A stretch of DNA of 64,000 bases from Natrinema versiforme. GTDB lineage: Archaea; Halobacteriota; Halobacteria; Halobacteriales; Natrialbaceae. How positions within the stretch are numbered: the stretch's first letter is position 1; each line of letters starts with the position of its first letter. Under the pieces are notes generated by a model. The model searched no databases, had not been told where the DNA came from, and worked only from the letters and a program-made list of their open reading frames with translations. The position numbers were made by a program, and so were the translations under genes. Shown here piece by piece: positions 1 through 64,000 of the stretch. The stretch is from contig NZ_CP040330.1 of NCBI RefSeq assembly GCF_005576615.1, positions 2,046,001-2,110,000 of the forward strand, read 5' to 3'.

Positions 1-169
1 GTATAATGATGTATTACTGCTCGAGCGGTTCGGATCCACGTTCCGATCGCCGCTACTGGTCAGAGACCGGAAGAAGAAACGGTCTACCTACTGCGGGAGA
101 ATTACACTATCTATTTCTTATACGTTCGATTCCGTTCACGTTCGCAGCACTGATCACCGGCGTGAGGAA

Positions 170-595
170 TTACTTCGCCACTGATAGGTATAGGGTGTAT
201 CCGAGTCGCCAGCCGAGCAAGACCAGCAGTCCGAAGCCGGTGATGACCAGCGGGAACGGCCACGTCGCACTCCCCTCGAACAACGGGGAGGCCCGGAGCA
301 TGAGCCCGACGTTCGCCGCCGCGATCCAGGCCACGGCCGTCAGCCGTAGCCCGTCGCGTCCCACGGGGCGGTCGCGGGTGTAAATCCCCGCGAGGAGCGC
401 GACAGCGAGCCAGCCGATCACGAACGGCGCGATCGTCTCGAGCGAGGCGAGCGGTTCGGCGAGCGGATTCCCGCCGTGTTCGATGCGGCCGAGGAGGACG
501 AATCCGGCGATGAGAACGGTGTCGATCACCGCGATACCGACTCGTTGCCGGCCGGCCGCGCTATCACGAGCCCCGGTTTGAACTGCCGTGTCCAT
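170..595 (-). CDS. DUF3054-family membrane protein
   Basis: Encodes 141 residues with four hydrophobic segments (about 18-36, 53-71, 80-97 and 110-135), so a small integral membrane protein. The overall pattern matches the DUF3054 family common in haloarchaea and actinobacteria; its function is unknown. The frame stays open further upstream, but the ATG at 595 begins just before the first conserved part, and a TATA-like AATCAATAG lies about 25-30 bases before it, which fits a leaderless start. The upstream extension is rich in Arg and Ser and looks non-coding. Nothing in the neighbourhood suggests a role. Confidence 0.8.
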   Translation of the reverse strand: MDTAVQTGARDSAAGRQRVGIAVIDTVLIAGFVLLGRIEHGGNPLAEPLASLETIAPFVIGWLAVALLAGIYTRDRPVGRDGLRLTAVAWIAAANVGLMLRASPLFEGSATWPFPLVITGFGLLVLLGWRLGYTLYLSVAK

Positions 596-1062
596 ACGCG
601 ACCCTCGGGTCCGGGGTCCTATTGATTTCCCGATTCCGCTCGAGCGATGGGACTGAGTCCGGAGACGGGAGTCGAGAAGCGGATTTACTCGAGACGAACG
701 CCGAACTCGTCTCGATCGTGACAGCCGCTGAAATCCCTGACAGGAGAGGAGGAACTCGGCGACGCCGGCCGCCGAGTTCCGTCCATCGGACAGCGCGTCT
801 CCGTGCGAGGGTCGCCTCGCACGACCGGTCGGTCGACGGGGGACCACTTTGTTATCGATCCCGTTCAGCGTCGATTGCCGGGTTTCCAAGTCCCCCGCGT
901 TCGGTAAGCAGTTCCTACACCCGTCCGTTCGAGCGGTCTGCTCGAGACTCGAGCCCGGATCGGCGAGTGTACTGCGAGACGATCGCTTCGGCCGGCGAGA
1001 TGACGTCGGCAGTGACTGTCAGCAGAAGAACTAATATGGGACGAACCCGAACCGCTCGCGTG
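596..1062. other. Intergenic region with two divergent promoters, no gene seen
   Basis: This 467-base gap separates two divergently transcribed genes. A TATA-like element at about 620-629 serves the leftward gene. Another, ACTAATATG at about 1030-1038, lies 25-30 bases before the rightward start at 1063. The long open frames here are low-complexity Arg/Ser translations typical of non-coding G+C-rich DNA. Confidence 0.5.
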
Positions 1063-1797
1063 ATGGCTGTAGTCGGCGAACGTCGGGCCGGCTGTGACGG
1101 GTGCGGCCGAACGGTCGGGCTCGAGGACTTGACGACGGTGACGATGCCGGACGGCGAGCAGGTCGTCTGCTGTCCGGAGTGTGAGCCCCACGCCAGAGCG
1201 GCCGCGCGGAAAGGCGACTCGCTCGATCAGCGTCGGGACACCTGTGACGGCTGTACCGAACCCTGTCTCACGGCCGAGCTCGAGGACATCGTGCTCGATG
1301 ACGGAACGGTCCTGTCGTGCTGTCCGTCCTGTGTAGCCGAAGCACCGGGACACGGCGGCTCGGACGCTGCCGACGCGGACGCGACCGGCGCGGACGCCGC
1401 TCGGACCGCCGGATCGGAGACGGCAGCCGAATCCGGCGAGAGGGACGGCGGTGAAACCGGCTCCCCGGAAACGGACGGGGACCGAAACCGCTGTAGCCAG
1501 TGTCGAGAACCGGTCGCCGCGGAACGCTTTCGGGTCACGACGATCGACGAGCGAACCGAGCGGCTGTGTCCCGACTGCAAAGCCGACGCCGAGGAGAAGG
1601 GGATCATCACCGACGTCGCCATGCGAAAACAGCGTGCCCGCGAGGTGCTCGGTGTCGACGCGGAGGCGAGCGACGAGGCGATCCGCGAGGCGTTTCATTC
1701 GCAGGTCAAGCGCGCCCATCCTGACCGACAGAGCGGCAGTCAGTCGGCGTTCAAACTCGTCACCGAAGCCTACGAGCGGCTCCGAGCCGACGACTGA
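1063..1797 (+). CDS. Zinc-binding protein with C-terminal J domain
   Basis: Encodes 244 residues. The N-terminal three quarters carry three CxxC-type pairs (CDGC/CCPEC, CDGC/CCPSC, CSQC/CPDC) separated by an acidic, Ala/Asp/Glu-rich linker, which suggests small zinc knuckles. The last 55 residues form a J domain with the HPD motif at H219-P220-D221, the part of DnaJ proteins that stimulates Hsp70 ATPase. A canonical DnaJ has its J domain at the N-terminus, so this is a separate J-protein architecture, perhaps a client- or site-specific DnaK partner. I chose the ATG at 1063 because a TATA-like element sits about 27 bases before it; 1036 is an alternative. Its 3' end overlaps the convergent TIR gene by 28 bases. 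Confidence 0.8.
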   Translation: MAVVGERRAGCDGCGRTVGLEDLTTVTMPDGEQVVCCPECEPHARAAARKGDSLDQRRDTCDGCTEPCLTAELEDIVLDDGTVLSCCPSCVAEAPGHGGSDAADADATGADAARTAGSETAAESGERDGGETGSPETDGDRNRCSQCREPVAAERFRVTTIDERTERLCPDCKADAEEKGIITDVAMRKQRAREVLGVDAEASDEAIREAFHSQVKRAHPDRQSGSQSAFKLVTEAYERLRADD

Positions 1798-2408
1798 GTC
1801 TCCTCACCGTCCGCGCGGCTGATAAAGCCGATCGTCGCCGGGTTGAAGTAGTACGTCGACTCGCAGGACGCACACGCCGCCGTCAGGAGTTTGCCGTGAC
1901 TGTGGAGTTTCCAGAGCTTCGTCTGGCCCTCCTCGAGTTCGAGCGTGACCGGGTGCCCGCAGTCGGGGACCGTACACGGGAACCGAATGTACCAGTTTGG
2001 GACCGACAGCGCCCCCAACGGGGCGAGGGCCCCCCGCAGCCGACAGAGCAGATTGAAGATCGTCACCGTGAGATCGCTTCGATCGATCGCCACGCCCTCG
2101 ACGTCACTGATGTAGCCGTGGGGACCGGTTCCCTCGTCGTAGAGCGGCAAGACGGGGATCCCTTTCGCCACCGCGTAGCCGATTTCCTGTTCGATCCAGC
2201 GGTTTCCGGCCTCGTCCTCGGTCAACACCGCGACGACGAGATCGCTGTTGGCGAGTCGGCCCTCGAGTCGCTTTCGCGACCGGCCGGACTCGATCTCCTC
2301 GAGTGCGATATGCACGCCGAAGGGGAAGTTCTTGACAGTCGAGAACAGGTCCTGAACGAGATCGAGGTCACCGGGCGCGTGGGAAACGTACACCTGTTCT
2401 CCAGTCAT
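1770..2408 (-). CDS. TIR-domain protein with C-terminal zinc ribbon
   Basis: Encodes 212 residues. Residues 4-130 resemble a bacterial/archaeal TIR domain: the YVSHAPGD start (strand A and box 1), a DLVVAVLTE strand, and W71 followed four residues later by E75 in RWIEQEIGYA, where NADase-type TIR domains carry their catalytic Glu. The C-terminal third has two cysteine pairs (C145/C150 and C179/C182) that probably bind zinc. There are no membrane segments. TIR proteins of prokaryotes often hydrolyse NAD+ or make cyclic ADP-ribose signals in phage defence, but no partner gene (STING, SIR2, Thoeris ThsA) is adjacent, so a defence role is only a possibility. Its stop lies inside the convergent J-domain gene. 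Confidence 0.8.
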   Translation of the reverse strand: MTGEQVYVSHAPGDLDLVQDLFSTVKNFPFGVHIALEEIESGRSRKRLEGRLANSDLVVAVLTEDEAGNRWIEQEIGYAVAKGIPVLPLYDEGTGPHGYISDVEGVAIDRSDLTVTIFNLLCRLRGALAPLGALSVPNWYIRFPCTVPDCGHPVTLELEEGQTKLWKLHSHGKLLTAACASCESTYYFNPATIGFISRADGEETQSSARSRS

Positions 2409-2479
2409 GAGATCGTCTACGAAACACAGGCGTATGCGGCGTTATTAATCTATCTCTCCGATCGAATGTAACGACAGTT

Positions 2480-2908
2480 TCACTCGCGTTGGTAATTTTT
2501 CACGGTGTTTAGCACACGCTGGGAGAACTCGAGTTGTGAGAGCTCGTCACCGAGTCGGTCGAACCACTCGCGTTCGACGTACCACCACCCGCGAACGTCC
2601 CCGTCGGTCGTCAGCGACGTGACCTCGAGTCGGCCGGGCGTCCACTCCCGCTCGTCGCCGATCGTCAGGAGCGTCCGCAGGACGGCCCCGACCTCGTCGT
2701 TCGTGACGGCGGGTGCCTCGGAGACGGCCTCGTACTCGAGTTCGATCCCGGCCCCGTCCTCGCCCGGCGGCTCGGTGTCGTCCAGCCACGCGAACGAGGT
2801 CAGGTAGAGCCCGTGGCTCATCAACCGGTTCTCGAGCGTGACGGCGACGGATCGCTCCCCCGTTGCGGTCGCGGCCTCCGCCCCGTTTTCGTTTCCATTG
2901 TCAGTCAT
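2480..2908 (-). CDS. Conserved haloarchaeal protein of unknown function
   Basis: Encodes 142 residues, acidic, soluble, with no cysteine cluster or membrane segment. It contains a Trp/Tyr-rich stretch (GWWYVEREWF) and a final amphipathic helix. I do not recognise a named family with certainty; the look is of a haloarchaea-restricted DUF. The in-frame GTG at 2914 is possible, but the ATG at 2908 gives a more usual MTDN start. It lies between the TIR gene and tpiA, on the same strand, with 71-72 base gaps, so it may share a transcript with tpiA. Confidence 0.7.
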   Translation of the reverse strand: MTDNGNENGAEAATATGERSVAVTLENRLMSHGLYLTSFAWLDDTEPPGEDGAGIELEYEAVSEAPAVTNDEVGAVLRTLLTIGDEREWTPGRLEVTSLTTDGDVRGWWYVEREWFDRLGDELSQLEFSQRVLNTVKNYQRE

Positions 2909-2980
2909 GCACACACCTTCGGCGGGGACGGAGAAAAGTCGGTCGGCACTGTGGCCGAATCCGAGGCGCTCCGCGACGGC

Positions 2981-3625
2981 TCAGAGCGGTTCGACGAGGT
3001 CCTCGAGGGCCGCGCTCGGATCGTCGGCTTTCGCGACGCCGCTGGCGAGCAGGACGCCTTCGGCGCCGAGATCGCCCGCGGCGACGACGTCGTCGCCCGT
3101 ACTGATGCCCGCACCACAGAGGACCGAGACCTCGGAATCGACGTTCGCCGCGGCCTCGACGGCGTCTTCGACGACGTCGGGGTCGGCCTGACTGACCGGC
3201 GTTCCCGTGCCGATGAGTTCCGGCGGCTCGACGGCGACGGCGTCCGGGCCGAGCGCCGCGGCCGCGCCGATCTGGGCCGGGTTGTTCGCACAGACGACCG
3301 TCTCGAGGTCCGCGCGCTCGGCCGCCCGGACCGCGCCGTCGATATCGGCCAGTTTCAGCCGTCGCTCGGAGTGGTTGATCAGCGTGCCGACCGCGCCCGC
3401 GTCGGCGACGCTCTCGGCGAGCGCGTGGCCGGTGTTGCTCCCGTGCTCGATCGCATCGACGTGTTGGGCCCACGTCTCCGCGCCCGTCTCGGCGACCCGC
3501 TCGAGATGGGCCGCCTGCGGCGCGACGGCAAGCCGGGCGTCGGTACGCTCGTTCACATCGCGGACGGCTTCCGCGACTTCGATCGGATCACACGGATACG
3601 TCTTCAGATTAACCAGGACGAACAT
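2981..3625 (-). CDS. tpiA: Triosephosphate isomerase
   Basis: Encodes 214 residues, the short archaeal form (bacterial enzymes are about 250). It interconverts dihydroxyacetone phosphate and glyceraldehyde 3-phosphate in the cytoplasm. Catalytic residues are visible: N6/K8 in VNLKTY, the electrophilic H85 in INHSERR, and the base E133 in [10 protein letters not shown], followed by the flexible phosphate loop. The phosphate-binding GAGIS and LLASGV segments near the C-terminus are present. A start at 3625 gives the expected first beta strand immediately (MFVLVNLK). Confidence 0.97.
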
Positions 3626-3694
3626 ATCGGCAACCGCACCCGCACGGAAGAAATAGCTTGCGAGTCAGCGACGTGATCGAGGAGCGATGCTCAG

Positions 3695-4240
3695 TCAGTC
3701 CTTTCGCTTGACGACATCGCCCAGCGTGTAGCTTCCCGTCGAGGAGCCGCCGGACCACTCCGAGTCCTCCGCCGACCCGCCCTGTGCGCTCAGGGAGATC
3801 TCGAGGAAGTCCTCGAGTTCGGACTGGACCTTGTCGCTCGGCAGCGTGTCGCCGCGTTCGATCTTGCGAATCAGGCTCGCCTTCTCGTTGAGTTCGTTCG
3901 CGAGATCGGACTGGCTCAGCCCCTTGTTCTCGCGAGCGTTGCGGACGCGATCGTCGTAATCGGTCGCGAGCTCGTCCATGTCGTCGAACATGTCCGAGCG
4001 GCGCTGGCTCGAGCCGCCCGAGGAGGACGAACTCGCGCTCGAACCGGACGACTGGCCACCCCCGCCCGAGGAGGACGAACTCGAGCTGGTCGAGTACTTC
4101 GTCGACGAACTCGAACTCGAGGTGTCTTTGACTTCAGTGCCGAAGTCCGTGCAGTCCGAACACACGTCTAGCTTCGCGCCCTCGACTTTGATGGTTTTCG
4201 GGGACGACGTCTCGGCCCCACACATCTCGCACTGAACCAT
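3695..4240 (-). CDS. Multiprotein bridging factor 1-type transcription factor
   Basis: Encodes 181 residues. A zinc ribbon (C4/C7 and C27/C30) leads into a long Ser/Gly-rich linker (about 40-82), then an XRE/Cro-type helix-turn-helix (about 95-150: RVRNARENKGLSQSDLANEL). This is the archaeal MBF1 layout; in archaea MBF1 is linked to transcription and to the small ribosomal subunit. The ATG at 4240 has a TATA-like element (minus-strand GGAATATAG) roughly 15-25 bases upstream; the longer open frame upstream lacks family features. The Ser repeat is encoded by repetitive codons, so this segment may vary in length between strains. Confidence 0.9.
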   Translation of the reverse strand: MVQCEMCGAETSSPKTIKVEGAKLDVCSDCTDFGTEVKDTSSSSSSTKYSTSSSSSSSGGGGQSSGSSASSSSSGGSSQRRSDMFDDMDELATDYDDRVRNARENKGLSQSDLANELNEKASLIRKIERGDTLPSDKVQSELEDFLEISLSAQGGSAEDSEWSGGSSTGSYTLGDVVKRKD

Positions 4241-4326
4241 GACAGACTCTATATTCCGGTAAGGGATAAAGCATGCGGCGCGGTTGCAGCCGGGCAGAAC
4301 GCCCGGTAAACGGAGTGAGACGTGGA

Positions 4327-4941
4327 TTACTCGAGGGCGGCCCACGAGTAGTAGAACCGCTGGAGCGCGGTCAGGTGGCCCACGACCGCGAGGAAGACAA
4401 GCAGCCAGCCGACGAGCGTGAACCCGGCCAGCGTCGTCCCCGCCAGCGGGTACGCGAGGAAGCCGGCGATACCGATGATCGCCAGTCGGTCTGCGCGACC
4501 GACGAGGCCGCCGTAGACCCGGTCGAGCCCGACGGCTTGGGCCTGCGTCCCTAGATACGAGGTCATCACGACGCCGGTCACGGCGGCGAAGCCGAGCAGG
4601 TAGTCCTCGAGTCCCGCGGCCAATCCGGCGATGACGACGATGTCCGCGTACCTGTCGAGGACGTGGTCCAGCAGATCGCCGCCGGCCGAGGCGACCTCCT
4701 GTTCGCGCGCGAGCGCGCCGTCGACGATGTCCAGCCAGCCGTTCAGGAACACGAGCGCCGCCGCCACGGCGTACCAGACCGGGTCCTCGAGCCCGCCGAG
4801 GGCGAACGCGACCGCGGCCAGGATCGCCATGCCGAACGCGACTACGCTCACCCCGTTGGGCGTCATCCCGACGCGGTCGAAGCCCTTGACGAACGGGTCG
4901 AGAAACCGCGAGACGTACGGACGGAACTTGTCGAGGGTCAT
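4327..4941 (-). CDS. CDP-alcohol phosphatidyltransferase (archaeal phospholipid headgroup enzyme)
   Basis: Encodes 204 residues with about five or six membrane segments. The family signature D-x2-D-G-x2-A-R...G-x3-D-x3-D is complete in the DIVDGALAREQEV to LLDHVLD segment, so the enzyme should be active. The family transfers a headgroup onto CDP-archaeol; archaetidylinositol-phosphate or archaetidylglycerophosphate synthase are the likely activities, and the exact headgroup cannot be read from sequence. It is the last gene of a three-gene operon, and its first codons overlap the preceding kinase gene by 4 bases. Confidence 0.9.
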   Translation of the reverse strand: MTLDKFRPYVSRFLDPFVKGFDRVGMTPNGVSVVAFGMAILAAVAFALGGLEDPVWYAVAAALVFLNGWLDIVDGALAREQEVASAGGDLLDHVLDRYADIVVIAGLAAGLEDYLLGFAAVTGVVMTSYLGTQAQAVGLDRVYGGLVGRADRLAIIGIAGFLAYPLAGTTLAGFTLVGWLLVFLAVVGHLTALQRFYYSWAALE

Positions 4942-5492
4942 GTCAGGTACCCCACGAAGTCGACCCCGCCGGCGCTCGGGTCGCGCTCGCCCGCCGCGAC
5001 CGCTTCGAGTTCGTCGGCGACGGCGGCCGGATCGCGGTCGGTCGTGTCGATCTCGTAGACCGACTCGAGGCCGTGTTCCTCGACCGCCTCCGAGAGGATC
5101 ACGTCGAGCGCTTCGCTCTCTGCGTTCTCGCGAGCTTTCGCGTCGGACTCGCCGCGCTCGAGCAGTCGCTCCTCGAGCGTCGTCGGCTCACACCGCAACA
5201 CGGCGACTCGATCGGCGTCGACGTGATGGGAGAGGTGCGATTCGATCACGACATCGTCGCGGCCCGCAAGCCACTCGCTCAACGCGTCGAGATCGGCGAT
5301 CTTGCTCTCGCGATCGGCGTCGACCTCGGTGTAGAGTTCCTCGTCCTCGAGGATCCGGTTGAGGTGGATCACCTCGAGGTCGGCTATCGGCTCGTCCCCG
5401 TCGCCGCTGTCCGCATCGGCCAGTCGGGACTCGAGCAGTTCCGTCGCGGTCGTCTTTCCGGTGCCGGGCGTGCCGGTGACGGCGAGTCTCAT
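4938..5492 (-). CDS. Adenylate kinase-family nucleoside kinase (Fap7/CINAP-like)
   Basis: Encodes 184 residues opening with a P-loop, GTPGTGKTT (about 7-15), followed by an NMP-binding region and an LID-like RCEPTTLEERL segment. The short length and order fit the archaeal adenylate kinase 6/Fap7-like group, which phosphorylates AMP and in other organisms aids small-subunit rRNA maturation; which role dominates here is unknown. A Gly/Asp-rich insertion (about 27-38) is an acidic halophile embellishment. It overlaps hisC by 4 bases upstream and the phosphatidyltransferase by 4 bases downstream, which indicates translational coupling. Confidence 0.85.
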   Translation of the reverse strand: MRLAVTGTPGTGKTTATELLESRLADADSGDGDEPIADLEVIHLNRILEDEELYTEVDADRESKIADLDALSEWLAGRDDVVIESHLSHHVDADRVAVLRCEPTTLEERLLERGESDAKARENAESEALDVILSEAVEEHGLESVYEIDTTDRDPAAVADELEAVAAGERDPSAGGVDFVGYLT

Positions 5493-6643
5493 GAGTCGGC
5501 GACCTCCGCGTCCGGCTCGTCGGCCCCGTCCGATGGCCCCGGCTCGAGATCGAGATCCGCGAGCACGTCGTTTACCGTCTCGACGGCGCGTTCGGTCTCG
5601 TCCTCGGTACCGCAGGTGATGCGGATACAGCCCGGAAGGCCGAAACTCGAGCAGTCGCGGACGATGACGCCCCGCTGTTGCATCTCCTCGGCGACGGCCG
5701 AGGCGTCGCCCACGTCGACGAGGGCGAAGTTGCCCTCGCTCTCCCAGACGTGGGCGTCGATGTGTTCGCGCATGTACGCGCGGGACTCGCGGGCGGTCTC
5801 GACGGTGCGCTCGACGTGTTCGTCGTCGTCGACGGCGGCGATGCCGGCCCGGCAGGCGAGTTCGCTCGCCGCGAAGGGTGTATTCACGCGGGCGTAGGCG
5901 TCGGCCCACTCCCCAGGAACGATCGCGTAGCCGAGTCGGACTCCGGCCAGCCCGTAGGCCTTCGAGAACGTTCGCAGGACCGCGACATCGTCGCGGGCCT
6001 CGAACCCGTCCCGGCCCTCGAGCAGGGCGACGGCGCTGTCCCGGTCGGCGAACTCGCCGTAGGCCTCGTCGACGACGACCAGCGTCTCGTCGTCAGTTGC
6101 GTCGGCGAGTTTTGCGACCTCCTCGAGCGGGATCGTCGAGCCGGTCGGGTTGTGCGGGCTGGTGAGGAAGACCAGCCGGTCGCCGTCGTAGCTCTCGAGG
6201 ACCGTCTCGGCGTCCTGCGTGAAATCATCGGCCTTCGAGAGTTCGTACTCGCGGACGTCGCCGTGGTGGTACCGGGAACTCATCCCGTAGTAGGCGAAGC
6301 CGGGCGTGGGGACGAGGACGCTGTCGCCGGGCTCGAGGACCGCCCGGTGGAGGTAGTCGATCGCCCCGTCGCCGCCGTTTGCCAGCCAGACTTGCTCGTC
6401 GGCGACGCGCCAGCGGTCGGCGACGGCGCTCGTGAGGTCGGCGTGGGCGGCTTTGGGGTAGGAACTCACGCTCGAGGCCGTCTCGCGGATGGCCACGGCG
6501 GCGGCCGGCGAGGGACCGTGCGGGTTCTCGTTCGAGGCGAGTTTGACGAACTCCGAGGGATCGCGCCCGAGTTCGCGGGCGACCTCCTCGATGCCTCGAC
6601 CCGCCTCGTATGCGACGTGATCGGACAGGTCGCGCGGTTGCAT
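5489..6643 (-). CDS. hisC: Histidinol-phosphate aminotransferase
   Basis: Encodes 384 residues of a fold-type I PLP aminotransferase that converts imidazole-acetol phosphate plus glutamate to histidinol phosphate. HisC hallmarks are the N-terminal KLASNENPHGPSP motif, DEAYGEF (PLP-contacting Asp/Tyr), and TFSKAYGLAGVRLGY with the Schiff-base Lys. The start at 6643 (MQPRDL) matches the usual beginning of archaeal HisC; the frame extends 128 codons further upstream without family features. It is the first gene of an overlapping operon with the adenylate kinase-like and CDP-alcohol transferase genes. hisD lies elsewhere, at 39804. Confidence 0.95.
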   Translation of the reverse strand: MQPRDLSDHVAYEAGRGIEEVARELGRDPSEFVKLASNENPHGPSPAAAVAIRETASSVSSYPKAAHADLTSAVADRWRVADEQVWLANGGDGAIDYLHRAVLEPGDSVLVPTPGFAYYGMSSRYHHGDVREYELSKADDFTQDAETVLESYDGDRLVFLTSPHNPTGSTIPLEEVAKLADATDDETLVVVDEAYGEFADRDSAVALLEGRDGFEARDDVAVLRTFSKAYGLAGVRLGYAIVPGEWADAYARVNTPFAASELACRAGIAAVDDDEHVERTVETARESRAYMREHIDAHVWESEGNFALVDVGDASAVAEEMQQRGVIVRDCSSFGLPGCIRITCGTEDETERAVETVNDVLADLDLEPGPSDGADEPDAEVADS

Positions 6644-6782
6644 ACGGGAATCCTGTCGGCCGTGGGTCTTAAGGGTGCTTACCTGTCTTCGGGATGGGGG
6701 ATTGCGAGGGGTCGTCGCGGGCGGGAGCGTTCGACCCCGAATCGTGCGGTCCCGCCAGCGGCACGTTCTGCTTAATGACGGG

Positions 6783-7958
6783 TCAACTCGGGAGCCGTCC
6801 GGTCCGCTCGAGGGCCACGAGCCCGACGACCGCGACCCCGAGGAAGATCGCAGCGCCGGCGAATACCCCATCGTAGGTGTACCCCCGCTCGATGACCAGC
6901 CCGAGGGCGGACGAGCCCAGCGCTTGTGCGAGCATCCAGGCGGAGCTGAACACGGCGTAGGCGCTGCTCCGCGTCGAGTCCGGGAGCGTATCGAGGAGGT
7001 ACGCGTCCGTGGCCGGGAACAGCGCATGGATAACGATCCCGACAGCCGCGCTGAGGACGGCCAGCGCGAGGAATCCCTCGACGGCCGTCAACAGGAGCAG
7101 CGTCGCGGCGAACGTCCCGACGATGCCGAGCAGATACGGCACGTGGGGAAACCGGTCGGCCAGATCGCCGCTGAAGAAGAACGCGGGGACGCCGGCGGCG
7201 AAGACGATCGTGAGCAGCGTGCCCGCCGCACCGCTCGAGAGCCCCTTCGACTGCATGTACAGTTCGTAGAAGTTGAACAGCCCCTGCCAGACGAACGAGG
7301 TCGCGCCGACGATCGCCAGCGCCGTCACGATGAGTTTCCACTCCGAGAGCGCGCCGGCGACGAACTCGCGGTCGGCCTCGCCCGCCGACGGCAACTCGGT
7401 CCGTCGCGCGGTGACCCACGCTGCGACCGTCAACAGCACCGCCCCGACGGCGATCGTCCACAGCGCGAGCCGCCAGTCGACCAGCAGCGTAAGCGCGATG
7501 AACGGGGCGGCGGCCACCGCACCGATCTGGCTGGCGGCGCCGTGGATCCCCATCGCGCGGCCGACCCGCGACGGGAACAGTTCGCTTAGCAGCGGGTTCG
7601 CCGCGACGAAGTAGACGCCGGAGGCGATGCCCATGAGGAAGGCCCCGATCAGCAGGTGTCGAACGGTCCTCGCGTTCGCGGCGAGCACCGCGGAGATCGC
7701 GAGAACCGATCCGGAACCGATCACGACGTGGTGTCTCGGAACTCTCGTCAGCAGCCAGCCGGTGGGCAGTCGCGGGGAGGCAGTCCCGACCCACACGAGG
7801 GTCACGATGAGCCCCGCCGTCGCCTCGCCGATTCCGAACTCGCCGATGAAGACGTCCAGCAGCGGAGCGAAGATGATTCTGGCGAGGTTGAGGAGAAAGA
7901 CGAGACCGCACAGGGACGCGAAGAGTCGGGTCCGGGACACGGTCTGTCTTTCCGACAA
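6783..7958 (-). CDS. Major facilitator superfamily transporter
   Basis: Encodes 391 residues with about twelve hydrophobic segments in two halves of six, typical of MFS carriers. The cytoplasmic loop between helices 2 and 3 (PTGWLLTRVPRH) is a degenerate form of the MFS loop motif. No residues reveal the substrate; general resemblance is to nitrate/drug or organic-acid carriers in haloarchaea. It is monocistronic by spacing, about 140 bases from hisC and 110 from the lipoprotein gene. Confidence 0.9.
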   Translation of the reverse strand: MSERQTVSRTRLFASLCGLVFLLNLARIIFAPLLDVFIGEFGIGEATAGLIVTLVWVGTASPRLPTGWLLTRVPRHHVVIGSGSVLAISAVLAANARTVRHLLIGAFLMGIASGVYFVAANPLLSELFPSRVGRAMGIHGAASQIGAVAAAPFIALTLLVDWRLALWTIAVGAVLLTVAAWVTARRTELPSAGEADREFVAGALSEWKLIVTALAIVGATSFVWQGLFNFYELYMQSKGLSSGAAGTLLTIVFAAGVPAFFFSGDLADRFPHVPYLLGIVGTFAATLLLLTAVEGFLALAVLSAAVGIVIHALFPATDAYLLDTLPDSTRSSAYAVFSSAWMLAQALGSSALGLVIERGYTYDGVFAGAAIFLGVAVVGLVALERTGRLPS

Positions 7959-8067
7959 TCGGTATCAAGAGTTCCGAAATCGGAACCGTCTACCACCGTT
8001 TCTCGACGATACCGTGGGTGGTATCGACAGTCTCGCCTCGAGATCCGTGCCGGACTCGGTCGCTCGA

Positions 8068-8586
8068 TCACTCCGAGTCGAACGTCCACTCACCCTCCCG
8101 CGAGTGGATCGATAGCTCGTGGTTCTCGTACGACGCACGCACGTGATCGTAGAGTTGTGCCGTGTTGAATTCCTCTCGAGAGACCGAGGCGTTATGGCAC
8201 ACTATCTCGTTGCCGTCGTCGTATTTGTCGATCCATTCCTCGCTACAGACGCCGACCGTGTACTGGAGGGTTTCGTAGGTCCGATCGAGGTCGTCGTGTA
8301 ACTCGTCGGAGACGACCGGTTCGAGGGGCGTGTCGAACCGGTCGGCCCACTCGTCGTCGAGGATCTTCAGTTCCGGTTCGCGCGGACCCGGGCGCGATTT
8401 CGGCCACACACGGATGATGACGTCCTTGGACAGTTCCTCGCCGTCCGGATCACGCTTCCACGCCTCGATCGACTTCAGTTGGACGTATCCGTCGACGCTT
8501 CGATCCGACGAGGCCACCGTACAGCCGGCTACCGCACCGACCGCCGCGGTGCTGGCCGTAGACAGCAGCGTCCGTCTGGAGGGCAT
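8068..8586 (-). CDS. Predicted Tat-exported lipoprotein, unknown function
   Basis: Encodes 172 residues. The N-terminus has a twin-arginine start (SRRTLL, R4-R5), a short hydrophobic core and a lipobox ending at C22 (AVGAVAGC), so export by Tat and lipid anchoring outside the membrane are predicted. The mature part is acidic and contains two further cysteines that could form a disulfide. I recognise no catalytic family. The ATG at 8586 places the signal peptide at the N-terminus, whereas the longer upstream frame would bury it. Confidence 0.75.
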   Translation of the reverse strand: MPSRRTLLSTASTAAVGAVAGCTVASSDRSVDGYVQLKSIEAWKRDPDGEELSKDVIIRVWPKSRPGPREPELKILDDEWADRFDTPLEPVVSDELHDDLDRTYETLQYTVGVCSEEWIDKYDDGNEIVCHNASVSREEFNTAQLYDHVRASYENHELSIHSREGEWTFDSE

Positions 8587-8653
8587 ACGTCTCCGAGCCA
8601 GTCGATATATCGTAAACGTAACTAATAGTGCTATATAGCGCGTGCTGTGGCGC

Positions 8654-10453
8654 TCACTCCCGAAGGCGTTCGATCCGCTCGAGCGAGTCCGCGCCCTCGG
8701 GATCCTTGTCGTAGCGCACGCCCTGAAATCGCGGGAATCGCAGCGCATAGCCCGACGAGTAGGTCGGCGAGGACTGGATCTCCTCGTAGCCGACCTCGAA
8801 GACGACTTCGGGCTCGAGGTCGACCGCCTGTCCCTCCTCGGCCGCGATGTGTGGCTCGAGCAGGTCGGTCAGTTCCGCGAGTTTCTCGTCGGTGATCCCG
8901 GTCGCGACCTTGCCGACCGTCTTCAAGTTGTCGCCCGCGCGCACGGAGAGTTCGAACGTGCCGAGGAACGTTGCGCGCCGTCCCTCACCCCACTCCGCGC
9001 CGGTCACGACGCAGTCCAGCGTCTCCACGTCCGGTTTGCGCTTGCGCCAGTGTTTGCCCCGCCGGCCCGGCGAGTACGTCGACTCGGGGTTCTTGAGCAT
9101 GATCCCCTCGTGACCGGCCTCGAGCGCGTCGGCGTCGATCGCCTCGATCTCGTCGGGGTCGTCGGTCCGCCAGAGCAAGGAGAGGCCCTCGATGTCCTCG
9201 TCGTCGACGGTGGCCGCGTCGGAACCGGCATCATCGACAGCGTCGGAGTCAGCGCCGATCAGAACCGACCGAAGCCGGTCGTGGCGCGCCGTCAACGGTT
9301 CTTCCAACAAGTCCTCCCCGCCGGCGTGTAGACAGTCGAAGAAGACCGGCCGCACCGAGACGTCCTCGCGGGCCTTCGCGACGTCGTGCTTGCGACGGAA
9401 TCGCTTGAGCACCTCTTGGAAGGGAAGCGGCGAGCCGTCCTCGTCGATCGCGACGACCTCGCCGTCCAGAATTGCGGGCTCCTCGAGATTACTCGCGGCG
9501 AACTCGACGACTTCCGGCAGGGCGTCGGTGACCTCCTCCATGTTCCGCGAGAAGACGCGCGTCTCCGCCGTCGATCCGCCGGACTCGCCGAGTCCATCGG
9601 GATCGTGATGCAACTGCACCCGCGCCCCGTCGTACTTCCACTCGACGGCGGCGGTCTCCCACTCCTCGAGCGCGTCGGTCACCGTCCCCGCCTGTGCGAG
9701 CATCGCTTGGACGGGGCGACCGACCGCGAGATCCATCGCGTCCAGTCCGTCGACCCCCTCGTCGCACGCGATCCGGGCGACCTGTCCGTAGTCGTTCGAA
9801 ACTTGGAGCGCGCGCTCGACTCGCTCTTCGGGTACGTCGAACGCGTCGGCGATGGCGTCCCGAACGGTCCCCTCGCCGACGCCGATGCGCATCTCCGAGA
9901 GGACGAGTCGAGCGAGATAACGCGCCTCCTCGCTCGAGCAGCGGTTGAACAGTCCGAAGAGCAGGTCGACTTTGCGGTCGTGGCTGCCCGACCCCTCGGC
10001 AGCGGCGAGGTCCGCGAGCGTGTCGGCGACCTCGCGGACGGTGAGGTCGCCGCCGGTCCCACCGTCGGTGTCGCCGCCAGTGAACGCACCGAGCCCCTGC
10101 TGGCCGCCGAAGTCGTAACTCGCGGCCACGTCGCCGATCTCGCCGACCTCGGCGAGTCGGTCCTCGACGTCGTCGCTGCTCACGTTCGTCCCCGCGGCGC
10201 GGGCGATCGCCTCGTAACACGCGCTCGGCCCAATGTCGAGCGTCGTCGAATCCCACGCGGGGAACACCCGCCCCTGCGCGAAGCGAGCGGCGATCTCGAG
10301 GGTCTGCGGTTCCACCGCATCCTGCGAGTCCCGTCGTTCCTCGCTATCGTCGCCGGCGTCGGCGAGCAGCTCCCGAACGTGAGCCACGATCTCGAGGTCG
10401 GCGGGTTCGGCTTCGATCGTCCCGGCGCGGTCGGCGAACGTGGCGAACTCCAT
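8654..10453 (-). CDS. lig: ATP-dependent DNA ligase
   Basis: Encodes 599 residues, the normal size of an archaeal replicative DNA ligase. It has an N-terminal DNA-binding domain (about 1-240), an adenylation domain with the nucleotidyl Lys K273 in EWKYDGARVQ, and an OB-fold domain with the EGIMLKNPESTY and GRRGKHWRKRKPD motifs. It seals nicks with ATP during replication and repair. An Asp/Gly-rich insertion near residue 125 and another near residue 410 are acidic loops common in halophiles. The ATG at 10453 begins MEFATFADRA, the standard N-terminus of haloarchaeal LigA. Confidence 0.96.
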   Translation of the reverse strand: MEFATFADRAGTIEAEPADLEIVAHVRELLADAGDDSEERRDSQDAVEPQTLEIAARFAQGRVFPAWDSTTLDIGPSACYEAIARAAGTNVSSDDVEDRLAEVGEIGDVAASYDFGGQQGLGAFTGGDTDGGTGGDLTVREVADTLADLAAAEGSGSHDRKVDLLFGLFNRCSSEEARYLARLVLSEMRIGVGEGTVRDAIADAFDVPEERVERALQVSNDYGQVARIACDEGVDGLDAMDLAVGRPVQAMLAQAGTVTDALEEWETAAVEWKYDGARVQLHHDPDGLGESGGSTAETRVFSRNMEEVTDALPEVVEFAASNLEEPAILDGEVVAIDEDGSPLPFQEVLKRFRRKHDVAKAREDVSVRPVFFDCLHAGGEDLLEEPLTARHDRLRSVLIGADSDAVDDAGSDAATVDDEDIEGLSLLWRTDDPDEIEAIDADALEAGHEGIMLKNPESTYSPGRRGKHWRKRKPDVETLDCVVTGAEWGEGRRATFLGTFELSVRAGDNLKTVGKVATGITDEKLAELTDLLEPHIAAEEGQAVDLEPEVVFEVGYEEIQSSPTYSSGYALRFPRFQGVRYDKDPEGADSLERIERLRE

Positions 10454-10601
10454 CGGCGGTGTGTATCGCCGCGGGGAGTAAAACGGTTCTGAGACCGATC
10501 GGTGACGGTCGTGCCGTCGGAACCACGGCCGGAAACGGCGGCGTCGGTGGTCCAATGCAGTTTGGGAAAAGAACTATCGGCAGAACGTAAAGAGTCACGT
10601 C

Positions 10602-11072
10602 ATGGAGAATTTGGACGCAACCGATCAGGAAATACTCTCTCTGTTACAGACGAACGTATACGAGATCACGAACGAAGAGATCGGAGAGCGGGTCGGCGTC
10701 TCGTCGACGACGGTAAGCGACCGGATCTCCAAACTCGAGGAGCGCGGCGTTATCGAGAGCTACGAGACGGTCCTCGATTACGAGGCGGCGGGCATTCATC
10801 ATCACTTCCTCCTCTTCTGTACGGTTCCGCTCGCAGATCGGGAACAAATGGCGGCCGAAACGCTGGAGAAACACGGCGTCATCACCGTTCGAGAGATTCT
10901 GGCCGGCAAGGAGAACCTCCACGTCGAAATCATCGGCGAGTCGACGACCGAAATCGCAGCGATCATCGAATCCCTCGAGCGGAGCGGCATCGACGTGAAT
11001 CGGTCCGAGGTGCTCAAACAGGAGTACAGTCGCCCGTTCAACGGGTTCGGACCGAAAAAGAGTGCGCCGTGA
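10602..11072 (+). CDS. Lrp/AsnC-family transcription regulator
   Basis: Encodes 156 residues: an N-terminal winged helix (about 4-55, LDATDQEILSLLQTN and SSTTVSDRISKLEERGVI) followed by an alpha/beta RAM-like effector domain with REILAGKENLHVEII. This is the layout of Lrp/AsnC feast-famine regulators, which sense amino acids or other metabolites. A TATA-like ACGTAAAG sits about 20 bases before the start. It is divergent from the ligase gene. The ligand and targets cannot be read from the sequence. Confidence 0.9.
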   Translation: MENLDATDQEILSLLQTNVYEITNEEIGERVGVSSTTVSDRISKLEERGVIESYETVLDYEAAGIHHHFLLFCTVPLADREQMAAETLEKHGVITVREILAGKENLHVEIIGESTTEIAAIIESLERSGIDVNRSEVLKQEYSRPFNGFGPKKSAP

Positions 11073-11162
11073 GCGACGCCTCGTCGAGTTACCCGTCGGG
11101 AAGCCGGAAAATAACTTTTTGACTTGCGTTGTGGAACCGTATTATTACCAGACTATTTGAGT

Positions 11163-11417
11163 ATGAAGAAACATCGTATCGGTATGGAACGCCTGTCAAA
11201 TTCACCCCCGAGTATGGCTGTCCTCCGGAAAGTCAGCGTGGAGAAAGGCGTCGACAGCACCGACCTCGCGCCGCTCTATGACTCGGTCGAGCCGGATGCA
11301 CTTGACGCGCTCTTCGACCACGGGTTCGATGGCGAACTCTCGTTCAGTTACGAGGGGTTCCGCGTCACCGTCTCCGGACCCGACGACGTCAACGTGACGA
11401 GCGAGAAACGACGCTAG
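11163..11417 (+). CDS. Small HalOD1 output-domain protein
   Basis: Encodes 84 residues. The core (VEKGVDSTDLAPLYDSVEPD ... FDHGFDGELSFSYEGFRVTV) is a HalOD1 output domain, a haloarchaeal module usually attached to signalling receivers but often found alone. Its function is unproven. The ATG at 11163 lies about 25 bases after a GTATTATT TATA-like element, supporting a leaderless start; the frame runs upstream without that support. A second stand-alone HalOD1 gene occurs at 21009. Confidence 0.8.
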   Translation: MKKHRIGMERLSNSPPSMAVLRKVSVEKGVDSTDLAPLYDSVEPDALDALFDHGFDGELSFSYEGFRVTVSGPDDVNVTSEKRR

Positions 11418-11533
11418 CGTCTCCGTTCCGACCCGAACTCCACCCCTCGCCCACTTCGGTTTCGATGGATCGCGACGGCGTTCTCGAGCGCGAGGGACGT
11501 GCTTTCAAGACAATCGCGCGCGCACTCGGAGGT

Positions 11534-13087
11534 ATGCCAGAGGAGGAACTCGCCGCACGGGTCGCGGACGTGTTGACGGTCGACGCCGTCGACTTTCGCG
11601 AGCGGGCCGAGGCGGACGCCGAGGTCATCAAAGACGCCGTCGAGGAGGGTGTCTTCGACAACCCGCAGGCGATCGTCGGCCTCGAATACGAGTTTTACGC
11701 GGTCAAGGCCGACGACTGCGCCCTGCGGCGGGTCCCGCGCCGACTGCTCGAGTTGATCGGGTTCGAGAAGGAACTCGGCCTGCACAACGCCGAGATGACG
11801 ACCAGTCCGCAACCGCTGAACGCACCGGGGTTGGCCGCCCAGGAGTCGGAGGTCAAGGCGCGCCTGCAGACGGCCCTCGACGTGACCCAGTCGGAGCGAA
11901 TGCGACTGGTCAGCGACGCGCTCTGGACGATTCCGCCGGAAGGCGAGGACGCGGAGACCTACCTCACCGACAGCGTCGAGCGGACGACGACGGACGCGGA
12001 TGGCACCGAACGCGCGATCCGGGTCGCGACGAACATGAGCGACTCCGCCCGCTACCACGCGATGGCGAACACCGATCAGGCCGACTCCGCGGGGATGCGC
12101 ATCGAGGCACCCCACGTCTCCGTCCAGACCGATACGGTCATGCCCGAAAGCCTCATCACGTCGATCCAGCCCCACTATCAGGTGGCCCACGCCCCCGACC
12201 TCCCCGACTACTTCAACTACGCGCTGCGGATCGCCGGCCCCCTCCTCGCGCTCGGCGTCAACTCCCCGTTCTTCCCCGCCGATCTCTACGACGACGACGC
12301 GACCGCCGAGGACGTCCTCCGGGATGGCTGGATGGAACACCGGATCAGCGTCTTCGAAACCGTGCTCAATGACCCGACCACGGGCGAAGGCAAGGTCCGC
12401 TTTCCGCACGACTTAGAGACCGTCGACGAGGCGATCGATCGAATCGCCGCGGACGACACCATCGTCCCGATGCCGGTCGACGGCGGCGAGCGCTTCGACG
12501 ACCAGTTCCCCCACTTCAGCCGGAAACACGGCACCTACTGGCGGTGGGTCCGGCCGGTCTTCGGCGGCCCCACCCGTTCGGCCGCCAACGCCCGCATCGA
12601 GTTCCGCCCGATCCCCGCCCAGCCGACGGTCCGCGATTCGGTGTCCTTCCTCGCCGCCTTCGCCGGCCTGATGGAGAGTCTGACCCGTCTCGAGCACCCG
12701 GTCGTCGAACTCGACTGGCAGCGCGCCCGGGAGAACTTCTACGCCGCGATGGTCGACGGCCTCGCGGCCGACCTGACGTGGATCACCAACGACGGGAAGG
12801 AGACGACCGACAGTCTCGCGCTCTACGAGGACCTGCTGGCCCACGCCGAGGACGGGCTGACCAACCGCGGGCTCAGCGAGGAAGACGCCGCGAAGTACCT
12901 CTACCCGCTCCGCCGGCGGGTCCGCCAGCGGGTGACGCCGGCCCGCTGGAAACGCGAGCAGGTCGAGGCGGCACTCGAGGACGGCGCGGCCCTCGGCGAC
13001 GCGATCGAGGCGATGCAACAGCGGTACGTCGCGCGACAGTCGGAGACGCTGCTCGAGGGGAGTTTCGCGGACTGGATCGGTGACTAG
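11534..13087 (+). CDS. Glutamate-cysteine ligase-like (GCS2-type) carboxylate-amine ligase
   Basis: Encodes 517 residues resembling the GCS2/carboxylate-amine ligase superfamily: GLEYEFYAVK (acidic ATP/metal site near residues 50-60), the HNAEMTTSPQPLNAPG segment, and FRPIPAQPTVRDSVSFLAAFAGL near residue 370. Family members join a carboxylate, usually the gamma-carboxyl of glutamate, to an amine using ATP. Haloarchaea make gamma-glutamylcysteine as a thiol, but the substrate here is uncertain, because this long form differs from the typical 350-residue haloarchaeal GshA. The start at 11534 follows a GGAGGT sequence by only a few bases. Confidence 0.65.
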   Translation: MPEEELAARVADVLTVDAVDFRERAEADAEVIKDAVEEGVFDNPQAIVGLEYEFYAVKADDCALRRVPRRLLELIGFEKELGLHNAEMTTSPQPLNAPGLAAQESEVKARLQTALDVTQSERMRLVSDALWTIPPEGEDAETYLTDSVERTTTDADGTERAIRVATNMSDSARYHAMANTDQADSAGMRIEAPHVSVQTDTVMPESLITSIQPHYQVAHAPDLPDYFNYALRIAGPLLALGVNSPFFPADLYDDDATAEDVLRDGWMEHRISVFETVLNDPTTGEGKVRFPHDLETVDEAIDRIAADDTIVPMPVDGGERFDDQFPHFSRKHGTYWRWVRPVFGGPTRSAANARIEFRPIPAQPTVRDSVSFLAAFAGLMESLTRLEHPVVELDWQRARENFYAAMVDGLAADLTWITNDGKETTDSLALYEDLLAHAEDGLTNRGLSEEDAAKYLYPLRRRVRQRVTPARWKREQVEAALEDGAALGDAIEAMQQRYVARQSETLLEGSFADWIGD

Positions 13088-13211
13088 CGGGCGGTGCGAT
13101 CGCGATCGCCGATCGAAACGCGCGGTCGAGACACCCGACCGTTCGCCGCGGGCTCCGAAACGCGCAAAGCGGCCGAAAGCGATTAAGTAGCCACGCTCGA
13201 GAGGTGTAGAT

Positions 13212-14204
13212 ATGGTTACCTTCCTCTCCGGGGGCACCGGAACACCGAAGCTGTTAGACGGTGCTGCCGCCGCGTTCTCGCCGGAGGAGACCACGGTCGT
13301 CGCCAACACGGGCGACGACATCGAGCTCGGCGGGCTCTTCGTCTCGCCGGACGTCGATACGCTGCTGTTTCAGGGCGGTGGGATCCTCGACCGCGAGACG
13401 TGGTGGGGCATCGACGGCGACACGCATCGAACCAACTCGGCGCTTTCGGACATCGCGTCGGCCGCGGGGCTCCCCGACGGCCCGCAGTATCTCCCCGAGG
13501 AGAAACAGACCGAGGGCCGAGACCTCGCGAACTGGCGGCGATTTTCGGGCGTCGCCGAGTTCATGACGATCGGCGACCGCGACCGGGCGGTCCACATCAC
13601 GCGGACGAGCCTCCTCGACGAGGGCCACACGCTGAGCGAGGCGACTCAGCGGCTCGCGAGCGCCTTCGGACTCACCATCGACCTCCTCCCGATGAGCGAC
13701 GACCCCGTTGCGAGTCTGGTCCACACCGACGAGGGACACATGCACTTTCAAGAGTACTGGGTCGCCCACCGCGGCGAGCCGGCCGTCGACACCGTCGAGT
13801 TCCGCGGCTCCTCGAAGGCCGAGCCCGCGCCGGGCGTCCTCGAGGCGCTCGAGGACGACGTTATCATCGGCCCCTCGAACCCGGTCACCAGCATCGGGCC
13901 GATGCTCGCGCTACCAGGTGTAGCGGACGCGCTCGCCCAGACGACGGTCGTCGCCGTCTCGCCGTTCCTCGGCGACGATGCGTTCTCCGGGCCGGCCGGC
14001 GATCTGATGGCGGCCGTCAACGCGGAGCCGAGCACGGCGGGGCTGGCGGCCGCCTACCCGTTCGCGGACGCGTTCGTGATCGACGAGAACGACGACACCG
14101 AGTTCGACCGCCCGACCGTCAAGACGGATATCGCGATCGACTCCAGAGAGGACGCCAAGCGGATGATTCGCGCGATCAACCACGCGATCGAGAACCTGCC
14201 CTGA
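13212..14204 (+). CDS. cofD: 2-phospho-L-lactate transferase (coenzyme F420 synthesis)
   Basis: Encodes 330 residues. The N-terminal [12 protein letters not shown] motif (about 6-17) and [20 protein letters not shown] are diagnostic of CofD, which joins the lactyl- or enolpyruvyl-phosphate donor to FO to form F420-0 in the cytoplasm. The Asp of NTGDD is a metal-binding site. A GAGGTG Shine-Dalgarno-like sequence sits about 7 bases before the ATG, and a TATA-like GATTAAGTA is about 30 bases up. The next gene starts one base after this stop, so both are one transcript. Confidence 0.96.
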
Positions 14205-14205
14205 G

Positions 14206-14967
14206 ATGGCCTCGACCGTGTCGTTCACGCCGCCGCTCGCGCTCGCAAGCTTGAGCGGTGAGGCCGACGCCGACTGGGCGCGAGCCGGCGCGGAGTACGC
14301 CGGTGCCGCGTTCCTCGGCGGTATCGCACTCGATGGAGAGTCGAGAGCGGCCGCGCGAGAACTCGTCGAGCGCGAACGGACCGAATTCCTCCCCGAAGAG
14401 CCCCTCGCCTTCATCGACCGCGAACTCGAGGCGCTCGCGGAGACGCCGATCCAGCCGGCGTTCAACGTCCGGAGTGCGACCGCCGAACCGATCGCCGAGG
14501 CCGCCCGCGTCTGCCGGGACCGGGACGCCTACCTCGAGATCAACGCCCATTGCCGGCAGGACGAACTCTGTGCCGTCGGCTGCGGGGAAACGCTCCTGCG
14601 CGACGGCGAGCGCCTCGCCGGCTACGTCGACCGCGCGGCCGAGACCGGCGCGACCGTCGGCGTGAAAGTTCGCGCGGAGGTGCCCGGGGTCGAGCTCCCG
14701 GAACTGGCTCGCGGGCTCGAGGCTGCGGGCGCGGACTTCGTCCACGTCGACGCGATGGACACCGAGTCCGTCATCGCCGACGTGGTCGACGCGACCGACC
14801 TGTTCGTCATCGCCAACAACGGCGTCCGCGACGACGAGACCGTCCACGAGTACGTCGAGTACGGTGCCGACGCCGTCAGCGTCGGCCGGCCGAGCGATAA
14901 TCCGGTCGTGCTCGAGCGCGTTCGTGATGCGGTAGAACGGCGTATGGGTCTCGAGGCGAGCCGATAG
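14206..14967 (+). CDS. Dihydrouridine synthase-like TIM-barrel protein
   Basis: Encodes 253 residues that resemble the flavin-binding TIM barrel of dihydrouridine synthases and dihydroorotate dehydrogenases. The segment LEINAHCRQDELCAVGCGETLL contains the Cys position used as a proton donor in Dus enzymes, and GVKVRAEVPGVELPELARGL and the GADAVSVGRP phosphate loop follow. The C-terminal helical domain of true tRNA Dus enzymes is missing, so tRNA may not be the substrate. It directly follows cofD with a 1-base gap, so a link to the deazaflavin F420 is a reasonable inference but unproven. Confidence 0.7.
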   Translation: MASTVSFTPPLALASLSGEADADWARAGAEYAGAAFLGGIALDGESRAAARELVERERTEFLPEEPLAFIDRELEALAETPIQPAFNVRSATAEPIAEAARVCRDRDAYLEINAHCRQDELCAVGCGETLLRDGERLAGYVDRAAETGATVGVKVRAEVPGVELPELARGLEAAGADFVHVDAMDTESVIADVVDATDLFVIANNGVRDDETVHEYVEYGADAVSVGRPSDNPVVLERVRDAVERRMGLEASR

Positions 14968-15059
14968 CGGCTGGCGGTACCGATAAGGTCGGGTTCCGAA
15001 TTATTTTCCGAGAAACAGCCGGTGCGGCTGCGCAGCGTCTTGCTTTGAATCCGACGACA

Positions 15060-15404
15060 CTACAGCGGCGCGCCGACCAGGACGAGTTTCGCGCGCTCGT
15101 CGCCGCGGTTGTGGATCTGGCGCGTTTCGTCGGGGTCCAGCCGTATCACTTCGTCCGTCTCGAGTGCGACCGTCTCGTCGGCGTCCGCGAGGTCGACCTC
15201 GACCGCTCCCTCGACGACGTAGTAGACCTCCTCCTGCCCGGAGTCGGACTCGTCGTGTTCCATGCCCTTGCCGCCGGGCTCGAGTTCGAGGACCGAGATG
15301 CCGAGTTCCGCGGTATCGAGGTCCTCCTTGAGGAACCACATTCCGCCCCACTCCTCGTCGATGACTGACTCCGGATCGGTCTTCGCGGCCGTATCGTATC
15401 CCAT
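15060..15404 (-). CDS. Single-domain cupin
   Basis: Encodes 114 residues forming one cupin barrel. Cupin motif 1 is seen as GKGMEHDESDSGQEEVYYVVEGAVEV (H, then Glu) and motif 2 as DETRQIHNRGDERAKLVLV (with His), giving a plausible metal site. Such small cupins may be isomerases, dioxygenases or sensors, and the sequence does not decide. It lies opposite in direction to cofD and citG-like neighbours. Confidence 0.85.
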   Translation of the reverse strand: MGYDTAAKTDPESVIDEEWGGMWFLKEDLDTAELGISVLELEPGGKGMEHDESDSGQEEVYYVVEGAVEVDLADADETVALETDEVIRLDPDETRQIHNRGDERAKLVLVGAPL

Positions 15405-15533
15405 ACGCGAGCAGTCGGTGGTTCGACACTTAAACTGAGGGGACGCGCTTACCGCTTGTCGTTCGCTGTTCGTCGCCGACCCGTCGCCGGGCTCAATCCC
15501 TATCCCTAAGCCCTCCCGGAAGCAATTGGGCGT

Positions 15534-16385
15534 ATGCGATCACCGGCAGGTAATGCGGAACTGGCGCTGCTGCTCGAGGTCGCGAGTACCCCCAAACCGG
15601 GGAACGTCGACCGCCACCGCGACCTCGCGGACCTGCGGTTCGAGCACTTCCTCGCCGGCGCGGTGGGTGCCCGCGACGGACTCGAGTTGGCGGCCGACGG
15701 GGCGGCGGTCGGGCCGGCCTTCGAGCGGGCCGTCGAGGAGATGGCGACACAGGAGGGCGGAAACACCCAGTTCGGGTCGCTCCTGTTGCTCGTCCCGCTC
15801 GTCCGCGCCGCCCGCGAGGAACTCTCACAGCCCGTCGCCGAGGCCGTCGTCCGGGAGACGACCGTCGGCGATGCGGCGTCGTTCTACCGCGCGTTCGACC
15901 ACGTCGACGTAGGGGTCGACGAGCCGCCCGAAGACATGGCGGCCCTCGACGTTCGCCGCGGCGCGGACGCGATCCCGGCACTCGAGGAGCGCGGGCTAAC
16001 GCTGTTCGATATCATGGAGCGAAGCGTTCCCGGCGACGGCGTCGCCCGCGAGTGGGTCCGCGGCTTCGACCGCTCGTTCGCGGCCGCCGAAGAACTTGCC
16101 GAGGCCGACGGCCCGATCCCGGATCGAACCGCGGCGGTCTTCCTCTCCGTCCTCGCCGAGCGGCCGGACACGCTCGTCGCGACGCGCCACGACGAGGCCA
16201 CCGCCCGCGAGGTGACCGATCGGGCCGCGGACCTCGTCGCGGACGACGCCCTCGAGACGGACCGCGAGGCCGTCGAGGCCTTCGCCGCGGACCTCGTCGA
16301 CCGCGGCGTCAATCCCGGTACGACGGCGGACATCACCGCGGCCGGGCTGTTCATCGCGCTCGAGCACGAGGCGATCGAGCTATGA
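15534..16385 (+). CDS. CitG/MdcB-like triphosphoribosyl-dephospho-CoA synthase family protein
   Basis: Encodes 283 residues. The VASTPKPGNVDRHRDL segment, GGNTQFGSLLLLVPL and the C-terminal NPGTTADITAAGLF motif correspond to the conserved blocks of CitG/MdcB, which make the triphosphoribosyl-dephospho-CoA precursor of citrate or malonate lyase prosthetic groups. No citrate lyase genes are here, and archaeal members are usually found without them. It overlaps the DUF447 gene by 4 bases (ATGA), so the two products probably act together. The true substrate is unknown. Confidence 0.8.
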   Translation: MRSPAGNAELALLLEVASTPKPGNVDRHRDLADLRFEHFLAGAVGARDGLELAADGAAVGPAFERAVEEMATQEGGNTQFGSLLLLVPLVRAAREELSQPVAEAVVRETTVGDAASFYRAFDHVDVGVDEPPEDMAALDVRRGADAIPALEERGLTLFDIMERSVPGDGVAREWVRGFDRSFAAAEELAEADGPIPDRTAAVFLSVLAERPDTLVATRHDEATAREVTDRAADLVADDALETDREAVEAFAADLVDRGVNPGTTADITAAGLFIALEHEAIEL

Positions 16386-17023
16386 GCGACGATCGGGACG
16401 CGGGAAGGAAAGACGCGGGGCCGGGCGAAACGACGGCCACTGGGGAGGGCGGGACGGACACAGCGGAGTGGCCGGTCGAACTGTCCGGCGTCACCGAGTC
16501 TGTCGTGACGACGCTGGGACCGAACGGGCTGTGGAACGCCGCCGCGCTCGGTCTCCGTGCCGACGATCCCGTCACCGCGCGGACGTGGGGGAACACCCGT
16601 ACCCGTCGGAATTTCCACCGGCAGGGCGAGGGGTACGTCCAGTTCGTCGACGATCCGGTCGCCTTCGCCGACGCCGCCCTCTCGATCGTCGAGCGAGCGG
16701 AGCCGGTTCTCGAGTCCTCGTGCGCGTGGACGCGCGTCGCGGTCAAGCAGGTCGACACCGGGACCAGCGGAGGAACGGACTGGGAAGCGTGGACACTCCA
16801 CCCCGTCGAGTCGACCGTCGAGCGCGAGGCAGTCCCGACGATCGACCGCGGGTTCGGGGCCGTCGTCGAGGCGACCGTCGCCGCGTCGCGACTCGGCGTC
16901 GCCGAGTACGACGAGGGCGAACTTCGGGATCGACTCGCGTACTGCGCCTCCGTCGTCGACCGCGCCGGCGGCCCCCGCGAGCGCGAGGCGCTCGAGCGCG
17001 TGCGCGAGCACTCCTCGTGGTGA
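16382..17023 (+). CDS. DUF447-family protein
   Basis: Encodes 213 residues. After an acidic, Gly-rich N-terminal tail (about 1-35) comes a domain like the flavin-binding split-barrel DUF447 family (GPNGLWNAAALGLRADD, ARTWGNTRTRRNF, GYVQFVDDPVAFADAAL). DUF447 proteins are archaeal, resemble FMN-binding oxidoreductases and have no assigned reaction. The 4-base overlap with the CitG-like gene indicates translational coupling and a shared pathway. The unconserved N-terminal tail leaves some doubt about the start, but the ATGA junction supports it. Confidence 0.8.
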   Translation: MSDDRDAGRKDAGPGETTATGEGGTDTAEWPVELSGVTESVVTTLGPNGLWNAAALGLRADDPVTARTWGNTRTRRNFHRQGEGYVQFVDDPVAFADAALSIVERAEPVLESSCAWTRVAVKQVDTGTSGGTDWEAWTLHPVESTVEREAVPTIDRGFGAVVEATVAASRLGVAEYDEGELRDRLAYCASVVDRAGGPREREALERVREHSSW

Positions 17024-17029
17024 GTTACG

Positions 17030-18037
17030 TCAGGTCGGATCGTTTCCGGCTTCGCCGACGCCCGATATGGGTCCTGTTTCCGATCGATTCTCGTCGATCG
17101 GCTCGTCGTTCTCGGCCTTCTCGACCACGTCGGCGAACCGTTCCGACCGCTCCGAGATCCAGTCTCGGGTCTCCGCGTCGGGGACGTCGTCGCGCTGTTC
17201 GATGAGGAAGGTCGTGATCACGACCGTCTTCACCCACGGCTTGACGATGCCCGTGTGGACGATGGCGATCAGCCCGGCGACCAACAGCCACGAAATCGCC
17301 TCGAGCGCGGTCGGGAGGACATCGAGCACGACCGCAAACGGCGCGAGCAGGGTCAGGAGGACGAACGACAGGACGTACATCCCGCCGACCACGAGCAGCG
17401 TCGAGCCGAGCACTGCCTTCCAGTGTTTCCCGTAGAGGACGATGCCATCGCGAGCCGACTGCCACCGGTTCTCGCTCTCGGCGACGAACATGTACGCGAT
17501 GATCGCCTCGTCGAGATATCGAACCGCCAGTACGACCGACCGTTGGAGGACCTCGAGCAGCGTCTGTAACTGCTGGGGAATCGGCAGCGGGATCAATTCC
17601 TGAAACCGCGCCACGGCGCGGTTGAACTGTTTGAGTACCGCGTCGATCGCGTCGTTGATCACGAACAGCCCGGACGCGGAGACGAAGTATTCTTGGACCT
17701 GATTCATCCCGTAGCTGATCTGATCGTCCGGCGCTTTACCCTCCTCGACGACGTGGGCGATGACGGCGACGTGGCCGGTTTTGACCATGTACAGGACGTA
17801 CCGCTGGACGAGTCGCCAGATCGCCCCGAAGGTGACGAGGCCGAACAGCATCACGCCGGCGACGATGAGCAAACTGGCTCCGCCCCCGCCCGCGGCGAAT
17901 CTGAATCCGAGCCACCCGATAAGCCCCAGATAGAGCACGCCGATCAGTGCGAACGCGACCCCGATACCGAACTGCAGGAGAACGTACGGCAGCGTCTTCC
18001 GGTAGACGTCCGTCGCCTCTCTGAAATGGAGTACCAT
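17030..18037 (-). CDS. Multi-spanning membrane protein, unknown function
   Basis: Encodes 335 residues. Hydrophobic segments occur near 18-40, 50-72, 150-170, 208-232 and 242-262, with a charged C-terminal tail (about 280-335) rich in Glu/Asp. The pattern of paired helices and a long amphipathic middle (NRAVARFQELIPLPIPQQLQ) is shared with uncharacterised haloarchaeal membrane proteins. I do not recognise a function. The ATG at 18037 follows a TATTTTAAATAC element by about 25 bases, supporting a leaderless start. It converges on the DUF447 gene with a 6-base gap. Confidence 0.75.
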   Translation of the reverse strand: MVLHFREATDVYRKTLPYVLLQFGIGVAFALIGVLYLGLIGWLGFRFAAGGGGASLLIVAGVMLFGLVTFGAIWRLVQRYVLYMVKTGHVAVIAHVVEEGKAPDDQISYGMNQVQEYFVSASGLFVINDAIDAVLKQFNRAVARFQELIPLPIPQQLQTLLEVLQRSVVLAVRYLDEAIIAYMFVAESENRWQSARDGIVLYGKHWKAVLGSTLLVVGGMYVLSFVLLTLLAPFAVVLDVLPTALEAISWLLVAGLIAIVHTGIVKPWVKTVVITTFLIEQRDDVPDAETRDWISERSERFADVVEKAENDEPIDENRSETGPISGVGEAGNDPT

Positions 18038-18185
18038 CACGGCGGTTTGCCCGCCCGTTCGTATTTAAAATACAGGTGAACGGAGACATCGCTGCCATCG
18101 ACGGGCGATCGGAACCGGACCAACGGCGGCGGGGTTCGGAGGCGAAGAGAAAGGGATTAAGAGCCTCTGGACGGAACCATCCCAC

Positions 18186-18377
18186 ATGGCAATCAAACCG
18201 GCCTACGTCAAGAAGACCGGGACCCTCCTCCTGGAGCGGTATCCGGAGGCGTTCACGACCGATTTCGAGCAGAACAAAGAGAGCGTCACGAAACTCACGA
18301 ACGTCGAGTCCAAAGGCGTCCGCAACCGTATCGCGGGCTACGTGACTCGAAAGAAAGGCGCCGAAGTTCCCGCATAA
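18186..18377 (+). CDS. rps17e: 30S ribosomal protein S17e
   Basis: Encodes 63 residues matching the short archaeal S17e: the IKPAYVKKTGTLLLERYP start and the SKGVRNRIAGYVTRKK ending are characteristic. It is a small-subunit protein found only in archaea and eukaryotes. A TATA-like GATTAAGAG precedes the ATG by about 30 bases. Monocistronic in appearance, between a membrane protein gene on the other strand and a non-coding stretch. Confidence 0.97.
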   Translation: MAIKPAYVKKTGTLLLERYPEAFTTDFEQNKESVTKLTNVESKGVRNRIAGYVTRKKGAEVPA

Positions 18378-18590
18378 GTCGGTCTTCTCACCTCGAGTAC
18401 TCGCCACGAGCGCGCTCGAGCGACTGCGCCCGGTTTAGGACAGGTTCCCGTTTCAGTTCTAGCTCGGATTTCGAACTCGGCACCAGTCCTGAGTGGCGGT
18501 CCTCGCGTCGCGCTGGCCGATGTGATCACTGAGCGTCTGAATGCTACCACCACGAAGATCGATCGCGCGGAGAACGGTCCTGTACCTGCG

Positions 18591-18848
18591 TTACTCGTCG
18601 AGTCCGGGCCGCATGTAGAGCGCGGCGACGAACGCGACGACGGCGATTCCGACACCGAACAGGAGGCCGATCATACCCGTCAGGATGTTCAGGTCCGTTC
18701 CGAGGACCGGGAGCATGCCGTCGTTGTAGCCCGTCCACCCGAAGAAGAGACCGGCCAGCGCCGCGATCGCTGCGAGGGCCGTTGCGCCCATACTAAATCG
18801 CGTGTCGAGCAGTCCCCGATCACCGGTACTCGTGGTCGAACTCGTCAT
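18591..18848 (-). CDS. Small two-helix membrane protein
   Basis: Encodes 85 residues with two hydrophobic helices (about 20-40 and 53-75) joined by a short loop, and a polar Ser/Thr-rich N-terminus. This is a common small haloarchaeal membrane protein type without known function. The frame is open to 18965, so the start is uncertain; I prefer the ATG at 18848 because the upstream part is Arg-rich and unlike a protein. A TATA-like CTATTAAGA lies near 18930, leaving a leader of about 60 bases. Confidence 0.6.
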   Translation of the reverse strand: MTSSTTSTGDRGLLDTRFSMGATALAAIAALAGLFFGWTGYNDGMLPVLGTDLNILTGMIGLLFGVGIAVVAFVAALYMRPGLDE

Positions 18849-19073
18849 CGGGACCGCCTCCGGCCGGCGGCCTCGAGTCGATCCTGTCGGTAATGCATCG
18901 GTCGATAGCTGGCACTCCCGTTTCTTAATAGCTTCTATCCGCGCATAACGCGACGCTACGGGCAACCTGTTCGGTCACCGACACGGTGTCGACCGGGACT
19001 GGCAACTCCGACGATTGACACTCGCTACCGTAAACCCAAACGGTTTTGCGGACACGACTCGGAGTGGCGGAAA

Positions 19074-20108
19074 ATGGCAGTACGAGTAGGCGTACTCGGT
19101 GCGACCGGCGCAGTCGGACAGCGACTGATTCAGCTCCTCGAGCCCCACCCGGAGTTCGAAATCGCAGCGCTGACCGCCAGCGACTCCAGTGCCGGCAAGA
19201 CGTATCGACAGGCCGCGAAGTGGCGCGTCGACAGCCCCATCCCGCAGGAGATCGCCGAGATGACCGTCATGGCGACCGATCCCGACGAAGTCCCCAACGA
19301 CGTCGATCTGATCTTCTCGTCGCTCCCCTCGAGCGTCGGCGCGGCGGTCGAACCCGGCTTCTGTGAAGCGGGCTACGTTGTCTCGTCGAACTCCTCGAAC
19401 GGCCGCATGGACGACGACATCCCCCTCGTGATTCCCGAGGTCAACGCCGAACACCTCGACCTGCTCGAGGTCCAGCGCGACGAGCGCGGCTGGGACGGCG
19501 CGATGGTCAAGAACCCCAACTGCTCGACGATCACCTTCGTCCCGACGCTCGCGGCCCTGACCGATTTCGGCCTCGAGAAGGTCCACGTCTCGACCCTGCA
19601 GGCCGTCTCCGGCGCGGGCTACGACGGCGTCAGCTCGATGGAGATCATCGACAACGCCATCCCCTACATCGGCAGCGAGGAGGACAAACTCGAGACCGAG
19701 TCCCGCAAACTGCTGGGCGAGTTCGACGGTGCCGAGCTATCGCACAACAGCATGAACGTCGCGGCCTCCTGTAACCGCATCCCGACGATCGACGGCCACC
19801 TCGAGAACGTCTGGGTCGAGACCGAGGAGGAACTCACCGCCGACGCGGCCGCCGAGGCCATGCGGGAGTACCCGTCGCTCGATCTGCGCTCCTCGCCCGA
19901 CCCGCTCATTCACGTCTTCGAGGAGCCCGACCGACCACAGCCCCGGATGGACCGCACGCTCGGCGGCGGTATGGCCGTCGCCGCGGGCGGCCTGCAGGAA
20001 TCGCCCTTCGGCCTGCAGTACAACTGTCTGGCCCACAATACGATCCGCGGTGCCGCCGGCGCGAGCGTGCTCAACGGCGAACTGCTGCTCGAGAACGGCT
20101 ACATCTAG
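19074..20108 (+). CDS. asd: Aspartate-semialdehyde dehydrogenase
   Basis: Encodes 344 residues. An N-terminal Rossmann motif (VGVLGATGAVGQRLIQLL) binds NADP+, and the catalytic Cys C150 sits in MVKNPNCSTITFV. QAVSGAGYDGVSSMEI and the later His/Arg residues match the archaeal/fungal Asd branch. It reduces aspartyl phosphate to the semialdehyde in the lysine, threonine and methionine route. There is no operon partner: the next gene is 200 bases away. Confidence 0.97.
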   Translation: MAVRVGVLGATGAVGQRLIQLLEPHPEFEIAALTASDSSAGKTYRQAAKWRVDSPIPQEIAEMTVMATDPDEVPNDVDLIFSSLPSSVGAAVEPGFCEAGYVVSSNSSNGRMDDDIPLVIPEVNAEHLDLLEVQRDERGWDGAMVKNPNCSTITFVPTLAALTDFGLEKVHVSTLQAVSGAGYDGVSSMEIIDNAIPYIGSEEDKLETESRKLLGEFDGAELSHNSMNVAASCNRIPTIDGHLENVWVETEEELTADAAAEAMREYPSLDLRSSPDPLIHVFEEPDRPQPRMDRTLGGGMAVAAGGLQESPFGLQYNCLAHNTIRGAAGASVLNGELLLENGYI

Positions 20109-20310
20109 CGGAGAGACGGCGGTCTCGACAGTCTGTGCGTTCAGTAGGAAACGGCCCTCGTTTTCGTTTCAAGGGATAGCTAACGACCGCCACCGGCCCT
20201 AGCAGCCTCAATCTCCGGATCAGAATACGCCATTCCGAGTGTCCGTCGATCATATCCCTTGCCACAGTATAACACTGCCTCGCGTTGTAGCACGAGGGAG
20301 TGAGAGCCGC

Positions 20311-20958
20311 ATGGCCCTTATCGTCGAGTTCGAAATCGCGACGCCGATCCTTCGACGGACCGTCGAGGCCGTCTCGCGGATCGAAGTCGAAGAGATCTAT
20401 CAGTCCGAGACGGGGGCGACGAAGCTCATATCGTGGGTCTACGGCGATGACCTCGCCAGTGTCCCGGCGGCACTGGCCGCCGACGACACCGTCGACGAGT
20501 TCACCCTCCTCGAGGAACCGGGCGATCGTCGCCTCTACAGCGTCACGCTGTCGGCGCGCGGAGAGGACCACCTGACCTATCCGACGGCGGCGAAGTACGA
20601 TATCGGCTACCTCGAGATTACCGTCACGTCGGAGACGAAGATTCGCGCTCGCGTCCCGACGCGGGAGGCGCTGTTCGCGTATCGCGACATCTGTCGCGAG
20701 AAGGGGATCTCGTTTCGGATCCAGCGGATCTTCCACGAATCGGATCCCGCGGGCGATCGATACGGGCTCACCGAGCGCCAGCGGGAAGCGCTCCTGATCG
20801 CACTCGAGGAGGGCTACTTCGACGTGCCGCGGGAGACGACGCTCTCGGCGGTCGCCGCGAAACTCGACATTTCCGATCAGGCGCTGTCCGCTCGCCTCCG
20901 ACGAGGACAGGCCAATCTGCTCCGGAGCACGGTCGGCGAACGCGCCCCCTCTTCATAG
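20311..20958 (+). CDS. HTH-10 (Bat-like) transcription regulator
   Basis: Encodes 215 residues. A sensory-type N-terminal part (about 1-150) with mixed alpha/beta pattern leads to a C-terminal HTH-10 domain (about 153-205: LTERQREALLIALEEGYFDVPRETT, ISDQALSARLRRGQANLL). This arrangement is that of the bacterio-opsin-activator-like regulators expanded in haloarchaea. No PAS or GAF domain is evident, so the signal is unknown. It is followed 50 bases later by a stand-alone HalOD1 gene, possibly co-transcribed. Confidence 0.9.
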   Translation: MALIVEFEIATPILRRTVEAVSRIEVEEIYQSETGATKLISWVYGDDLASVPAALAADDTVDEFTLLEEPGDRRLYSVTLSARGEDHLTYPTAAKYDIGYLEITVTSETKIRARVPTREALFAYRDICREKGISFRIQRIFHESDPAGDRYGLTERQREALLIALEEGYFDVPRETTLSAVAAKLDISDQALSARLRRGQANLLRSTVGERAPSS

Positions 20959-21008
20959 GTTGGCCATCCAATCGTGGTCGCTTCCCGCGTCGGACGGATA
21001 CGTGTAGT

Positions 21009-21317
21009 ATGGAAACTGAGCCTTCACCCGGCGAGTCGCGACTGCAGGACGGAGCCAACGCGTATCAGGCCGATCCGGACGAACCCCTCAGCGAAGCGGT
21101 CATCACCGCAATCGCCGATTCCGAGGTGATCGACAGCCTCGAACTCGCGGACGAGTTCGGCCCGCTGTACGACTCGATCGACCCCACTGCGCTGGACTCG
21201 TTGTTTCACGCGACCGGGGACACCGGCCGCTCCGTCGGCTCCGTTACGTTCGAGTACGCCCGGTATCAGGTCACGGTCGACCAGACGGGCTGTGTCGCGC
21301 TCGTCGATCTGCGATAA
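21009..21317 (+). CDS. HalOD1 output-domain protein
   Basis: Encodes 102 residues. After a polar N-terminus, the SEAVITAIADSEVIDSLELA ... LYDSIDPTALDSLFHA ... VTFEYARYQVTV pattern is a HalOD1 domain, related to the protein encoded at 11163. It follows an HTH-10 gene by 50 bases, a typical setting for these small signalling-associated modules. No catalytic residues are apparent. Confidence 0.8.
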   Translation: METEPSPGESRLQDGANAYQADPDEPLSEAVITAIADSEVIDSLELADEFGPLYDSIDPTALDSLFHATGDTGRSVGSVTFEYARYQVTVDQTGCVALVDLR

Positions 21318-21344
21318 GGGGAGGTTCGTCCCGCGAGTCGGCAA

Positions 21345-21776
21345 TCAAGAATCGGTTTGCGGCAGCGCCACTACCGGAACCGACGCCTCTTTTACCAGCC
21401 GTCGCGCCACGTCTCCGGTGAGTAGCTCCACGAACCGGTTCCCCTCGCGGGGCTCGAAAACCACGGCCTCGACGTCGCGCTCCGTCGCCGCCTCGAAGAT
21501 TGTCTCGACGATGTCAGTCCCGAAAAGGATCGCCGTCTCGACCGTTCCCGCCTCCCCCTCGAGGGGGCCGCGAGCGCGCTCGAAGATCTCTTTGGCGTAC
21601 TCCTCGCGCTGTTCGACCGAGGCCTTGTCGGGTGCTCCGCCCGCCTTTTCGATCACGTTGACGACGAGCACCGTACTCGAGGGGGAGAGATACGGGGCGA
21701 GCGCCGTCGCGGTCCGCTCGCCGTCGTCCGGGTCGGCCACGGGGACGAGCACCGTTCCGTCGAACGTTAGCGGCAT
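21345..21776 (-). CDS. Universal stress protein (UspA family)
   Basis: Encodes 143 residues with the Usp alpha/beta fold: the TVLVPVADPDD first strand, an internal helix pair, and the C-terminal VKEASVPVVALPQ strand. The ATP-binding G-x2-G-x9-G(S/T) motif is not intact (VVFEPREGNRFVELLTGDVAR), so this looks like a non-nucleotide-binding member. I chose the ATG at 21776 (MPLTFDG), since the open frame upstream is Arg/Ser-rich. Two other universal stress proteins lie at 57608 and 58064. Confidence 0.8.
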   Translation of the reverse strand: MPLTFDGTVLVPVADPDDGERTATALAPYLSPSSTVLVVNVIEKAGGAPDKASVEQREEYAKEIFERARGPLEGEAGTVETAILFGTDIVETIFEAATERDVEAVVFEPREGNRFVELLTGDVARRLVKEASVPVVALPQTDS

Positions 21777-21936
21777 CGAACCCCTCCCGTACTGGTCGTC
21801 CCGGCGCGTGCAATCTGTCCCGCTCGAGCGACCCCGTCGGCTGCATATCGGTCCATACTCGTGATTCGTCGCAGGGGGTGAAAAAAGTGAGTCGGACGAC
21901 TCGGGCAAGCCAGCGCGGGCCAGCCCGCCGCGTCGA

Positions 21937-22911
21937 TCAGGGTAGCACCTGATTCTCGAGGTCGGCGTCCGCATCCGACTCGTCGAACCGGCGGCGGTTT
22001 TCGGCGACGATGTCGGCCAGCCGATCGTAGTACCGCGGCGTGTGACCCGCGTTGTGGGGCGTGATCTGGACGTTCTCGAAGGTCCACAGCGGGTGGTCCT
22101 CGGGCAACGGCTCGGGGTCGGTCACGTCGAGGGACGCCCCGCGGATCCAACTCGAGCGCAGCGCCTCGACCAGCGCGTCGGTGTCGACGACCGGGCCGCG
22201 GGCGATGTTGACCAGCACCGACTCGGGGTCCATCGTGACGAAGGCCTCACTGTCGATCAGTCCGCGCGTCGTCTCGGTGAGCGGACACGCGAGCACGAGG
22301 TAGTCCGTCCGCGCGAGCGCGTCGTCGAACCCGTCGCCCTCGAAGCCGACGACCTCGTCCGTCGGCCCGCCCTTCTCCGGGGAGTACCGCACGCCGATCG
22401 TGTCGACGCCAAAGGGCTCGAGCCGGTCGCAGACGGACTGGCCGATCGCGCCGAGTCCGATGACGGTGACCGTCGATCCCTGTAACTCGTGGGCTTGGTA
22501 ATGTCGCCACTCGCGGCGGCGCTGGCGGCGCGCGCCGACGTGGAACCGACGGGTGAAACTGAGGATCGCACCCAGTACGTGCTCGCCGATGTTCGGCCCG
22601 TGGACGCCCGAGGCGTTCGTCACTGCGACGCCTCGTTCCTCGAGTTCCTCGAGGGGCAGGTGGCCGGTCCCCGCGTAGGCACACGCGAAGACCTCGAGGT
22701 TCTCGGCGGCCGCGAGGAGGCCGTCCTCGAGGGTCATCCCGGTGACGAAGCGGGCGTCCCGAATCGCCTCGCGCTCTTCGGCCGGGGTTCGCGCGAGTTC
22801 GACGGTGCGGTCGGGCAGTCGGTCGCGGATCGCGTCGGCGTACTGTTCGATCGGCGTGCCGTGCGTTCCCTTCCGGAGGACGAGTACGTCCGGTGTATCG
22901 GCGTCGCTCAT
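21937..22911 (-). CDS. D-2-hydroxyacid dehydrogenase
   Basis: Encodes 324 residues. The NAD-binding motif VIGLGAIGQSV (G-x-G-x2-G) lies near residue 150, NIARGPVVD carries the catalytic Arg, and TPHNAGHTP carries the catalytic His near 293. The family oxidises or reduces D-2-hydroxyacids such as glycerate, lactate or 3-phosphoglycerate; no ACT domain follows, so this is not a typical SerA. Substrate is undetermined. It is divergent from the flavoprotein gene at 23117. Confidence 0.92.
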   Translation of the reverse strand: MSDADTPDVLVLRKGTHGTPIEQYADAIRDRLPDRTVELARTPAEEREAIRDARFVTGMTLEDGLLAAAENLEVFACAYAGTGHLPLEELEERGVAVTNASGVHGPNIGEHVLGAILSFTRRFHVGARRQRRREWRHYQAHELQGSTVTVIGLGAIGQSVCDRLEPFGVDTIGVRYSPEKGGPTDEVVGFEGDGFDDALARTDYLVLACPLTETTRGLIDSEAFVTMDPESVLVNIARGPVVDTDALVEALRSSWIRGASLDVTDPEPLPEDHPLWTFENVQITPHNAGHTPRYYDRLADIVAENRRRFDESDADADLENQVLP

Positions 22912-23116
22912 GTCCGTGGAGTCGTCCAGTGCGATGAAAAACGTTCGTCTCGCGGCATCCCGATCGCTCGCCTGGCTGTGAGCCGCGACTCACTGTTGGG
23001 GTTCCGTATCACGGGGTGCCATCACACGGTCGTCAGCCGATCACGAGGACGAATGCACGGTATGCTGAAAGTCCACCTCGCAGATTTTATAACGACACAC
23101 TGAGTCCAAACGGCGT

Positions 23117-24508
23117 ATGGAACGCGTAGACGTCGCGATCGTCGGCGGGGGTCCCGCTGGTGCATCCGCGGCCGAACGGGCCGCCGCCCACGGCGCAGAG
23201 ACGGTCCTCTTCGAGCAGGGGGTGCCTCGCGAGGACCGCGAGGGGCCGGGGCCGGATTCGACCGACGCCGCCGGGATGCTGGACTACTGGATCGACATCA
23301 TGGGCTTCGACTACCGGGAGATTCCCGACGAAGTCATCCACCGCGAACTCGAGGCGACGGAGTTCGTCGGCCCGAACAGTCGCGTCGAGTTGCGGTCGAC
23401 CGGCATGGAGGCCAGCTACCCGAAGTTCGGCTACACCTTCCACCGCACGCGCATGGACGACTGGCTCCACGAACGCGCCACTGACGCGGGCGCGGACCTG
23501 CGCGTCGGCGTCGGCGTCAAAGACCTCGAGACCGACCTGCGAGCCACGAGTTCGAAGGGGCCGACCCACACGCTGACGCTCTCGACCGGCGAGGAACTCG
23601 AGGCCCAGTACGTCGTCCTCGCGGACGGTCCCCAGCGCCGGATCACCCTCGACGCGCTCGACCAGTTCACCGCGCCCGGCCGGAGCGTCTCCGATCACCT
23701 CTCGCCGCCGGAGGCCAACCACATCGCCTACCAGGAGTATCGGGAGTTCCCCGAGGAACTGTTCGCGGAGTTCGAGGACACCCTCAAGTTCTGGTGGGGG
23801 TACATGCCCGGCGAGACCGCCTATCCGTGGGTCTTCCCGAACGACGGCACGGTCGCCCGCGTCGGGCTGACGATGCCGATCGGAATGACCCTCGAGGACG
23901 TCGACGACCCGAGTTCGTACAAACTCCTGCGGCCCGACGACGAGCGACTCCCTTCGGGTGCGGAGTACATCACCCGACTCTTAGAACAGGAATACGGCGA
24001 CGAGTACGATATCGAGGAAGACATTCCGCGCGTCGAAGACCGCGGGAAGTCCAAGGGGACCGAAACCTACCCGATCTCGTCGACCCGGCCGATCGAGTCC
24101 CCCGTCGGCGCGAACATCGCCGTCGCCGGCGGTGCGATGGGTACCACCTCGGCGTTCCACGAGGGCGGCTACCACGTCGCCGTCCGCACCGGCAAAATCG
24201 CCGGCCGGCTCGCCGCGACCGACTCGCTCGAGAACTACAACGAGATCTGGAAGGACGCGATCGGCGACGAGATCCTGCGGAACGTCGCGTTCGGCGACAT
24301 CGTCGCCGACTACGGGCCCGACGACTGGGACTGGGCGTTCGACACCATCAACGACATGCAGGGCAACGGAGCCGACGACGCCCTCGTCAGCAAGAAGTAC
24401 ACCGCCGGCATCGACGCCGCGAAGATCCTCGCGACGTACAAGCGAAAGAAGTTCGCGTACCGCGACGGCCGCTACGTCCACCTCTCCGAGGACGACTACT
24501 TCTACTGA
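23117..24508 (+). CDS. Geranylgeranyl reductase-family flavoprotein
   Basis: Encodes 463 residues. The FAD Rossmann motif VAIVGGGPAGASAAERAA (about 6-22), VVLADGPQRRI near 170 and the NIAVAGGAMGTTSAFHEGG segment near 330-350 match the digeranylgeranylglycerophospholipid reductase family. In archaea these saturate isoprenoid chains of membrane lipids, and haloarchaea carry several paralogues for lipids, menaquinone and dolichol. Which substrate this copy uses is open. A TTTTATAAC TATA box is about 26 bases before the ATG, so the mRNA is probably leaderless. Confidence 0.88.
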   Translation: MERVDVAIVGGGPAGASAAERAAAHGAETVLFEQGVPREDREGPGPDSTDAAGMLDYWIDIMGFDYREIPDEVIHRELEATEFVGPNSRVELRSTGMEASYPKFGYTFHRTRMDDWLHERATDAGADLRVGVGVKDLETDLRATSSKGPTHTLTLSTGEELEAQYVVLADGPQRRITLDALDQFTAPGRSVSDHLSPPEANHIAYQEYREFPEELFAEFEDTLKFWWGYMPGETAYPWVFPNDGTVARVGLTMPIGMTLEDVDDPSSYKLLRPDDERLPSGAEYITRLLEQEYGDEYDIEEDIPRVEDRGKSKGTETYPISSTRPIESPVGANIAVAGGAMGTTSAFHEGGYHVAVRTGKIAGRLAATDSLENYNEIWKDAIGDEILRNVAFGDIVADYGPDDWDWAFDTINDMQGNGADDALVSKKYTAGIDAAKILATYKRKKFAYRDGRYVHLSEDDYFY

Positions 24509-24590
24509 GCCGGCCGCGCGTGGGATGTAACGGCGGCCTAACTGCCTGTACGCGGTGATCCTTTTTCGGGGTCGACGTGGAAGCGGCGGT

Positions 24591-25505
24591 ATGGGCTCCG
24601 GTCGACGCACCGATCCGCCCGACGAGAGCGCCCCTCGAGCCGACGGCTCGGGCCACGGCGTTCCCGAGGGACAGGCACCCGAGGAGTACGGCGACCACCG
24701 CGGCCGCGGCGACCACGACGATCACGGACACGACCACCGGAGTCGCTGGCCGCTCGTCGCCGCCGCCGGGGCGGCCGGGCTCTACGGCGGGGTCGCGATC
24801 ACCATCTTCGGGACCGAAACCGGCCTCGCTCCGCCGCTGCTCGGCGTCGCACTCGCCGTCGTCGGGACGGTCGTCCTGCTGGCCGGCGTCGCGGGCTGGG
24901 TCGAGCAGGCGTTTCTGGCACCGGCGCGCGACGCGCAGGGGAACCCGAGTTCCCGCGCGTCGTACGTCTCGACGACGCTGCTCTTTCTCGGCACCGACGT
25001 CTCGACGTTCGGCGCGCTGTTCGTCTACTACTTCTTCGTCCGCATCGGGACGTGGCCGCCCGCAGAACTCCCGCCGCTGCTGGGGTCGCTCGTGGTCGTC
25101 AACACCGCGATCCTGATCGCCAGCAGCATCACCTTCCACTACGCCCACGAGGCGCTCGAGGACGGCAACCGACGCCGGTTTCTCGGACTCCTCGGGACGA
25201 CGCTCGCGCTCGGACTCGTCTTCCTCGGCGGGCAGGTCTACGAATATTACGAGTTCGTCGCCGCGGAGGGATTCACCCTCTCGAGCGGCGTCTTCGGGAG
25301 CGCCTTCTTCGGGCTGACCGGCCTCCACGGGCTCCACGTCGCGCTTGGCGTCGGTGGGATCGCGGTGCTCTGCTGGCGAGCGGTTCGGGGTCACTACGGC
25401 CCGGAGCGCGACACGTCGGTCGCGACCGTCTCGCTGTACTGGCACTTCGTCGACGTCGTCTGGCTCTTCCTCGTGGTCGTCCTCTACGTCGGCGCGTCGA
25501 TGTGA
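24591..25505 (+). CDS. coxC: Heme-copper terminal oxidase subunit III
   Basis: Encodes 304 residues with about seven hydrophobic helices. LFLGTDVSTFGALFVYYFFV, FHYAHEALEDGN, FGLTGLHGLHVALGVGG and VSLYWHFVDVVWLFLVVVLY match subunit III of aa3-type oxidases. It stabilises the core and its proton uptake rather than carrying metal centres. The soluble N-terminus (about 1-55) is unusual: it is rich in Gly, Asp and His (GDHDDHGHDHRSR) and could bind a metal. Subunits I and II are at 28013 and 30520, on separate transcripts. Confidence 0.92.
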   Translation: MGSGRRTDPPDESAPRADGSGHGVPEGQAPEEYGDHRGRGDHDDHGHDHRSRWPLVAAAGAAGLYGGVAITIFGTETGLAPPLLGVALAVVGTVVLLAGVAGWVEQAFLAPARDAQGNPSSRASYVSTTLLFLGTDVSTFGALFVYYFFVRIGTWPPAELPPLLGSLVVVNTAILIASSITFHYAHEALEDGNRRRFLGLLGTTLALGLVFLGGQVYEYYEFVAAEGFTLSSGVFGSAFFGLTGLHGLHVALGVGGIAVLCWRAVRGHYGPERDTSVATVSLYWHFVDVVWLFLVVVLYVGASM

Positions 25506-25549
25506 TCGAAGGGGTCACGCGGTCACTCGCGAGCACCGCCCGAACGGGT

Positions 25550-25732
25550 TCACGGGATCTCGTCGTGATCGAGATCGGTCGCGAGGACCTGTAGCTCGGG
25601 CGACTCGCAGTCGCAGAAATTCGACTGGCCGAGCGGCTGGAGACTGCCGTCCGGCCAGACCTGTACGATACCGAACTCCCCGCAGTGCTCACACGTCGCC
25701 GCCGCTCGTTGTTTGTCGTCGTTGTTGCCCAC
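25550..25732 (-). CDS. Small zinc-finger protein (60 residues)
   Basis: Encodes 60 residues with C-x2-C (CEHCGEF) and a later C-x-C (FCDCE), a likely zinc site, in a short acidic protein. Its coding nature is supported by the protein-like composition and conserved-looking VQVWPDGSLQPLG. The start is uncertain: GTG at 25732 is the best nearby choice, as the open frame continues upstream in Arg-rich sequence. Such small zinc-finger proteins are abundant in haloarchaea and mostly uncharacterised. Confidence 0.6.
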   Translation of the reverse strand: MGNNDDKQRAAATCEHCGEFGIVQVWPDGSLQPLGQSNFCDCESPELQVLATDLDHDEIP

Positions 25733-25796
25733 CAGGGTCACCTCGGGGATGGGTTCGTACCACAGCCAGCGGGGAAAAACCCCGGTGGCCGAGCCG

Positions 25797-26192
25797 TCAC
25801 TCGAGGCCGACGGTAACGAACTGTCGGTCGGCGGTCCCGGGCGATCCCTGTACGCCCCCGAACTCGAACGACTGATCCGCCTCGAGCGTCGCGTCGGGAT
25901 CGGTAAAGAGGAACGCACGATACGACGGCGCGTGGTCGTAGGCGACCACGTTGGTCTGATAGGCATCGTCGAACCGGGCCGGTTGCCAGTCGAGGTCCGA
26001 TTCGACGACCGTCGCTCGGCTACCCGGGGTGAACTGATAGGGACGCATCACGCCCTGTTCGACCGGCTCGCTGTCGGTCGGTTCCGATCCCGTGGCGGCC
26101 GTCGCCCCGGTGGCACCGAACAGCGTTCCGGTCGATACCGCACCGTACGTGACGAACGCGCGCCGCGATGTCGTCCATGTATCCTCACTCAT
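25797..26192 (-). CDS. Predicted Tat-exported protein, unknown function
   Basis: Encodes 131 residues with an N-terminal TSRRAFV twin-arginine motif, a hydrophobic core with small residues (about 15-33) and a likely cleavage site near GATAATG. No lipobox is present, so a secreted soluble product is predicted. The mature domain (about 90 residues) has a beta-rich pattern with no known motif. The ATG at 26192 (MSEDTW) puts the signal at the very start. It is divergent from the catalase gene. Confidence 0.65.
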   Translation of the reverse strand: MSEDTWTTSRRAFVTYGAVSTGTLFGATGATAATGSEPTDSEPVEQGVMRPYQFTPGSRATVVESDLDWQPARFDDAYQTNVVAYDHAPSYRAFLFTDPDATLEADQSFEFGGVQGSPGTADRQFVTVGLE

Positions 26193-26402
26193 GCGCTGAT
26201 CCCCGACTACCGGAGCCGTTATAATTGTTTGCCATGATGACACAATGACTGATTAGGGATCTTGCGAATGTCGATCTCGGATGTATCAGCGCGTCTTCCG
26301 CCATCTCTGACTGATTTATATCGAACTATTACCAATCGATGGAATGTTCTCTACCGTCCGCAACAGTGGTTTATCCTACTGGATGTCGGCAGGGACAAGT
26401 GG

Positions 26403-27353
26403 ATGTTCTTCCAAGAACCGGAGCTGCAGTACGAGGTTACCGTCGAGGAACCGGACCCCCACTTCGCGAAACTCCTCCAGCAAGCCATCGGCGGCCAGGA
26501 AGGCGAAATGCGCGTCGCCATGCAGTATATGTTCCAAGCGTGGGCCCTGCCCGAGGAGTACGAGGAGTATCGAAACCTGCTGATGGAGACCGCGGCCGAG
26601 GAACTCGGCCACATCGAAATGCTCGCGTCGGCCGTCACGAAGAACCTCAGAGGGTCGCCCAAACAGATGAGCGAGGACGCCCAAGAGACGGCGGCCGCCG
26701 CGGCGTCGATGACGGGCCAGAATCCGCGGCAGTTCCTCTCTGCCGGCCAGTCGGCGATGCCGGTCGACAGTAACGGCGCGCCGTTTACTGGCAACTACAT
26801 CGTCGCATCGGGGAACCTCGCCGGCGACCTCTACGCGAACGTGATGGCGGAGTCGACCGGCCGCACCCTCGCGACGCGGCTCTGGGAATACACCGACGAT
26901 CCCGGCATGAAGGACATGCTCTCCTACCTGATCGCTCGAGACACCATGCACCAGAACCAGTGGCTCGAGGCCCTCGAGACGCTCGACGATCCGGTGCCGG
27001 TCCCCGCGAGCTTCCCGCAGGAACAGGAGAATCAGGACTTCAACTACACGTTCATGTCGACCCGACGCGAGCAACAGCCGGATCCCGGCTACCCGTGGAC
27101 GGAGGGCGAAGCGCCGGACGGCAAGGGCCAGTTCTCCTACGCCGCCGAACAGCCGGGTGACGGCGAAGTGATCGCGCCCGAACCGGACCCGATGACGAAC
27201 AACGTGCCGAACCGGACCGCCCAGTCGGGCGAGACCAGCGAGTCGGCGGATGCCGCGGAGACGGATACCGAGACCGACTCGAACACCACGGCCGACTCAA
27301 ACACCACGGCCGACTCGGACGCCGCGAACGAGTCGACGAGTACGGACGAATAG
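26403..27353 (+). CDS. Manganese catalase
   Basis: Encodes 316 residues from ATG 26403 (MFFQEPELQY), where the family normally begins. The dimanganese ligands are present: E35 (GGQEGEMRV), E66 and H69 of ETAAEELGHIE, the later AES-type Glu (VMAESTGR), and the His in DTMHQNQW. It converts hydrogen peroxide to water and oxygen without heme. The frame is open back to 26262, and TATA-like TTTATATC lies near 26310, so a leader or a longer N-terminus remains possible. The C-terminal 40 residues are a very acidic tail with the repeat NTTADS. Confidence 0.93.
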   Translation: MFFQEPELQYEVTVEEPDPHFAKLLQQAIGGQEGEMRVAMQYMFQAWALPEEYEEYRNLLMETAAEELGHIEMLASAVTKNLRGSPKQMSEDAQETAAAAASMTGQNPRQFLSAGQSAMPVDSNGAPFTGNYIVASGNLAGDLYANVMAESTGRTLATRLWEYTDDPGMKDMLSYLIARDTMHQNQWLEALETLDDPVPVPASFPQEQENQDFNYTFMSTRREQQPDPGYPWTEGEAPDGKGQFSYAAEQPGDGEVIAPEPDPMTNNVPNRTAQSGETSESADAAETDTETDSNTTADSNTTADSDAANESTSTDE

Positions 27354-27431
27354 AACAACTGAGATCGCCGCGTCTCGACGCCATCACCGCCGCATTCTGC
27401 CGTTTTCCGTAGCCCGTGCGTACAGAAGGGG

Positions 27432-28016
27432 TCAGTCCGTCCGATCGCGTCGCATCCGCTCCTCGAACCCCGCCATCTTCCGGTAGATCGGCGGCGTCAG
27501 AACGCCGGCGATGCCAACGAGGATCGCGATCGCCCCGATCGGGAACAGTAGCGGCTCGACGTCGAGACAGGAGTTCTGAGACGTGATCTGGACGTAGTAA
27601 CGGTTGCCTTCGTACTCGACGATTGCACCCTCGAGCAGCGCCGCCCGGTTCGCGAGGTCGCCGTCGACCGTCCCCTCCCGGAGTGGGCTGTCGATCGCTT
27701 CCTCGAGGGCTCGTCGCTCGGCCGGCGAGAGCTCCGAGGCGGGTAGTTCTTCGACGGTTTCCGGGGCTCCGTCGTACTCGTCGACCGGCGTCGCCGTGAT
27801 ACTGGGGTCGCCACAGAGGCCGACGCTGTCCTGAATCACGACGTAGCCGCCGACGATCGCGAGCGGGAGGCCGGCGGCGATCAGGAGGACGCCCAGAAAC
27901 GGTGCGGCGTACGTCAACAGCAGCGACTCCGATCCCGTGGTCGGTTCGACCGGCCCCGTCTCGTCGGTGGCGGGCGGCTGGGTCGCGTCGGGAGACGGGT
28001 CATCACCGGAACTCAT
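27432..28016 (-). CDS. Membrane protein co-transcribed with oxidase subunit I
   Basis: Encodes 194 residues: an acidic Pro/Thr-rich N-terminus, one transmembrane helix (about 30-58), an extracytoplasmic acidic domain with three Cys (including NSCLDVEP), and a second helix near 160-180. It overlaps coxA by 4 bases (ATGA) on the same strand, so it is translationally coupled to the oxidase. The family is unknown to me. The inference is an accessory or assembly role for the terminal oxidase. Confidence 0.75.
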   Translation of the reverse strand: MSSGDDPSPDATQPPATDETGPVEPTTGSESLLLTYAAPFLGVLLIAAGLPLAIVGGYVVIQDSVGLCGDPSITATPVDEYDGAPETVEELPASELSPAERRALEEAIDSPLREGTVDGDLANRAALLEGAIVEYEGNRYYVQITSQNSCLDVEPLLFPIGAIAILVGIAGVLTPPIYRKMAGFEERMRRDRTD

Positions 28017-30301
28017 TCGTTTCCGCCCTCCCCCGTAGACGGACGACGCTGGCGGCCGCCGAGAGACGCGATCGTCCCGGCGAGCCCCAGTCCGTAGATC
28101 CAGTGTGCGAGCACGACGAAGAGGAGATACGTCACCAGTTCGAGCCCGGTCTGGCCGGTGTAGAACCCGATCGCGAATCCGGAGGCGATGACCGTCGCGT
28201 ACCACAGCCCGGTGACGAGGGTGAGCTCACCCGGCAGGTACTCGCCCAACGAGAGGAACAACAGGGGCCAGACCGCCGTCCCGGCGATCAGGAACAGGCC
28301 GTACCCGAGCGCCAGATTCGACGGCAACCCGACGAGCGTCGCGAGGGTCGCGATCGACTCGAGGTCGAACACGCCCAGTACCACTGCCGCGAGGAGCGCG
28401 CCCGACATGAGCAGCGTGCCGATGAAGCCGCCGGTCGCACCCACACCGGCGTCGCTCGCGACGGTCCGTGCGACCGGCTCGATCCGACCGTAGATCGACA
28501 GCGGGCGCTCGTCCTGTGCGGGCACGTACGACGGGCGTACCGAATCGGGTTCGCTCGGCGGCACGCCACGCTTTCGCTCGAGGCGGTCCTCGAACCACTG
28601 CCACTCGGGCGTGAACTGTTCGGTCGCCTTCAGCTCCCACGGATCGGCGGTCTCAATCGGTGTCCCCTGAAAGTACGACCAGATCATGTTGTACAACCAC
28701 ATGAGGACGCTGATCCCGATGATGAACGCGCCGACGGTCGCGACGATCTGCAGCCCCGAGAAACCGGCGGGGTACGTAGCGTACCGCCGGGGCAGCTCGA
28801 GGAAGCCGAGCGCCATCAGCGTCATGAACGTGAGCGCGGAGCCGACGACCAGCAGGACCGACTGGAAGATCGCGAGCCGGCGGTCGTACATCCGGCCGGT
28901 GAGCAGCGGATACCAGTAGTAGCTGGCGGCGAACATCATCAGGGGAATGATCCCCATCAGAATGAGGTGGAAGTGGCCGACGACGTAGTAGGTCCCGTGG
29001 TAGATAACGTCGACCGGAATGACCGCGAGGAAGATACCGGTGACGCCGCCGACGATGAAGAGGCCGATCGAACCGACACAGAGGATCGTCGGCGCGGCCA
29101 GCCGAACGTCACCGTTCCACATGGTCGTGATCCAGTTGAATACCTTGATCGCGCTTGGGACGGCGATGGCAATCGAGGTGGCCATGAAACTCGCCCGGAC
29201 GCGGGGATCGACACCGGTGACGAACATGTGATGCGCCCAGACGCCGAACGAGAGGACGCCGATGGCAATCGTCGAGTAGACGATGAACTTGAACCCGAAC
29301 AGCTTGCGGCCGACGAACTTCGGCAAAATGAGACTCATCAGTCCGGTCGCCGGCAGGAAGATGATATACACCTCCGGGTGGCCCCAGAACCACAGCAGGT
29401 GCTGCCAGAGGATGGGGCCACCGCCCTCGACCGCGAAGAAAGTCGTCCCGAAGTTCCGATCGAACAGCAACATGAGCAGGGCCGTGCCGAGCAGGGGGAA
29501 CGCGAAGATCACGATCGCGCTCGTGATGAGCATGTTCCACGAGAAGATGTCGAGGTTCGCCCAGCCGATCGACTCGTCGCGCTCGTAGATGATCGTCGTG
29601 ATGAAGTTGATCGCGCCGATCGTGGTAGCGATGCCACTCAAGTGGAGCCCCAGTAAGAGGAAATTCGTCTGCGGATTCGGTGCGAGCGATAAGGGTGGAT
29701 ACATCGTCCACCCGATCGCGGGCTCCTGAAACGCCAGCAGAACCGAGATCCAGTCGTTCGGAACGATAACCGCGAGCACCGCTCCCGTCACTTCGGCGAC
29801 GATCCCCAGCCGAGCGAGCAAGAGCGAGGGCGGCAACAGCCAGAACCCGATCGCGTTGAGCCGCGGAAACGCCATGTCGTCGGCCCCGATCAGCAGCGGC
29901 AGGAAGTAGTTCCCGATCCCGAAGAACACCGGCGTGACGAAGAAGATCAGCATCGTCAGGCCGTGCATCGTGAACAGTTCGTTGTACGTCTGCTCGGTCC
30001 AGAGGTTCGCCTCGGGAGTCAGCAGGTGCGTTCGAATCATCATCGCGTCGATCCCACCCCAGATCGCCGCGACGGTACCAAAGGCGATGTAGAGCAAGCC
30101 GATCTCGCGGTGGTTCGTCGTCGTCGTCCAGCGGACAGCAGCCGCCTTCGCATCACCGAGCCCCAGCCGTCGCTCGCGATCCGTCGCGTAGCCGCCGTCC
30201 GGTGACGGCTCGGCTCGCAATCGCTGTGCGAAGCCGACGACCAGCAAACAGCCGACGATGACGGCCCCGAACAGCGAGACCTCGACGAGCGCACGGTTCA
30301 T
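28013..30301 (-). CDS. coxA: Heme-copper terminal oxidase subunit I, A-type, with C-terminal extension
   Basis: Encodes 762 residues, well above the 530-600 of standard subunit I. Heme and copper ligands are visible: FTMHGLTM (low-spin heme His), WGHPEVYI (CuB His and the E of the A1-type D-channel motif), WAHHMFV (two CuB His), and GHFHLI (heme a3 and low-spin His). It is the proton-pumping site of oxygen reduction in the membrane. After about residue 620 comes a separate domain of roughly 140 residues with four hydrophobic helices; its identity is unclear. An additional N-terminal helix precedes the core. Confidence 0.95.
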   Translation of the reverse strand: MNRALVEVSLFGAVIVGCLLVVGFAQRLRAEPSPDGGYATDRERRLGLGDAKAAAVRWTTTTNHREIGLLYIAFGTVAAIWGGIDAMMIRTHLLTPEANLWTEQTYNELFTMHGLTMLIFFVTPVFFGIGNYFLPLLIGADDMAFPRLNAIGFWLLPPSLLLARLGIVAEVTGAVLAVIVPNDWISVLLAFQEPAIGWTMYPPLSLAPNPQTNFLLLGLHLSGIATTIGAINFITTIIYERDESIGWANLDIFSWNMLITSAIVIFAFPLLGTALLMLLFDRNFGTTFFAVEGGGPILWQHLLWFWGHPEVYIIFLPATGLMSLILPKFVGRKLFGFKFIVYSTIAIGVLSFGVWAHHMFVTGVDPRVRASFMATSIAIAVPSAIKVFNWITTMWNGDVRLAAPTILCVGSIGLFIVGGVTGIFLAVIPVDVIYHGTYYVVGHFHLILMGIIPLMMFAASYYWYPLLTGRMYDRRLAIFQSVLLVVGSALTFMTLMALGFLELPRRYATYPAGFSGLQIVATVGAFIIGISVLMWLYNMIWSYFQGTPIETADPWELKATEQFTPEWQWFEDRLERKRGVPPSEPDSVRPSYVPAQDERPLSIYGRIEPVARTVASDAGVGATGGFIGTLLMSGALLAAVVLGVFDLESIATLATLVGLPSNLALGYGLFLIAGTAVWPLLFLSLGEYLPGELTLVTGLWYATVIASGFAIGFYTGQTGLELVTYLLFVVLAHWIYGLGLAGTIASLGGRQRRPSTGEGGNE

Positions 30302-30519
30302 CGTCGCCCGTCACCGCCGGTGATCCGACCGCACCGCTCGTCGCCGTGCATAGCGATGGACTCACCACCGACCTCAATAAATATGGACCGACAATTCCGT
30401 GAGTGTCCCCGCCTATGATACGTCTGCGCACCCTATCCGACTCCTAAACCGGTACGACATCGTGACAGTTCAACGATCCGTGCAGGCCGTATATCACGCC
30501 GGTCGTGAAACTCCCGCCA

Positions 30520-31296
30520 ATGGGTAGCCGCCGACGCACGACCGTCGCACTCGCCCTCGCAGCGCTCTCGGGTCTCCTCACACTGACCGGGACGGCCGTC
30601 GCACAGTCTGAAAACCGCGACCTCATCGACGGCCTCGAGTACCAACTGCTCTACGTCGCTCTCCCGTTGACGTTGTTCGTCCTCATGATCCTGGTCTACG
30701 CTGCCGTCAAGTTTCACGACAACGACGATCCCCAGCCGACCACCGAAGACCCCGCCCTCGAGATCACGTGGACCGCCGCGACGGCGATCATCCTGCTTTT
30801 CGTGGGGCTGTCCGGCTACAGCGTCCTCGTCAATCCGTACGTCTCACCGTCGCAGGCGAACGACGTCGATACTAACGGGAGCCAAGAAGGTATCGAATCG
30901 TTCGACGACCTTCCCGAAACCGACGACGAGGTCGTCCACGTTCGCGGCTACCAGTGGGAATGGCAGGCGACCTATCCCGGAGCGAACGTGACGACCGAAA
31001 ACGAGATCGTGATACCCGCCGACGAAGATGTGACGTTCTGGCTCACCGCCGACGACGTGATCCACTCGCTGTTCGTGCCCGACTTGGGCGTCAAACAGGA
31101 CGCGTTCCCCGGCGATTACACCCGCGCTCGAACCATCGTCTCCGAACCCGGCCGCTACAACGCCGTCTGCGCCGAGTTCTGCGGTGCCGGCCACTCACGG
31201 ATGGACGCCGAGGTCGTCGTCGTCGACCGCGACACCTACGACCAGTGGCTCGCGGAGAACAACGGAACCGTCACCGACACGCCGGACCCCAACTGA
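30520..31296 (+). CDS. coxB: Heme-copper terminal oxidase subunit II
   Basis: Encodes 258 residues. A cleavable-type signal (TVALALAALSGLLTLTGTAVA) is followed by two transmembrane helices (about 42-62 and 85-105) and a cupredoxin domain. The CuA site ligands are C217, C221, H225 and M228 in CAEFCGAGHSRM, with the upstream His in DDVIHSLFVPDLG. It accepts electrons and passes them to heme a of subunit I. I chose the ATG at 30520 over the GTG at 30505 because GTATATC lies about 28 bases upstream. It is divergent from coxA. Confidence 0.95.
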   Translation: MGSRRRTTVALALAALSGLLTLTGTAVAQSENRDLIDGLEYQLLYVALPLTLFVLMILVYAAVKFHDNDDPQPTTEDPALEITWTAATAIILLFVGLSGYSVLVNPYVSPSQANDVDTNGSQEGIESFDDLPETDDEVVHVRGYQWEWQATYPGANVTTENEIVIPADEDVTFWLTADDVIHSLFVPDLGVKQDAFPGDYTRARTIVSEPGRYNAVCAEFCGAGHSRMDAEVVVVDRDTYDQWLAENNGTVTDTPDPN

Positions 31297-31772
31297 ACAG
31301 CGATCGTTTTGGACCACCCACCCGCGACGGACCGAGCATGGAAGAGTTAAACGGGCCCAGTACCTAGGCCAAGTGCGTGCCTTTAGTCCCCGTCCGAGCA
31401 GACCCATCCGGGTGCGATGACAGCACGGCGAACCCGGGCACGCGACAGTCGTACTTCGGGAACTCCCACGAGTTCTCCGCCCGGCACGAGGGTTAGCCAG
31501 CCGACGCGGCACGCCGCCACGGGATGAGGCTGGACGTTAGTGTTCCGGGTGACATTTTCACACCTCTGCAGTGGCGACTACCGACCGCCTCGAGTCTGAT
31601 ATCAGCAGTAGCGTCATACCCACAGCCGACACTGGCTGGAATCTGGCTAGTACTCTGTCACGGATCGTCGAATGTTACGGGAGCGCTGTCTGTATTCGTT
31701 CCACATCCGATGACGCACCGTCATTCTCGCCAACTTCAAAACGAAAGTCGGCAGTTCGGAGTGTAGTGAAAC
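31297..31772. other. Gene-poor stretch between coxB and a regulator gene
   Basis: This 476-base interval has no ORF with convincing protein character. Its first half (to about 31540) is G+C-rich with several nested inverted repeats and is described separately as a candidate RNA. The second half (about 31560-31772) is of ordinary composition and shows nothing I can name. A short frame from 31571 runs into the regulator gene on the other strand, but its product is not protein-like. Confidence 0.4.
31345..31540 (+). ncRNA. Candidate structured non-coding RNA
   Basis: A TATA-like GTTAAAC at about 31346-31352 precedes a stretch with multiple possible helices: ACCC/GGGT (31402-31405 with 31410-31413), CCGGGC/GCCCGG (31434-31439 with 31479-31484) enclosing GAACTC/GAGTTC (31460-31465 with 31470-31475), and CCAGCC/GGCTGG (31497-31502 with 31528-31533) enclosing GCGG/CCGC. 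Protein coding potential is poor in all frames. The strand is a guess based on the TATA position. It does not match signal recognition particle or RNase P RNA motifs that I know. Confidence 0.3.
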
Positions 31773-32186
31773 TCACTCGGTATCCGTCGGGTCCGCCAAC
31801 GGATCACTATAGAGAAATGATTCGGTCGGATTACTGACCACCGGATCAATCGATTCGGTATCTCTCGCGCGTATTACAGTCGACCGAACCGAATCGAAGT
31901 CGTTTCCAATAACGATGTCACCGCTTCGTTGATCATACGTAATGAGGTCGTGATCGGCGAGCCGCGGCAGATGCTTGTGTATCAACGATAGCGTAACTGC
32001 CTCCTTTTCGTCTTCTGTGACGGATTCGATCGATATGTCCTGCTCCCATGCCGAAATTTGGAGAGCCAATCCGTCGATGTTCGCGTGTTGGCTTTCCAGA
32101 AAGTAGTACAGAACGTACCGACGACGGGATTCAGAGAGGAGTTCGTAAATAGTGTCGAGATCGGGATTTGCTACCCCTATGTCCAT
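31773..32186 (-). CDS. DUF7344-like winged-helix protein
   Basis: Encodes 137 residues. The N-terminus TIYELLSESRRRYVLYYFLES is the typical opening of the haloarchaeal winged-helix family DUF7344, followed by EAVTLSLIHKHLPRLADHDLITY, the recognition helix and wing region. Probably a DNA-binding regulator of unknown targets. Base composition is lower in G+C than the genes on either side, which suggests recent acquisition. It lies just downstream of the rRNA operon terminator in the same direction. Confidence 0.75.
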   Translation of the reverse strand: MDIGVANPDLDTIYELLSESRRRYVLYYFLESQHANIDGLALQISAWEQDISIESVTEDEKEAVTLSLIHKHLPRLADHDLITYDQRSGDIVIGNDFDSVRSTVIRARDTESIDPVVSNPTESFLYSDPLADPTDTE

Positions 32187-32320
32187 GGTTTTCTATCCAA
32201 GATGCTACTGGTTAAGCCCCGCTCCAAAAATATTTGGTGGATCGATGGGGAACGGAATCGGTTCATGGAACAGTACTGTTCTAAATTCAATCCAGAGTCA
32301 CCACTGTCGGTAGAAACGCA

Positions 32321-32360
32321 GAAAACCCCCACAGAGCGACTGCTTTAGCAGCCGCTCTGT
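32321..32360 (-). terminator. rRNA operon terminator hairpin
   Basis: On the minus strand the stem ACAGAGCG...CGCTCTGT (32353-32360 pairing with 32331-32338), with an inner CTGCT/AGCAG stem, is followed by GGGGG and then TTTT. It lies about 25 bases beyond the 5S gene, the right place to end the rRNA transcript. Confidence 0.65.
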
Positions 32361-32384
32361 GAGGGTGAAAGTCTGAGTATGAGT

Positions 32385-32506
32385 GGTGGCGGCGAAACGG
32401 GGTTCCCAGAGGGTCGCCCACTCCAGTACTAACCGTAACGCAGGCGAGCTTATCTTCCGTGTTCGGGATGGGTACGGGAGGCACCTCGCCGCTGTGGCCG
32501 CCGTAA
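32385..32506 (-). rRNA. rrf: 5S ribosomal RNA
   Basis: The minus strand from about 32506 reads as a haloarchaeal 5S RNA: GGCGGCCACAGCGGCGAGG, the conserved CCCGTACCCATCCCGAACAC loop and GAAGATAAGC, closing with a CGCCGCC 3' arm. The ends are set by the terminal helix and may be off by one or two bases. It lies last in the operon, about 125 bases after the 23S gene. Confidence 0.93.
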
Positions 32507-32571
32507 TGCCGACCGACGGACTCGAACCGTCGTCAAACCGTAATCGGTGGCGTGTCTACGACCGTAGTATA

Positions 32572-32612
32572 CGTGTAGTCCAGTTTGCGTCCGGACCCGT
32601 TCACGCGTCACG
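32572..32612 (-). repeat. 23S processing stem, 3' arm
   Basis: This segment is complementary to 35587-35627 on the other side of 23S: 12 bases (32572-32583 with 35616-35627), 10 bases (32593-32602 with 35597-35606) and 6 bases (32607-32612 with 35587-35592). The internal mismatched loops between the helices are the bulge-helix-bulge arrangement cut by archaeal splicing endonuclease to release pre-23S. Confidence 0.85.
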
Positions 32613-32632
32613 GATCCAATGCGATGTAGTAT

Positions 32633-35552
<2,920 letters not shown>

Positions 35553-35586
35553 TCATCGGATCGGCGTTGCGACAAAGTCGCAACAT

Positions 35587-35627
35587 CGTGACCCGGGAAC
35601 GGGTCCAGTGGACGCCTGGACTACACG
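35587..35627 (-). repeat. 23S processing stem, 5' arm
   Basis: Partner of 32572-32612: three helices of 12, 10 and 6 perfect pairs separated by short unpaired loops. It lies about 35 bases before the mature 23S 5' end, in the spacer after tRNA-Ala. Confidence 0.85.
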
Positions 35628-35778
35628 TACACACGGTCTCATCTGCACGCTCGTAGACAGCGAGCCTGCATTAACCCTTCCCACTCGCACTTACGCGGAG
35701 TGGTGCATCAGTTTTCGTCGGATTAGATCGAAGTCGTCTGCCCCACTTAAGGGGCACGATTCGATCCGCACCGAGCCA

Positions 35779-35850
35779 TGGACCCACAGGGATTCGAACC
35801 CTGGGCATCCTCCTTGCAAAGGAGGCACTCTACCACTGAGCTATGGGCCC
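35779..35850 (-). tRNA. tRNA-Ala (anticodon TGC)
   Basis: The 72-base minus-strand sequence folds as a standard cloverleaf: acceptor GGGCCCA/TGGGTCC with a G-U pair, TAGCTCAGTGGTAGAGTG D arm, anticodon stem CCTCC with TTTGCAA loop, and GGTTCGAATCC T arm. The 3' CCA is not encoded. This tRNA sits in the 16S-23S spacer, the usual position in haloarchaea. Confidence 0.97.
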
Positions 35851-35882
35851 ACGTCCACCCACGTGGGTGGACAGCGCGTATC

Positions 35883-35901
35883 ATGTTAGCCTTGGTAGTT
35901 C
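35883..35901 (-). repeat. 16S processing stem, 3' arm
   Basis: ATGTTAGCCTTGGTAGTTC here is the exact reverse complement of 37595-37613 on the other side of 16S. The 19-base perfect stem holds the pre-16S ends together, and endonuclease cutting around it releases the precursor. Confidence 0.85.
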
Positions 35902-36005
35902 AAAGGTGCCCGATCGGCCAACCGATGGTCGATCGAACGTGCACCGCGTGGCGCAACGCGCCACGAGTTAGGGTGGGCCGGGGCGACGCCCCGGTCCCGG
36001 TCTGT

Positions 36006-37478
<1,473 letters not shown>

Positions 37479-37613
37479 GCTATATGATCTCCCAGCTTGG
37501 CTGGGAGGGTCTATTGGCGGTGAATGTTAGTACACACTCACACATAATGGTCCACGTTCGATGACTCCGACTCGACGACCGAGCGGGCGTCACCGAACTA
37601 CCAAGGCTAACAT
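37479..37613 (-). other. rRNA leader with hairpin and 16S processing stem 5' arm
   Basis: The leader holds an 8-base stem CTCCCAGC/GCTGGGAG (37489-37496 with 37500-37507), close to the mature 16S end, and GAACTACCAAGGCTAACAT (37595-37613), the partner of 35883-35901. No coding capacity is seen. Confidence 0.75.
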
Positions 37614-37664
37614 CAGATCCCATCTGTACGGCGGACCGCAGGGGTGGAATCCTCATCTCGTGCG

Positions 37665-38080
37665 GATGTATTTCTAAGTCGTCAGGGGTACATAACCCCT
37701 TCGGACCGGAACCATCCGGGATGACGGAACGAGTTGAACGTCCCGTCGATCACATCTTCTTTCGCGTCTATATCCAACTGCCCTCGTACATATAAGGGCA
37801 TCGGATCAAGACTCCGTCGGAAACCGCATCCGGCGGGGACTTCCGCGTACTCTATAGTACGAGTCCTGATTATATAAGGACATCGTACTGCAACGCCGTC
37901 GATTCGGCGTCGGCCGCGATAATCCGAGTGCCCTCGAGAGAGGAGATCCGGTACGAACCGGGTCCTCGACGAGAGATGGATACAGTGCCTACCTCCGCGC
38001 CGGGTTGCGGCCGGAGGGAACGTGGCGGCGAGCGCCACGTCGTTCGCATTACTGTCGAAAGCCGGGTGAACACATAAGGC
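37665..38080 (-). promoter_or_regulatory. Multiple TATA-like promoter modules upstream of the rRNA operon
   Basis: On the minus strand, TATA-like elements recur: GGCCTTATGTG near 38071-38080, CGATGTCCTTATAT near 37871-37885, CGATGCCCTTATAT near 37791-37804, and weaker ones near 37686-37697 and 37670-37678. The middle two share CGATGYCCTTATAT and are 80 bases apart. Tandem promoters are characteristic of haloarchaeal rRNA operons. Transcription starts were not determined. Confidence 0.6.
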
Positions 38081-38680
38081 CGTCGTCTCGGATGCTCATT
38101 GGCCTACGTTGGGCATTCACGCGGGGACGAGATTTCGTGGACGGTGATCCGGCGAGCAGTATCGTCAGAGTCGACTCGAGCGGGGCGCTCGAGTACGATT
38201 CCGGAGTTGTGACGATCCGTAGCCAGTCGTCAGCTGCAGCGGCGTCCTGGCAGGTGTCAGGAACGAATGAGGACAAGGAGTCAAGCGCGGCTGTGAACCG
38301 AACGACTGGCAGTTCCGTCGACAGAGATCGGCACCGTTTCCTCGAGTCGTCCGCAGTCGACAGCAGACCGTCTCGTGCTCGATGTGTCGCACTGATGAGT
38401 GCACGGCTGCCAGTCGCGGTAGATAATAGCGATAAAACCGGGTAACTGCGACACTGACAGAGCGTGGCCGCGAGACCGCTGTCATCGTTACAAGGGCCAG
38501 CGGTTCACGACACCGCTCGAACAGCGCATACTCGAGGAACCCGGCGGAGAACGGAGTCGAGCTCGAGCGGGCCGACGCTGACGCCGGACGAGTCGCGGGC
38601 GATGCCACACCGGTCGACGGGTAGAACAGCGTTCGCCGGACGACCTCTGGGGTAGTGGCGGGAGGCGCAGACGGCCGAAA
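38081..38680. other. Gene-free stretch upstream of the rRNA promoters
   Basis: About 600 bases with no ORF showing protein-like composition, shared family or promoter support. Frames that run through it are Arg/Ser-rich artefacts. I see no repeats or RNA genes in it. It lies between the rRNA promoters and the end of a membrane protein gene that reads leftward. Confidence 0.4.
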
Positions 38681-39313
38681 CTATCGTCGATTCGATTCGT
38701 TCTCTCTCGAGGCGGCCGTGTCCCGTCCCGAGAGGGTTCTGACCGCTCGATGACTCGCTTGCAGGAACTCGCGGAGGACCGGGGCGCCGTCGAGGAGCCA
38801 GACCAGCGCGGTGAAACCGGCGAGGCCGAGCTGGACCCACAGGTACGTCGAGAGATTTCCCGCGAGGATATCGCCGGCGTAGCGACCGAACAGCAGGAGA
38901 AAAGCCTCGAGAACGCCGGGACCGGGTGGTTGTCCCTCGACCGTTGCGATCGGCCAGAGCGCGAGGTCGACCAGGAGGTAACCCTGCCGGAACGCGGTGT
39001 CCGCGATGTCGGCGGGGAGATGTGACAGGTATCCCAGTCCGAAGGCGAGACCCGCTCGCGGCCGTGCGCCCGCGTGGGCGATAGTTCCAACAAAGATGGC
39101 AAGCGGCACCGCGAAAAAGACCGAGTGGCCGATCCCGTAGCCGACATCGAAGACGCCGTACTCCCACGCGAGCGGTTTGTCGATCAGGTCGGGGAGGACG
39201 GCGGCGAAAACGACGGCGACGGCCTCGAGGCCACCCGGCGAATCGCGGAAAACGGTGTGACAGCAAAGCGAGTAGGCGAGATAGCCGACGATCGCGTGTT
39301 CCCACGGCCACAT
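38681..39313 (-). CDS. Metal-dependent hydrolase-like membrane protein (YdjM/DUF457-type)
   Basis: Encodes 210 residues with about five hydrophobic helices. The MWPWEHAIVGYLAYS start, PDLIDKPLAWEYGV and GIGHSVFFAVP carry the Glu/Asp/His residues conserved in the YdjM-type membrane hydrolase superfamily, and GYLSHLPADIADT provides a further His/Asp motif. Enzymatic activity is not established for these proteins. A TATA-like element near 39340-39350 fits the start at 39313. A relative of the same superfamily is at 43676. Confidence 0.8.
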   Translation of the reverse strand: MWPWEHAIVGYLAYSLCCHTVFRDSPGGLEAVAVVFAAVLPDLIDKPLAWEYGVFDVGYGIGHSVFFAVPLAIFVGTIAHAGARPRAGLAFGLGYLSHLPADIADTAFRQGYLLVDLALWPIATVEGQPPGPGVLEAFLLLFGRYAGDILAGNLSTYLWVQLGLAGFTALVWLLDGAPVLREFLQASHRAVRTLSGRDTAASRENESNRR

Positions 39314-39538
39314 ACTCGGAGACTTCGGCGTCGGACGAATAGTTATGGCTTGCTTGTAGGCCGGTGGCGGAGCGGACGTGTCTCTCGGCCCGTGCTCGCT
39401 ATTTCAGTGACCGGTAGCAGTCGATTACGCCGCGGTTGTTCGACGGTCGTCAGCCGTCTCGTCGCCGAGAGGGGTCAGTGACGATGTCGGTAGAGCGACG
39501 ATCGACACGACTTATGTGCCGTAGCCGTACGACTACGC

Positions 39539-39760
39539 ATGGACCGATCGGGATTCGTCAAACTCGCGGTCATCGCGTTCGCGCTCGTGATCGTGAGCTT
39601 CTTCGTGCGCGGCATCGGCCGGATCGTCCTCGAGACGGAAACCGCGGAACTGCTGCAGGCACCCCTCGCCCTGATCGGCTTCGGACTGCTCGTTTACCTG
39701 TTCATCAGAGCGACCCTCGATGCGGTCGGAATCTGGACCGTCGAGGACTCCGACGCGTGA
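39539..39760 (+). CDS. Small two-helix membrane protein
   Basis: Encodes 73 residues with hydrophobic helices at about 7-26 and 40-60 and a short acidic tail, a common haloarchaeal small membrane protein with no known function. It lies 43 bases before hisD in the same direction, and the pair may share a transcript. A TATA-like TTATGTG is about 25-30 bases before the ATG. Confidence 0.65.
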   Translation: MDRSGFVKLAVIAFALVIVSFFVRGIGRIVLETETAELLQAPLALIGFGLLVYLFIRATLDAVGIWTVEDSDA

Positions 39761-39803
39761 GCGGAAGGAAACCGTTTTTCGCCCGCCGGTCGAATTCCGG
39801 AGC

Positions 39804-41102
39804 ATGACAATCGACGTGCAGACGATCGCCGACCTCGGGCCGGACGACCGCGCGGCCTTCTTCGAGCGCGACGCGGGCATCGAGGCCGTAAGGGGAGACG
39901 TTCGCGAGATCGTCGACCGCGTCCGCAAGGAGGGCGACGTCGCCGTCCGCGAGTTCACGAGCGAGTTCGACGACGTCGAGGTCGGGAACCTCGAGATCAC
40001 CGACGAGTGCGAGCGGGCCTACGAGGAGATCGATGCCGAGATCCGGGACGCGATCGAGACGGCCGCGGTGAACGTCCGCGAGTTCCACGAGGCCCAACTC
40101 CCCGAGGACTGGCGGCGGGAGTTCGATACGGGACGAGAACTCGGCCGCCGCTTTCGGCCGCTCGAGCGCGTGGGCGTCTACGTCCCCGGCGGCTCGGCGG
40201 CGTATCCTTCGAGCGCGATCATGGGCGTCGTGCCGGCGGTCGTAGCCGGTGTGAACCACGTTTCGGTCGTCACGCCGCCGGCCGACGACCTGAATCCGGT
40301 GACGCTGGCGGCGATCCACGCCGCGGGCGCGGACGCGGTCTTCAGCGTCGGCGGCGCGCAGGCGATTTCGGGGCTGGCCTACGGCACCGAGACGATCACC
40401 CGGGTTCAGAAGATCGTCGGTCCCGGGAACAAGTGGGTGACCGCGGCCAAGGCCGAAGTCCGGGGTGACGTCGAGATCGACTTCCTCGCGGGGCCGAGCG
40501 AAGTGGTCGTCGTCGCCGACGAGAGCGCGGCTCCCGAACTCGTCGCCGCGGAACTCGTCGCACAGGCGGAACACGACCCCAACGCATCGGTCGTGGCCGT
40601 CACCGACGACGAGGACACCGCGAACGCCGTGGCCGCGGCCGTCGACGAGCAAGCGAGCGCGCGCGAGCGCGAAGATGTGATTCGAGAGGCGCTCGCAAAC
40701 GACGCGAGTGGCGTCCTCCGCGCCCGGTCGATGAGCGAAGCGATCCTCTTTACCGAGGAATACGCGCCGGAGCACCTCTCGATCATCGCCGACGACGACG
40801 AGTCGATCCTCGCGCGCATCGACAGCGCGGGCAGCGTCTTCCTCGGACCGAACACCCCCGTTGCAGCGGGCGATTACGCCAGCGGGACCAACCACGTCCT
40901 GCCGACCAACGGCGGCGCGCGCGTCGCCGGGGGCCTTTCGGTCGAGACGTTCCTCCGATCGACGACGGTCCAGCGCCTCTCGAGTGAGGGGCTCGCCGGA
41001 CTGGGCGAGACGATCACGACGCTCGCGGACGCCGAAGGGCTCGAGGCCCACGCCGAGAGCGTCCGAACGCGACTCGAGGCCGGATCGGAAACTGAGAAAT
41101 AA
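39804..41102 (+). CDS. hisD: Histidinol dehydrogenase
   Basis: Encodes 432 residues. VYVPGGSAAYPSSAIMG, NPVTLAAIHAAGADAVFSVGG, VGPGNKWVTAAK and DFLAGPSEVVVVAD are the NAD-binding and active-site blocks of HisD; EHLSII and GTNHVLPT provide the catalytic Glu and His. The enzyme oxidises histidinol to histidine in two steps and uses zinc. I chose the ATG at 39804 (MTIDVQT); the frame continues upstream through the small membrane protein gene. HisC is far away at 5489. Confidence 0.96.
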   Translation: MTIDVQTIADLGPDDRAAFFERDAGIEAVRGDVREIVDRVRKEGDVAVREFTSEFDDVEVGNLEITDECERAYEEIDAEIRDAIETAAVNVREFHEAQLPEDWRREFDTGRELGRRFRPLERVGVYVPGGSAAYPSSAIMGVVPAVVAGVNHVSVVTPPADDLNPVTLAAIHAAGADAVFSVGGAQAISGLAYGTETITRVQKIVGPGNKWVTAAKAEVRGDVEIDFLAGPSEVVVVADESAAPELVAAELVAQAEHDPNASVVAVTDDEDTANAVAAAVDEQASAREREDVIREALANDASGVLRARSMSEAILFTEEYAPEHLSIIADDDESILARIDSAGSVFLGPNTPVAAGDYASGTNHVLPTNGGARVAGGLSVETFLRSTTVQRLSSEGLAGLGETITTLADAEGLEAHAESVRTRLEAGSETEK

Positions 41103-41188
41103 CCAACGGAAACGGCATCTGTCGGCAGTTTCAGGTTACGGAGTCGCAAACTGGTTTTACGTAGCTGGAGGGTGGAGTAGGTGGTGAG

Positions 41189-41410
41189 ATGGAACCGCGT
41201 GTCGACCCAACGGACGGGCGCGTCCTCGAACGCAACTACGACTACGCACAGCGGAACGTGCGGCTCCTCTCGATGTGGTACGATTGCGAGCTCGAGCGGA
41301 TGCTCGAACTCCTCGCGAAACACGACATCGAGCTCTCGCGAAACGACGAGCGGCAGTTCGGGACATACTACCGCTCGCTCCGCCGCCGCTCGAGTTGCTA
41401 CGGCGAGTGA
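41189..41410 (+). CDS. Small conserved haloarchaeal protein
   Basis: Encodes 73 residues, rich in charged and aromatic residues (LERNYDYAQRNVRLLSMWYD), without hydrophobic helix or Cys pair. It probably is a small helical protein. A TATA-like GGTTTTAC lies about 30 bases upstream of the ATG, which supports expression. I do not recognise a family. Confidence 0.6.
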   Translation: MEPRVDPTDGRVLERNYDYAQRNVRLLSMWYDCELERMLELLAKHDIELSRNDERQFGTYYRSLRRRSSCYGE

Positions 41411-41502
41411 ACCCGTGCGAGACGATTCGTAACCGGATTCAGCTAGTCCGTTCGTGGGTGAATGGCGTCACAGTTAACATCGTTGCGCCGGAATGAGAGG
41501 GT

Positions 41503-41877
41503 ATGAGCACGGACAGTATGGATGGCGGGGAGGCCGACACGCGTCCGAAGATCGAAGTGACCGAAGACGCGGCCGAGCAGGCGCTCTCCCTGCTCGAGGG
41601 GGAGAATCTCGACGTAACGGAGGCCGGCCTGCGGCTGTTCGTCCAGCAGGGCGGCTGCGCCGGTCTCTCCTACGGAATGCGGTTCGACGACGAGCCCGAC
41701 GAGGACGACACCATCTACGAGCACCACGACCTGCGGGTGTTCGTCGATCCGGCGAGCCTGAAGTACATCGAGGGCAGCGTCCTCGATTACGAGGACGGCC
41801 TGCAGGCCGAAGGGTTCCACGTGGACAATCCGAACGTCGTCAGCGAGTGCGGCTGCGGCGAATCGTTCCGGACGTAA
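41503..41877 (+). CDS. HesB/IscA-family iron-sulfur carrier
   Basis: Encodes 124 residues. The three conserved cysteines are present: C52 in VQQGGCAGLSYGM, and C116 and C118 in SECGCGESF. Such A-type carriers bind Fe-S clusters and deliver them to client enzymes. The N-terminal acidic extension (about 1-15) is not part of the fold, so a start a few codons later is possible. Confidence 0.92.
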   Translation: MSTDSMDGGEADTRPKIEVTEDAAEQALSLLEGENLDVTEAGLRLFVQQGGCAGLSYGMRFDDEPDEDDTIYEHHDLRVFVDPASLKYIEGSVLDYEDGLQAEGFHVDNPNVVSECGCGESFRT

Positions 41878-42034
41878 CGCGTCGACGCTCGAGGGACTTG
41901 GCTGATTGCACGAGACTCACAACGGTCTCACCGTCGTCACCGTTTTCGCTGCTTCCTCTCACCGAGACAGCCGCGGCTCACGAGCCAGATCTGCGAAAAA
42001 GTGATTTTCGGCGGCGAAGCGCCGACTTCCCGGC

Positions 42035-42235
42035 CTACTCCTCGAGTTCGAAGGCGACGGTGACCTCGGCCTGGTACTCCCGGTCGTCGGCGCTGGCGAG
42101 TTCGACGCCCAGTTCGTCGACTTCGATCCACTGGACGTTCTGAAGGGTCGCTTCCGCGCGGTCGATGGCGTCGTCGGCCGCGGCGTCGAAGCTCTCGGGA
42201 CTGGTGCCGATGAGCGTAATCTTCTTGAATACCAT
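42035..42235 (-). CDS. Dodecin
   Basis: Encodes 66 residues matching dodecin: [43 protein letters not shown] and the [11 protein letters not shown] final strand. Dodecins form 12-mers that store flavin (riboflavin and lumichrome in Halobacterium); the Trp that stacks on the flavin is W36 in NVQWIEVDE. It lies alone, with about 85 bases before the membrane-protein pair. Confidence 0.92.
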
Positions 42236-42321
42236 GGCTCCGGTTTCTACGCACCCTGGGTCCGTAAAACACGGCGTCCGTTCGGGCGGAAATCGCAGCG
42301 ACTGCCCGCGAGACGCGGCGA

Positions 42322-42981
42322 TCAGTCGGACCGCGTCTCGAGGCGGTCCCGGATCGCGCCGGAGACGTCCGTGAGGTAGGCACCGCCCCACAGCGCGACG
42401 ACGAGGCCACCGATCGAGTTGAAGACGAAGTCGAGCATCGTGTCGCCGAGTCCGTACTGGGTGAGGACGGCCCTGGTTCCCAGCGCCTGCGCCGAGAGCG
42501 CGATGGCGAACTCGAGGATCTCCCAGAGGACGCCGAAGGCGATGACGAACAGGAGGATGAACACCGCGATGAACTTGCCCGGGAGGTGGACGCCCTCGGC
42601 GTGTTCGTCGAACGCGCGGACGGTGGCGTAGCCGACGCCGGCGACCAGCGACGCCGACAGCGCGTGGGTCATGTGATCCCACCACCAGACCTGACTGTAG
42701 AGCGTTCGGGTGGCACCCGGCAGGCCGACGGTTCCGAACGCATGGAGGAAGACGGCGGTGGTGATCCAGAGCGTGAGCCGCGGGTCCATCGGAATCTCGT
42801 AGTCGCGCTCGAGCAGGGGCGGCAGCTGGGTCACGAGCAGCGCCACCGCGGTGTTGATCACGATCCCGCCGTTGCCGCGCTCGATACCGACGAACAGCAT
42901 GCCGATCAGCCCGATTTCCATGAGGTAGGTGAGCTGACGCTGGCGGTGCTGGGACGGGAGCCGGTTCGCGAGGTTACGCAT
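42322..42981 (-). CDS. DUF2238-like membrane protein
   Basis: Encodes 219 residues with about six hydrophobic helices. [21 protein letters not shown] and [10 protein letters not shown] with conserved Asp, His and Glu resemble the YjdF/DUF2238 family; function unknown. The start at 42981 lies 8 bases inside the preceding gene on the same strand, indicating coupling with the membrane protein at 42974. An alternative start upstream would add a short Arg-rich tail. Confidence 0.7.
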
Positions 42982-43591
42982 CGTCTCCCTCCGCGGGCGG
43001 GTGGACATCGGCGGGAAGGCGGTGTTCGGGGCGGACGAACCGTCTGAAGTACAGTTCGAAGACCACGCCGGCGCCGAGACCGGCGAGAGCGGAGTAGACG
43101 AACTCCCACATCACCGCGTCGTGGTCGGCCGTAAACGGGATGCCAAGCGTCTGGGCGGCGCTCCACCGCAGCAGCGCCCACAGCCCCGCCGCGGCCGTCG
43201 TCGTGACGACGACGAAGACGACGGCGAAGCCGGGGGTCATCTCCACGGGCGTAAACGACTGCAGTTCGACGGCGAGGACGAGCGCGATGGCCGCGACCGA
43301 GAGGTACGCCGCGAAGTGGCCGGTCAATCGGCTCGCGCCGAGGGCCATGCCGAGCACGGGGAGGGCGGCCAACAGCAGCACCTCCCACGGAAGCATCGCC
43401 AGCGACGACCGGAAGGCGATCGGCGGGAGCAACGCGAGGGCGACGAGAACCGTCGCGAACGTCGCCCACAGAATACCGCCGGTCACGAGTTCGCCGACGC
43501 CGATAGCCGCGATCGCGACGATCAAGAGCCACGCGATCGCCGCGTTCGCTCGGCCGTCGGCGATCAATTCCTCGAGTGAAGTCTGAGACAC
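42974..43591 (-). CDS. Multi-spanning membrane protein coupled to DUF2238-like gene
   Basis: Encodes 205 residues with about six hydrophobic helices and an N-terminal amphipathic part. HDAVMWEFVYSALAGLGAGVVFELYFRRF is reminiscent of a shortened relative of the next gene. Function unknown. The 8-base overlap with the following gene indicates a two-gene operon. No signal peptide is apparent. Confidence 0.7.
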   Translation of the reverse strand: MSQTSLEELIADGRANAAIAWLLIVAIAAIGVGELVTGGILWATFATVLVALALLPPIAFRSSLAMLPWEVLLLAALPVLGMALGASRLTGHFAAYLSVAAIALVLAVELQSFTPVEMTPGFAVVFVVVTTTAAAGLWALLRWSAAQTLGIPFTADHDAVMWEFVYSALAGLGAGVVFELYFRRFVRPEHRLPADVHPPAEGDDA

Positions 43592-43675
43592 AGTGGCTGC
43601 TATTGACCGTTCTCACTAAAGCGTATGTAGTCGGGAACTGAAACACCACTGACACCGACCGAAACGCGCCGCCGC

Positions 43676-44674
43676 TCACGCGGGAGCGACGAACAGGTAG
43701 ACGGCGGCGTACGCCGCGAGCGCGACGGTCACCGCGGTCACGGCGGTGAGCGCGACCTCGAGCGTCGAGTCGGTCGACGGTCGCGGGAGAGACTGGGGCC
43801 GCAACCCGGGGGAGGTCGGCGAGGGCGGACCCCGAACGACCCCACAGAGGAGGCCGACGCCGAGGATGGAGAAGACGAAGTGATAGGAGACCTCGAGGGT
43901 GGGCGGCGTCACCGCGAGGGCGGCGATGCCGTAGGCCGCACCGACTGCGGCACGGCGGTCGACGAACGCGAGGAGCGACCGGTCGGTGAGCCGGCAGATC
44001 GCGACGAGTGCGAGCCAGATCGCGGCGAGTTCGATCGCGAACGCGCCGAGGAGGTGCAGCGTCGGGTCCGGATGGAGGACGACCCGGGTGGAGAGGAGCG
44101 TCGATTCGAACGGATAGACCCAATCAGGGGGCGAGCCGGTCGCGAGGTCGCCCCACGGGTGGGACCAGAGACCCCAGAGCGCCGCGAGCACGATCGTCCT
44201 CACTGAAAGGGCCGTTGCGCGAGCGGCTCCGACGGCGACGAGGACGCCGCTCGCCGCGAACAGCCCCATCACGAACGCGGCGACGGGACCGCCCTCGAGG
44301 AACGCGACCGCGACGAGGGCCACGAGGATCCCGAGCCCGACGCTGCGGGCGAGCCGAACGCGGCCCGAACCCGGACCGCGGACCGCGAACGATCCGAACG
44401 CCGGCGCTGCGACCGCGCCGACGATCAGCGAGTGCGTGACCGATCGGTGGACGCCTCGGCTCGCGTCCCAGAAGGCCGACGAGGCCGCGAGCGCGCCGTC
44501 TCCGGCGTTCCACTCGAGGAGGCCGACGAGGGCGTAGGTAACGTCGATGTCCGGAATCGTCGCGAACGCGCCCGCGACGACACCGACCAGAAGCGCCTGT
44601 CGGCGCTCCCAGCCTCGCCAGTCGGCGACCAGTGCCGCGAGGGCGAACGCGAGCAGGGCGTGACCGATAAACAC
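43676..44674 (-). CDS. Membrane metal-dependent hydrolase-like protein (YdjM family)
   Basis: Encodes 332 residues with about eight hydrophobic segments. FIGHALLAFALAAL, FATIPDIDVTYALVG and SRGVHRSVTHSLIVGAV carry the His-Asp-Asp-His residues of the YdjM/LexA-induced membrane hydrolase family, and WGLWSHPWGDL follows. The start codon is GTG at 44674, and GTATAAGA lies about 28 bases upstream, which supports leaderless initiation. A smaller relative is at 38681. Activity is unknown. Confidence 0.82.
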   Translation of the reverse strand: MFIGHALLAFALAALVADWRGWERRQALLVGVVAGAFATIPDIDVTYALVGLLEWNAGDGALAASSAFWDASRGVHRSVTHSLIVGAVAAPAFGSFAVRGPGSGRVRLARSVGLGILVALVAVAFLEGGPVAAFVMGLFAASGVLVAVGAARATALSVRTIVLAALWGLWSHPWGDLATGSPPDWVYPFESTLLSTRVVLHPDPTLHLLGAFAIELAAIWLALVAICRLTDRSLLAFVDRRAAVGAAYGIAALAVTPPTLEVSYHFVFSILGVGLLCGVVRGPPSPTSPGLRPQSLPRPSTDSTLEVALTAVTAVTVALAAYAAVYLFVAPA

Positions 44675-44809
44675 GACGTATCGGCTACGTGATGGGTGGT
44701 CTTATACTGATCGCCCCGCCGTATGACGAACGCGCACGGAGAGTCGATTGCGGGCCGATACTTCGCCGCTGCCGGTAGCTCTTTGCGAGTGGCACTCGAG
44801 CACACGCCC

Positions 44810-46021
44810 ATGGCTCAGGAAGCGCCGAACGAGGTGTCTCGCGCGCCGTCCGTTGGCGAACTCACACCGCCGGATCGCACCCTGATGGGGCCCGGACCGA
44901 GCGACGTGAACCCGCGCGTGCTCCGAGCGATGAGCACGCCGCTCGTCGGGCATCTCGACCCCTCGTTCATCGAGATCATGGACGAGGTCCAGGAGCTGCT
45001 GCGCTACACGTTCCGTACGGACAACCAGTGGACGATCCCCGTTTCGGGGACCGGGTCGGCGGCCATGGAGGCCGCGATCGGCAACGTGGTCGAGCCCGGC
45101 GATACGATGCTCGTCCCGACGAACGGCTACTTCGGCGGCCGGATGGCCTCGATGGCCGAACGCGCGGGCGGCGACGTCGTCGAGGTATCGGCGCCGTGGG
45201 GCGAGCCCCTCGAGCCCGACGATGTCGCGGACGCGCTGGCCGAACACGACCCCGACGTCTTCGGGTTCGTCCACGCGGAGACGAGCACGGGCGTCCTCCA
45301 GCCCGACGTGCCGGAACTCACTGCGGCGGCCCACGACCACGACGCGCTCGTCATCGCCGACACCGTCACCTCGCTGGGCGGCGTCGAACTCCGCGTCGAC
45401 GAGTGGGACATCGACGTAGCCTACTCCGGCCCCCAGAAGTGTCTCTCCTGTCCGCCGGGCGCGAGCCCACTGACCCTCTCGGACGAGGCGATGGAGAAGG
45501 TCCTCTCCCGCGAGGAGGACCCGCGCTCGTGGTATCTCGACCTCTCCCTGCTCGAGGGCTACTGGGGCGACGAACGGGCCTACCATCACACCGCGCCGAT
45601 TACGAACGTCTACGCGATCCGGGAGGCGCTGCGGCTCGTCGCCGAGGAAGGGATCGAAGACCGCTGGGCGCGCCACGAGCGACTGGCCGGCGCGCTGAAA
45701 GCCGGCGTCGAAGCGATGGGGCTCGCGATGAACGCCCCCGACGAGTACTGGCTGCCGAGCCTGAACGCCGTCCGCGTCCCCGACGGCATCGACGACGGGG
45801 AAGTCTGTGACGCCCTGATCGAGCAGTACGACCTCGAGATCGCCGGCGGACTCGGCGATCTCGCCGGCGAGATCTTCCGGATCGGCTGTATGGGACACTC
45901 CGCGCGACCCGAGAACGTGATCTACGTGGTGACGGCGCTGGGCGACGTCCTCGAGTCGATGGGCGCGGACGTCGATCCGGGAGCCGGTGTGACTGCGACG
46001 CGACGCGCGCTCGAAGAATAA
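44810..46021 (+). CDS. Alanine-glyoxylate/serine-pyruvate-type aminotransferase
   Basis: Encodes 403 residues of a class V PLP enzyme. GPGPSDVNPRVLRAM, SGTGSAAMEAAI, DTVTSLGGVELRVDEW and the PLP-binding K210 in SGPQKCLSCPPG fit the alanine-glyoxylate/serine-pyruvate aminotransferase branch. It could supply or remove glycine and serine, or act in glyoxylate metabolism; the amino donor is not evident. I chose the ATG at 44810 (MAQEAP); a longer frame from 44723 is possible but has no TATA support. Confidence 0.88.
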   Translation: MAQEAPNEVSRAPSVGELTPPDRTLMGPGPSDVNPRVLRAMSTPLVGHLDPSFIEIMDEVQELLRYTFRTDNQWTIPVSGTGSAAMEAAIGNVVEPGDTMLVPTNGYFGGRMASMAERAGGDVVEVSAPWGEPLEPDDVADALAEHDPDVFGFVHAETSTGVLQPDVPELTAAAHDHDALVIADTVTSLGGVELRVDEWDIDVAYSGPQKCLSCPPGASPLTLSDEAMEKVLSREEDPRSWYLDLSLLEGYWGDERAYHHTAPITNVYAIREALRLVAEEGIEDRWARHERLAGALKAGVEAMGLAMNAPDEYWLPSLNAVRVPDGIDDGEVCDALIEQYDLEIAGGLGDLAGEIFRIGCMGHSARPENVIYVVTALGDVLESMGADVDPGAGVTATRRALEE

Positions 46022-46068
46022 GGAATTCCCGCGACGGCCGATTTCGAGGCCGTCCGTTCGACGCTATT

Positions 46069-46392
46069 CTACGCTGTTACTCGCGGTCCTGGTGGCGCTC
46101 GTTCGACCTGATAGTCCTCTCCGTCGACGACCATAATGGCCCACTCGTAGTTCGGGTTCGCCCGCTCGAGTCGCGCCTCGAGGTCGTCCGCGTCCTCGGG
46201 TTCGGCGACGAAACAGTGGAACTGTCCCGATGCCGACGACGGGAGCTCTCCTGTCTCGAGGACGGTGTTGACGTGGACGACTTTCCATGCTCGTTCGGCG
46301 CGGAACTCGGGGCCGTTGCCTTCGACGGTGTAGCCCAACTCAGCGAAGATCGACCTGGCCTGCTCGACGAGTCGCATGTTAACAGGACCCAT
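46069..46392 (-). CDS. Conserved haloarchaeal protein of unknown function (DUF7116-like)
   Basis: Encodes 107 residues, acidic and soluble. NMRLVEQARSIFAELGYTV and the FHCFVAEPEDADDLEARLE segment look like a small alpha/beta fold shared by an uncharacterised haloarchaeal family. The start at 46392 follows a CATTTATGG TATA-like element by about 30 bases; a start five codons later (MRLVEQ) is possible. It is convergent with the aminotransferase and divergent from the eut genes. Confidence 0.65.
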   Translation of the reverse strand: MGPVNMRLVEQARSIFAELGYTVEGNGPEFRAERAWKVVHVNTVLETGELPSSASGQFHCFVAEPEDADDLEARLERANPNYEWAIMVVDGEDYQVERAPPGPRVTA

Positions 46393-46770
46393 TCACTACA
46401 CCCTATGTCGGCATCCACCATAAATGTTAGTACGTAGCACGATATTGTGCTCGGAGACGTGTGCAAGGAACAATTGAGCGGAGTTCGGTTTTGCCGGCCA
46501 ATCTCGATTGCTAACTGTGGCGAATTCTATTCGATCGGTTTTCGACCGCTTTCATGCACATAATGGATGTTCTCTCGTCCTTTCCGGTCGTTCTGTTCCC
46601 GACTGCGTATAAACACACACAGATGGACGCCATAATCCCCAATGGTTGAGCGGTTGATTTGAGACACAATGTACCGCGACGGAATCGATCAACGGGCGAA
46701 GAACAGGCGTACACAGCGATGATCGGGCAGAGTCTATCGCGACTCGAGCGAGGACTACAGCGGAGCCACT
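46393..46770. promoter_or_regulatory. Divergent promoter region and long eutB leader
   Basis: This 378-base, A+T-richer gap has a TATA-like element for the leftward gene near 46420 and another, GTATAAAC, near 46607 for eutB, about 160 bases before its start. That implies a leader of roughly 130 bases. In it, GGTTGAT and ATCAACGG form a weak inverted repeat. A GGAG sequence sits 7 bases before the eutB ATG. I could not identify a known riboswitch. Confidence 0.45.
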
Positions 46771-48153
46771 ATGAGTAGCGACGAAACCGAGTACACGGCC
46801 ACGCTCGAGGGAACCGAACACGAGTTCGACTCGATCCGGAGCGTTCTGGCCAAGGCGAACGAGCGAAAGTCGGGCGACGAATTGGCGGGCCTCGCGGCGT
46901 CCTCGAGCGCGGAGCGTATCGCGGCGAAAGATGTCGTCAGTCGACTGACCCTCGAGACACTGTACGAGAATCCCGTCGTCTCCGCGGACGAAGACGAGGT
47001 CACACGGACGATTCGGGACGGTGTCTGCGAAGACACCTACGAGGAAATCGCCGGATGGACCGTCGCCGACCTCCGGGAGTTCCTGCTCGCGGAGTCGACG
47101 GGCGACGAGGAGATTCGAGCGCTCAGAAAAGGGCTAACGAGCGAGATGATCGCGGCCGTCACGAAGCTCATGTCGAACCTCGATCTCGTAGTCGCCGCCG
47201 CCAAGATGACCGTCGTCGCGCGCTGTAACAGTACGATCGGAACGGAGGGAACCGTCTCGTTCCGACTCCAACCCAACGATCCGGCCGACGATACGGAGAA
47301 TATCCTTCACAGTGTTCGCGAGGGACTTTCCTACGGCGTCGGGGACGCCGTGATCGGTATTAATCCGGTAAGCGACGATGCGACACAGGTCAAGGAACTC
47401 CTGCAAGCGACATCGGAGTTCATCGATCGGTGGGATGTCCCGACCCAGAACTGCGTCCTCGCGCATCTCACGACCCAGATGGACGCGGTCCGAAACGGCG
47501 CACCGGCCGACCTGCTCTTCCAGAGCATCGCCGGCACCGAGCGCGGGAATCGGGAGTTCGGTATCGATGTCGAGTTGCTCGACGAGGCAGCCGAACTTGG
47601 AACGAACCGCTGTCTCGGGGATGGACCGAACGTCATGTACTTCGAAACCGGGCAGGGCGCGGAGCTTTCGAACGACGCACACGAAGGCGTCGATCAACTC
47701 ACCCTCGAGGCCCGGTGTTACGGGTTGGCCCGCGAGTACGATCCGTTCCTCGTCAACACCGTGGTCGGCTTTATCGGGCCGGAGTATCTCTACGACGGCA
47801 AGCAGGTCATTCGCGCGGGACTGGAAGACGTGTTCATGGGCAAACTCCACGGGCTGCCGATGGGGATCGACGCCTGCTATACGAACCACACGAAGGCCGA
47901 TCAAAACGACATCGAGAACCTCGCCGTGTTGCTGACCGCCGCCGGTGCGAACTTCTTTATCACGGTGCCGATGGGCGACGACGTGATGCTCAACTACCAG
48001 TCCAACAGCTACCACGACGGACCCACCCTCCGGTCCCTGTTCGGGCTGCAAGCGGCACCCGAGTTCGAGGCGTGGCTCGAGGAGACAGGAATCACCGACG
48101 ACGGGCGGTTGACCGATCGCGCGGGCGATCCGACGATATTCACCCAGCCATGA
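46771..48153 (+). CDS. eutB: Ethanolamine ammonia-lyase large subunit
   Basis: Encodes 460 residues of EutB, the TIM-barrel subunit that binds ethanolamine and, with EutC and adenosylcobalamin, releases ammonia and acetaldehyde by a radical mechanism. The substrate-site residues known from E. coli EutB are all present with a uniform offset of five: R165 and Q167 (FRLQPN), N198 (VIGINP), E292 (YFETGQG) and D367 (GIDACYTNH). Length is close to the E. coli enzyme (453). A GGAG ribosome site precedes the ATG. It overlaps eutC by 4 bases. Function is well supported; the actual amine substrate still needs testing. Confidence 0.95.
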   Translation: MSSDETEYTATLEGTEHEFDSIRSVLAKANERKSGDELAGLAASSSAERIAAKDVVSRLTLETLYENPVVSADEDEVTRTIRDGVCEDTYEEIAGWTVADLREFLLAESTGDEEIRALRKGLTSEMIAAVTKLMSNLDLVVAAAKMTVVARCNSTIGTEGTVSFRLQPNDPADDTENILHSVREGLSYGVGDAVIGINPVSDDATQVKELLQATSEFIDRWDVPTQNCVLAHLTTQMDAVRNGAPADLLFQSIAGTERGNREFGIDVELLDEAAELGTNRCLGDGPNVMYFETGQGAELSNDAHEGVDQLTLEARCYGLAREYDPFLVNTVVGFIGPEYLYDGKQVIRAGLEDVFMGKLHGLPMGIDACYTNHTKADQNDIENLAVLLTAAGANFFITVPMGDDVMLNYQSNSYHDGPTLRSLFGLQAAPEFEAWLEETGITDDGRLTDRAGDPTIFTQP

Positions 48154-48896
48154 CCCCGAATCACGACCGGACGAGCGGCGTCGAAGGCCCCGAAGACGAA
48201 CCCCGACTCGAGCGCATCCGAGACGCGCATCCGTCTCGAGTCGGCGTCGGCCGGACGGGATCGCGACCGCGGACGGAGACGCTTCTCAGGTTTCGACTGG
48301 ACCACGCGAAAGCGCGCGATGCCGTGACCACGCACGTTCCGAACGACCTCGTGGCGGACCTCGACCTCGTGAGTGTCCGATCTCGAGCCGAGAGCAAGAC
48401 GGAATTCCTCGCGGACCCGAGTCAGGGGCGCAATATTTCCGAGGAGACGGCCGAACGCATTCGAGCGGACTGCACGATGGACCCGGAGATACAGATCGTG
48501 GTCAGTGACGGGCTCAGTTCGACCGCAGTCGAGACGAACGTTCCCGAGTTGCTGCCGGTGTTACGCGACGGACTGGCCGATCGGGGCCTCGATGTCGGCA
48601 CGCCGATTTTCGTCGAATACGGTCGAGTCGACGTGATGGACGCGATCGGAGCGGAACTCGGGGCTGATTGTTGTGTGAATCTCGTCGGTGAACGGCCCGG
48701 ACTGGCGACGAACGAGAGCTTGAGCGCGTACTTCGTCGCCGATCCGGAACGGGGCGGGGCGACATCCGAGAAGTCGGTCATTTCGAACATCCATCGAAAC
48801 GGCATCCCGCCCGTCGAGGCCGGAGCCGAGATCGCAGCCGTCCTCGAAGAACTGTGCGAGGCCGAGCGCGGCGGCTCAGAGAGAGGGGATCCGTGA
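48150..48896 (+). CDS. eutC: Ethanolamine ammonia-lyase small subunit
   Basis: Encodes 248 residues of EutC, the Rossmann-like subunit that holds adenosylcobalamin. Conserved blocks are SDGLSSTAVETN, INLIGERPGL-like VNLVGERPGLATNESLSAYF, and SNIHRNGIPPVEAG near the C-terminus. The N-terminal extension (about 1-45) is acidic and poorly conserved. The ATG overlaps the eutB stop (ATGA), so the subunits are made together. The frame is open upstream only as a shadow of eutB. Confidence 0.94.
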   Translation: MTPNHDRTSGVEGPEDEPRLERIRDAHPSRVGVGRTGSRPRTETLLRFRLDHAKARDAVTTHVPNDLVADLDLVSVRSRAESKTEFLADPSQGRNISEETAERIRADCTMDPEIQIVVSDGLSSTAVETNVPELLPVLRDGLADRGLDVGTPIFVEYGRVDVMDAIGAELGADCCVNLVGERPGLATNESLSAYFVADPERGGATSEKSVISNIHRNGIPPVEAGAEIAAVLEELCEAERGGSERGDP

Positions 48897-48916
48897 CTCG
48901 TCCGAGGTGGCCGTAG

Positions 48917-50362
48917 ATGCCCGGCGCGGACCCCGAGACGCTGTCCAGCATCGGCATCGATATCGGAACGACGACAACGCAGGTGATCGTCAGCGATCTC
49001 GTCCTCTCTGCCCCTACGTACAACGGTGCAGCGACCGTCGACGTGGTCGAGCGGCGGGTCCGCTACCGCAGTCCGATCCGGCAGACACCGTTTGCGGGCG
49101 ATCAGGAAATCGACACCGACGCCGTCGGCGAACGCATCGATGCCGACGTGCGGAAGGCGGGATTGACGCCGGACGAAATCGATACCGGTGCGGTCATCGC
49201 GACCGGCGAAGCGGCGCGGAAAGCCAACGCGGAGGCGTTGATAACCCGGTTAGCGGAACGCACCGGCGAGTTCGTCGTCGCGACGGCCGGCGCGTCGCTC
49301 GAGGCGGTGCTGGCCGGCTACGGGTCCGGTGCCGGAGATCGAAGCGGTACCGATGGGTCGACCATCGCAACCGTCGATATCGGCGGTGGGACGACGAACA
49401 TCGCCGTGTTCGAAGACGGCAAACCGTTGCAGACGCGATGTCTCGACGTCGGCGGCCGGCTCGTCCGGTTCGACGACGACGGGCTCGTCCGCGCGGTCGC
49501 GGAACCGATCAGGCGCTGTCGGCCGCCGGACCGCTCCGCGATCGACATCGGGTCGACGCGGTCGGACGCGGACTGGAACGCGCTCGCACGGCGGCTGGCT
49601 GATCGTGTCTTCGATGCCATCGAGGGGCCGCCGTTCGACGAGACGACGCGGGCGCTGGCGGTTACCGATCTCCCCGAGACTGCGGTCGATATCGATGAAG
49701 TCGTGTTTACCGGCGGCGTCGGTCGCCTCGTTTCGGACCCCGCGGTCGATACTCGCGATCCCCTCGAGTACGGTGATCTCGGCGTTCGTCTCGCCGCCGC
49801 GATCCGAACCCACGAGCGGTTCGACGCGCTCCCGGTCCGGCAGTCGGCCGAAGACATCCGGGCGACCGTCATCGGCGCGGGAACGCGAACGACGACGTTT
49901 ACCGGTCGAACGATCGCTCCGGCGGCCGCGTTGCTGCCGGCCAGAAACCTCCCGGTGCTCGCACTCGAGGGACTCGAGGCGGCGGACTCCGTCGACGCCG
50001 TGCGAGCGCGGACGGCGGCGGTGCTCCGAACCGCCCGGAACCGCCGGGATATTACCGGGCTGTTCGCCCTCCACGTCTCGAGCGTGGGGCCGCTCGCCTA
50101 CGACCGGCTTCGACTCGTCGCGCGGGGGATCGCCGCTGCCTGCGATGCCCGACTCGACGGATCGCAGCCGTTGGTTCTATTGACCGAACAGAACTGCGCG
50201 AAAGTGCTCGGCCAACTGCTCGAGTCGATGATCGACGCCGAATCGGTGATGGTCCTCGACGAACTCGCGGTCACCGAAGACGAGTACGTCGATCTCGGAA
50301 CGCCGGTCGCGGAAAACGCCGCCGTTCCGGTAACGATCAAGACGCTCGTATTTGACGAATGA
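48917..50362 (+). CDS. eutA: Ethanolamine ammonia-lyase reactivating factor
   Basis: Encodes 481 residues with the actin/Hsp70-like ATPase fold: the phosphate-1 motif GIDIGTTTTQVIVSD near the N-terminus and a second ATVDIGGGTTNIAVFEDG near 150. EutA exchanges damaged cobalamin on EutBC for fresh adenosylcobalamin, using ATP. A GAGGTGG site precedes the ATG by about 6 bases, and the gene follows eutC by 20 bases. Its presence shows the enzyme is maintained in vivo. Confidence 0.93.
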   Translation: MPGADPETLSSIGIDIGTTTTQVIVSDLVLSAPTYNGAATVDVVERRVRYRSPIRQTPFAGDQEIDTDAVGERIDADVRKAGLTPDEIDTGAVIATGEAARKANAEALITRLAERTGEFVVATAGASLEAVLAGYGSGAGDRSGTDGSTIATVDIGGGTTNIAVFEDGKPLQTRCLDVGGRLVRFDDDGLVRAVAEPIRRCRPPDRSAIDIGSTRSDADWNALARRLADRVFDAIEGPPFDETTRALAVTDLPETAVDIDEVVFTGGVGRLVSDPAVDTRDPLEYGDLGVRLAAAIRTHERFDALPVRQSAEDIRATVIGAGTRTTTFTGRTIAPAAALLPARNLPVLALEGLEAADSVDAVRARTAAVLRTARNRRDITGLFALHVSSVGPLAYDRLRLVARGIAAACDARLDGSQPLVLLTEQNCAKVLGQLLESMIDAESVMVLDELAVTEDEYVDLGTPVAENAAVPVTIKTLVFDE

Positions 50363-50457
50363 TTGGCTATCGAGCGAAAGCGATGGTGCAACGACTGTCA
50401 TCTCGGATCTCGATGTGAGGATTTAACCCAATCGGGTCGCTTCTCTCCGAGTATCAC

Positions 50458-51795
50458 ATGGGTTCGAACAGCGCAGCGAGCGAGTACGACCGGGTACGAG
50501 TGCTGTGGACCGACCTGAACGGCATCGCCCGCGGAAACGTCGTCCCCGCATCGACTTTCGACCGGCAACGCGAGGACGGGTTCGGATTCGCAGCGGGAGT
50601 CGCGGAGCTGACGCTCGAGCCGGGACTTCTCGAGAACTCAACCTACGGTCCCGAAAGCGGTGACGTCGTCGCTGTTCCGGATGCAGCGCCGCCGATACCG
50701 CTCGAGTGGCGTGAGGGAGTCGGGCTCGCGTTCGCCGATCTCACACACGTCGACAGAACGCCGTTTGCCCTCTGTAGTCGCACTGCCCTAGATCGCGTGA
50801 CCGCCGCGCTCGAAGCGGCCGGATACGTTCCACGGGTCGGTATCGAACTGGAGTTTTCGGTGCTTCGATCGGCCGACGACGGCGGCTACGAACCGTTCAA
50901 CGACCGAAGCTCGTACGCAATGGACGCGCTCGATCGGGCGACGGAGTTGATAGACGACTGGACCGACGCAATGACGGCCGCCGGACTCGAGGTGACGTGT
51001 GTCCATCAGGAATCCCAGCCCGGCCAGTACGAGATTACCTTCGAACACGGAGATCCGATCGAAATTGCCGACGGCGTCGCCTTCGTTCGGCACATGCTCA
51101 CGTCGGTGGCCAACCAGCACGGGGTGACAGCCTCGATGATGCCGGCTCCGTACACGGGGGCGGACGCCAACGGAATGCACGTCCATCTGAGCTTGTGGGA
51201 CGACGCGCTGGAAACGAACGCGTTCGCGGCCGAGACGAACGACCTCGAGTTCCCGTCCGGAACGCGACCCGACGGAGCCGGGATTTCGGCGGTTGCACGA
51301 CACGCCATCGCAGGGCTCCTCGCACATTCGAACGCGCTTACGGCGGTCTGTGCGCCCACGGTCAATTCCTACCGGCGGTTACGACCCGGTTCTTGGGCCC
51401 CGGTTTCTATCGCGTGGGGGCCGGACAACCGATCGACCGTGCTCCGCGTTCCCCCGCATCTGGGCCCCGCCACCCGTCTCGAGTTCCGCCTCCCCGACAC
51501 GTCGTCGAATCCGTATCTCGTGCTCGCTGCCGTGCTCGCGGCCGGACTGGACGGCATCGAAAATCAGCGCGACCCGCCCGCGCCGACGACTGGAAACGCG
51601 CAGCGAGAGGAACACGAACGGCTCCCGCGAACCCTCTGGGCTGCACTCGACCATCTCGAAGCGAACGAGGTCGTGGCTCGCCAACTGGGTGAGCCGCTCG
51701 TGGAATCGTTCATCTCGATAAAGCGAGACGAGTTCGACCGGTATCAGGGAGCCGTCTCCGAGTGGGAACGCGAGACGTATCTCGACGCGTTCTGA
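50458..51795 (+). CDS. Glutamine synthetase-family ligase, likely gamma-glutamyl-amine type
   Basis: Encodes 445 residues of the GS type I fold. It has GIELEFSVL (metal-binding Glu), ESQPGQYEITF, ADANGMHVHLSLWD, NSYRRLRPGSWAP, WGPDNRSTVLRVP and EFRLPDTSSNPYLV. These motifs match the GlnA-like relatives (such as bacterial gamma-glutamylpolyamine and gamma-glutamylethanolamide synthetases) better than housekeeping GlnA, whose HHEVATAGQ and PSARNRSAAIR-type sequences differ. Position right after eutA suggests that it either conjugates ethanolamine to glutamate or assimilates the ammonia released by EutBC. It has its own TATA-like GATTTAAC about 33 bases before the ATG. The exact amine is inference. 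Confidence 0.75.
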   Translation: MGSNSAASEYDRVRVLWTDLNGIARGNVVPASTFDRQREDGFGFAAGVAELTLEPGLLENSTYGPESGDVVAVPDAAPPIPLEWREGVGLAFADLTHVDRTPFALCSRTALDRVTAALEAAGYVPRVGIELEFSVLRSADDGGYEPFNDRSSYAMDALDRATELIDDWTDAMTAAGLEVTCVHQESQPGQYEITFEHGDPIEIADGVAFVRHMLTSVANQHGVTASMMPAPYTGADANGMHVHLSLWDDALETNAFAAETNDLEFPSGTRPDGAGISAVARHAIAGLLAHSNALTAVCAPTVNSYRRLRPGSWAPVSIAWGPDNRSTVLRVPPHLGPATRLEFRLPDTSSNPYLVLAAVLAAGLDGIENQRDPPAPTTGNAQREEHERLPRTLWAALDHLEANEVVARQLGEPLVESFISIKRDEFDRYQGAVSEWERETYLDAF

Positions 51796-51797
51796 GT

Positions 51798-52544
51798 TCA
51801 GGTCCGCGAGGAGACGTACTCGTCGGTCGTCGCGTCTCCCGTGGTCGGCCCGGCATCCGTCAACAGGGGAAACACCGCCTCGAGTATCTTCGCCTCGGAC
51901 CGACGAAGGTGATTACCGACGGTCGATGCGTTCGCCGAGTCGGTCTCGGCGAGGGTTTCGATACTGCAGGCTCGCGGCGAATCGTAGTAGCCACGGTCGA
52001 TTGCTCGAGCGAGAATCTCGCGCTGTCGAGGGGAGAGACGTTGGACGGCCTGCTTGATATCGATCAGTCCGGTCAGTAGCCCGTCGAGTTCGGGTGCGCC
52101 GAGGGAGTCGACCGTGATCGAGCCGAGATTCCGGAGTTCGTCGTGGGCTTGACTTACCGCTTCGTTCGTCGGGACGATCACGCTCCAGTGTTCCCGTCCG
52201 TCGGCGACGGTCGCCGGAACGGTCGGGAAACACCGGTTTCGGAGGAGCACGTTCAGGACCGGTTCGGTGTCGTCGTCGTACTCGCCGACGAGCGAGACGT
52301 ACGCGTTTTCGCTCGCCTCGTCGTACTGTAGCAGCTGCGCCGTCGTCATCACCGGATGGTCGTCGAGCCACGCGACGAGTTCGTCGATCGCCGAGCCTCG
52401 AACGTTGTTGAGCTCGATCATCGTAATACTACTCCCGAGCAGCCGATAGGAGTAGATTATCGTCGCTGTGACATCCGGAAACGTCTCGTTTATCGTCTCG
52501 GTCCAGCAGCCGTCGTGTCGTATATAAAACGTGTATTCGAGCAC
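51798..52544 (-). CDS. HTH-10 (Bat-like) regulator next to the eut cluster
   Basis: Encodes 248 residues. The N-terminal half is an uncharacterised alpha/beta sensor-like part; the C-terminus has the HTH-10 domain (LSPRQREILARAIDRGYYDSPRACS, NASTVGNHLRRSEAKI, about 165-230). The start is GTG at 52544, preceded by an excellent GGAGG site, and the frame has no alternative. It converges on the glnA-like gene with a 2-base gap, and the ABC importer reads toward it, so it is a candidate regulator of both sets. Direct repeats at 52588-52643 lie upstream. Confidence 0.88.
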   Translation of the reverse strand: MLEYTFYIRHDGCWTETINETFPDVTATIIYSYRLLGSSITMIELNNVRGSAIDELVAWLDDHPVMTTAQLLQYDEASENAYVSLVGEYDDDTEPVLNVLLRNRCFPTVPATVADGREHWSVIVPTNEAVSQAHDELRNLGSITVDSLGAPELDGLLTGLIDIKQAVQRLSPRQREILARAIDRGYYDSPRACSIETLAETDSANASTVGNHLRRSEAKILEAVFPLLTDAGPTTGDATTDEYVSSRT

Positions 52545-52587
52545 GGTCGCGCCTCCGTTTGATTACATTCGTAACTGGTACGGCCAG

Positions 52588-52643
52588 TATATACGCATTT
52601 CTACCACTGTTTAGATCACTCATTATATTATATATACGCATTT
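52588..52643 (-). promoter_or_regulatory. Two direct repeats in the regulator promoter
   Basis: TATATACGCATTT occurs at 52588-52600 and again at 52631-52643, 43 bases apart (AAATGCGTATATA on the minus strand). The nearer copy overlaps a TATA element about 45 bases before the HTH-10 GTG start. The interval is much richer in A+T than its surroundings. They could be duplicate promoters or binding sites for the regulator itself. Confidence 0.5.
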
Positions 52644-52718
52644 TGGGAAAAGTAGAACGAATGTTCGCTAATAGATCGGAGTGGATCGCCCCGGCGATCC
52701 GATCGGAAACCTGGCCTA

Positions 52719-53522
52719 TTACCTCTCGGACCGCACCTCCATAACGATCGCCACGAGGAGCAAGAGAAGCGATGCGTAGAAGATCAGCGAGGCGAGTGCC
52801 GGGACGACCGGCGTGAACCCCTGGGTCATTCGCCCGTGAATCCACGTCGTGATGGTGATCTCCGAGCCCTTGAGATACGAGACGATGTAGTAGTTGTTCC
52901 ACGAGAGGACGAACGCAAAGATGGCACCCGAGACGATTCCGTTCGCGATGAGGGGTAACAGCACGTCCTTGTAGATGGTGAGCGTGTCGGCACCGAGATC
53001 ACGGGCCGCCTCCTCGATGTTCGGGTCGACGCCGAGTGCGCTGATCGAGACGACGAACATGACGATCGGCGAGATCCAGACGGTTTCGCCGATGATCGCC
53101 GGCACGATACCGTAGCCGAGTCCGGTCACGCTCGCCCACATCGACATCCCGAGGCCGAGGAGAATCAACGGGAAGAAGATCGGCAAGAGCGCGACGATCT
53201 TGAAGTACTCCCGACCGCGGAACGAGTAGCGCGTGTACGCGATCGCCCCCGCCGTACCGATAACGGTGCTGAGAATCGTCACCGGAACCGAGATGCGGAT
53301 CGTCGAGTCGACGGCGGACTGGACACTCGTCGAGGTCACGGCGTTTCGGTACCACTCGAGGGTAAACTCGAACGGCAACGAGAAGGTCTGGCCGCTGTCG
53401 AACGACGCGATGATGAGGCTGAGCAACGGCGTCATCAGGAACGCGATGATGAGGACGAGGTAGCCGTACCAGAGGCCGGTCGACAGTCGAGGGAGCCACG
53501 AGCGGTTCGAGCGCGTGCTCAT
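52719..53522 (-). CDS. ABC importer permease (PotC-type)
   Basis: Encodes 267 residues with six hydrophobic helices and the permease signature ISALGVDPNIEEAARDLGADTLTIYKDVLLPLI (EAA-loop) at about 170-200, which contacts the ATPase. It closely resembles PotC of spermidine/putrescine importers. Its first codons overlap the preceding permease gene by 4 bases. Together with the three upstream genes it forms one importer, which here may bring in ethanolamine or a polyamine. Confidence 0.88.
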   Translation of the reverse strand: MSTRSNRSWLPRLSTGLWYGYLVLIIAFLMTPLLSLIIASFDSGQTFSLPFEFTLEWYRNAVTSTSVQSAVDSTIRISVPVTILSTVIGTAGAIAYTRYSFRGREYFKIVALLPIFFPLILLGLGMSMWASVTGLGYGIVPAIIGETVWISPIVMFVVSISALGVDPNIEEAARDLGADTLTIYKDVLLPLIANGIVSGAIFAFVLSWNNYYIVSYLKGSEITITTWIHGRMTQGFTPVVPALASLIFYASLLLLLVAIVMEVRSER

Positions 53523-54463
53523 CGGGAACCACCCCGCGATGCGATTTCGGCCAGATCGATCGTCCGCAAGATTACGATGCCACAGACCGTCGTGATGAGC
53601 AACAGGCCGACGGCTTGTGCCGAGCCGAGCGGCCAGTTCTGTGAGTAGCCAAACGAGTAACTGATGTTACTCGCCGCGGTGTAGACCGTCCCGCCGCCGA
53701 GCAGTTCCGCTTCGACCTCCGCTCCGAGGCTCAGGACGAACACGAACAACGACCCGATGATGACCCCCGGTTTCGACAGCGGGAGGATGATGTCGACGAA
53801 CTGTTTCGCTCGTCCCGCACCGAGGTCCGCCGCCGCCTCGAGGAGCGAGTCGTCGATCGTACTGATCGAGAGGTAGATCGGGAACAGCATGTAGGGGAGA
53901 TAGACGTACACCGTTCCGAGCACGACGGCGCTGCGAGTGTAAATGATCGACGGGACGTCCAATCCGACGCTTCCGGCGAGGAGGTCGAAGACGCCGTCGT
54001 TGATCAAGAACAGCACCCAGCCGTAGACGCGAATGTTGACGCTCGTAAAGAGCGGAATAATGAGCGCGATCAGAATGGGGAGTTTGAATCGACGAACTTT
54101 CGTCGCGAGTGCGTAGGCGGCGGGGTAGGAAACGACGAACGCGACGACCGTCGTCAGCGCACTGATGACGATCGTGTTGAGCGTCACCTCCCCGTAGACG
54201 CCCTCGCCGCTGAGCGTTCCCCGTACGATCTCCCGGTAGGCCTCGAGCGTCCAGTCGGCCACGGAAAGCGAAATTACGTTCTCGGTCTGTACCGAGAACA
54301 GAACGATCGCGACGATCGGACCCACGAACATGAACGCCAGCAGCGCGAGCAACGGAAGCATGAGCCCGCCCGGTGGGCCCAGCGAGGAGACCGACGCGAG
54401 CCGGCGACCGGGCCGGTCAATAGCCGCCGGAACCTTCGAGCGAACGAACTCTTTGACCGACAT
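53519..54463 (-). CDS. ABC importer permease (PotB-type)
   Basis: Encodes 314 residues with an N-terminal positively charged tail and six to seven helices. The EAA-loop is LLEAAADLGAGRAKQFVDIILPLSKPG (about 220-247). It resembles PotB and pairs with the PotC-type permease. The ATG at 54463 overlaps the ATPase stop by 1 base (TGATG), so initiation at 54508 is unlikely. Confidence 0.88.
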   Translation of the reverse strand: MSVKEFVRSKVPAAIDRPGRRLASVSSLGPPGGLMLPLLALLAFMFVGPIVAIVLFSVQTENVISLSVADWTLEAYREIVRGTLSGEGVYGEVTLNTIVISALTTVVAFVVSYPAAYALATKVRRFKLPILIALIIPLFTSVNIRVYGWVLFLINDGVFDLLAGSVGLDVPSIIYTRSAVVLGTVYVYLPYMLFPIYLSISTIDDSLLEAAADLGAGRAKQFVDIILPLSKPGVIIGSLFVFVLSLGAEVEAELLGGGTVYTAASNISYSFGYSQNWPLGSAQAVGLLLITTVCGIVILRTIDLAEIASRGGSR

Positions 54464-55539
54464 CAGGAGCCGCCCCCGGTGAGGACGTGCGTTTTCTCGG
54501 GTACCCACTGCAGGTACGCGTCTTCGCCGTCCGTCAGCCCGATCTCCGCGACCCGGTCGAGGGGCATTTCAGCGACGTACTCCGCGTCGTCGCGTGTCCC
54601 CCGTACCTCGACCAGCGCCGTGTTCCCCTTGTTGAGAACGTTTACGACGGTCACTTGAATCCCGATCTCGCTCTCGAGTGTGGGTTTGACGACGGTGTCG
54701 TCGTGACGGACGACCAGATACTCCGGATCCGGCCGATCGGCGGGCCCGTAGGGGAATTCTCGAGTACCCTCGAGCATGGGATGGTCGATACGGACCGTGC
54801 CGTCGGCCCGGTCGACGACATCGATCGGGAAAACGTTCGTATCGCCCATGAACTCCGCGACGAACTTGTTGGCCGGCTCTTGATAGATCTCGTCCGGGCT
54901 GCCGCGCTGGACGACCGAGCCGTCGTCGATGACGAACAGTTGGTCGCTCATGATCAAGGCCGACTCGAGGGAGTGTGTCACGTAGACGAACGTCGTGTTC
55001 AACTCGGCGTTGAGTTCGGTTAGTTCGCGCTGGAGTTTCTTCTGTAACACGTAATCGAGTGACGCGAGCGGTTCGTCGAGCAACAGGATATCGGGTTCGT
55101 ACGCGAGCGACCGCGTGAGCGCGACGCGCTGTTTCTGGCCGCCGCTGAGATCGCTGACCGGCTTATCGGCGAACTCCTCGGGATCGAGCCGAACCTGTTC
55201 GAGTAGTCGCTCGACTCGCCCGTTCGGTTCCAAATTTCGCGCTTCGATCGGAAACTCGATGTTCTCTGCGACGGTCATATGCGGGAACAGCGACCACGAC
55301 TGGAACACGAGACTCGTCGGCCGCTGCTGTGGCGGCGAGTCGGTGATGTCTACCCCGTCGAGTTCGATCCGGCCCGCAGTCGGTGACAGGTGGCCGGCGA
55401 GCATTCTGAGCAGCGTCGACTTCCCGCACCCGCTGGGACCGACGATCGTCGCGAACGATCCCGATTCGATCTCGAATCCGACGTCTTCGACGGCGATGGT
55501 CGATCCATACTCCTTTCGTAAGTTAGCAGCTTTGAGCAT
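54463..55539 (-). CDS. ABC importer ATPase (PotA-type)
   Basis: Encodes 358 residues: Walker A GPSGCGKST (34-42), the Q-loop, the signature LSGGQKQRVALTRSL, Walker B ILLLDEPLASLD, and a C-terminal TOBE-type domain (about 270-358). This is the PotA/FbpC layout, in which the C-terminal domain controls the transporter. It starts 50 bases after the binding-protein gene. A cytoplasmic energy unit for the PotB/PotC-type permeases. Confidence 0.93.
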   Translation of the reverse strand: MLKAANLRKEYGSTIAVEDVGFEIESGSFATIVGPSGCGKSTLLRMLAGHLSPTAGRIELDGVDITDSPPQQRPTSLVFQSWSLFPHMTVAENIEFPIEARNLEPNGRVERLLEQVRLDPEEFADKPVSDLSGGQKQRVALTRSLAYEPDILLLDEPLASLDYVLQKKLQRELTELNAELNTTFVYVTHSLESALIMSDQLFVIDDGSVVQRGSPDEIYQEPANKFVAEFMGDTNVFPIDVVDRADGTVRIDHPMLEGTREFPYGPADRPDPEYLVVRHDDTVVKPTLESEIGIQVTVVNVLNKGNTALVEVRGTRDDAEYVAEMPLDRVAEIGLTDGEDAYLQWVPEKTHVLTGGGS

Positions 55540-55590
55540 CTGTTAGAACGTAATTCCGGTAAATTCTTGTTGCAGTCAGTCTCGGTCCGC

Positions 55591-56829
55591 TTACATCCTC
55601 GTCTTCGCTTCGCGCCAGATCGGCTCGAACTTCTCGAGGTCGGGAACGCCCTCGTAGAACACCGATTGTTCGATGATGTCTTCGATCTCGTCGATTCGGA
55701 GGACCCGCCGCTGTTCGTCGGTGTAGTTCTCCCACGCGGTCCGGTGGGGGACGACGTTCGTGCCGCCCGAATCCGGCCACGACAGCTCCAGTGCGTTTTC
55801 GCCCCGCATCATGTAGGCCATGTAGTTGTCCGAAACGTTCGGCTGAGGGCCCTTGACGAACGATGTCGATTCGACCCAAATGACCGATCCCTCGTCGGGG
55901 ACGACCGCCTCGAATTCGTAGTTGCCGTCGCGCCGAAGCGATCCGTTGATCCAGTTGCCGCTGATGAAACCGATATCGATTTCGCCGGAGGTCAGCGCCT
56001 GATTCATCGAGGCGAAGTCCGTCAGGAGGGTCGAGGCGTTATCGAAGAGATCGAAGGTCGCCTGTCTGACCTGTTCGATTTCCTCGTCGGTGTGTTCTTT
56101 GAACGGGTCGATCCCCTCTCGGAGCATGATGATCTGGATGCCCCAGAACATCAGATCGTAGACGCCGACGTCGTACTGGTCGGACCACGCGATGTCGTAC
56201 GACTGGTAATCCGACTCCGCGACGGTATCAGTATTCACTGCAAACGATGCCCAACCGAACCGTTGGGGGAACGTGTACAGCGTTCCGTCGGCGTCGAAGG
56301 TGTAATCGTCCTCGTTAACGAACGCGTACTTGTAGCCGTTCTCGGGCTGGAAGAGGTCGATATACTGATCGAACGTGTACGGCTTCCAACTCTCGTAATC
56401 GATCGGGCGGATCAGTTCGGCTTCGGCGAGTCGCGGGACCCACGCCATGTCGAACGTACACTGTTCGAACTGTCGCCACTCGCCGGACTGCAGGCGATTG
56501 AACGCTTGTGCGTTGTCCGTAAACAGGTCGATGTTCGTGTTGGCGTTGAACTGTTCGCGAAACGGCCCCTGGACGTTCTCCGCATCGTATCCCGTCCACG
56601 TGAGATGGGCGAGCGTCTCCGATGAATCGCGTTCGGTTTCCGACGGCTCGTAGAGCGCGGGATGCTCCTCCGCGGGAACTTCGGCGAGTTCGTCGGTTTG
56701 CCACGGTTCGGCCCCTTCTATTTCGTCTTCGCCGCCGAGACAGCCGGCCAGCACGGCGACTCCCGACGCCGCTGCACCGCCGACGCCACGGAGCACGGCG
56801 CGGCGATCGAACGACGGTTGGTTTACCAT
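55591..56829 (-). CDS. ABC importer substrate-binding lipoprotein (PotD-type)
   Basis: Encodes 412 residues. The start has a twin-arginine motif (DRRAVLR), a hydrophobic core and a lipobox ending at C30 (AVLAGC), so export by Tat and lipid anchoring are predicted. The mature part resembles PotD-type periplasmic binding proteins (LTWTGYDAENVQGPF, FGWASFAVNTDTV, SGNWINGSL). The substrate is not readable; location next to eut genes makes ethanolamine or a polyamine plausible. First gene of the importer operon. Confidence 0.85.
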   Translation of the reverse strand: MVNQPSFDRRAVLRGVGGAAASGVAVLAGCLGGEDEIEGAEPWQTDELAEVPAEEHPALYEPSETERDSSETLAHLTWTGYDAENVQGPFREQFNANTNIDLFTDNAQAFNRLQSGEWRQFEQCTFDMAWVPRLAEAELIRPIDYESWKPYTFDQYIDLFQPENGYKYAFVNEDDYTFDADGTLYTFPQRFGWASFAVNTDTVAESDYQSYDIAWSDQYDVGVYDLMFWGIQIIMLREGIDPFKEHTDEEIEQVRQATFDLFDNASTLLTDFASMNQALTSGEIDIGFISGNWINGSLRRDGNYEFEAVVPDEGSVIWVESTSFVKGPQPNVSDNYMAYMMRGENALELSWPDSGGTNVVPHRTAWENYTDEQRRVLRIDEIEDIIEQSVFYEGVPDLEKFEPIWREAKTRM

Positions 56830-57183
56830 CGCTGCTCCCCGGAGTCACCGGATGCTTTCGAGAACTGGATGAAGTTGTTCCCAATACCCGTAATTGATAC
56901 CATACACACTCCTTATCCGTATTTCACTTGGTGATTATGGCGCATATCACCGACCGCTTATATAGACGTAAACCACTGCCAGCCCCAAACAGGGAGTGTC
57001 CGTGATTTCGGGGTAGTGGGACGGAGCAATCCCGCTCATGCGGACACGGTCGGTCGAGACCGACGGCAGTTGAACCGACGATATCGTCTCTCACTGGTCT
57101 CGAGTACCGCGTCGGAGCGCGAGAACCGCCGCTTCGGTCGGTCGAAACGCGGTCAGTCTCTCGGAAAAACGGCGCGGGCGACG
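56830..57183. other. Intergenic region with the importer promoter
   Basis: A 354-base gap. On the minus strand TATA-like ATACGGATAAGG lies about 90 bases upstream of the PotD-type gene, and the segment around 56930-56965 is A+T-rich with a further GCTTATATA element. Beyond that (about 57000-57180) I see no ORF of protein character, repeat or RNA gene. Confidence 0.4.
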
Positions 57184-57423
57184 TTACTCGTGGGCGGCGT
57201 CCCACTCGGTGGGCTTGCGGAAGTTACCACACCGGTTGCACTTGATCCGTCCCATCGAGTCCATCGCGTTATCGAGGCTCTCGCAGTTCGTACAGAACCA
57301 GCCGTAACGGCGCTCCGCGTCGGAGGATTCGAAGGCGACGAGAAACGGCCCCTTCGATCCCCTGTCGCCGTCCGTCTCCGAGATGTAGACGGTTTCACCG
57401 TCGTCGGTCGACAAGGTTTGCAT
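57184..57423 (-). CDS. DUF5816-family zinc-ribbon protein
   Basis: Encodes 79 residues. Two CxxC pairs, WFCTNCES and IKCNRCGNF, form a probable zinc ribbon, and TVYISETDGDRGSKGPFLV and the EWDAAHE ending match the haloarchaeal DUF5816 family. Role unknown, though the zinc ribbon suggests nucleic-acid or protein binding. The ATG at 57423 (MQTLSTDDG) is the family's normal start; the open frame extends further. Confidence 0.85.
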   Translation of the reverse strand: MQTLSTDDGETVYISETDGDRGSKGPFLVAFESSDAERRYGWFCTNCESLDNAMDSMGRIKCNRCGNFRKPTEWDAAHE

Positions 57424-57607
57424 GCTGGCTGTTCGTACGCCCGCTCCCGGTAAATGACTGTCTGTCCGGGTCGGATTCGCCGCCACGAGCCGTGCCGAGA
57501 GAGCGGTCCAATTCCGTCAGTGGTATTAGTCACCATATGAGATAGATTCGCAGTGTAGACTGTCCGTACTGAAAGGTTTACCCGGACGGAAAACGTTCGA
57601 ACGGCTA

Positions 57608-58018
57608 ATGTCGTTGGTCGTGGTTCCCGTTCGGTATCCGTTGTCAAAGCACTCGCGGCGAACGCTCGAGCGGGCTATCGAGGTCGCTCGCGAGCGCGAG
57701 GCAGCGTTGACGATCCTGCACGTCGACCTCTACCAGAACGGGAAGAAAGTGACGCGTATCGACCTGAAAAACGCCGTCGAAAGCTCGTTCGGCCGACTCG
57801 AGCGGGCTCGTTACGTCGTCCGGACCGGCTTTCTCGTCGAGGAGAGCATCCTCGATGAAGTCGCCGCGGAGGCGGCTGACGCCGTCGTCATCGGGAGCAA
57901 ACAGGCGAGTCGCCTGCGGCGGATCTTCCAGCGCTTTACCGACAATCCGGACATCGACCGCTATCTGCGGAGCCACCTCGACTGCGAGGTCATCACGGTC
58001 GAAAGCGCACGCGCGTAG
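57608..58018 (+). CDS. Universal stress protein (UspA family)
   Basis: Encodes 136 residues. SLVVVPVRYPLSKHSRRTLERAIEVA gives the first strand and helix, ALTILHVDLY the second strand, DAVVIGSKQASRLRRIFQRF the fourth and CEVITVES the last. The ATP-loop (G-x2-G-x9-G-S/T) appears altered (GSKQASRLRR), so nucleotide binding is doubtful. It is convergent with the next universal stress gene; both lie beside the channel gene at 58625. Confidence 0.85.
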   Translation: MSLVVVPVRYPLSKHSRRTLERAIEVAREREAALTILHVDLYQNGKKVTRIDLKNAVESSFGRLERARYVVRTGFLVEESILDEVAAEAADAVVIGSKQASRLRRIFQRFTDNPDIDRYLRSHLDCEVITVESARA

Positions 58019-58063
58019 CTTCTCACGCGTCGTCTCTGCGTTGTCTCTCGTTCGGTTTCTCCG

Positions 58064-58507
58064 TTACTCGTTTTTGCCGGCGTTACGGACGACGAACACC
58101 GGAATCGAGGCGTTGTCGACCACCCGCTCCGAGACGCTTCCCAACGAGGTCACTTTCTCTCGCGGACTCTTGCCCCGCGTCCCGATGACGATCAGGTCGA
58201 TCCCCTGCTCGTCGGCGTACTCGAGGATCGTCTTCGAGGGCGTCCCCGTTCGAACCTCGCCGACGGTCTCGAGTCCCTCGGACGCCGCTCGCTCCTCGAC
58301 GGTGGCGACGGCCTCCCGGCCCTCGTCCTCGAGCGAGCGCTCGAGGTCGGTACTGGTGTCCTCGTCGGCGGCGGCGGTGACGCGGCTGTCGACGACGTAC
58401 AGCGCGTGGACCGTCGCGTCGTTGTTCGCGGCGATCGGCAGTCCGTGGGCGAGTGTCTCGGGAATCGTCTCGCTACCGTCCGTGGGAATGAGAATGTCGT
58501 CGTACAT
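58064..58507 (-). CDS. Universal stress protein with ATP-binding motif
   Basis: Encodes 147 residues. YDDILIPTDGSE is the Usp start, IVIGTRGKSPREKVTSLGSVSERVV is the complete G-x2-G-x9-G-S nucleotide loop, and IPVFVVRN the last strand. This is therefore the ATP-binding class, unlike the convergent neighbour at 57608. The start at 58507 is the family's usual MYDDI; the upstream extension is rejected. A TATA-like AATTTATGC is about 40 bases upstream. Confidence 0.93.
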   Translation of the reverse strand: MYDDILIPTDGSETIPETLAHGLPIAANNDATVHALYVVDSRVTAAADEDTSTDLERSLEDEGREAVATVEERAASEGLETVGEVRTGTPSKTILEYADEQGIDLIVIGTRGKSPREKVTSLGSVSERVVDNASIPVFVVRNAGKNE

Positions 58508-58624
58508 CTGTCGGCTGCCTTCGAATTGAACCGGCGATAGCATAAATTACCCCCACGATAGTGGGCGAGGGAGACCGCGAACCGGGAGTGCTCGAGGACC
58601 GTCGTTCGATCGACCCCGCGGCCG

Positions 58625-59635
58625 TCACCGATCGGCCGGATCGGCGGGGCTCTCGCTCGGCTCGGACCGCTCGCCCGGCTCGACGGGCGAGCCCGCAGCC
58701 GGTCGCTCGAAGCCGGAGTCGTCGACGGACACCCGTGCGACGCCGCTCGAGTCGTCGAAGACGTGGTGGCGACGCGGGTAGGCGAACTCGACGTCGATGT
58801 CCGCGAAGCGCTCGCCGATGGCTTCCTGGACCGCGGATCGGACGACCACCTGTTTGTAGGGATGGTTCATCCAGAAGTAGACCTCGAGGAGGACCCCGTT
58901 ATCGCCGTACTCGTCGATGACGCAGTTCGGTGCCGCGGCGTATCGCGCGCTGCCGATCCGGATGTCCGGACCGCCGGAGATGACGTTGTCGACGCCCCGA
59001 GCGGCCCGTTCGGCGGCCTGTCGAGCGGCCTCGAGATCGCTGTCGTAGGTGACTTCGAAGCCGACCGAAATCCGCGTGCGTTCGTCCTCCGCGGAGTAGT
59101 TGATAACGTCGCGTGCGTGGATCTCGGAGTTGGGGATGACGATAAAGGAGTTCTGCAGCGTGAAGATCTTCGTGTAGCGGATCGTGATGTCCTCGACGAA
59201 CCCGCGGTGGCCGGCGTCGGTGACCTCGATCATGTCGCCGATCTCGTAGGGGCGGTCGGCCAGCACGTAGAGGCCGTTGATCAGGCTGCCCACGAGCGGC
59301 GCGAGGACGATGGCGATCACGGCGGAGATGACGGTCACCGACAGGAGGATCTGGGTGCTGCCGACCCCGATGATACCGGCGGCGACGGTCCCGGCCCAGA
59401 TGATGACGGTGAGCCTGATCCCCCGCAAGACTGTCCGGGTGACGCTCGGCCGCTCGATCCGGCGAGCGACCGTGCGGCCGGCGAGTCGGACGGCGAGTTT
59501 CGAGAGGTACCAGCCGGCGACGAGGACGACGATTGCGAGGACGATTTCGACCGCCTGTTGGGGGACCCACGTTGGAAGTTCGTTCGTGATGTCCTCGGCG
59601 ATCGAGCGTCCATCCGATTGGAGGACCCCGCGCAT
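58625..59635 (-). CDS. Mechanosensitive ion channel (MscS family)
   Basis: Encodes 336 residues with three or four N-terminal helices (about 28-47, 72-93, 100-125) and the MscS beta domain with GDMIEVTDAGHRGFVEDITIRYTKI and NSEIHARDVINYS. It opens on membrane tension to release solutes in hypo-osmotic shock, an important role for a halophile. The C-terminal 50 residues are a Pro/Ser/Glu-rich tail. The ATG at 59635 is preferred to upstream ones, as the frame before it is low-complexity. Confidence 0.93.
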   Translation of the reverse strand: MRGVLQSDGRSIAEDITNELPTWVPQQAVEIVLAIVVLVAGWYLSKLAVRLAGRTVARRIERPSVTRTVLRGIRLTVIIWAGTVAAGIIGVGSTQILLSVTVISAVIAIVLAPLVGSLINGLYVLADRPYEIGDMIEVTDAGHRGFVEDITIRYTKIFTLQNSFIVIPNSEIHARDVINYSAEDERTRISVGFEVTYDSDLEAARQAAERAARGVDNVISGGPDIRIGSARYAAAPNCVIDEYGDNGVLLEVYFWMNHPYKQVVVRSAVQEAIGERFADIDVEFAYPRRHHVFDDSSGVARVSVDDSGFERPAAGSPVEPGERSEPSESPADPADR

Positions 59636-59773
59636 ACCAACAGGCTCAGGCCCGGTGTGGTTAAGAGTTCTGACCGTCAGGCTCAGGCACCGATATGAAA
59701 CAACCCGATTTCGAAAACGCGTGCTACTCGATGTATAATAAATCATTTAGCGGTCGGGGGCATATGGTGTCGT

Positions 59774-60841
59774 ATGGCACCAGACGAACTCCGCTCGACC
59801 GTCGAACGCGTCGGCGATCGATTCAATCTCGGCGAGTACGAGATCGACGCCTACCTCACCGTATTAGAGCAGGGCCAGCTCACGGCGAGCGAGATTGCGG
59901 ACAGAACGGACATCCCCCAGCCGCGGGTCTACGACACCGTCCGCAGTCTGAGCGACCGCGGACTGGTCGAACTGCGCGAGTCCCGGCCCATGAAGGTCGT
60001 CGCGATCGATCCCGGCGAGGCCTTCGACGACGTCCAGACCTCCTTCGAGCAGATGATCTCGGAACTCGAGGCCCGGTACACCGCGCCGGCCCGCGATACG
60101 GAGGCCGTCTCGCTGGTCAAATCGCGGTCGACGATCCTGCGCTACTTGGAGGAGGTCATCGACGCCGCGGAGTTCGAACTCTCGCTGTCGCTGACGCCGG
60201 ATCTGCTGACCCGGTTCGAGGCGGAGTTGCGCGCGGCCGTCGAGGCCGGCGTGAGCGTCGACCTGATCGTGACGCCGGCGAGCGAGGCCCCCGAACCGTC
60301 GGAGTTCGAATACGGCGAGGTCGCGTCGACCGCCCGCGCTCGACGGGGGATCACGACGCCGGTCATCGCCGTCGCGGACGGCAACTACTCGATCTATGCG
60401 ACCCAAGACGCGCTGCGCGACGACCAGGACCGATACGGCGTCATCTTCAACCGGTCGGCGCTCGGCTTTCTCATCTCCGGCTTCTTCGGTACCGTCCTCT
60501 GGACGACCGCCGAGCGATTGCTCGGCGAGGACGGCGCGGCCCGGACCTATCCCCGGAAGTACGCGTCCATCCGGCGGTGCGTGAAAGACCTCCTCGACGA
60601 GGGCGGCGAGTTCTACGCGACGATAGACGGTCGAGATGTCGAGGTCGGCGGCCAGCGGATCGTCCGCGGTCGCGTCCGTGACATCTCCTTCGAAGTTAGC
60701 GAAGAAGTCGCCAGCCTCACGGTCGAAACCGAGGCGGGCGAGGACGTCTCCGTCGGTGGCCGCGTCGCCGCCCTCGAGGACGTCGAGGCCCACGAGATCC
60801 GCATCGGTCGGAACGAACCGCCGGCGCTCGAGGATCAGTGA
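59774..60841 (+). CDS. TrmB-family sugar-responsive regulator
   Basis: Encodes 355 residues. The N-terminal winged helix (about 15-80: [48 protein letters not shown]) is followed by a TrmB C-terminal domain (about 110-330) that binds sugar. TrmB proteins repress or activate sugar transport and central carbon genes. It lies 277 bases before the sugar importer genes and in the same direction, so it is their likely regulator. TATA-like TGTATAATAAATC lies about 35-40 bases upstream. Confidence 0.93.
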
Positions 60842-61118
60842 TCGTCACGTCGCGGTAGTTCGAGAGTCACGCGATCGATTGAAACGACCGTTCTGGTTCG
60901 ATCCGCCGAATGGTAGTCCGTCGGCCGGCATATGCTGGCCGCGATCGGCAATCGGTAATTAGTGGCTGATTCGTGAGTCTTACTGAACGAAGGTCGATGG
61001 CGCGCCTGGCCGCGTTCGACAATGGCTGACCATAACCGAAACGATAGTCGAACACTCACATTTTATTACCATATTTATAGCTAACAATTAAGGTGGAGAA
61101 CGTGGTCCGTTGCCGCGC
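60842..61118 (+). promoter_or_regulatory. Promoter region of the sugar importer operon
   Basis: The sequence CATATTTATAGC at about 61068-61080 is a strong TATA element, about 40-50 bases before the ATG at 61119. The surrounding segment (about 61055-61090) is A+T-rich. Its likely use is the start of the importer transcript and control by the adjacent TrmB protein. I did not find a clear palindrome matching known TrmB sites. Confidence 0.5.
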
Positions 61119-62585
61119 ATGGAACGCGATACCACCGGCCGACGCGACCGCTCCCGCCTCAGACGGCGGTCGTTCCTGAAAGCTGCATCGGCGTCGACGG
61201 CGGGGGCGGTCGCCGTCACCGGCTGTCTCGGTCGCGGTCGCCAGTCGGGAACGGTGGTGATGACCGCCGCCTCGGACATCGCGGGGATCATGCACAGCGA
61301 CGGCGACGAGCCCTCGATTCAGCAGGCGCTCTGGGACGCCGGCCTCGACGAGGACATCAGCGTCGAGATTCAGACGGTCGTCAGCGACTCCGCACAGCGG
61401 ATGCAAGACGCGCAGGCGACCCTCCAGGCGGGACGTGCCCCACCCGACATTCATATGATGGACAGCGGGTGGACGATCCCGTTTATCCTGCGCGAGCAGA
61501 CCCTCAACCTGAGCGAGGCGCTCCCGGACGATGTCGTCAGCAGCGTCGAGAACAACTACCTCGAGGCGATCCTCGAGACGGCTCAACATCCACAGACGGG
61601 CGACATTCACGCGATTCCGCTGTTCCCGGATTTCGGGCTCATGCTGTACCGGCAGGATCTCATCGAGGACGCCGGCCACGACACCAGCGACTGGGGGAGC
61701 GAGCCGCCATCGTGGGAGACGTTCGCGACGGCCGTCGACGACGCGATGGGCCAGTCCGACGTCGACTACGGGTTCACGACGCAGGCGGCCGCGTACGAGG
61801 GGCTGGCCTGCTGTTCGTTCAACGAGGTGATGACGACGTGGGGCGGCGCGTACTTCGGCGGCACCGAGAACCTGTTTACCGCCGGAGACCGCCCGATCAC
61901 CGTCGACGAGCAGTGGACGGTCGACTCGATCCGGATGATGCGCGCGTTCATCGACGGCGACGACCCGAACGGGCTCGATGGCTTCCCCGATATCTGCCCG
62001 TCGGCCGTCGTGCAGTGGACCGAACAGGAATCGCTCAATCCCTTCGCGGACGGCAACGCCGTCGCCAACCGTAACTGGCCGTTCGCGATCGCCGAGACCG
62101 GCGGCGAGGACGGATTCGGCGAGGATCTCGGCGTCATGGCCCGACCCACCGCGATTTCCCAAGACGAGGCCGAGTACGAGGGCGTCGGTGGCACCGCCGC
62201 GGCGCTCGGCGGGTGGAACCTCGCCGTGAGCCCGTTTACGGAGCGCCGCGAGGAGGCCCTGCAGGTCCTCGAGGCGTTCACCACCGAGGAAGTCCAACTC
62301 ACGATCTTCGAACTGGGCGGGTTCCTGCCACCGAACATCGACCTGATCACCGAGGCCGATCCCGACGAGATCGGCCCGTCCGCGCGGTACACGGAGCAGC
62401 TCCAAGCGGCCGGCGAGAACGCGATTCCGCGGCCGGTGACCGACCTCTGGCCCGAACAGTCGGCGCTGATCTATCAGGAGGTCAACGCGGCGTACCGCGG
62501 AGCGAAAGCACCCGACACCGCGATGAACGACCTCGCGGAGCGACTCGAGCGGAGCGAAGCGGAGGTATCCGAGAATGACGACTGA
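61119..62585 (+). CDS. Sugar ABC importer substrate-binding lipoprotein
   Basis: Encodes 488 residues. RRRSFLK gives a twin-arginine signal (R16-R17), and TGC at residue 36 is a lipobox, predicting Tat export and lipid anchoring. The mature part is a family 1 (MalE-type) solute-binding protein: APPDIHMMDSGWTIPF, IPLFPDFGLMLYRQDLI, and PSWETFATAVDDAM. TTG at 61110 is a possible earlier start but adds nothing. It overlaps the next permease gene by 11 bases. The sugar is unknown. Confidence 0.92.
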   Translation: MERDTTGRRDRSRLRRRSFLKAASASTAGAVAVTGCLGRGRQSGTVVMTAASDIAGIMHSDGDEPSIQQALWDAGLDEDISVEIQTVVSDSAQRMQDAQATLQAGRAPPDIHMMDSGWTIPFILREQTLNLSEALPDDVVSSVENNYLEAILETAQHPQTGDIHAIPLFPDFGLMLYRQDLIEDAGHDTSDWGSEPPSWETFATAVDDAMGQSDVDYGFTTQAAAYEGLACCSFNEVMTTWGGAYFGGTENLFTAGDRPITVDEQWTVDSIRMMRAFIDGDDPNGLDGFPDICPSAVVQWTEQESLNPFADGNAVANRNWPFAIAETGGEDGFGEDLGVMARPTAISQDEAEYEGVGGTAAALGGWNLAVSPFTERREEALQVLEAFTTEEVQLTIFELGGFLPPNIDLITEADPDEIGPSARYTEQLQAAGENAIPRPVTDLWPEQSALIYQEVNAAYRGAKAPDTAMNDLAERLERSEAEVSENDD

Positions 62586-63663
62586 TCCCGACACTGAGAC
62601 CGAAACCGAGATCGCGCCGCCGCTGGCGACCGACGGCGGCGCGGTGACCGGCGAGACCGGAACGGGCCGGGAGCGCGACCGGGACCGGACCGGCAACGCC
62701 GTCGTCAACTGGATGGAAAACCTGAGCGAGGGAGCGTACGCCTACCTTCTGTTGCTCCCGGCGTTCGCGCTGCTCGCACTGATCGCGTTCTACCCGTTGC
62801 TCCGAACGTTCGTCATGTCGCTGCGCGCCGACGAGACGCGCGGAATGGAACCCCTTGGGGAGTTCGTCGGCATCGAAAACTACGTCGACATTCTCACCGG
62901 GAACGCCCGACTGGCCCGGCAGTTCCTCGACGTTGGACTGTCGTCGTCGTTCCCCTTTATCGAACTCGGCGTTCCGTTCTTCCAGCAGGCGCTGTTCGTC
63001 ACGCTCGCGTTCGCGGTCATCAGCGTCGTCCTCGAGACGGTGATCGGGTTCGGGCAGGCCTACGTGCTCGATCAGGACTTCCGGGGTCGGCGCTGGGTCC
63101 GCGTGGCGATCATCCTCCCGTGGGCGGTACCGATCGTGATTCAGGGGATGATCTTCTTCCTGCTGTTCCAGCCGACGGTCGGGTTCGGCTCCGACCTCAT
63201 GCAGAGCCTCGGCATCTTCAGTTCGACGCCGCTTGCCAACAGCCGGGACGCCTTCATCATCATCCTCGTGGCCGACATCTGGAAGTCCTCGGCGTTCATG
63301 GCCCTGCTGATCCTCGCCGGGCTCCAGAGCGTCGACCGGAGCCTGTACGACGTCGCTCGCGTTGCGGGGGCCTCGCCGTGGCAGCGGTTCAAACTGATCA
63401 CGCTCCCACTCGTGATGCCGGCCCTGCTGGTCGCGATGTTGTTCCGAACGATGGACGCGATGCGGGTCTTCGGGCTGATCGAGTCGACCGCGGGCTGTAC
63501 GACCGTCCCGTCGCTGACCTGCCTCGTCGTCGAGGCGATGTTCGGCGGCACGCGGATCTACGCGACCGCCGCCGCCGTGGCGTTCGCGACGGCGCTCGTG
63601 ATCGGGCTGATAATCGGCGGCTACGTGGTCCTGTTCCGCGACACCGACGGAGGAATGTACTGA
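62575..63663 (+). CDS. Sugar ABC importer permease (MalF-type)
   Basis: Encodes 362 residues. The N-terminal 50 residues are acidic and unconserved; six to eight helices follow, with the EAA loop LYDVARVAGASPWQRFKLITLPLVMPALLV (about 270-300). It is a MalF/UgpA-type permease that pairs with the next gene. The start lies 11 bases inside the binding-protein gene, and the stop overlaps the next ATG by 1 base (TGATG). Confidence 0.92.
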   Translation: MTTDPDTETETEIAPPLATDGGAVTGETGTGRERDRDRTGNAVVNWMENLSEGAYAYLLLLPAFALLALIAFYPLLRTFVMSLRADETRGMEPLGEFVGIENYVDILTGNARLARQFLDVGLSSSFPFIELGVPFFQQALFVTLAFAVISVVLETVIGFGQAYVLDQDFRGRRWVRVAIILPWAVPIVIQGMIFFLLFQPTVGFGSDLMQSLGIFSSTPLANSRDAFIIILVADIWKSSAFMALLILAGLQSVDRSLYDVARVAGASPWQRFKLITLPLVMPALLVAMLFRTMDAMRVFGLIESTAGCTTVPSLTCLVVEAMFGGTRIYATAAAVAFATALVIGLIIGGYVVLFRDTDGGMY

Positions 63664-64000
63664 TGAGTGATCCCAGAGATTCCATCGATCCGACCGACGC
63701 TGGCGACACTGAGACCGAACTGTCCCGCGATCCGACGCTCCGTCGGCCCGACGGCGGCACGTCGATCCTCGAGGACGACCGCGACGCCGAACTCGACCGC
63801 GGGCCGTTCCAGCAGTGGGTCGCCGACTCCATCTCCCACCCCGAACGGGTCTACCGGGCGCTGTTCTACGTTGCGGCGATCTTCTTCCTCTTTACGACGC
63901 TGTTCCCGTTCTACTGGCTGCTGATGGTCGCACTGACGCCGGAAGGCCAGCTTCAGGACATCGTCTTCACGCCCAACGGCTTCAATCCGGGCGCGTTCGT
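63663..64000 (+). CDS. Sugar ABC importer permease (MalG-type), partial at window end
   Basis: The frame opens at ATG 63663 and stays open to the window end (112 codons seen). After an acidic N-terminus (about 1-60), YVAAIFFLFTTLFPFYWLLMVALTP is the first helix and the expected MalG-type start. The remaining helices and EAA loop lie outside. Its stop/start overlap with the MalF-type gene supports a single operon; an ATPase gene would be expected downstream or elsewhere. Confidence 0.85.
   Translation, partial: MSDPRDSIDPTDAGDTETELSRDPTLRRPDGGTSILEDDRDAELDRGPFQQWVADSISHPERVYRALFYVAAIFFLFTTLFPFYWLLMVALTPEGQLQDIVFTPNGFNPGAF

Follow-up and report, generated by a model that had tools for sequence, protein, structure and literature searches.

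The locus lies in a 64,000-nucleotide stretch of Natrinema versiforme DNA (NZ_CP040330.1), hereafter the window, and comprises two gene groups that converge on one another. On the plus strand, a TATA-containing promoter element (TATAAACACACACAGATGGACGCCATAATCC, 46608..46638) stands upstream of eutB (46771..48153), encoding the large subunit of ethanolamine ammonia-lyase (PF06751, 686 bits against a cut-off of 25 bits; also above the NF011649 cut-off); followed by eutC (48150..48896), encoding the small subunit (PF05985, 248.6 bits, above the Pfam and NF003971 cut-offs); eutA (48917..50362), encoding the lyase reactivase (PF06277, 428.8 bits, above the Pfam cut-off and below the NCBIfam equivalog cut-offs); and, 95 bp downstream of eutA, a glutamine synthetase (GS)-like gene (50458..51795) whose product holds a full Gln-synt_C domain (331.5 bits) and is predicted to be an amine ligase, probably a gamma-glutamylethanolamide synthetase. 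On the minus strand, converging on the GS-like gene, an operon ordered potD-A-B-C-HTH_10 has a second TATA-containing element upstream of it (TATAAGCGGTCGGTGATATGCGCCATAATCA, 56932..56962) and encodes a PotD-type lipoprotein substrate-binding protein (55591..56829); a PotA-type ATPase (54463..55539; PF00005 (ABC_tran), 124.6 bits, best NCBIfam match PhnT2/PotA); PotB-type (53519..54463) and PotC-type (52719..53522) permeases, both matching PF00528 (BPD_transp_1) and each with its namesake as best NCBIfam match; and, as its final gene, an HTH_10 regulator (51798..52544; PF04967, 50.7 bits). The longest potB reading frame reaches 54508; related proteins of 311-324 residues match a start at 54463, which is most likely the one used. 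All nine genes named in an earlier note on this DNA lie where expected, with profile searches in agreement, and its description of eutBCA as overlapping or close-set holds, with a 4 bp overlap between eutB and eutC and a 20 bp gap between eutC and eutA. An Rfam search of the DNA around the operons found no RNA family, cobalamin riboswitches included. A class V aminotransferase gene (44723-46021) was rejected as part of the system, since it adjoins eutB only in two Natrinema genomes and one distant locus.

EutB aligns at equal length with its E. coli counterpart (positions 10-457 to 5-452), and the equivalents of E. coli R160, Q162, N193, F258, E287, F329 and D362, which we take to serve the active site in the solved enzyme, are all identical. 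EutC is alignable to the solved E. coli EutC, giving the host, with its single EutB, homologues of both subunits of ethanolamine ammonia-lyase including the catalytic residues. BMC shell proteins (PF00936) were found neither in the host genome nor in 15 other eut-bearing haloarchaeal genomes, by a search that matched its positive controls, E. coli and Synechococcus; this argues against a BMC-enclosed metabolosome and upholds the earlier claim of a shell-free EutBCA system with an importer of its own. The combination of eutBC with a dedicated transporter, presumably for ethanolamine, and no shell genes is that of a short compartment-free eut operon. Pseudomonas, Acinetobacter and Actinobacteria have such operons (PMC5821096, PMC9426561, PMC6529630), so that the loss of shell proteins is not unusual in itself. 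The bacterial operons likewise place EutBC free in the cell beside a transporter, but that transporter is an Eat permease and the regulators, in the cases described, are EutR or EatR, whereas the window has an ABC importer, an HTH_10 regulator, EutA, an amine ligase and an archaeal host. With the Salmonella eut metabolosome the window shares EutB, EutC and EutA homologues; it differs in having no shell proteins, EutE, EutD, EutG, EutT, EutQ or EutH in the locus. A genome search suggested in the earlier note located a PduO-type cobalamin adenosyltransferase, together with CobS, elsewhere in the host genome. The locus contains no gene for acetaldehyde disposal, and 13 full-length aldehyde dehydrogenases (ALDHs) are encoded outside it, as had been predicted; none of the 10 scanned passes the ExaC cut-off.

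We compared 391 genomes of the haloarchaeal class, spanning 86 genera. EutB occurs in 40 of these genomes and 19 of the genera, with eutC and eutA adjoining eutB in the loci fetched, where the contig allows. The ligase lies beside eut in six of the 40 and the importer in five, and 34 are without the module; conservation of importer and ligase beside eut genes in relatives, by which the earlier note proposed to judge its reading, therefore holds in a subset and fails in the rest. Other genes seen beside eut encode an aldehyde ferredoxin oxidoreductase or transport systems of another kind (MFS, TctABC, or an ABC importer different from the one here). In searches with the ligase (counted at ≥52% identity) and the binding protein, the ligase and HTH_10 genes emerge as a unit of their own, mostly with the importer, in 17 of the 391 genomes, the HTH_10 gene adjoining the ligase gene in all 17 loci. 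Adjacent eutBCA is found in six of these (G000, which is the window genome, G164, G329, G185, G188 and G231), in more than one arrangement: eutBCA-ligase followed by the convergent HTH_10 and pot operon in the window, a second Natrinema and a Natronorubrum; eutBCA-potDABC-HTH_10 with the ligase convergent in two Haloarcula-type genomes and also in Halobellus sp. Atlit-31R, from outside the 391-genome sample. In G231 an APC amino-acid permease replaces the ABC importer, and ligase, HTH_10 and eutBCA share a 10 kb contig; the module of G162 has no obvious local transporter among its ORFs. Ligase and HTH_10 genes are thus adjacent even at loci where the ABC importer is missing. Judged from the sequences compared, the linkage of eut to the module is more than chance, since relatives whose genes are ordered differently show it too. 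The earlier interpretation is partly supported, and right in its main reading; what this DNA by itself could not reveal is that importer, regulator and ligase constitute a separate module that elsewhere accompanies a different pathway.

That pathway appears in the 11 of 17 module genomes that have no EutB, where an ALDH and an Fe-type alcohol dehydrogenase (Fe-ADH) are encoded beside the ligase and regulator. Ten of the 11 also have the importer and a gene for an M81 (MlrC-type) peptidase, the latter between the ALDH and Fe-ADH genes, and in several loci glycine-cleavage genes (GcvT or GcvH) adjoin the set. No module genome has both routes (0/17; nominal P 8e-5, uncorrected for kinship), and the genus Halobellus includes both versions. 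The six eut-module genomes contain no M81 gene anywhere and no Fe-ADH above 39% identity, and the best match to the module ALDH in the window genome is 40% identical. The ligase needs an amine, Fe-ADH followed by ALDH calls for an alcohol, and the substrate of EutBC is ethanolamine. A compound that suits both gene sets must be an amino alcohol, and on this gene content ethanolamine is proposed as the shared substrate. The eut-free set is a candidate gamma-glutamylethanolamide route to glycine, matching the order proposed for Phaeobacter, in which gamma-glutamylethanolamide is oxidised to gamma-glutamylglycine and then yields glycine (PMC10132767). Both the Streptomyces GlnA4 and the Phaeobacter gamma-glutamylethanolamide pathways (PMC6529630, PMC10132767) combine a GS-like ligase with dehydrogenases, as the eut-free module does; the haloarchaeal loci differ from Phaeobacter in having an ABC importer instead of a TRAP importer and the M81 peptidase instead of a gamma-glutamylglycine amidohydrolase, and the window has EutBCA in place of the dehydrogenases.

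The two catabolic versions have a promoter element in common. A matrix was trained only on potD promoters, eight in number and all from eut-free loci, and applied to 992 upstream regions. Every one of the 28 top scores comes from a module gene (potD, Fe-ADH, module eutB, one ligase gene or the G231 permease). For the eutB promoters linked to the module the scores are 17.6-21.7 (17.9 for L172), against 11.3 for the best non-module gene. Six of the seven module-linked eutB promoters are matched, the exception being that of G231, as against none of the 33 eutB promoters without this link (P 1.8e-6, with no correction for kinship). Across both strands of the window its two best positions are those upstream of eutB (46608, score 19.6) and potD (56962, score 14.5). 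The exact pattern of these two sites occurs nowhere else in the 4.67 Mb genome, a search that speaks to specificity and not to discovery, since the pattern was read from the sites themselves. Placed immediately downstream of the TATA box, the element is suggestive of repression, and many copies contain an imperfect CCG-N8-CGG dyad that would suit a dimeric repressor, for which HTH_10 is the obvious candidate. The matrix score includes the TATA box; when this is left out, individual P values for module eutB promoters range from 0.02 to 0.23, so that the claim is based on the full element and on the comparison with the 992 upstream regions.

EutB proteins of the window, L052, L058, L074, L079 and L172 form one clade (support 100/99), and that of G231 (L049) falls in another. 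In the binding-protein tree, eut-linked importers appear at two separate positions, and at least two changes are required by supported branches, suggesting that the pairing of eutBCA with the module probably arose, or was exchanged, more than once. The binding protein itself forms its own subfamily, with 69-98% identity within the module and dN/dS of 0.024 and 0.032 against two relatives. It is diverged from characterized families: its best Pfam match is sub-threshold, it reaches neither the PotD model nor the Pfam cut-off expected of a PotABCD polyamine importer and has no NCBIfam match, and among solved proteins those closest to it are PotD, at E 0.006-0.014. Its AlphaFold model (mean pLDDT 34.6) is too poor for a pocket or fold search. 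From its genetic company we infer that the importer carries ethanolamine, and carries it inward.

The GS-like protein falls below the cut-offs for type I GS, type III GS and every GS and gamma-glutamylputrescine model. Aligned with the two other GS proteins of the host, it has Ala at the D50 equivalent and Trp at the E327 equivalent, and keeps the metal, ATP and arginine residues as well as the Y179 equivalent. Its closest solved relative is a glutamate-methylamine ligase (9qur). The E327 position is Trp in PauA7 and Phe in GlnA4 (PMC6529630), and Haloferax GlnA-2, a proven glutamate-putrescine ligase, is also without D50 and E327 (PMC8394153). The window protein thus has the residue pattern of a GlnA4-like gamma-glutamylethanolamide synthetase (loss of D50 and E327, a bulky residue, metal and ATP sites kept), a pattern that is common to other amine ligases and hence necessary, not sufficient, for that assignment (reference residues from PMC6529630, PMC8394153). 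Use of ammonia by a GS depends on D50 and E327; with the equivalents of both lost, the protein is probably an amine ligase rather than an ammonia trap.

Taken together, these observations make it likely, in our estimation, that the locus represents the form built on EutBC of a haloarchaeal regulon for ethanolamine use whose catabolic branches are exchangeable. The comparison shows the gene content with its linkage and exclusivity, the active-site residues, and the promoter element that the operons have in common. The PotDABC-type importer would take up ethanolamine, which AdoCbl-dependent EutBC would cleave in the cytoplasm to acetaldehyde and ammonia, with EutA keeping EutBC active; acetaldehyde would be oxidised by aldehyde dehydrogenases coded elsewhere, and ammonia assimilated by the genome's ordinary GS enzymes. 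HTH_10 probably controls the eutBCA-ligase and importer operons via the one shared element. Relatives would instead use this importer, regulator and ligase to feed a cobalamin-free route, in which the ligase would make gamma-glutamylethanolamide, Fe-ADH and ALDH would oxidise this to gamma-glutamylglycine, and the M81 peptidase may free glycine and glutamate. EutBCA and the dehydrogenase set replace one another.

At eut loci no downstream enzymes for the ligase product are visible. The ligase there could be a fading remnant of the gamma-glutamyl route, EutBCA alone doing the work, a doubtful but not negligible alternative that is compatible with the rest of the regulon explanation. Measured against the eut-free set, ligases of eut loci average 57-60% identity and those of eut-free loci 68-76%, although the binding proteins at L074, L079 and L172 show identities in the normal range, unlike their diverged ligases; and ligase dN/dS is 0.15-0.22 at eut loci against 0.03-0.10 at eut-free loci, indicating a protein that is conserved but under weaker or altered constraint. 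Such values still reflect purifying selection, however, and the catalytic residues are intact at eut loci of several lineages, while in the window the gene sits directly behind eutA. The ligase presumably still acts on ethanolamine beside EutBC. It may do so in a non-catabolic capacity, its gamma-glutamylethanolamide serving as a signal for HTH_10, whose gene adjoins that of the ligase in every module locus, or as a cytoplasmic ethanolamine store that meters the supply to EutBC, a suggestion we regard as unlikely; if true, gamma-glutamylethanolamide as a holding form would limit acetaldehyde in a cell without a microcompartment.

It is improbable that importer, HTH_10 and GS-like gene make up a polyamine (putrescine) uptake and gamma-glutamylation module that neighbours eutBCA by chance. 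The importer components do resemble PotABC by profile, and the proven glutamate-putrescine ligase GlnA-2 of Haloferax mediterranei (PMC8394153) is, like the window ligase, a haloarchaeal GS-like amine ligase. The window protein, however, is only 38-40% identical to haloarchaeal gamma-glutamylputrescine-type proteins and scores 333.5 bits against the cut-off of 650 for gamma-glutamylputrescine synthetase (NF045547), which another haloarchaeal protein (L146) passes at 725 bits; the partner genes of the eut-free module include an alcohol dehydrogenase, not an amine oxidase; and the linkage to eutBCA recurs rearranged, with a promoter element common to eutB and the importer. Least probable of all, and by a reading we would give very little weight, is that the GS-like protein is an ordinary GS capturing the ammonia released by EutBC, as the earlier note supposed. 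Fold and operon are the same and the Y179 equivalent is kept, but against this stand the lost D50 and E327 equivalents with Trp at the latter as in PauA7, a score of 280 bits against the GlnA cut-off of 429, two further GS genes in the host genome with much higher GS-domain scores, and the presence of the same ligase beside dehydrogenases in eut-free genomes.

A literature search, confined largely to non-subscription papers, found no description of ethanolamine ammonia-lyase operons or of a gamma-glutamylethanolamide route in haloarchaea, and we found no earlier archaeal description of one module wired to either of two breakdown routes. The comparison offers a substrate that can be tested for both the importer and the regulator. 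The regulon as proposed here would further provide a clean natural case in which two unrelated pathways, one cobalamin-needing and one cobalamin-free, are swapped while importer, ligase, regulator and promoter element stay the same, and it bears on how cells without a compartment handle acetaldehyde.

The TATA boxes preceding eutB and potD lie 163 bp and 133 bp upstream of the respective start codons, so both transcripts should carry long leaders, a feature that is, to our knowledge, uncommon among haloarchaea. The intervening regions (46640-46770 for eutB, 56830-56930 for potD) contain no Rfam match. Elsewhere in the window, the promoter matrix built from eight potD promoters of eut-free loci scores 14.2 at 37073 on the minus strand, at a site that has a CGACC/GGTCG dyad and is TATA-less.

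Binding proteins 56-60% identical to the module's PotD (window 55591-56829, minus strand) are found in other contexts, without the ligase (loci L143, L144, L145 and L176-L178); Halobacterium salinarum and Halovenus provide examples. Three haloarchaeal loci (L146, L147, L148) combine an M20 peptidase, an amidohydrolase and a glutamine synthetase of the gamma-glutamylputrescine synthetase type in what looks like a separate amine-use cluster.

At L085:4656-8499 (genome G000, contig C2), the host adenosyltransferase gene is located directly behind two genes that, judging from the starts of their sequences, appear to encode glycine dehydrogenase subunits. Two genomes belonging to a single genus (L061, L065) have eutA beside eutBC but in inverted orientation to it.

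In 13 relatives' genomes (L063, L067-L073, L078, L081-L084) an aldehyde ferredoxin oxidoreductase gene adjoins eutB or is at most a few genes away. This enzyme is a candidate for the oxidation of acetaldehyde in eut systems that operate free of a compartment.
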